Of a stretch of 21,700 nucleotides of DNA, positions 1 through 21,700 are shown one piece after another (within the stretch, counting starts at the first letter, position 1; each line of letters opens with the position of its first letter). Source of the DNA: a virus; the IMG/VR virus record IMGVR_UViG_3300043446_004799, positions 1 through 21,700 of that record; one strand, written 5' to 3'. The position numbers and the translations under genes are program-made. The notes under the pieces were generated by a model, which was given only the letters and a program-made list of their open reading frames with translations, was not told where the DNA came from and ran no database searches.

Positions 1-141
1 GATGTGATTTTTATGGAACAACTAGTATCAGATGAATTGCCAGAGTTTTGCCCGTTTTGTGGTGAACCCATTGATACATTATCCGAAGAAGAATATATAG
101 ATGATGATGAACTCAATGAAGATGATGAATGGAACAATTAA
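1..141 (+). CDS. Small acidic zinc-ribbon-like protein, possibly 5'-truncated
   Basis: The first in-frame ATG is at 13 and gives 42 residues, but the frame stays open to the window edge and no clear ribosome binding site precedes that ATG, so the true start may lie outside. The protein contains a CPFCGEP knuckle, a typical CxxC half of a zinc ribbon, followed by a strongly acidic tail (runs of Glu and Asp). Only one CxxC is visible, so it would need a partner or dimer to bind zinc. It overlaps the next gene by 13 bases, as expected of translational coupling in phages. Function is unknown. Confidence 0.6.
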   Translation, partial: DVIFMEQLVSDELPEFCPFCGEPIDTLSEEEYIDDDELNEDDEWNN

Positions 142-539
142 ATTGGATTTATAACAATAAAATTTTTACAGAAGATTTGATTGGTGATAATTATGGTTTT
201 GTGTATCTCATAACAAACAATGTAAACAATAAGAAATACATTGGTAAAAAGTTTTTTTATTCCTCAAAGACAAAACAAGTAAAAGGTAAGAAAAAGAAGT
301 TCAAGGTTTACTCGGACTGGCAAACTTACTATGGTAGCAATGAGGAATTGAAAAAAGATGTTATAATACATGGACGAGAAAACTTCACTAGAGAAATACT
401 ACACTTGTGTTTGTCCAAAGGCACCGCAGGATATCTTGAAGCTAGAGAACAATTCACAAGGCGAGTATTAGAAAGTGATGATTATTATAACACATGGATT
501 ATGGTGAGAGTAAGAGACTCACACATTAAAGGACTGTAA
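129..539 (+). CDS. GIY-YIG-like nuclease domain protein
   Basis: The 136-residue product has the two halves of a GIY-YIG core: GFVY at about 23-26 and KKYIGKK around 35-41. These are followed by a basic stretch (QVKGKKKKFK) and a W-x-x-YYGSNEEL segment near 65-73. That arrangement is known in Seg/I-TevI-type phage endonucleases and in small stand-alone phage relatives. I infer a DNA nuclease, possibly a homing-like or degradative enzyme; no separate DNA-binding module is seen. The middle is unusually lysine-rich. The gene overlaps its upstream neighbour and shares TAATG with the gene downstream. Confidence 0.6.
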   Translation: MEQLNWIYNNKIFTEDLIGDNYGFVYLITNNVNNKKYIGKKFFYSSKTKQVKGKKKKFKVYSDWQTYYGSNEELKKDVIIHGRENFTREILHLCLSKGTAGYLEAREQFTRRVLESDDYYNTWIMVRVRDSHIKGL

Positions 540-880
540 TGTTAGGATACCTAGAAGATATTGAAGGTTTTGATGCTTTGTTTTTCTTACCACAAGAAGA
601 TGAAGATGAAATACGAATTGTTGCCAACAAATATAAAAATCCAGGTGAAGTGGTAGAAGGTAATGCAATCGGTCCTTGGTGGCACATTTTGTTGTTTAAA
701 TGCAACGAAGAAACCGGTGCTGTTGAAAACCTGGACACGTTTGATGCCATTTTCTCGGATCCTAGAGAATACATATCAACCTTGATACCATGTGGTTTTT
801 ATGGTGTTGTTGCAAAAAAGACAACCACTTCAAATATTTTCCTAGAAGATGCTATTGCCAAATTCAAAGAGTTGATGTAA
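539..880 (+). CDS. Hypothetical protein, 113 aa
   Basis: It starts at the ATG of a TAATG overlap with the nuclease gene, so it is probably translationally coupled to it. The product is acidic at its N-terminus (QEDEDEIR) and has hydrophobic segments around GPWWHILLF and CGFYGVVAKK, but no clear membrane helix or catalytic motif. I do not recognise the family. A 30-base gap containing GAAACTGAAAGT separates it from rnh. Confidence 0.7.
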   Translation: MLGYLEDIEGFDALFFLPQEDEDEIRIVANKYKNPGEVVEGNAIGPWWHILLFKCNEETGAVENLDTFDAIFSDPREYISTLIPCGFYGVVAKKTTTSNIFLEDAIAKFKELM

Positions 881-910
881 AATATAAGCATTAGAAACTG
901 AAAGTTTATT

Positions 911-1774
911 ATGATTCTCGTTGATTTAAACCAAGTATTGTTATCCGGACTGATGGCTCAAATTGCCAGTCAAAAAGGAATCAAACTTGAAGAAGGCCTC
1001 ATTAGGCACATGATTCTCAATATTATCAGGACACACCTGAAGAACTTCCGTGAAGAATATGGTGAAGTGGTGTTGTGTGCTGACAACCGCAAATATTGGC
1101 GCAAAGAGTTCTTTCCTTTCTACAAGGCGCACCGCAAAAAAGCACGTGAGAAGTCTGATTTGGACTGGCATCTAATTTTTGATATGCTTTCCAAATTCAA
1201 ACAAGAATTGCGTGAAAGTTTCCCATACAAAGTTATTGATGTTGAGGGTGCTGAGGCTGATGACATTATCGGCACGCTGGCTCCACGCCATGTCATGCAC
1301 GAAAATGTGTTGATTATTTCCAGTGATGGAGATTTCTTGCAATTGCAAATGTATAATGGTCGTAGTGAGTATACCATCAAACAGTATAATCCTGCCCAAA
1401 AGAAATTTGTGGTGTCTAGCAATCCATTGCAAGAATTAAAACAAAAAATCATTCAAGGTGATAAGGGTGATGGTATTCCAAACATTCTCTCACCTAGTGA
1501 CACCTTTGTGCGTGAAATTCGTCAAAAGGTTATGACAGAAGCAAAACTTACCAAATTCATGTCACAAGAATATGGTGATTATGACGATGAAAACGCACGT
1601 ATCGGTTTTTCTCGTAACCAGACACTCATTGACCTAAGAAATATACCAGGTGATATAAAGGACAAAATCATAAATACTTATGAAGAAACTAAACCTGCAC
1701 CAAAAGGTAAAATCTTAAATTATTTGATTGAACACAAACTTAAAAACCTAATGGAAGTTATTGAGGAATTTTAA
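911..1774 (+). CDS. rnh: RNase H, 5'-3' exonuclease of FEN-1 type (T4 Rnh-like)
   Basis: At 287 residues this is close in size to T4 RNase H, which removes RNA primers and short adjacent DNA from lagging-strand fragments. Metal-binding acidic residues of the FEN/5'-nuclease fold are in place: D5 in ILVDLN, D58 in CADNRKYW, E112/E115/D117/D118 in VEGAEADDIIG, and D139/D141 in SSDGDF. A helix-hairpin-helix-like QGDKGDGIPN follows at 183-191. An ATG with little Shine-Dalgarno sequence starts it, and its stop overlaps the next start (TAATG). The family identification is firm; the biochemical role follows from the family. Confidence 0.93.
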   Translation: MILVDLNQVLLSGLMAQIASQKGIKLEEGLIRHMILNIIRTHLKNFREEYGEVVLCADNRKYWRKEFFPFYKAHRKKAREKSDLDWHLIFDMLSKFKQELRESFPYKVIDVEGAEADDIIGTLAPRHVMHENVLIISSDGDFLQLQMYNGRSEYTIKQYNPAQKKFVVSSNPLQELKQKIIQGDKGDGIPNILSPSDTFVREIRQKVMTEAKLTKFMSQEYGDYDDENARIGFSRNQTLIDLRNIPGDIKDKIINTYEETKPAPKGKILNYLIEHKLKNLMEVIEEF

Positions 1775-2199
1775 TGAGACCTTTGTATGAAGTTTTCGAT
1801 GAATTTGAAATGTCGAAAAATAAAAAAGAAAGAATGGATGTAATTGGGAGGAATCTTTCACAATTACTCGTTGATGTATTAAAATTGACATTTCATCCAA
1901 ACTTTGAGTGGAAAGTAAAACATTTACCTGAAGATTATAAAGTTCCTACGGACGTATTACCTGGAATCACACACGATACGTTAAACAGGCAGATTCGTAA
2001 ACTTTATATGTTTCAGGTTGGTAATCCAACAGCGGAGAAGTTAACAGAACAACGCCGGAAGGAATTATTAGTTCAATTGTTAGAATCACTAGAACCTAGA
2101 GAAGCAGAAATCATTTTAGGTATTTTCCAAAAAGATTTAGGTGTAAAAGGACTAGATTACAAATTTGTAAAAGAGGCATTTCCAAATATGTTGCCATGA
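1774..2199 (+). CDS. DUF6433-like phage protein
   Basis: The 141-residue product begins MRPLYEVFDEFEM and contains ITHDTLNRQIRKLYMF and RRKELLVQLLESLEPREAEI, ending in VKEAFPNMLP. From memory this pattern (an R-KLY-F segment, an LLE-L-P-EAE-L helix and a terminal EAFP) matches the DUF6433 group found in T4-like phages of marine and freshwater bacteria. No enzymatic motif is visible. It is coupled to rnh by a TAATG overlap, which hints at a replication-linked role, but that is only inference from context. Confidence 0.7.
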   Translation: MRPLYEVFDEFEMSKNKKERMDVIGRNLSQLLVDVLKLTFHPNFEWKVKHLPEDYKVPTDVLPGITHDTLNRQIRKLYMFQVGNPTAEKLTEQRRKELLVQLLESLEPREAEIILGIFQKDLGVKGLDYKFVKEAFPNMLP

Positions 2200-2585
2200 C
2201 AAAAAAAGAAAGTATAATTGTCGTATCTGGTGAATTTGATCCTTTAACATATAATGATTTTAAATTATTAAAAACGTGTAAATCGAAATGTGATTTACTC
2301 ATCGTAGGAATTCATTCAGACGCTTTTATGCATTTACGTTATGGCAGTTTTAACAATAATTATGAACAACGAAAAGAAGTCATTAGCAGTTTCCCGTTCG
2401 TGGATGAAACTTTCGCATTTAATGACCTCGATGGAACATCATGCAACCTTTTGAAATTAGTCAAAATGTGCTACCCAGCATCAATCATCACATTTGTGTC
2501 CGAAATGGACATGCACAATATGCCAGAATCCAGAATTCGTGGCGTAACCTTCACAACTTTTGATATTATCCAACAAGGAGTTTAA
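2196..2585 (+). CDS. Degenerate cytidylyltransferase-like protein
   Basis: The 129-residue product opens with a Rossmann-type nucleotidyltransferase pattern: IIVVSGEFDPL near 7-17, then KCDLLIVGIHSDAF and a PFVDETFAFNDLDG segment, as in TagD/RfaE-like enzymes. The HxGH catalytic signature normally following the FDP motif is missing: the corresponding stretch reads LTYND. The C-terminal PESRIRG resembles a weak ISSTxIR-type element. Such proteins would normally transfer a nucleotide to a small alcohol phosphate; here catalysis is doubtful. It overlaps the previous gene by ATGA. Confidence 0.65.
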   Translation: MTKKESIIVVSGEFDPLTYNDFKLLKTCKSKCDLLIVGIHSDAFMHLRYGSFNNNYEQRKEVISSFPFVDETFAFNDLDGTSCNLLKLVKMCYPASIITFVSEMDMHNMPESRIRGVTFTTFDIIQQGV

Positions 2586-2590
2586 TTAAA

Positions 2591-2779
2591 GTGTCTAAAT
2601 TTTCTGGAAAGTTTCGTGATTACGATTACGAAGATGAATATACTTTCGAAACTAGAAAAAAGAAAAGGAATCAACAAAAAGCACCTCGCAAAAAATCATA
2701 CTTTGAAGATGATGATTATTTCCGAGGTTATGAAGATTACCAAAAACCAACTAGAAGAAAAGCTAGACATTTTGATTAA
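2591..2779 (+). CDS. Small highly charged protein with GTG start
   Basis: A GTG start preceded by AAGGAG at 2575-2580 gives 62 residues. The sequence alternates acidic Tyr/Asp-rich patches (RDYDYEDEYTFE, EDDDYFRGYEDY) with very basic ones (RKKKRNQQKAPRKKS, TRRKARHFD). This composition suggests a disordered nucleic-acid- or protein-binding peptide. I do not recognise the family. An ATG-started alternative in another frame (2616-2798) is less convincing because it lacks a ribosome binding site. Confidence 0.65.
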   Translation: MSKFSGKFRDYDYEDEYTFETRKKKRNQQKAPRKKSYFEDDDYFRGYEDYQKPTRRKARHFD

Positions 2780-2783
2780 TATT

Positions 2784-2805
2784 TGTGTTGTAAAATAACA
2801 ACACA
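2784..2805 (+). repeat. Short inverted repeat between genes
   Basis: TGTGTTGT and ACAACACA form an 8-bp stem around the six-base loop AAAATA, just after the preceding stop codon and 5 bases before the promoter. No T-run follows on the plus strand, so it is not a canonical intrinsic terminator. It could protect the 3' end of the upstream message or act as an operator. Confidence 0.5.
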
Positions 2806-2809
2806 CCTA

Positions 2810-2838
2810 TTGACACTCCTTTGTGTATGTTGTATAAT
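2810..2838 (+). promoter_or_regulatory. Consensus sigma70-type promoter
   Basis: TTGACA (2810-2815) and TATAAT (2833-2838) are both perfect consensus hexamers with a 17-bp spacer. A GGAG and an ATG follow at 2865. This is the only promoter in the window with a perfect match at both boxes. It should be read by unmodified host polymerase and so may be an early promoter, driving the block of small genes and the VWA protein. Confidence 0.85.
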
Positions 2839-2864
2839 ATACACATTGCATAGGAGATTTTGTT

Positions 2865-3203
2865 ATGATGATTTATGTTCGAACACCTAAGTCCAAGAAA
2901 AAGCGTGGACCTAAGGCTGCACGTGAACAATATGAAGCTTGGCTGAAATCACATCAGCCAACAAAACCTATTAAAGTCCCACAAAAAACTACTAATCAAT
3001 TAGTATACAAACTGTCTGTGCCTGCTGGCCGTGAAACCGTGCGTTATCCGTCATTGGATACAGGCATTGGTCAAGCCACAAAAGCTGCACCGAAGGTTTA
3101 TACTGGCACAAAAGTGATGGGAATCGCAACTATGCACAAATCAAACGCTGTTCCTGTGTTTAACAGCGAGGAAGCTGTAGAAATTTCAAAAATGAGGCGC
3201 TAA
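2865..3203 (+). CDS. Conserved basic phage protein, 112 aa
   Basis: An AGGAG eight bases upstream favours the first of two adjacent ATGs. The N-terminus is basic (TPKSKKKRGPKAAREQYEAW), followed by a region ending in KVYTGTKVMGIATMHKSNAVPVF and a C-terminal EEAVEISKMRR. I recall similar proteins with this KVYTG...HKSNAVPVF block in other T4-like phages, without known function. It is the first gene after the consensus promoter at 2810, so it is probably expressed early. DNA binding is plausible from charge alone. Confidence 0.75.
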   Translation: MMIYVRTPKSKKKRGPKAAREQYEAWLKSHQPTKPIKVPQKTTNQLVYKLSVPAGRETVRYPSLDTGIGQATKAAPKVYTGTKVMGIATMHKSNAVPVFNSEEAVEISKMRR

Positions 3204-3204
3204 A

Positions 3205-3357
3205 ATGAACAAGAAAATGAGTTTTGTTGTAAAATTACAACGTCCTGTGTGTCGAACACCAATCAAACCTGTTCAGGCACATAAAAATGTCGTAAAATAC
3301 AATCGTAAAGATGAGAAAAAAGTGATTTTGTCGCAAATCACTGCTCTAGGAGATTAA
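3205..3357 (+). CDS. Small basic hypothetical protein, 50 aa
   Basis: The ATG lies two bases after the preceding stop codon. The product is rich in Lys, Arg and Val (MNKKMSFVVKLQRPVC at the start, NVVKYNRKDEKKV in the middle) with one Cys. A TAGGAGAT at its 3' end serves as ribosome binding site for the next gene, linking the two. No family is recognised. Confidence 0.6.
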   Translation: MNKKMSFVVKLQRPVCRTPIKPVQAHKNVVKYNRKDEKKVILSQITALGD

Positions 3358-3358
3358 A

Positions 3359-3514
3359 ATGTCACAAAATGCTGATGTAGTGGACGAAAAACCACAAGAA
3401 AATATGGAAAATGCTTGGGAAGCACTTTGGGAAGTCACAAAAAAGTGGGCCGTGATGACACAATTTGAGGCTGACCAAGATTGGTATAAAAAAATGAAGG
3501 AATATTATGAGTAA
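3359..3514 (+). CDS. Small Trp-rich acidic protein, 51 aa
   Basis: It is preceded by TAGGAG eight bases from the ATG, a strong ribosome binding site. The 51 residues include ENAWEALWEVTKKWAVM and DQDWYKKMKEYYE: an amphipathic helix-like protein with four tryptophans. Its last bases overlap the start of the AbrB-like gene (ATGAGTAA). No family is recognised; helical packing with a partner is a guess. Confidence 0.65.
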   Translation: MSQNADVVDEKPQENMENAWEALWEVTKKWAVMTQFEADQDWYKKMKEYYE

Positions 3515-3683
3515 GACCTATATTGCTGACATTCTTGAAGCGAATGATGGCACAGGCGATGCAATCTTACAATTTCCTGACGAATTAATTGCTGAAACCG
3601 GTTGGAAAGAAGGCACCGTGTTGAATTTGAAAGTTGAAGAAACACCTACAGGCAACGTTCTAATCATTACTGAGAAAAAATAA
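3507..3683 (+). CDS. AbrB/MazE-like swapped-hairpin DNA-binding protein
   Basis: The 58-residue product reads as a SpoVT/AbrB fold: a GDAILQFPDELIAETGWKEG segment near 17-36, where LxFPxEL...GWKEGT is the family hallmark, followed by LNLKVEETPTGNVLIITEK. Proteins of this size bind DNA as dimers, as transcription regulators or as antitoxin DNA-binding halves. No toxin gene is recognisable next to it, which favours a regulatory role. It overlaps the upstream gene by 8 bases and the downstream VWA gene by one base. Confidence 0.7.
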   Translation: MSKTYIADILEANDGTGDAILQFPDELIAETGWKEGTVLNLKVEETPTGNVLIITEKK

Positions 3684-5812
3684 TGGAATTACTTGAATCA
3701 AAATCTCTATTGGCCAAATTGATGGCGACAGAAAATCTTGTTGTTGAACAACGTCCAGTTCAAACAGCATCATTTGATGTTAAAAATAGGATTTTAACTT
3801 TGCCAATTTTGGATAAAAATATCTCTAGTGCTCTTTATGACCTATTTACTGGTCACGAAGTTGGTCATGCTCTATACACTCCCATCGAAGGAATGTTGAA
3901 AGTTAGAGAATTGAAAATCAATAAAGATGTTGCCAATGTGGTTGAAGATTCCCGCATCGAACGAAAAATCAAATACAAATATCCTGGTCTAAAAAATTCT
4001 TTTGCCAAAGCATACAAAGAGCTTATGGAAAAAGATTTCTTTGGTGTCAAAGGAACCGATATCAATAAGATGAATTTTTTGGATCGTATTAACCTGCATT
4101 GCAAAGGTGGCGCAGCTCTACGTATTCAATTCAATGATGAAGAAGTGGTTTTACTCAATGAAGTAGAAACCACCGAAACCTATGATGATGTTATCGAGGT
4201 TTCCAAAAAAATCATCGATTATATGAAGAAACAAATTGAATTGGAAGAACAGAAAAAGGCCAAAGCAAAAGCTGAACATAGTGATGAACAAGATGAAGAA
4301 GATTATGAAGAAGTCGAATTCGATGATGATGGTGAACCGTTAGAACAAAAGGAAGAACAGTCAGCTAGCGGTGATAGTGGCGAAGATGAGGATAAGGAAG
4401 ATTCTGATAAAGAAACTGAAAAAGGTCAAAAAGCATCCGACCAAGATGGTAAGGATGAACTAGATAAAAAACTTGATGAGCAAATTCGTTCACACACAGA
4501 TGAAGCATTCAAGAAAAATGAACAACAGTTGTTTGATACAAGTATTTCAAATATCATTTACACAAACATTCCAAATCTAGATTATAAACAAGTCAACGAC
4601 TTCAAGGTAATCTGGAAAAGATATAAGGAAGAAAATTTTTCCATTTCAACACCAGAATTTATAAAAATTCGAAATGAAAGCAACAAAGTGGTTTCATATC
4701 TTGTCAAAGAATTTGAACTACGCAAAAATGCCGACCAACTAAAACGTGCAACAGTTGCCAAAACTGGTGATTTGAATATGTCTAAAATTTATTCATATAA
4801 ATTCAATGAAGATATTTTCAAAAAGGTTTCGGTTGTTCCTGGTGGCAAGTCACATGGATTGGTTATGTTTTTGGACTGGTCAGGTTCAATGTGTGACCAT
4901 ATTGGTAATACAGTAAAACAATTAATCAACTTGGTATTGTTTTGTAAGAAACAAAACATTCCTTATGAAGTGTATGCTTTTGTTGAAGATACTGACACCA
5001 AAATGTCTGTGGCACGAGCTGCACCAAAAGGAAATGACCTATACACAAAGCCTTATGCTGCAATGAACTTGTTGTCATCACGTATGAACAGTTCAGAATT
5101 CACATATGCGTGTTCAGCACTGGTTCACATGTCTGGTTTGGGTTCAACAACTAGATTGTATTTGCCTTATTGGATGCATATGCAAGGCACACCCTTGAAT
5201 GAAGCCATCATTCACGCCATGTCAATTGTTCCAGAATTTCAGAAACAAAACAAGTTACAAATTGTAAACACAATTTTCCTGACCGATGGTGAAGGACATA
5301 CATTGAATCGTTACTACGATCCATTGAATATGTCGGGGTCTCATTATGGTTCTTACTACAGCGATTACACAACACACATCAAGTGTGACCGTTTAGTTAT
5401 CCGTGATACCGTCACCAAACATGAAGAAAGAATTGATTTGCGTGAACGTGACTCACAAACAAATGCTTTGATTCGTTTGTTAAAAGCTAGAACCAAATCA
5501 AACGTTGTTGGTTTCTATGTGATTAATGGTAGAGATTTCAACCGTAAGGTCTATCAATGGTTTCCAAAACAATTTAACCACGAAGAAATGAAAGAAAATT
5601 TCCGAAAAAATCAATTCACCATCTTGGAGAACACAGGATATGATGAGTATTATATCTTGCGGTCAAATAGCCTAGATACCGATGATGATTCGTCTTTTGA
5701 GGTTAAAGAAAATGCAACCTTTAGAGGTATTGCATCCGCATTTACCAAATACAATAGTGGTAAACACAACAGTCGAGTTATCTTGAATCGTTTTATTGGA
5801 TTAATTGCATAA
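3683..5812 (+). CDS. VWA-domain protein with N-terminal zinc metallopeptidase motif
   Basis: This 709-residue protein has an N-terminal zincin signature HEVGH at 58-62 with a downstream NVVEDSRIE (85-93) that probably supplies the third ligand. A long, very acidic and probably disordered linker spans about 185-275. A C-terminal von Willebrand A domain has the MIDAS motif DWSGS at 398-402, a later GTPLNEA and TDGEG near 534-538. The layout recalls CobT-like and phage 'peptidase' proteins that work with MoxR/CobS-type AAA+ ATPases. Such an ATPase is encoded at 14959. The substrate is unknown. Both active-site motifs look intact. Confidence 0.85.
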   Translation: MELLESKSLLAKLMATENLVVEQRPVQTASFDVKNRILTLPILDKNISSALYDLFTGHEVGHALYTPIEGMLKVRELKINKDVANVVEDSRIERKIKYKYPGLKNSFAKAYKELMEKDFFGVKGTDINKMNFLDRINLHCKGGAALRIQFNDEEVVLLNEVETTETYDDVIEVSKKIIDYMKKQIELEEQKKAKAKAEHSDEQDEEDYEEVEFDDDGEPLEQKEEQSASGDSGEDEDKEDSDKETEKGQKASDQDGKDELDKKLDEQIRSHTDEAFKKNEQQLFDTSISNIIYTNIPNLDYKQVNDFKVIWKRYKEENFSISTPEFIKIRNESNKVVSYLVKEFELRKNADQLKRATVAKTGDLNMSKIYSYKFNEDIFKKVSVVPGGKSHGLVMFLDWSGSMCDHIGNTVKQLINLVLFCKKQNIPYEVYAFVEDTDTKMSVARAAPKGNDLYTKPYAAMNLLSSRMNSSEFTYACSALVHMSGLGSTTRLYLPYWMHMQGTPLNEAIIHAMSIVPEFQKQNKLQIVNTIFLTDGEGHTLNRYYDPLNMSGSHYGSYYSDYTTHIKCDRLVIRDTVTKHEERIDLRERDSQTNALIRLLKARTKSNVVGFYVINGRDFNRKVYQWFPKQFNHEEMKENFRKNQFTILENTGYDEYYILRSNSLDTDDDSSFEVKENATFRGIASAFTKYNSGKHNSRVILNRFIGLIA

Positions 5813-5821
5813 GGAGTTATT

Positions 5822-6058
5822 ATGTCGGAGATTTATTCAGAATACTATGGAACTGGCAGAAAAGCCAGTGTGACCAGATTGAGAAGAAGTTTGGATCCAA
5901 AGTTTGATGTTTGGGAAGTTACCTTATATGTTGGTGATAAAGTCATTCAGAGAACTTCATGCCACCACGAAGAAGAAGCCGAAAACTTGGCAGAATCTTT
6001 TGTTCAAGGTGGTGATGGCACTCAAATTTTGTTGAATGAGGTCATCAATAATGGATAA
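5822..6058 (+). CDS. Hypothetical protein, 78 aa
   Basis: A clear AAGGAG lies seven bases before the ATG and the gene follows the VWA gene by 9 bases, so it belongs to the same operon. The product (VTRLRRSLDPKFDVWEVTLYVGDKVIQRT, read in two pieces) looks like a small beta-rich domain followed by a helix (HHEEEAENLAESFVQG). I do not recognise the family. It overlaps the MazG-like gene by 8 bases. Confidence 0.75.
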   Translation: MSEIYSEYYGTGRKASVTRLRRSLDPKFDVWEVTLYVGDKVIQRTSCHHEEEAENLAESFVQGGDGTQILLNEVINNG

Positions 6059-6329
6059 GGTAAGTAAGGAGATTTTCTGTATTACACAGGAAGAATGTGC
6101 TGAGGTAACGCAGGCAATCTCCAAGATTTTTCGTTTTGGTTTTGATTCTGTTCACCCCGTTACAAACAAAAGCAATATGCAAAGCTTGGAGGAAGAAGTT
6201 GGTGACCTTTTAGCAATGATTGATATCATGGTTGAAAGATGCATTGTTTCCGATGACAAGATTAACGAGGCTCGAAAAGCCAAAAAAGAGAAATTAAAGA
6301 TTTGGTCAAACATCTACAAAGAGGCATAA
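6051..6329 (+). CDS. MazG-like nucleotide pyrophosphohydrolase
   Basis: I prefer the ATG at 6051 over the in-frame ATG at 6036 because GAGG sits nine bases before it. The 92-residue product carries the all-alpha NTP pyrophosphatase metal-binding pattern: EECAE at 14-18 and EEVGD at 48-52 (ExxD), within two helices. Enzymes of this family hydrolyse (d)NTPs to monophosphates. Phage versions are proposed to adjust nucleotide pools or alarmones. It overlaps the upstream gene and runs into the next with a one-base gap. Confidence 0.82.
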   Translation: MDKVSKEIFCITQEECAEVTQAISKIFRFGFDSVHPVTNKSNMQSLEEEVGDLLAMIDIMVERCIVSDDKINEARKAKKEKLKIWSNIYKEA

Positions 6330-6330
6330 G

Positions 6331-6804
6331 ATGGAATACGATTTTAATAAATTTGAAGAACTGGTTGTCAAACTACTTGAGAATCGACAATGGGATGATG
6401 AACTAGATTATGGTGAGGACATTTCACCTATTTCAGAAATCAAAATCGCATTTGATGGTTTTGGAGACCTAGAGACCGAAGATGAGAACGGTGAGTATCA
6501 GTATATTGAACATGGTAACACCGATAATGAATCGTATGCAATCTATATTCATAAGAATTCAGGAAGAAAAGGTTTTGTCTTTCCAGAACATGAAGTGGCA
6601 TCTTTCACTTTTGGTAACATGGTGATTCACCGACCAAAAGAAGAAGTTTGTTTATATGCTTGGCATTCCAAAAGTGAGGTTGATGGCAACTGGTATTGGG
6701 ATGTGATTCCGCTGGAAGACCGATTAGACCAAGATAGTGGTATGAATGAAGAAGAAGTCATGCAGATTTTGGAAGTTCTTGTGAACAGGTATTTTGCAGA
6801 ATGA
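6331..6804 (+). CDS. Acidic hypothetical protein, 157 aa
   Basis: The ATG lies one base after the MazG stop. The protein is strongly acidic (WDDELDYGEDIS, LETEDENGEYQY) with a Trp/Tyr-rich C-terminal half (EVDGNWYWDVIPLEDRLDQD) and an ending helix (EEEVMQILEVLVNRYF). It could be a DNA mimic or a protein-interaction module, but no family is recognised and charge is the only argument. Its stop overlaps the following start (ATGA). Confidence 0.75.
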   Translation: MEYDFNKFEELVVKLLENRQWDDELDYGEDISPISEIKIAFDGFGDLETEDENGEYQYIEHGNTDNESYAIYIHKNSGRKGFVFPEHEVASFTFGNMVIHRPKEEVCLYAWHSKSEVDGNWYWDVIPLEDRLDQDSGMNEEEVMQILEVLVNRYFAE

Positions 6805-6950
6805 CAGATGAACAAGCTTTGGCCATTTATAATCGATTGGTCGAAAAGTATGGTGATGACTTACCCAACTTTGAACATCAACCTAAAGTTTTTGCGTATT
6901 ATGTAAGGTTAATGAAATATTATGAACCAGAGATATTCAGAACAGTATGA
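6801..6950 (+). CDS. Small hypothetical protein, 49 aa
   Basis: It starts in an ATGA overlap with the gene before and overlaps the next gene by 29 bases. The product is Tyr-rich (YNRLVEKYGDDLPNFEHQP, FAYYVRLMKYYE) and looks helical. Both overlaps are typical of translation coupling in this genome, which is the main support. No family is recognised. Confidence 0.65.
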   Translation: MTDEQALAIYNRLVEKYGDDLPNFEHQPKVFAYYVRLMKYYEPEIFRTV

Positions 6951-7413
6951 CGCTTATTATGATGAGCAGACCAATGAGTGGTTAGAGGATATCTGTGATG
7001 ATCCAGAGTGCGACCTTTGTGTTGGCCGTCATGGTCGACCAGAGAAACCAATGAGAGAGATTTTTGTCTTTGGTTCAAACCTGGCTGGCCGTCACGGTGC
7101 TGGCGCAGCGAAGTTTGCAGTAGAAAACCATAAAGCGATTTATGGTATTGGTGTTGGTCTACAAGGAGACTCTTATGGTATTCCTACCAAAGACCAGAAC
7201 ATCAAAACATTACCGTTAGAAACCATCCAACTATATGTGGACCAGTTTATAGATTTTGCTAGACTTACACCAGACTTACTATTTAATGTGACAGCGATTG
7301 GTTGTGGTCTTGCTGGTTATAATCCTTCTCAGATAGCACCGATGTTTTCCAGCGCTTCCGGACTTTCCAATGTCCGTCTACCAGAGGAATTTAAAAAGGT
7401 ATTAACACAATGA
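6922..7413 (+). CDS. A1S_2505-family phage non-structural protein
   Basis: From about residue 46 the product follows the A1S_2505 pattern: IFVFGSNLAGRHGAGAAKFA, then YGIGVGLQGDSYGIPTKD, LPLETIQLYVDQFIDFA, and VTAIGCGLAGY...IAPMF. The glycine-rich loops resemble a macro-type nucleotide-binding fold, so binding of ADP-ribose-like ligands is a fair guess. The 45-residue N-terminus adds a cysteine knuckle (ICDDPECDLCVG) that could bind zinc. The first 29 bases overlap the previous gene. The family call is good; the activity is unknown. Confidence 0.82.
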   Translation: MNQRYSEQYDAYYDEQTNEWLEDICDDPECDLCVGRHGRPEKPMREIFVFGSNLAGRHGAGAAKFAVENHKAIYGIGVGLQGDSYGIPTKDQNIKTLPLETIQLYVDQFIDFARLTPDLLFNVTAIGCGLAGYNPSQIAPMFSSASGLSNVRLPEEFKKVLTQ

Positions 7414-7547
7414 ACGCTTTTTTCGAATGGATGTTTATCTTCCTCTGTTTCTTTCTTTTCTGGGGAGAACCAGACGTTTGGGACAAAGCACACGATTATG
7501 TGATGCACAACTTAGAGGTAAACAAAACATGCGAAAAACAATACTAG
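7410..7547 (+). CDS. Small single-pass membrane protein, 45 aa
   Basis: The ATG overlaps the preceding stop (ATGA). Residues 3-19 (FFEWMFIFLCFFLFWG with neighbours) form one aromatic-rich membrane segment, followed by a short soluble tail. Its 3' end overlaps the start of the exported-protein gene by 19 bases in a different frame. It may place or assist an envelope function, but no family is recognised. Confidence 0.65.
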   Translation: MNAFFEWMFIFLCFFLFWGEPDVWDKAHDYVMHNLEVNKTCEKQY

Positions 7548-7837
7548 CCTTAGCACTCCTGTTAACCAACACAGCATTTGCACAGCAACCACCAGGAGAA
7601 ATCATTGACTTGGTCAAACCAATGAAATGTTCCCGTGCAGAAACTGTGATGAACTTCTTTGCAGAGAAATTCAAAGAGAAGCCATTGTGGGTTGGCAAAA
7701 CATCTACTGGCACACACATTGTGTTAATGGTAAACAAAGAAACCAAAACATGGACACTCATAGAATATGACAGCGCACTTGCATGTGTTCTAGGTGCTGG
7801 CGAAACCAGTAGCAGCACAGACGGTTTGTCCATTTAA
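7529..7837 (+). CDS. Exported (periplasmic) protein with signal peptide
   Basis: I choose the ATG at 7529 because it begins a classical signal peptide: MRK, a hydrophobic ILALALLLTNT core, and an AFA|QQ cleavage site after residue 18. A longer in-frame reading from 7427 would bury this signal. The mature part of about 84 residues has two cysteines (PMKCSRAET and ALACVLGAG) that could form a disulfide, and a VNKETKTWTLIEY beta-like stretch. Similar small exported proteins occur in other phages without known role. Interaction with the host envelope is inferred from export alone. Confidence 0.78.
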   Translation: MRKTILALALLLTNTAFAQQPPGEIIDLVKPMKCSRAETVMNFFAEKFKEKPLWVGKTSTGTHIVLMVNKETKTWTLIEYDSALACVLGAGETSSSTDGLSI

Positions 7838-7848
7838 GAGAATAGTTA

Positions 7849-8151
7849 ATGAGTAAGACCTTTGTTATTGCTGGTAACCATGAACAGGCCAGAAATTGGA
7901 TCAAACAAAACATTACCGATTATGCAAACACTCATGGTGCTTGGCGGTCACTTAGTGACTATATCGCAGTAAGTGGACCAGAACAAATCAAAGGTTATTC
8001 GGATCCACATGGTGTCTTTATTGGTAACTGGTATGAAAGAAAAGATATCCGTGAGATACTTACAATACTTCACATGAGTGGTAATAAAGTAAACACACAG
8101 ATATTGAAAGCAATACAAGTATATGGAGAATATGTAAATGAAAACAAATGA
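7849..8151 (+). CDS. Conserved phage protein with PHGVFIGNW motif, 100 aa
   Basis: The product begins MSKTFVIAGNHEQARNWIKQ, a beta strand-loop-helix pattern reminiscent of nucleotide-binding proteins. It continues SLSDYIAVSGPEQIKG, PHGVFIGNWYERKDI and EILTILHMSG. I recall this VIAGNHxQA...DPHGVFIGNW pattern from other T4-like phages as an unassigned conserved protein. It overlaps the next gene by 14 bases. Confidence 0.75.
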   Translation: MSKTFVIAGNHEQARNWIKQNITDYANTHGAWRSLSDYIAVSGPEQIKGYSDPHGVFIGNWYERKDIREILTILHMSGNKVNTQILKAIQVYGEYVNENK

Positions 8152-8356
8152 TGTGAATAGATTAATTGCAAACCTTGAAGATAGTCTGAACAGTCTGAAA
8201 GACAAAGACAAAATTCAAGCAGGTGCAGAGATTCATTCTGGTGACGGCGGTTACTCCATCGGAACCAGAGAGGCTTATGAAGAATTCGTTAAGAAAAGAA
8301 ACTACCAAATTCCAGTAAGCCGTTCTACCTCCGAAAAAAAATTTCCAAATAAATGA
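8138..8356 (+). CDS. Hypothetical protein, 72 aa
   Basis: TATGGAG upstream supplies a ribosome binding site for the ATG at 8138. The N-terminal third is a likely coiled coil (VNRLIANLEDSLNSLKDKDK) and the rest is polar (GDGGYSIGTREAYEEFVKKR). No family is recognised. It overlaps the genes on both sides, consistent with one operon ending at 8532. Confidence 0.65.
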   Translation: MKTNDVNRLIANLEDSLNSLKDKDKIQAGAEIHSGDGGYSIGTREAYEEFVKKRNYQIPVSRSTSEKKFPNK

Positions 8357-8532
8357 TGGATCCAGTAAAACATTGTGACCTGTATAAGGACGAAGGCTGC
8401 GCTCACGTAGACGGCTTTCTATGTGACTTTGAGACTTGTTCAATGAGGTTGGAATACATCGGGGCTCCAGAAAAAAATTTCGAATCCTCTGAGGAGGCCC
8501 CAGAAAATAAAAAATTGGAAAAAAGAGTTTGA
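8353..8532 (+). CDS. Small cysteine-rich phage protein, 59 aa
   Basis: The start overlaps the previous stop (ATGATG across 8353-8358; either ATG could be used in this frame as drawn from 8353). Four cysteines are regularly placed: C8, C16, C24 and C29, within HCDLYKDEGCAHVDG and FLCDFETC, suggesting zinc or iron-sulfur binding. The C-terminus is charged and probably disordered. I have seen similar C-LYKD-GC-HVDG-LC proteins in phages but know no function. It is the last plus-strand gene before the strand switch. Confidence 0.7.
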   Translation: MMDPVKHCDLYKDEGCAHVDGFLCDFETCSMRLEYIGAPEKNFESSEEAPENKKLEKRV

Positions 8533-8610
8533 CCTGGTGGAGCTTTTTTAGCTAATCGCTTTCCTACGGCGCCCCCACCCCATCGGCTAACAGCTCCCCA
8601 AAGAGCAGCC

Positions 8611-8645
8611 AAAAAAAAGGGAGACCAGCACCAGACTGGTCTCCC
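8611..8645 (-). terminator. Strong intrinsic terminator of the minus-strand operon
   Basis: Read on the minus strand, a perfect 10-bp GC-rich stem GGGAGACCAG/CTGGTCTCCC (8645-8636 with 8628-8619) with a 7-base loop is followed by eight consecutive T (the A-run 8611-8618). It ends transcription from the GP88-like gene. In the plus direction the hairpin is followed by GAAACCCCC, so it should not terminate plus-strand messages. The rest of 8533-8695 holds no convincing gene. Confidence 0.9.
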
Positions 8646-8649
8646 GAAA

Positions 8650-8681
8650 CCCCCACCATCCAGCCGAGCCTCAAGTGGGGG
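8650..8681. repeat. Second inverted repeat upstream of the terminator
   Basis: CCCCCAC (8650-8656) and GTGGGGG (8675-8681) form a 7-bp stem with an 18-base loop between the GP88-like stop codon and the terminator. It may stabilise the 3' end of the minus-strand message. Another GCGCCCCCACCCC tract near 8570 is similar in sequence but not paired. Confidence 0.5.
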
Positions 8682-8695
8682 AGAGCGAATTCAAA

Positions 8696-9337
8696 TTAAG
8701 CAACAGCCAAGCGAATAACCTTGGCCATTTTCTTGCCGTGAGCAATATATCCGATAACCGGCACGGTTTTGTCATAGCAAGCACGGCAGCTCAAGCACTT
8801 ACCGCCTTGCTCTGGTGCTTGGCATACTGTAACACCAGCAGGCACAGCAGCGCCAGCAGGAATGATGGTTGAACCATGCACGCCTTTGGTGTATGAGCCA
8901 TCCACAGCATCAGAGCTGGGGCGCACCATTACATTATCCAGTGCTTGCATTTTAGCAATGATAGCCTGGAATTTTGGAAACTTGTACATGCGGGTGGGCA
9001 ACCAGTGCTTGGTAGCAGGGGTTGCTTGCATCACCTGGAGCATTTTCTCTGCCAAGCCAATAGCGTACATGTCGCCGCTATCAAACCAGCGGAAATGGGT
9101 TTGCTTTTTGAGCTCTTGGATCATAGTAGCTACCCAGCTATCTTCCTGCCATGCAGCTTTATTGTCAGCTCGCACGGCTTTGGTATCGGGGAAATTGTAG
9201 CAACCAGTGGTAGCATAGCAACCAGAGCAAGCAGGGACCAATTGACCGTCAGGACCTACCGAACCGGGGCAGGTTTCAACAGCTTGCAAGGACCAGCTCT
9301 TGGTGCCAAGCTTAGAGGTTTTGCTAACTTTATTCAT
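8696..9337 (-). CDS. GP88-like cysteine-rich phage protein
   Basis: The 213-residue protein has an N-terminal cysteine cluster (C23, then C37-x2-C40-x5-C46 within PACSGCYATTGC), a core FRWFDSGDMY and HWLPTRMYKFP, a PSSDAVDG loop, and a C-terminal cluster C172, C181-x2-C184-x2-C187. This matches my memory of the phage GP88 family (mycobacteriophage gene 88 type), whose function is unknown; metal or iron-sulfur binding is likely. CAGGAG precedes the ATG, a promoter lies at 9366-9393 and a terminator at 8611. Codon use is more GC-rich than in the plus-strand genes to the left. Confidence 0.8.
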   Translation of the reverse strand: MNKVSKTSKLGTKSWSLQAVETCPGSVGPDGQLVPACSGCYATTGCYNFPDTKAVRADNKAAWQEDSWVATMIQELKKQTHFRWFDSGDMYAIGLAEKMLQVMQATPATKHWLPTRMYKFPKFQAIIAKMQALDNVMVRPSSDAVDGSYTKGVHGSTIIPAGAAVPAGVTVCQAPEQGGKCLSCRACYDKTVPVIGYIAHGKKMAKVIRLAVA

Positions 9338-9365
9338 TTTCGCTCCTGTTTTTTACTATGGTTGT

Positions 9366-9393
9366 ACTATATCACACCTGGCGGGAATGGCAA
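9366..9393 (-). promoter_or_regulatory. Phage-type promoter for the GP88-like gene
   Basis: On the minus strand TTGCCA (9393-9388), a 16-bp spacer and TATAGT (9371-9366) precede the GP88-like gene by about 29 bases. An ACTAAAGT box (9407-9400) sits six bases upstream of the -35 element. The layout matches promoters at 13266 and 14903. Confidence 0.8.
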
Positions 9394-9409
9394 GTGTAAA
9401 CTTTAGTAT

Positions 9410-9541
9410 TCAAGCCACCAGCTGGAGTATTAGCTGGGCACCTTTGGTGCAGGTGTTAGCGCAAGCGCTTGCCACCGTCAGGACAGCTGTGTTATAATAT
9501 GCGCCCACCAAGGCACCGGTTATGAAAACAAAAGCATTCAT
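9410..9541 (-). CDS. Small hydrophobic protein, 43 aa
   Basis: The ATG overlaps the stop of the gene before it (TAATG). The 43-residue product (MNAFVFITGALVGAYYNTAV at the start) is hydrophobic throughout and probably crosses the membrane once, with two cysteines in SACANTC. No family is recognised. A plus-strand promoter-like sequence lies inside it at 9469-9498, so part of this coding call could be coincidental. Confidence 0.5.
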   Translation of the reverse strand: MNAFVFITGALVGAYYNTAVLTVASACANTCTKGAQLILQLVA

Positions 9542-9642
9542 TAGAACGGTCTCCAATAGAATAAGTCCAAGACAATTACAACCAGAGCAAGCACGTATAC
9601 GGTGCCCATTGCCCAAGCCGTCAAGCGGTGAAAATCAAGCAT
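9541..9642 (-). CDS. Very small membrane protein, 33 aa
   Basis: AAAAGGAC six bases before the ATG is the same ribosome-binding pattern used by the other genes of this minus-strand block. The product is 33 residues with a single hydrophobic helix (MGTVYVLALVVIVLDLFYW). It is coupled to the 43-residue gene by a TAATG overlap, so the two membrane peptides may act together. No family is recognised. Confidence 0.55.
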   Translation of the reverse strand: MLDFHRLTAWAMGTVYVLALVVIVLDLFYWRPF

Positions 9643-9666
9643 TTTTTGTCCTTTTGAAAATTATTT

Positions 9667-9687
9667 GCTGGCAATATTTCAGCCAGC
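9667..9687. repeat. Small hairpin between minus-strand genes
   Basis: GCTGGC and GCCAGC form a 6-bp stem with a 9-base loop in the 71-base gap between the Ala/Lys-rich gene and the tiny membrane gene. A 13-base palindrome GGGATC-C-GATCCC lies at 9695-9707. Neither is followed by a T-run, so they are more likely processing or regulatory elements than terminators. Confidence 0.4.
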
Positions 9688-9713
9688 GGCTTCGGGGATC
9701 CGATCCCTCTGCC

Positions 9714-10049
9714 TTAAGCGCTTGCTTTGCGTGCCATGATAGCAGCAGCAATAGCGTTATCTTCCGCACCGTATTTGGTGACGGTGCCCTTAGAAGGACG
9801 CTTAGCAGCCTTTTTTGCTTTGGTGCCAACAGCACCAACCTGCTTCGAGAGCAGCTTAGCAAGGCGTGCTTCTGCCTTAGCAATTGCTGCAGCACGTTTA
9901 GCTTCAGCACTGGCAAGCTTGTCAGCCTTAGCAGCTTCACGCTCTGCCTGCACCTTAACACGGAGAGCAGCAACCAATTCCTTGGTAGCTTTCAGGGTTG
10001 CTACAGCGCTTTTCAATTCAACAGCCAGGGGGGAGAGAGCTTTTGTCAT
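9714..10049 (-). CDS. Ala/Lys-rich coiled-coil protein, 111 aa
   Basis: The ATG at 10049 is preceded by AAAAGGACA. Residues about 10-75 are a continuous Ala/Lys/Glu helix (ELKSAVATLKATKELVAAL, EAKRAAAIAKAEARLAKLL), followed by a basic linker (KAKKAAKRPSKG) and a short C-terminal element (GAEDNAIAAAIMARKA). This resembles small phage nucleoid- or DNA-associated proteins in composition, but no homologous family is recognised. Several overlapping readings on both strands are shadows created by the Ala-rich repeats. Confidence 0.7.
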   Translation of the reverse strand: MTKALSPLAVELKSAVATLKATKELVAALRVKVQAEREAAKADKLASAEAKRAAAIAKAEARLAKLLSKQVGAVGTKAKKAAKRPSKGTVTKYGAEDNAIAAAIMARKASA

Positions 10050-10099
10050 AAAATGTCCTTTTCAATTAACATGGATGGATTCTAACCTAAAATTGCCGA

Positions 10100-10342
10100 T
10101 TAGGCAACCTGAGAACTTTTTTCTTCCAGCATTCTGCTCAAGATATATTTTGCACGGTTGAGCTCTTTCCGTGCCTGCTCTTGGGTTTGAGCAGTATTGC
10201 AAGCAATGAGCTCCTGACAATCGGACAGCATGCTCATCACCACCATTTCCAAACCTACGTGCTTGGCTGTGAAGCTTTGCATGTATTCGGATTGGATGGT
10301 AGCTTCTGAAATACCGTAGCACTTGCTTTCAAATTCCGTCAT
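10100..10342 (-). CDS. Hypothetical helical protein, 80 aa
   Basis: I use the ATG at 10342, preceded by AAAGGACGCAGGA. A longer in-frame start at 10438 would include the promoter at 10379-10406. The product starts MTEFESKCYGISEATIQ and ends in a helix (QARKELNRAKYILSRMLEE). Two further cysteines lie in MLSDCQELIACN. No family is recognised. It is the first gene of the minus-strand block. The bases encoding its C-terminus carry a 16-base sequence repeated at 10542-10557. Confidence 0.7.
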   Translation of the reverse strand: MTEFESKCYGISEATIQSEYMQSFTAKHVGLEMVVMSMLSDCQELIACNTAQTQEQARKELNRAKYILSRMLEEKSSQVA

Positions 10343-10378
10343 TCCTGCGTCCTTTCGCTTTGTTTTCAATATGAGTGT

Positions 10379-10406
10379 ACTATAACACACCTGGCAGGAC
10401 TGGCAA
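10379..10406 (-). promoter_or_regulatory. Phage-type promoter, start of minus-strand operon
   Basis: TTGCCA (10406-10401), a 16-bp spacer and TATAGT (10384-10379) read on the minus strand, about 36 bases before the first minus-strand gene. The spacer GTCCTGCCAGGTGTGT closely resembles that of the promoter at 9366-9393 (TTCCCGCCAGGTGTGA). No ACTAAAGT box is seen upstream. Confidence 0.78.
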
Positions 10407-10452
10407 GCATTATCGGCAAAGTCCAGCATTCCGGTCAACTATTCCAGGACGC

Positions 10453-10481
10453 TTGCCAACCAGCCCCAGCTATGATATAGT
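10453..10481 (+). promoter_or_regulatory. Divergent phage-type promoter
   Basis: TTGCCA (10453-10458), a 17-bp spacer and TATAGT (10476-10481) point right, 46 bases from the divergent minus-strand promoter. The first 100 bases downstream contain no convincing gene, only a GTG-started 20-codon reading at 10507, so the immediate product may be a leader or small RNA. The interval 10343-10664 otherwise holds only regulatory sequence. Confidence 0.7.
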
Positions 10482-10523
10482 ACAACCATTCGAAAGCAGG
10501 ACTGGGGTGGACGCTGGGGCTGG
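10460..10523. repeat. 11-bp inverted repeat flanking a promoter -10 region
   Basis: CCAGCCCCAGC (10460-10470), lying in the spacer of the promoter at 10453, is repeated inverted as GCTGGGGCTGG (10513-10523) about 32 bases past the -10 box. The arms are too far apart for a simple transcript hairpin because transcription begins between them. A two-site operator with looping is one explanation. Confidence 0.55.
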
Positions 10524-10541
10524 GCGTTATAATAAAATTAA

Positions 10542-10557
10542 AACTTTTTTCTTCCAG
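10542..10557. repeat. 16-base direct repeat copy
   Basis: AACTTTTTTCTTCCAG is identical to 10114-10129, the 3' end of the first minus-strand gene. A related GAGAACCTTTTTCTT at 10568-10582 matches 10111-10125 in 14 of 15 bases. The copies bracket the divergent promoter region and may mark a duplication or recombination joint. Confidence 0.6.
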
Positions 10558-10585
10558 TTGCAATTGTGAGAACCTTTTTCTTATA

Positions 10586-10614
10586 TTGCCAAAACCTGAA
10601 AAATCGGTTATAAT
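10586..10614 (+). promoter_or_regulatory. Phage-type promoter
   Basis: TTGCCA (10586-10591), a 17-bp spacer and a perfect TATAAT (10609-10614) lie about 50 bases before the small gene at 10665, which has an AAGGAG ribosome binding site. Confidence 0.78.
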
Positions 10615-10664
10615 GGATGCTTAATTTGAAAACAAAAGCACTACAATGCAAGGAGTAATACTAA

Positions 10665-10841
10665 ATGTCTGGTATGAAAAGAATATTGGAACGATTGATT
10701 GACCTAGAAGAAATGCTGTATACTTTTGGTCTCAGCTATGAACCCTTCATACAGGAATGCAAACTTTTGTGTGAATTAGGGTTTGCCGATGAAGTCCAAT
10801 GTATTATTTGGGAGTTTGAGAACCATTGTTTTAACCAGTGA
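10665..10841 (+). CDS. Small hypothetical protein, 58 aa
   Basis: AAGGAG precedes the ATG at 10665 by nine bases and a good promoter lies upstream. The product is mostly helical (MSGMKRILERLIDLEEMLY) with four cysteines, including ECKLLCELGF. No family is recognised. It stands alone, immediately left of the probable origin, so a link with replication is possible but unproven. Confidence 0.65.
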   Translation: MSGMKRILERLIDLEEMLYTFGLSYEPFIQECKLLCELGFADEVQCIIWEFENHCFNQ

Positions 10842-10928
10842 GATGCTCTGTAATGCTTAATGTTTATGCCGCTGAGATGCTAAGACTTAATTCTTACAGG
10901 TATCTTGCGATTCATAATGCGAAATATT

Positions 10929-11047
10929 ACACTTTTTTGCACTTTTTGACACTTAAGCATTCCAAAGCACTTCAGGTAAGATTCAGGTAAGATTTTATGC
11001 AAAAGTTATCCACAGCATATCCACAGGTTTATGCACACCTCCAGGTG
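10929..11047. other. Probable replication origin with DnaA-box array
   Basis: An AT-rich stretch with ACTTTTTT/ACTTTTT repeats (10929-10955) is followed by two exact 11-base direct repeats TTCAGGTAAGA (10971-10981, 10982-10992). Four DnaA-box-like 9-mers come next: TTATGCAAA (10995), TTATCCACA (11006), ATATCCACA (11017) and TTATGCACA (11029). The second and fourth match TTATNCACA exactly; the other two differ by one base. Starts are 11, 11 and 12 bases apart, so all face the same side of the helix. A CACCT-CC-AGGTG palindrome closes the array. The layout resembles a bacterial or plasmid origin. The interval 10842-11189 has no convincing gene. Confidence 0.65.
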
Positions 11048-11059
11048 AGTGTATACTAC

Positions 11060-11075
11060 GAAAACTTTAGTTTTC
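11060..11075. promoter_or_regulatory. Palindromic ACTTTAGT box
   Basis: GAAAACTTTAGTTTTC is an inverted repeat with 7-bp arms around TT. Its reverse strand reads GAAAACTAAAGT, one base from the GAGAACTAAAGT box found near other promoters. It lies 55 bases before the -35 element at 11131, between the DnaA-box array and that promoter. Confidence 0.55.
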
Positions 11076-11130
11076 TATTTGGTTCTCAGCGAATACTTGA
11101 CCATTTTGCTGTAATACTATAGCAATATGC

Positions 11131-11158
11131 TTGCCAAAACCTAGGATTCCTGTATACT
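11131..11158 (+). promoter_or_regulatory. Phage-type promoter
   Basis: TTGCCA (11131-11136), a 16-bp spacer and TATACT (11153-11158) are followed by the leader TTGATTGATAAGGAG (11169-11183), which contains the ribosome binding site for the gene at 11190. Confidence 0.78.
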
Positions 11159-11189
11159 TGCGTACATGTTGATTGATAAGGAGAAACCG

Positions 11190-11369
11190 ATGACATTAAC
11201 CAAAAATGATTACATTGCTCTGATTATTGAGCATATTGTAAACCAAGGTTATAAATCTTCTGATGATTTTGTTAACTATATTACTATGATTCTTCCCATG
11301 ATGAATACGGAAGAATTACAAGGTGAATTAGAAGCATTGGAAGATAATGCTATTGGTCTAAGTCAGTAA
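11190..11369 (+). CDS. Small helical hypothetical protein, 59 aa
   Basis: I choose the ATG at 11190 because AAGGAG lies seven bases before it; an in-frame ATG at 11166 would lie at or before the probable transcript start. The product begins MTLTKNDYIALIIEHIVNQG and ends acidic (ELQGELEALEDNAIGLSQ). No family is recognised. It is the first gene right of the probable origin, so expression may respond to replication. Confidence 0.7.
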   Translation: MTLTKNDYIALIIEHIVNQGYKSSDDFVNYITMILPMMNTEELQGELEALEDNAIGLSQ

Positions 11370-11382
11370 AAAGGTATTAATT

Positions 11383-11634
11383 ATGACATTTTTTGTTGAA
11401 ATTGCAACTTTAGAATTACTGAAACAGTATTCTAGTCCACGTAATACTTCCTTATTCAAAGGTGTGCCGGTTGAATTGCGTGACCGAGTGCTTTCGTATT
11501 ACAATGCTATGGGTGTGAAAGTGAAACTAAGGTATCGTGGTCCTCGAAAACATAATACTTTTCGTTCACCAAACACCAAGCAATCGTCATGCTTGATGCA
11601 GGATGCTAAAACTTTTGCAGTATACATGAGGTGA
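11383..11634 (+). CDS. Basic hypothetical protein, 83 aa
   Basis: AAAAGG lies nine bases upstream of the ATG. The N-terminal half is helical (LELLKQYSSPRNTSLFKG) and the C-terminal half basic (KVKLRYRGPRKHNTFRSPN), ending QDAKTFAVYMR. I recall phage proteins with this GPR-H-TF...AKTFAVY-R ending, unassigned in function. Nucleic-acid binding is plausible from charge only. Confidence 0.68.
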   Translation: MTFFVEIATLELLKQYSSPRNTSLFKGVPVELRDRVLSYYNAMGVKVKLRYRGPRKHNTFRSPNTKQSSCLMQDAKTFAVYMR

Positions 11635-11642
11635 GCAGGTAG

Positions 11643-11680
11643 ACTTTAGTTCTCCATGTAAAGGTATTGAGAACTAAGGT
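11643..11680. repeat. 12-bp inverted repeat made of two GAGAACTAARGT boxes
   Basis: ACTTTAGTTCTC (11643-11654) and GAGAACTAAGGT (11669-11680) pair over 12 bp with one G-T, around a 14-base loop. It lies nine bases after a stop codon and seven bases before a -35 element, without a T-run. Each arm is a copy of the box seen upstream of other promoters, so a dimeric regulator site is as likely as an RNA hairpin. Confidence 0.65.
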
Positions 11681-11687
11681 ATACAGG

Positions 11688-11715
11688 TTGACAATTCAGG
11701 TAGTTCTGGTATAAT
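11688..11715 (+). promoter_or_regulatory. Near-consensus promoter
   Basis: TTGACA (11688-11693), a 16-bp spacer and TATAAT (11710-11715) directly follow the inverted repeat at 11643-11680. A TTAATTGATGAGG leader then leads to the gene at 11743. Confidence 0.82.
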
Positions 11716-11742
11716 TGGTTTTTTAATTGATGAGGTAAAAAA

Positions 11743-11880
11743 ATGAATGACGAATTACAGGTAATCTGGGAACAGCTAAATGGTGTTCTTTATGACTTGA
11801 CCGAAGGTGCGCCTGCTGATGCTGTCGAAGCAGTGCAGGATTGTATCAATCGGTTGGAGCAATTAGGTATTGGTCAATAA
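11743..11880 (+). CDS. Small acidic hypothetical protein, 45 aa
   Basis: GAGG lies seven bases before the ATG, and a strong promoter lies upstream. The product looks like one or two helices (MNDELQVIWEQLNGVLYDL, then AVEAVQDCINRLEQLGIG). Its size and promoter context support it; no family is recognised. Confidence 0.65.
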   Translation: MNDELQVIWEQLNGVLYDLTEGAPADAVEAVQDCINRLEQLGIGQ

Positions 11881-11899
11881 TCAAAAGAGGTAAAAAATT

Positions 11900-12166
11900 A
11901 TGACTTTTCGTGATGACATTTTGGAAATGGTTGATGAAATGATTGATTGTGACGGTGAGGTGCGTATTGGCAACCTGCTGTTTTCACGCTCTGAGATTGT
12001 CAAGCGTTTGGATCCTACTGCTTATCGCATTATGGTCAATGAGATAATCGATTCTCAAATTGAAGATTTGGAATATGAAATCGACCATTTGGATCCAGAT
12101 TTGGATGCAGATGAGATAGCAGATTTGCAAGAGCGAATCGCTGAATTGCAAGATGTTTCTATTTGA
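11900..12166 (+). CDS. Acidic coiled-coil protein, 88 aa
   Basis: The ATG has AGAGG ten bases upstream. The protein is acidic with a long C-terminal helix (IIDSQIEDLEYEIDHLD, ADEIADLQERIAELQD) showing heptad-like spacing of hydrophobics, probably a coiled coil. The N-terminal half contains GEVRIGNLLFSRSEIVKR. No family is recognised. It lies in a run of small genes served by the promoter at 11688. Confidence 0.72.
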   Translation: MTFRDDILEMVDEMIDCDGEVRIGNLLFSRSEIVKRLDPTAYRIMVNEIIDSQIEDLEYEIDHLDPDLDADEIADLQERIAELQDVSI

Positions 12167-12178
12167 TAGGAGTTGGAT

Positions 12179-12442
12179 ATGTGTGAGGTAGAAGATTTTG
12201 GCATGTTCACGGATGCTGGTAACGGCGCCGTGCAAGCTATCGTTGAAGGTGCCATTTCCAATGATTTGTCATGGAATGATGTGGTAGACTGTTTGCAGGC
12301 ATTATCGGAACGTGAAGGTTTCGAAGAAGCAATGGATACCGAGGTGCGTGAATGTGTGTATCGAGCACTTGGTTTCTCGGATGACTATGACGGTCAACCT
12401 GATGAAGCGCAGGAATGGTATGATTTTGACCCCGATTGTTAA
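12179..12442 (+). CDS. Acidic hypothetical protein, 87 aa
   Basis: AGGAG lies six bases before the ATG at 12179, which is better than a TTG two codons earlier. The product is very acidic, with four cysteines and an ending rich in Asp, Tyr and Glu (DDYDGQPDEAQEWYDFD). The middle is helical (ISNDLSWNDVVDCLQALSE). No family is recognised; DNA mimicry is possible but only a guess. Confidence 0.72.
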   Translation: MCEVEDFGMFTDAGNGAVQAIVEGAISNDLSWNDVVDCLQALSEREGFEEAMDTEVRECVYRALGFSDDYDGQPDEAQEWYDFDPDC

Positions 12443-12457
12443 TATTAGGAGATTGCT

Positions 12458-12679
12458 ATGAAGGTAAAATTGCCGTTTGATTGTATGATTTTGGATACGG
12501 AACCAGTTGAGGTAAAAAATCGGTTCTCTGGTGAATCATGTATGCTCACGCCCGAAGCGGTAGCAGTATATGATACCATCATGGGTTGTGAAATGGTCGG
12601 TGATTATAAAAAAATGCGTAAGGGACTGGATTGGTTTCGCCAATACTTTCCCGAAGAATATATGATTCTATTGGATTGA
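12458..12679 (+). CDS. Conserved small phage protein, 73 aa
   Basis: AGGAG precedes the ATG by eight bases. The product contains VKNRFSGESCMLTPEAVAVYD and KGLDWFRQYFPEEYMILLD. I recall this NRFSGE-C-L-P-AVAVYD...GLDWFR-FPEEYM-LLD pattern from many phages, including T4-like ones, always as an unassigned protein. A compact helical domain is likely. It sits in the same small-gene operon. Confidence 0.75.
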   Translation: MKVKLPFDCMILDTEPVEVKNRFSGESCMLTPEAVAVYDTIMGCEMVGDYKKMRKGLDWFRQYFPEEYMILLD

Positions 12680-12686
12680 GATAATT

Positions 12687-12860
12687 ATGGATAACGAAAC
12701 CTATTGGTTTGCTCGTGGTTATTATGACGGCAGAAATGCCGGTGTTGGTGATGACGCCTTGCGTGATATGTTGACCGATAACAATTGGTCAGCATATATG
12801 CGTGGTTATGGCACCGGCGTGACGGACTATTGCAACAAAGAATTGGCGGAGATGGAATAA
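12687..12860 (+). CDS. Small GYYDGR-type phage protein, 57 aa
   Basis: The 57-residue product has a repeated aromatic/glycine pattern: WFARGYYDGRNAGVGD in the first half and YMRGYGTGVTDYC in the second, a layout I associate with a common phage family of unknown role. The ribosome binding site is weak, so coupling to the upstream gene seven bases away is likely. Its stop overlaps the next start (TAATG). Confidence 0.65.
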   Translation: MDNETYWFARGYYDGRNAGVGDDALRDMLTDNNWSAYMRGYGTGVTDYCNKELAEME

Positions 12861-13060
12861 TGGCAAAACGTAAATTCAATAAAACCGATATGGAAACCAT
12901 ATTGGCACAATTATTTGAGAATAATTTTCAAAAACATGGTGACCATGATATTGTGATTGAATACTTACTTTCGCAATATGTTCACCTATTTGGTGAAATC
13001 TCACGCTCTGCTCAAGTAGAGCAACTGATTGGTTTTAAGAATTTGGCAAAGGAAATATAA
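12860..13060 (+). CDS. Hypothetical protein, 66 aa
   Basis: The start is the ATG in the TAATG overlap at 12860, preceded by GGCGGAGATGG; a longer reading from 12785 runs through the previous gene and is rejected. The N-terminus is basic (MAKRKFNKTD) and the remainder helical (METILAQLFENNFQKHGD, VEQLIGFKNLAKEI). No family is recognised. It overlaps the next start by one base. Confidence 0.68.
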   Translation: MAKRKFNKTDMETILAQLFENNFQKHGDHDIVIEYLLSQYVHLFGEISRSAQVEQLIGFKNLAKEI

Positions 13061-13251
13061 TGGAAAATGTGAATACTACCTTTTGGGATATGATGGTATT
13101 TGAGTTGCAAGGCAATAAATTCAATAATTATGGATTGAATGTAATTGCTGAAACCCAATGCCGTGGTGAAGTTAGTGAACCAAAACAATATCTAAAATTG
13201 ACTGAGCGGTTATACACACCGACAGCAATGGAGAGATTTGCTGCAAAGTAA
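13060..13251 (+). CDS. Hypothetical protein, 63 aa
   Basis: The gene begins in a TAATG overlap and ends inside a tandem repeat preceding the next promoter. The product begins MENVNTTFWDMMVFELQGNK and has a basic/polar C-terminus (LKLTERLYTPTAMERFAAK). One cysteine is present. No family is recognised. Confidence 0.65.
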   Translation: MENVNTTFWDMMVFELQGNKFNNYGLNVIAETQCRGEVSEPKQYLKLTERLYTPTAMERFAAK

Positions 13252-13266
13252 TACTAAAGTAATACT
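13245..13266. repeat. 11-bp tandem repeat at a promoter
   Basis: AAAGTAATACT occurs twice in direct succession (13245-13255 and 13256-13266). The second copy is the ACTAAAGT-box/-35 junction of the promoter at 13266, and the first overlaps the preceding stop codon. One copy of AAAGTAATACT also precedes the promoter at 14903. Confidence 0.7.
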
Positions 13267-13294
13267 TGCCAAACCTATGGGTTTCCTGTATAAT
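13266..13294 (+). promoter_or_regulatory. Phage-type promoter with upstream ACTAAAGT box
   Basis: TTGCCA (13266-13271), a 17-bp spacer and TATAAT (13289-13294). ACTAAAGT (13253-13260) lies five bases before the -35 element. The gene at 13319 follows after a GAGG ribosome binding site. Confidence 0.83.
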
Positions 13295-13318
13295 AGTGGT
13301 TCAATTTGTGAGGTGAAT

Positions 13319-13852
13319 ATGGAATTTAGTAATGATAAACCAACCAAAAGCGCATTGTATTTGGTTGACCGTGACAAGCAAGGCAAATGGTATCGTTGGT
13401 ATGATGCAGACACCGACACCTGGTCGATGTGTGGTTCTGATATGAATGAAGCATTGGCTAATCGTGACAAAGTATCGCCTGTTGGTTTCTTCCCATGGGT
13501 TGGTCCTTTGACTGGTCCTAAATTCAATCCTAACGTGCCCGTTCAGGTTGTCACCGAAGATGCACCAAAGGCACCAAAACAGAAAAAGGTCGCCCGTAAG
13601 ATGGCACGCCAGCGCACCGCTGATGTAAAACCAAAACTGGTTATTTCCAAAGTTGGCAATACCAAAGTTGGTTCTATTGTCAAAGGCAGCAAGACTGTGC
13701 ATACTGATGGCACCGTGTTCTTCCGTGAGGATCGACAAAAGTGGATCGCCATGTGGAATGGCAAACAAGAAGCAGCACGACCAACTGCTGAAGCATGTTT
13801 GGCATTCTTGAAGAAAAAATATAACTTTGATGGTATTGTTATTAAGGAGTAA
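13319..13852 (+). CDS. Basic protein with AP2-like C-terminal segment, 177 aa
   Basis: The start at 13319 follows the promoter and a GTGAGGTG ribosome binding site; the longer reading from 13238 would begin upstream of the promoter. The N-terminal part is rich in Trp and Tyr (GKWYRWYDADTDTWSM). A very basic linker follows (KAPKQKKVARKMARQR), and then a C-terminal unit with FFREDRQKWIAMWNGKQEAA and CLAFLKKKYNFDG, similar to AP2/integrase-type DNA-binding strands (FxRDRQKWxAxW). I infer a DNA-binding protein. It opens a new operon. Confidence 0.7.
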   Translation: MEFSNDKPTKSALYLVDRDKQGKWYRWYDADTDTWSMCGSDMNEALANRDKVSPVGFFPWVGPLTGPKFNPNVPVQVVTEDAPKAPKQKKVARKMARQRTADVKPKLVISKVGNTKVGSIVKGSKTVHTDGTVFFREDRQKWIAMWNGKQEAARPTAEACLAFLKKKYNFDGIVIKE

Positions 13853-13855
13853 ATG

Positions 13856-14245
13856 ATGGGTTTGGACATGTATGCATGGCGTGTAGCCAAAGATGATGCA
13901 ATTAATGATTTTGATATTGCTAAAGATGAGGATGGACAATTCAAACTTGAAGAAATGTTCTATTGGCGTAAACACCACGACCTGCATGGTTGGATGGAAC
14001 GCCTGTATCGTTCAAAAGGTGGCACAGCACAATCATTTAATTGTGTGCGTGTTCGATTGACTAAAACCGATTTGGACCTGTTAGAGCATGATGTATTGAA
14101 TGGCAAATTGCCTGAAACTACTGGTTTCTTCTTTGGCACCAATCCGCCTGATGAAGATTCAATGAAGCGAGATATGGAATTTATCTCTGCTGCAAAGGTT
14201 GCCATTGCTTCTGGTGATGCCGTTTACTACGATTCGTGGTGGTGA
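13856..14245 (+). CDS. Conserved MGLDM...YWRKHHDLHGW phage protein
   Basis: Of two adjacent ATGs I choose the second because AAGGAG sits six bases before it and MGLDMYAW is the usual start of this family. The 129-residue product includes EEMFYWRKHHDLHGWMERLY, SFNCVRVRLTKTDLDLLE, LPETTGFFFG and the ending VYYDSWW. I recognise this as a widespread phage/bacterial protein of unknown function; the His/Tyr/Trp-rich motifs hint at ligand or metal binding. Annotations of such proteins as phosphoglycerate kinase are not supported by anything here. Confidence 0.8.
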   Translation: MGLDMYAWRVAKDDAINDFDIAKDEDGQFKLEEMFYWRKHHDLHGWMERLYRSKGGTAQSFNCVRVRLTKTDLDLLEHDVLNGKLPETTGFFFGTNPPDEDSMKRDMEFISAAKVAIASGDAVYYDSWW

Positions 14246-14246
14246 T

Positions 14247-14432
14247 ATGGCAGACACTTTATGGGGAATGTTCATGGGTGCATTTATTACCGTTGTGGCA
14301 ATTGGTGCAACCAATGATTTAAGTCGAAGTAGTCCAACCAATATAATCAGAAATGCCATTAATGAGTGTGAAAAGAGCTTGCCAAGAGACCAGCATTGCA
14401 CTATAATTGCGGTGCCCGTTGATAAGGATTGA
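14247..14432 (+). CDS. Small membrane-anchored protein, 61 aa
   Basis: The start at 14247 is two bases after the upstream stop; a longer reading from 14199 lies inside the previous gene. Residues about 5-22 (LWGMFMGAFITVVAIGA) form one membrane helix. The tail contains NECEKSLPRDQHCTIIAVPV, whose two cysteines and CE-LPR pattern I recall from other small phage proteins. Function is unknown. Confidence 0.68.
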   Translation: MADTLWGMFMGAFITVVAIGATNDLSRSSPTNIIRNAINECEKSLPRDQHCTIIAVPVDKD

Positions 14433-14434
14433 TT

Positions 14435-14671
14435 ATGGATACCGAATACACCGTTAACTTGAATTATGAATTGGTTGACCACATTGTAACAAATGAGTTG
14501 ACCGATGTTTATCACAATTTACAGAAAAGCCTCACCAATCGAATGGACGATTATGAGCGATATGGCATTTTTAGCAAAGATAAAGATGAGGACATTATTG
14601 CCATTAATGAGCATTTGTATGCTTTGTCGCTTATTTTGAAATACTATGGAGTGGACATTAATGAAAACTGA
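14435..14671 (+). CDS. Hypothetical helical protein, 78 aa
   Basis: AAGGA six bases before the ATG supports this start rather than a TTG two codons earlier. The product is acidic and helical (DHIVTNELTDVYHNLQKSL, EDIIAINEHLYALSLILKYY). It overlaps the next gene by 11 bases. No family is recognised. Confidence 0.7.
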   Translation: MDTEYTVNLNYELVDHIVTNELTDVYHNLQKSLTNRMDDYERYGIFSKDKDEDIIAINEHLYALSLILKYYGVDINEN

Positions 14672-14867
14672 ATTAGAACTTTCGTATGCACAAGATTTCG
14701 CTATGGAATCTGCCTTCCGTTTCCTAACGGGTCAACCTTGGGTCATGCACAAGACTATCCAGCGCCTATCGGACGCTGATGGACTTGATCCTGACCTCAT
14801 GGAACTAGCGGTGGCAGTCTTATTTCCAGCCGCTGTTGTCCATATTGCAACTGGTCGCACCATCTAA
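14661..14867 (+). CDS. Hypothetical protein with hydrophobic C-terminus, 68 aa
   Basis: GGAG nine bases before the ATG at 14661 supports this start. The product opens MKTELELSYAQDFAMESAFR and ends with a hydrophobic stretch (LMELAVAVLFPAAVVHIATG) that could associate with the membrane. It is the last gene before the next promoter. No family is recognised. Confidence 0.65.
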   Translation: MKTELELSYAQDFAMESAFRFLTGQPWVMHKTIQRLSDADGLDPDLMELAVAVLFPAAVVHIATGRTI

Positions 14868-14902
14868 TACTTGACCAAATTGGTCGAGAACTAAAGTAAT
14901 AC

Positions 14903-14930
14903 TTGCCATTCTCCGTGGTTGTGTTATAGT
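14903..14930 (+). promoter_or_regulatory. Phage-type promoter of the AAA+ ATPase gene
   Basis: TTGCCA (14903-14908), a 16-bp spacer and TATAGT (14925-14930). GAGAACTAAAGT (14886-14897) lies five bases upstream of the -35 element, and a near-palindrome GACCAAATTGGTC lies just before it. The leader TTGATTGATTAGGAG (14938-14952) follows. Confidence 0.85.
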
Positions 14931-14958
14931 ACACGTATTGATTGATTAGGAGTGACGA

Positions 14959-15837
14959 ATGATTGATGTGAAATTTGTGAATGGCAAGTATGTGGCAGTT
15001 ATCAACGGCAAAACCGTTAAGCGTAGCAAAAAAGAGCACATGGATTATGTGATTCGCAAAGCACAAAGCGAATCTGCCGATGCTGCACCAGTCCAAGAAT
15101 CCCGTTTCACTATCAACGAACGCTTTGGTTTTGTGACCGATATGGTTGCAATGCTCGCTTCAGGCGCACAAGCATCCGTTGTTGTGACTGGTCCTGGTGG
15201 TCTTGGTAAGTCCTTCACCGTCACCAAAGCATTGGCAGATTGTGGCATGACCGATGTATCATTGCTCGAAGATTTTGCTGTTGGCACCGTCCTTAAAACT
15301 GCCAAAACCTTCCGTGTTATCAAAGGTTATTCTACACCCAAAGGTCTATACCGCACCTTGTATGAAAACAAAGATGGCGTTATTGTGTTCGATGATTGTG
15401 ATTCCGTTCTCAAGGATCCAGTATCGTTGAACCTGCTCAAAGGTGCGCTTGATTCATATTCTCGCCGCATTATCTCATGGCGTGCGGATATTCGTGATGA
15501 AGATTTGCCTACATCATTCGAATTCAAAGGTCGTGTGGTGTTTATCTCCAACCTGTCCTCATCCAATATCGACCAAGCAATTATCACCCGTTCAATGGCC
15601 GTGGATTTGTCCATGACCAACAAGCAAAAGATTGAACGCATGAAGCACTTGCTGTCCTCTGGTGAATTCATGCCTGAGTTTGACAAGACTATCAAGGCTG
15701 ATGCTATGTCGTTGATTGAACGCCTGCAAGACCAAGTCAAAGAGTTGTCGCTTCGCACACTCATTCAGGTAACCAAGATTCGCCAAAGTGCAGGTAAAAA
15801 TTGGGCTAACTTGGCAGAATATACAATCTGTGGTTGA
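14959..15837 (+). CDS. AAA+ ATPase (MoxR/CobS-like)
   Basis: The 292-residue protein has Walker A GPGGLGKS at 78-85, Walker B VIVFDDCD at 141-148, a sensor-1 asparagine in VVFISNLS (N198) and a likely arginine finger in ITRSMAVDL (R211). The first 50 residues form a separate small basic domain. The C-terminus is helical. Single-domain ATPases of this kind often partner with a VWA protein; one is encoded at 3683. I infer a remodelling or chaperone function on an unknown target. It has its own promoter and strong ribosome binding site. Confidence 0.85.
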   Translation: MIDVKFVNGKYVAVINGKTVKRSKKEHMDYVIRKAQSESADAAPVQESRFTINERFGFVTDMVAMLASGAQASVVVTGPGGLGKSFTVTKALADCGMTDVSLLEDFAVGTVLKTAKTFRVIKGYSTPKGLYRTLYENKDGVIVFDDCDSVLKDPVSLNLLKGALDSYSRRIISWRADIRDEDLPTSFEFKGRVVFISNLSSSNIDQAIITRSMAVDLSMTNKQKIERMKHLLSSGEFMPEFDKTIKADAMSLIERLQDQVKELSLRTLIQVTKIRQSAGKNWANLAEYTICG

Positions 15838-15850
15838 TGAGGTAACAAAA

Positions 15851-16255
15851 ATGACAAGTTTGGTATTGATTCGTGGATTGCCTGGTTCAGGTAAATCCAC
15901 TATTGCAAAGAACCTGATTGGTTGGTATTGGCACCTTGAGACTGACCAATTTTGGATGGTTGATGGTGAATACAAATTTGATATGTCACGTATCAAAGAA
16001 GCACACCAATGGTGCCAAGATAAAACCAGAGATATGCTGACAAAAGGACAATCTGTGGTTGTATCCAATACATTCACCACAGCATTTGAGTTGTTGCCTT
16101 ATTTTGATATTGCAAAAGAGTTTGGCATCCGTCCACAGGTTCTATTGGCACAAGGTCAATTTGGTAACATTCACAATGTTCCTGTTGAAGTGGTGGAGAA
16201 AATGGCCGCACGATTCGAATACAATGTGGATCACCTGTGGGCTAGATTGATTTGA
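15851..16255 (+). CDS. P-loop kinase (AAA_33 / polynucleotide kinase-like)
   Basis: The start at 15851 places GLPGSGKS at residues 9-16, right after strand 1, as in AAA_33/PNK-type kinases; GAGG lies nine bases upstream. The longer reading from 15788 overlaps the ATPase gene and adds no domain. Further elements are HLETDQFWM (acidic residue after strand 2) and SVVVSNTFTT (strand 3). With 134 residues it is a minimal kinase and may phosphorylate a nucleoside, nucleic-acid end or small molecule. Substrate unknown. Confidence 0.8.
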   Translation: MTSLVLIRGLPGSGKSTIAKNLIGWYWHLETDQFWMVDGEYKFDMSRIKEAHQWCQDKTRDMLTKGQSVVVSNTFTTAFELLPYFDIAKEFGIRPQVLLAQGQFGNIHNVPVEVVEKMAARFEYNVDHLWARLI

Positions 16256-16285
16256 TGATTATTATTTGAAACTGAAAGGTAAATT

Positions 16286-16498
16286 ATGAAAATAGATGAA
16301 TTGGTAAATGATTTTGCTATCGTTACGTATTTGAAAGGCAATGCATGGAATCGCCATGAGCAATCAATTCGTGCTGAGGCTATGGAACGTATTCACAAAC
16401 ATGGTGCTGCATTGGTGCATGAAGAAGTGACTGCTCGTGAATATGCACGATTGAAACAAATGGTGTTGGACTTTGAAACAACCCATGGCATAAAATGA
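16286..16498 (+). CDS. Small helical hypothetical protein, 70 aa
   Basis: AAAGG nine bases before the ATG is its ribosome binding site. The product is helical and charged (MKIDELVNDFAIVTYLKGN, ALVHEEVTAREYARLKQMVL) with several histidines. The stop overlaps the next start (ATGA). No family is recognised. Confidence 0.7.
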   Translation: MKIDELVNDFAIVTYLKGNAWNRHEQSIRAEAMERIHKHGAALVHEEVTAREYARLKQMVLDFETTHGIK

Positions 16499-16692
16499 AC
16501 CAACGAGAACTAATTGGCTATACAGAGCGTGAAGAAGGATTCTATCCTTTGTATGCGCCTGAAAAAGGTTATATTGTAACTCATGCATTTATTCATTGTA
16601 AGTATTGTGGAGGTTCTATCTACCATTGTATGGGACCACGTTATGATGCAGTATGTTTAACTTGTTATGAGAAAGATCCGGAGTTGAGATGA
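16495..16692 (+). CDS. Small zinc-ribbon protein, 65 aa
   Basis: Two CxxC knuckles, C35-x2-C38 (HCKYCGGS) and C54-x2-C57 (VCLTCYE), form a complete zinc ribbon in a 65-residue protein. The N-terminal half is YTEREEGFYPLYAPEKGY. It may bind nucleic acid or act as an interaction module. It overlaps both neighbours by four bases, so the run from 16286 is one coupled operon. Confidence 0.72.
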   Translation: MNQRELIGYTEREEGFYPLYAPEKGYIVTHAFIHCKYCGGSIYHCMGPRYDAVCLTCYEKDPELR

Positions 16693-17042
16693 CAAGATAC
16701 GAAGAACGCCAAGTGCTCAACAAAAAACATATTGAAAATCCACAACCAGGGGATTTTTGGCATGAAATGTTTTCGCCTTACCATGTGGTGTTGGCAGTAG
16801 CGGATGACCATGTGATTATCTGTGAGAAAACTAAACCAACCGATGCACACCACTATACCTTTGACCTATCAGAGACCAGAACCCTCAGCCACCTTGAGCA
16901 CCGAAATCGTGTCACATATTCATCCATGCGGGATAAGTTTGTTGCTGATGTTGTGCCTAATAGCAAACTGATGCCAATGGTGCAAGAATGGCGTGATGCA
17001 AAATTTAAGGAATTACAAAACCAATTGGAGTATTTTCGATGA
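16689..17042 (+). CDS. Hypothetical protein, 117 aa
   Basis: The start is an ATGA overlap with the zinc-ribbon gene. The product contains PQPGDFWHEMFSPYHVVLAV and DHVIICEKTK, a beta-rich pattern with PGDxWHE that resembles small SH3-like or hydrolase-fold phage proteins, but I cannot assign a family. The C-terminus is helical (WRDAKFKELQNQLEYF). It overlaps the next start by four bases. Confidence 0.7.
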   Translation: MTRYEERQVLNKKHIENPQPGDFWHEMFSPYHVVLAVADDHVIICEKTKPTDAHHYTFDLSETRTLSHLEHRNRVTYSSMRDKFVADVVPNSKLMPMVQEWRDAKFKELQNQLEYFR

Positions 17043-17371
17043 AAGTGGTTATAAACAAATGTTATGGTGGTTTCGGTTTATCCGATAAGGCAATCGAACG
17101 TTATCTGGACCTGAAAGGACTGAAATACACCAAAGAGCTTGACAAATATAGTTTCACAAACTATAATGTTGAAGGCCATGAAGATTGGTATTATCGTGAG
17201 ATTGACCGTGGTGATCCTACATTGGTTCAAGTTGTTGAAGAAATGGGAAAAGATGCCAATGGTGGTTATGCCAAATTGAGCATCGTGGTTGTTCCTGATG
17301 GTGTCGAATGGCAGATTGAAGAATATGATGGCATGGAATGGGTAGCTGAAGCACACCGCACTTGGAGTTAA
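17039..17371 (+). CDS. Conserved phage protein MKVVINKCYGGFGLSDKA
   Basis: The 110-residue product starts MKVVINKCYGGFGLSDKA and later has REIDRGDPTLVQVVEEMG and DGVEWQIEEYDGMEWVAEAH. This is a widespread phage and bacterial family of unknown function that I recognise by these three blocks. The N-terminal strand with a conserved cysteine and glycine loop could bind a ligand. It overlaps its upstream neighbour and is one base from its downstream one. Confidence 0.8.
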   Translation: MKVVINKCYGGFGLSDKAIERYLDLKGLKYTKELDKYSFTNYNVEGHEDWYYREIDRGDPTLVQVVEEMGKDANGGYAKLSIVVVPDGVEWQIEEYDGMEWVAEAHRTWS

Positions 17372-17372
17372 T

Positions 17373-17612
17373 ATGACTGGATGGCGCAAACGACAAATTG
17401 TTGAAAAACAAGATTATTTTCACAAGAAAACCCATTGTAATAAAATGTTAATGGGTTTGCTTGGTTCACAAGCAATGATTGACCAATGGTGGTTGTCTCA
17501 GAATCTAAGTTTTGAGTTGAAAACACCACAAGAAGTGTTTGATGCCGGCGAATCGGGTCAAAAAGCTGTAATTGACTATCTAGCGGGGCATTGCTATGGT
17601 GGATATTTCTAA
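17373..17612 (+). CDS. Hypothetical protein with MbcA/ParS-like C-terminal half
   Basis: The 79-residue product has IDQWWLSQNLSFELKTPQEV followed by VFDAGESGQKAVIDYLAG. The pattern W-(S)xN-xF-xxxTPxEV...G..V.DYL resembles the C-terminal toxin-binding domain of Xre/MbcA/ParS-type antitoxins (DUF2384). No RES-type toxin is present alongside; the next gene is the putative restriction enzyme, with which it overlaps by 17 bases. Similarity is by eye and moderate; a plain phage protein of this shape is the alternative. Confidence 0.55.
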   Translation: MTGWRKRQIVEKQDYFHKKTHCNKMLMGLLGSQAMIDQWWLSQNLSFELKTPQEVFDAGESGQKAVIDYLAGHCYGGYF

Positions 17613-18165
17613 ACTCAAACAGACCATTGTCCAGGTTTTACCTGCTGTCATTAAAGAGGTCAATTCTGTCCGTATACCCGCACTAGAGCAAGCATGGGGC
17701 CGTCCATTCAAGGATGAATTTGCAAATGAGGACCAAACTACGGTTGAAATTGCAAAGAACTATGCTCGAGTACTAAATAACTGTATGTTCAGGCATATCA
17801 GCAATGCATTACCTGAATTCAAAGAACACACCACAAATGGTTCAGATTACATTTATGGTGATTTATTGATTGAAGATAAAAATTCTTTTTCACCTGATTC
17901 TAATGGATGGGTTGGCAATGGATTTGGCAAAACACCTGTGCATCTATTGAAGAAGTTTAGATGTTGTGAGAGTGGTCGTATCACCGAAGCATTTGTTGCA
18001 TTGGTTGATTTGAGTAAATGTAAATCACAATGGAGTGATAAGTCATTGAACACCAATCGGTCAACCATTTCATTCTCCAATGAGGATGAAAAACACATTG
18101 ATGTTATCTTTGGTCAATTACAATTAAAAACAAAGAATATTAAACCGATTACATTGAAGGTATGA
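17596..18165 (+). CDS. Putative type II restriction endonuclease
   Basis: The 189-residue protein has GSDYIYGDLLIEDKNSF around 82-97: D84 or D89 with E93-D94-K95 fits the PD-(D/E)xK nuclease core. GWVGNGFGKTPVHLLKKF follows, then TEAFVALVDLSKC and NTNRSTISFSNED, resembling small type II enzymes in length and layout. It directly abuts a DNA methyltransferase gene, the classic restriction-modification arrangement. I infer that it cuts unmodified (for example host or competitor) DNA. A methyltransferase-linked nuclease of another role is the alternative. Confidence 0.62.
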   Translation: MVDISKLKQTIVQVLPAVIKEVNSVRIPALEQAWGRPFKDEFANEDQTTVEIAKNYARVLNNCMFRHISNALPEFKEHTTNGSDYIYGDLLIEDKNSFSPDSNGWVGNGFGKTPVHLLKKFRCCESGRITEAFVALVDLSKCKSQWSDKSLNTNRSTISFSNEDEKHIDVIFGQLQLKTKNIKPITLKV

Positions 18166-19041
18166 ATGGCAGATAGAAAACTAACAGACATTTTTGTGGT
18201 GCCTCCAATCTCCGTATTGGATGTAAAACAGAAATATTGGAAAGATAGAAAGAAAGAATGGTTGGCGCTGAACATTCAAAGTGAATTGGGGCGCAACGAA
18301 AACTTGTTGAAGTTGTCCGATTTGTTGAAGAAGAAACAAAAGGCGACCTCTGTGTTTGATCCTGTTTTGTGTGAAATCATGTATCTATGGTTCTCCAAAA
18401 AAGGTGATACAATCTATGATCCATTTGCTGGTGGTTCTGTGCGTGGCATTGTTGCATCAAAGTGTGAAAGAAACTATATTGGTGTCGATTTGAGACCTGA
18501 ACAGGTTGAGCACAATGAATTACAAGCAAACGAGATTTGTAATTCACATATGCCAAAGTGGATTGTTGGTTCATCCGCTGTGGTGCCTGTAAATGAATAT
18601 GATATGTTTTTCACTTGTCCACCATATTATGATTTGGAACAATATTCTGATGATATGAATGATTTGTCCAATATGTCAATGGAAGATTTTGATGAAGTGT
18701 ATGCACATATCATTTCACGTAGCATTGCCAAATTGAGAGACAATCGATTTGCTGCCATTGTTGTTGGTGATGTGCGTGGTGATGATGGCAATTACCAAAA
18801 ACTGATTCAAAAGACAATTCATGCTTTTGAGAATGCTGGATGCCATTACTACAATGACATGGTGTTGTTGCAAGAACCTGCCACGGCGGCCATGCGAGCA
18901 TTCAACTACATGAATTCCTCACGTAAGATTGCCAAGGCGCACCAGAACGTCCTGGTGTTCATTAAAGGCGATTCCAAGAAGGCCACAGAGCGCATGGATG
19001 CCTTTGATGACCCCAACCAACCCTCCACGTTACCATTGTAA
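18166..19041 (+). CDS. DNA adenine/cytosine-N4 methyltransferase
   Basis: The 291-residue protein carries the S-adenosylmethionine-binding motif YDPFAGGSVRG (D85 to about 94), a following acidic strand end YIGVDLRPEQ, and the catalytic motif TCPPYYD (C151-D156), which defines amino-methyltransferases (N6-adenine or N4-cytosine). Motif I precedes motif IV, with about 85 residues before it. It begins right after the nuclease stop codon and is the last gene before the rIIA promoter. Target sequence is unknown. The final 130 bases use visibly more G and C than the rest. Confidence 0.88.
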   Translation: MADRKLTDIFVVPPISVLDVKQKYWKDRKKEWLALNIQSELGRNENLLKLSDLLKKKQKATSVFDPVLCEIMYLWFSKKGDTIYDPFAGGSVRGIVASKCERNYIGVDLRPEQVEHNELQANEICNSHMPKWIVGSSAVVPVNEYDMFFTCPPYYDLEQYSDDMNDLSNMSMEDFDEVYAHIISRSIAKLRDNRFAAIVVGDVRGDDGNYQKLIQKTIHAFENAGCHYYNDMVLLQEPATAAMRAFNYMNSSRKIAKAHQNVLVFIKGDSKKATERMDAFDDPNQPSTLPL

Positions 19042-19055
19042 CACTAAAGTATTAC

Positions 19056-19073
19056 TGTTGTATTTGCACAACA
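19056..19073 (+). repeat. Hairpin downstream of the methyltransferase gene
   Basis: TGTTGT and ACAACA form a 6-bp stem with a 6-base loop, followed eight bases later by TTTTT. It is a weak candidate terminator for the operon ending at 19041. An ACTAAAGT box lies just before it at 19043-19050. Confidence 0.4.
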
Positions 19074-19087
19074 ACTGCCAATTTTTG

Positions 19088-19116
19088 TTGCCAACCACTG
19101 GCACCTGTGATAGAAT
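19088..19116 (+). promoter_or_regulatory. Phage-type promoter of rIIA
   Basis: TTGCCA (19088-19093), a 17-bp spacer and TAGAAT (19111-19116). The leader TTGATTGAAAAGG (19127-19139) follows, ending in the rIIA ribosome binding site. The ACTAAAGT box is 37 bases upstream, farther than at the other promoters. Confidence 0.75.
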
Positions 19117-19146
19117 ACTACCATTATTGATTGAAAAGGTTTTGTA

Positions 19147-21300
19147 ATGATTCTGAATAACGCACCTCAGGCAGAAGCCGTATTGTCTAACGTTGGTGAA
19201 ATCGGTGAATTCCGTATTCGCAATTCTGCTAAGGCATTTAATATTCTATCTAGCGGTTTGTATGCCAATAAAATCAAGGCCATTATCCGTGAATTGTCGT
19301 GCAATGCGGTCGATTCACACACCGCTGCTGGCAATGACCAACCATTTGAGGTGCATTTGCCTACCACGCTTGAACCGTGGTTTTCTATTCGTGACTTTGG
19401 AACAGGACTGAACCATGAGCAAATTACTAACATATACACGACATATTTTGAGAGCACTAAAACAGACTCCAATGCCTTTATCGGGGCGCTGGGTCTTGGT
19501 AGCAAGTCTCCTTTTTCTTATACTGATAATTTCACAGTTACTGCCATAAAAGATGGCCGCAAAGGCATTTATTCTGCCTTCATTAATGCTGAGGGTGTGC
19601 CTTCGGTTGCTCTGATGAGTGAGGAACAGGTAACAGAACCTAATGGCGTTGAGGTAAAATTCTCCGTCAATGACCGTTATGACTTCAGCAAATTTGAGAG
19701 TGAAGCACAATCTGTATATCGTTGGTTTAAATCCGCACCGAAATTTACAGGTTCACAACCAACCATCACAAAGTTGGATTATGAAACACAGAATATTATT
19801 CCTGGTGTTCATTCTTCACCTAATCTCCGCAATTCTATTGCTGTGATGGGTAACATTGCATATCCAATTGATGTGCCACAAAAAGAGCAATCACTTGAAG
19901 GTTTGCATAAACTGCTTGCTTGTGGCCTTGTTATGGAGTTTGATATTGGTGAGTTGGACTTCCAAGCATCACGTGAAGGTTTGTCCTACATTCCACAAAC
20001 CATCGAATCTATCCGCAACAAATTGAATCAAGTGAATTTGGCCTTGACTGGTGTATTGGCCAAAGAAGCTGATGCAATCGATTGTGCATGGTCTCGTTCA
20101 CAATTCTTGTATAACAAAAAACGTAGTGACCTTTGGGCTGCTGCAACAATTCAATACGTGCAAAACACACAATTTGCTTTGTGTGATATTAACAGTCGTT
20201 ATTCAAGTGAACACAATTTTGAATTGACTGAAAAAGAATTGTTCGATATGAACATTGTGCTTCGTTCATTCACCGCTGAAAAAGGCAGCAGTGCATGTCG
20301 CAATCACAAAATTGATACACGTTATGTTTCAAATGCACCTAGTGTAAACTATTGGAGTGTTCCTGTTCGTAAGTCTGTTTATTTTGTGGTCAATGATACA
20401 AAAGTTGGTGCAACTGAACGTGCGAAATTCCATTGGCGCAACAAAGCCAAACAAGAATGGCGTGAATTGGTTTTTGTTTTGGAAAAAGCCGACAAGACCA
20501 AAGATATGGACTTGACAGCATTCTATGAAAGAATCAGTCAACCGCCTGCTGACCAACGTTTCATGGCATCATCGTTGTCTGAAAAACCACGTGCTGCAAG
20601 CAAAGGTTTTGGTAAGAATGTGAATATCATCACGCTTGAAAAACGTGGTGGTTCATCCAATCGTTCGGCATCACAGGATTATGTGTGGCGTCCAGCAGGC
20701 ACCTTGGATGAATTTGATGACAAGGAAACCTTCTACTATATTCCAATGAAAGCTTTTGAAGCACAATGGACTAAAACTATGGGTGGTGGTTCTGTAAGTG
20801 AATTGCACCACCTATTGAATCGCACACAAGTGCCAGAATTGCAGGTGCATATCTATGGTGTTCGTAAAGGTGATATTGAGGCAATCAAAAAGATGCCGAA
20901 CTGGAAACCTTTGGAAGACCATATCCATGATACCGTTAACCAATTAAATACCAAAATTGGTATGGCAAGTGTGATGGAAAAGCTTGACAGGCATTCCATT
21001 TTCGATTACAATCAATCAAAAGTGGTTGATGGCATCACCGATGCATCTAGTCCTGCAAAGACCGTTCTCGGTAACTTTGTTGGATTGCCTAAAATGTCAG
21101 GTATTACATGGTTGACCATGTTGATGCGTAGAGTTGGTGTTGTAAACACCGTTGACGTTGAAACAATGGTTGTTGACCTGAAAGGCAAATTGAAAGAGTT
21201 TTCTAATCGTTATCCTCTGATTGATAAGCTTGGTAGTTATGCGACAGATGAGGATGTGTGTGAGTATATTAACATGGTTGATAAAGTGAAAGGTGTTTAA
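19147..21300 (+). CDS. rIIA: RIIA-like protein (GHKL ATPase fold)
   Basis: The 717-residue protein has the GHKL ATP-binding boxes: ELSCNAVDSH (E49, N53, D56), DFGTGL (83-88) and GALGLGSKSPF (113-123). Length and order match RIIA of T4-like phages, a membrane-associated protein involved in rapid-lysis control and in resistance to RexAB-type exclusion. It is followed immediately by an rIIB-like gene, as in T4. The long C-terminal part shows no recognisable enzyme motif. It has its own promoter and an AAAAGG ribosome binding site. The assignment is firm; the role is inferred from the family. Confidence 0.92.
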   Translation: MILNNAPQAEAVLSNVGEIGEFRIRNSAKAFNILSSGLYANKIKAIIRELSCNAVDSHTAAGNDQPFEVHLPTTLEPWFSIRDFGTGLNHEQITNIYTTYFESTKTDSNAFIGALGLGSKSPFSYTDNFTVTAIKDGRKGIYSAFINAEGVPSVALMSEEQVTEPNGVEVKFSVNDRYDFSKFESEAQSVYRWFKSAPKFTGSQPTITKLDYETQNIIPGVHSSPNLRNSIAVMGNIAYPIDVPQKEQSLEGLHKLLACGLVMEFDIGELDFQASREGLSYIPQTIESIRNKLNQVNLALTGVLAKEADAIDCAWSRSQFLYNKKRSDLWAAATIQYVQNTQFALCDINSRYSSEHNFELTEKELFDMNIVLRSFTAEKGSSACRNHKIDTRYVSNAPSVNYWSVPVRKSVYFVVNDTKVGATERAKFHWRNKAKQEWRELVFVLEKADKTKDMDLTAFYERISQPPADQRFMASSLSEKPRAASKGFGKNVNIITLEKRGGSSNRSASQDYVWRPAGTLDEFDDKETFYYIPMKAFEAQWTKTMGGGSVSELHHLLNRTQVPELQVHIYGVRKGDIEAIKKMPNWKPLEDHIHDTVNQLNTKIGMASVMEKLDRHSIFDYNQSKVVDGITDASSPAKTVLGNFVGLPKMSGITWLTMLMRRVGVVNTVDVETMVVDLKGKLKEFSNRYPLIDKLGSYATDEDVCEYINMVDKVKGV

Positions 21301-21301
21301 A

Positions 21302-21700
21302 ATGTTTCCGTATTTGATTCAAGGCAATAACGTTGTGGTCGTTATCAAAAATAAACCACATACAATTTCTAAAACTCATATTACCTATCAGAAGGTAGTT
21401 GATGCGATTAAAGCCAATGATTGGCAAACTGTTGAGGACATTATTGATCCTAAGAAAGTTGTGGTCAATTATGGCCAAGGCAACGTTGAGGTTCAAGGTG
21501 AAAAGTTGTTCTGGAAAGGCACCGAAATGCATGGTGCTATTGCAAACCGAATGATTGCAATGCTGCAAGATGGTTTCCCTGTTGAACCATTGGTGTTGTT
21601 TATGGAAAATCTGATGCAAAACCCATCATATCGCTCCGTGAATGAGTTGTATGGTTTCTTGGAAAAGAATAACCTGCCAATTACACCTGATGGTCATTTC
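21302..21700 (+). CDS. rIIB: RIIB-like protein, 3' end outside the window
   Basis: The ATG lies one base after the rIIA stop and AAAGGTG precedes it. The 133 visible residues contain HGAIANRMIAMLQDGFPVEP, FMENLMQNPSYRSVNELYGF and LEKNNLPITPDGHF, which match the conserved NPS-R-VNELYGFLE-LPIT-DG-F block of RIIB proteins. The gene runs off the right edge, so the C-terminal part is missing. Position after rIIA supports the call; T4 RIIA and RIIB act together. Confidence 0.85.
   Translation, partial: MFPYLIQGNNVVVVIKNKPHTISKTHITYQKVVDAIKANDWQTVEDIIDPKKVVVNYGQGNVEVQGEKLFWKGTEMHGAIANRMIAMLQDGFPVEPLVLFMENLMQNPSYRSVNELYGFLEKNNLPITPDGHF

Follow-up and report, generated by a model that had tools for sequence, protein, structure and literature searches.

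T4-type phages serve as the textbook example of DNA replication that does without host DnaA. Their origins of the oriF/oriG type combine a promoter with an unwinding region and are primed from an R-loop; that R-loops take part in the replication of T4 is well established, as reviewed in PMC5333043. Clusters of exact or near-exact DnaA boxes, in the same orientation and about one helical turn apart, are found at E. coli oriC, plasmid oriV and phage P1 oriR, and the intergenic datA locus of E. coli contains some five DnaA boxes. For T5-type phages, DnaA boxes have been reported (PMC13250531), and a software prediction places them in a Pseudomonas phage as well (PMC11512268). Reading of a host cell-cycle regulator by phages is known for CtrA, whose sites are clustered at promoters of alphaproteobacterial phages in connection with lytic deferment, and no positional clustering of DnaA sites was found in the phages of that study (PMC9437464). 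Our searches of the open-access literature found nothing on DnaA boxes in T4-like phages, and priority is not established. Here, we describe an array of predicted DnaA boxes that is carried by a freshwater group of T4-like phages, and show that it lies ahead of a predicted early promoter.

The window analysed was a complete IMG/VR record of 21.7 kb; because of this limited length, uniqueness and skew were examined in six near-complete relatives of 166-180 kb instead. Direct blastn comparison of window positions 9000-13500 with named phages gave no match. The T4-like character proposed in an earlier sequence-only reading of the window was borne out by a T4-type RNase H and a RIIA-like protein encoded in the window, by gp41-type helicase and gp59 loader genes in six relatives, and by the terminase of relative G001, which shows 54-56% identity to terminases of Synechococcus T4-like phages. 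The window also encodes a peptidase family typical of cyanophages and, judged from this gene content, the phages are cyanophage-like relatives of T4. The records of the relatives are classed as linear, without end repeats. Permuted (two-piece) tmRNAs of the beta type (Rfam RF01850, 126 and 110 bits) were detected in G001 and G003 (L140 18843-19209 and L157 9532-9895, with the tags ANDSQFALAA and ANDEKFALAA), along with about 25-28 tRNA genes, mostly in one cluster. Since the relatives carry beta-type tmRNAs, their hosts are probably betaproteobacterial, and the Flavobacteriaceae host indicated by the binning of the sole matching MAG contig was set aside as a probable mis-binning for the same reason.

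Analysis of the window revealed four co-directional predicted DnaA-type boxes on the plus strand, spaced by 11, 11 and 12 bases, two of them exact and two with one mismatch, at precisely the positions and spacings reported by the sequence-only reading. Box 1, TTATGCAAA (10995-11003), has one mismatch, is the weakest of the four and is absent from the closest relative, L004. Box 2, TTATCCACA (11006-11014), is exact, is identical to R1 of E. coli oriC, and reads TT(A/G)TCCACA in 10 of the 10 sequences of alignment A1. Box 3, ATATCCACA (11017-11025), has one mismatch and is kept in that alignment as (A/T)TA(T/C)NCACA, while the exact box 4, TTATGCACA (11029-11037), is kept as TT(A/G)T(G/A)CACA.

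Relatives were gathered by searching with the nearby AAA protein, which yielded 53 related loci, and 20 intact arrays, window included, were tabulated. Equivalent arrays were found in many IMG/VR relatives, always in the same orientation and heading a plus-strand early block. In the ten closest sequences (alignment A1), the box letters are 98% conserved as against 64% for the flanks. A tally of 83 in-phase boxes from 19 contigs, partly chosen by similarity to the consensus, showed position 2 and the CACA end to be nearly invariant, position 1 to be T in 69 and A in 14, and position 5 to vary freely (C60 G11 A8 T4); as some of these boxes were found by consensus similarity, the column-wise alignment A1 is the cleaner evidence. 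Position 5 is the one that DnaA ignores, and on the aligned letters the pattern of constrained and free positions fits the requirement of DnaA. Spacings of 11 or 12 bp account for 42 of the 56 cases, and longer spacings are phased less strictly. Conservation in relatives had been proposed as a check on the array, and with the boxes kept across the clade the objection from lack of conservation falls away. One variant array (L042 2598-2651) has two boxes inverted relative to the rest, and its boxes are weaker. No array was found in the near-complete relative G002 (L022) or, despite ample flanking sequence, in the partial contigs L025, L038, L044, L047, L048, L050, L053 and L055, which indicates that it is not indispensable.

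Using at least two exact boxes within 100 bp as the criterion for a cluster, the array was the sole exact-box cluster in four of the six near-complete relatives (G001, G003, G004 and G005); G006 has the array plus one further loose pair, and G002 has no exact-box cluster at all. The array is thus nearly unique per genome in the near-complete relatives, and the suspicion that similar clusters might be scattered elsewhere did not hold. No protein with a Bac_DnaA_C domain was found in nine relatives, so that a phage-encoded DnaA was rejected as the reader and the host DnaA is the one expected to read the array.

Two further features that the sequence-only reading had placed to the left of the boxes fared less well. 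The two exact 11-mers TTCAGGTAAGA (10971-10992, plus strand, starting at 10971 and 10982) are both present in the window and, as a repeat, are specific to it; L004 lacks them and others have a single GTCAGGTAAAG copy, and for want of conservation they were ruled out as origin repeats. The AT-rich stretch proposed as an unwinding element lies at about the 80th-93rd percentile of meltability within the window, in most relatives the left side melts less readily than average, and the 3' side is often easily melted; an unwinding element on the left is therefore unsupported.

Other elements, which the earlier reading had missed, are kept around the boxes. A CTAAG element, CTAAGACTT (10880-10888, plus strand), precedes them, and all 15 aligned relatives, the box-less L022 among them, share its CTAAG without change. 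Two TGCGA repeats 12 bp apart (10906-10910 and 10918-10922, spanning 10906-10922, plus strand) have counterparts in relatives, likewise between CTAAG and the boxes. The CTAAG/TGCGA stretch was also considered as a structured RNA and rejected, as no consensus pairs were seen. In G002, the syntenic region (L022 3560-3760) holds CTAAG and five TGCGA in 120 bp, the densest such stretch of that genome, yet no boxes.

On the other side of the boxes, also overlooked before, lies a strong predicted sigma70-type promoter, TTGCCA-16-TATACT (11131-11158, plus strand), 94 bp after the array. A TTGCCA-type sigma70 promoter match was found 42-94 bp 3' of 19 of the 20 arrays, the exception being L054, which runs off its contig, and alignment A1 shows no variation in the -35 hexamer. 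In these genomes, about 2% of random positions have such a promoter within 100 bp, and among 122 unselected viral arrays 10 have one within 150 bp. Between array and promoter, a conserved stretch, TTGACCATTTTGCTGTAATACTAT (11097-11120, plus strand), has similar counterparts in L004, L017, L020, L034 and L042.

The strand switch noted close to the array is real: minus-strand ORFs reach 10438 and plus-strand genes run from 10665. The genes around the array change. The first small gene behind the promoter (11190-11369, plus strand, 59 aa from the ATG at 11190) is not a constant neighbour, and the family of the gene at 10665-10841 precedes the array in the window, L006, L009 and L012 but follows it in L004, L034, L035 and L042. 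The array is downstream of the AAA gene instead in L031, L032, L045, L054 and L056, and the first three of these place it among different genes, which favours a function of the site as such over control of a single gene. As neighbour genes swap while the array persists, the site appears to be kept for itself and not for one gene, and CTAAG element, TGCGA repeats, boxes and predicted promoter form a putative composite locus that is retained while the genes beside it change. The AAA-type ATPase itself (window 14959-15837) belongs to PHROG 1250, a family found widely among T4-like phages, in some cases under the annotation thioredoxin. A role for this protein as a DnaA- or DnaC-like loader was considered and dropped, as no PDB structure was matched by sequence and the PHROG gives no function.

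The position of the array before an early promoter suggests use or sensing of the host replication switch by these phages. The reading that we favour, tentatively and at slightly less than even likelihood, is that the array is a recruitment site for host DnaA heading the early region, most likely as a transcription-coupled replication start. Several DnaA molecules would bind side by side to the co-directional, roughly helically phased boxes and remodel the DNA or aid its opening; with the CTAAG/TGCGA elements and a host-RNA-polymerase promoter 42-94 bp further on, an early transcription-coupled start could result, in which the transcript would furnish an R-loop or primer and the gp41/gp59 replisome of the phage would then take over. 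The number, phasing and orientation of the boxes, the composite site and its independence from adjoining genes all look like signs of an origin, and several DnaA-type boxes beyond chance are what a DnaA-dependent origin displays. The sigma70-type promoter predicted 3' of the array corresponds to the promoter that fires into a T4-type transcription-primed origin, although this is a sequence match only. The likeness to T4 oriF/oriG extends to the strength of the promoter and to the gp41/gp59 of the relatives, whereas T4 has no comparable DnaA-box pair and here the boxes and CTAAG/TGCGA precede the promoter. Compared with oriC, oriV and P1 oriR, no phage Rep gene, host-type origin context or skew step was seen; the AT-rich side and the promoter lie 3' of the boxes, and the phages have their own T4-type helicase and loader.

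Other observations speak against a replication start at the array. Five near-complete relatives showed no step at the array in GC skew, the check suggested by the sequence-only reading, or in strand-corrected GC3 skew, skew being a proxy for starts where nearly all phage genes sit on one strand. With a helicase and a loader of their own, the phages do not need DnaA for helicase loading; a clear left unwinding element is wanting, some relatives lack the array, and the similar arrays of T5-like and T7-like phages occupy pre-early or left-end regions that are not known to be origins. Of the host-dependent origin first proposed, the conserved, near-unique DnaA-type array thus stands and the skew step, the 11-mers and the left unwinding element do not, which leaves an origin function possible but unproven. 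Somewhat more tentatively still, this T4-type clade, unlike T4 itself, may start its replication or early programme through host DnaA at a composite site, tying infection to the replication state of the host, and recruitment beside the earliest promoters may be convergent with T5-like and T7-like phages. A conserved array in a whole cyanophage-like T4 clade would show the host initiator drawn into the T4 life style, the start of replication in uncultured T4-like phages would become directly testable, and array and composite locus together offer a marker by which these and other DnaA-reading phages can be found.

A close rival, which we rank second and regard as possible though less probable, is that DnaA acts here as a transcription factor, with array-bound DnaA repressing or activating the early promoter and the phage sensing ATP-DnaA or the cell-cycle state of its host. 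The frequency of the promoter after the arrays, set against random positions and unselected viral arrays, speaks for it, and by sequence match the boxes lie within regulatory distance of the promoter, as in DnaA-regulated promoters. The arrays of the T5-like phage DT57C and the Berlinvirus P483 are likewise in pre-early or left-end regions, and the CtrA-site phages, which respond to a different regulator, provide a precedent (PMC9437464). Against promoter control, the genes that come first after the promoter lack conservation, the distance between array and promoter (42-94 bp) does not hold to a helical phase across the clade, and four to six boxes exceed the number usual for a DnaA-regulated promoter.

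Titration of DnaA is unlikely. In this model, multiplying phage genomes would soak up DnaA and halt new rounds of host chromosome replication in the manner of datA, and the several predicted high-affinity boxes per genome, with exact TTATCCACA in most arrays, would amount to hundreds of added sites at many genome copies per cell. A single incoming genome, however, brings few sites, and titration would work without helical phasing, a common orientation or a set position ahead of a promoter. The IHF-type site WATCAANNNNTTR was not found in window positions 10840-11170, so that, unlike datA, the array lacks such a site there, and it is promoter-linked and phased.

Less likely again is that the boxes have a reader other than DnaA, either a phage protein or a different host protein, or that they act in DNA entry or packaging like the T5 injection stop signal. 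The adjoining TGCGA and CTAAG elements show that further proteins may bind, and the injection-stop region of T5 is reported to contain DnaA boxes (PMC13250531). The boxes nevertheless show the constrained and free positions of DnaA sites, and in the near-complete relatives the array is internal and promoter-linked, whereas in T5, an unrelated phage type, the boxes belong to the terminal-repeat, first-step-transfer DNA. A chance cluster without function can be dismissed: single boxes with at most one mismatch do occur at chance level in the window (37 found, 36.7 expected), but four boxes, two of them exact, within 43 bp were seen in 0 of 300 first-order Markov shuffles, about 1.5e-4 such clusters are expected and conservation across the clade already refutes it, so that the cluster is not due to chance.

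Named phages were also searched for exact pairs within 25 bp, and none was found in T4, S-PM2, S-CREM1, PhiW-14, DLP6, HTVC008M, XacN1 or KVP40. Phage P1, chosen to serve as positive control for this pattern, gave no match and was discarded; of its two boxes at 62891-62900, which are spaced by 9 bp, one has a mismatch. In unrelated named phages, tandem predicted boxes were observed in early, pre-early or end intergenic regions, unannotated in the records shown: in Escherichia phage P483 (L333 1440-1575), as TTATCCACA boxes in an early intergenic region of DT57C (L334 1500-1591; DT57C 5486-5576) and in Lactococcus phage 949 (L335). Six further phages (L095, L096, L098, L100, L103 and L104) encode a distant GP88 homologue and carry box arrays that precede the GP88 gene by a few hundred bp; among them, L098 encodes a T7-like primase-helicase, and in L104 the boxes are arranged as spaced pairs.
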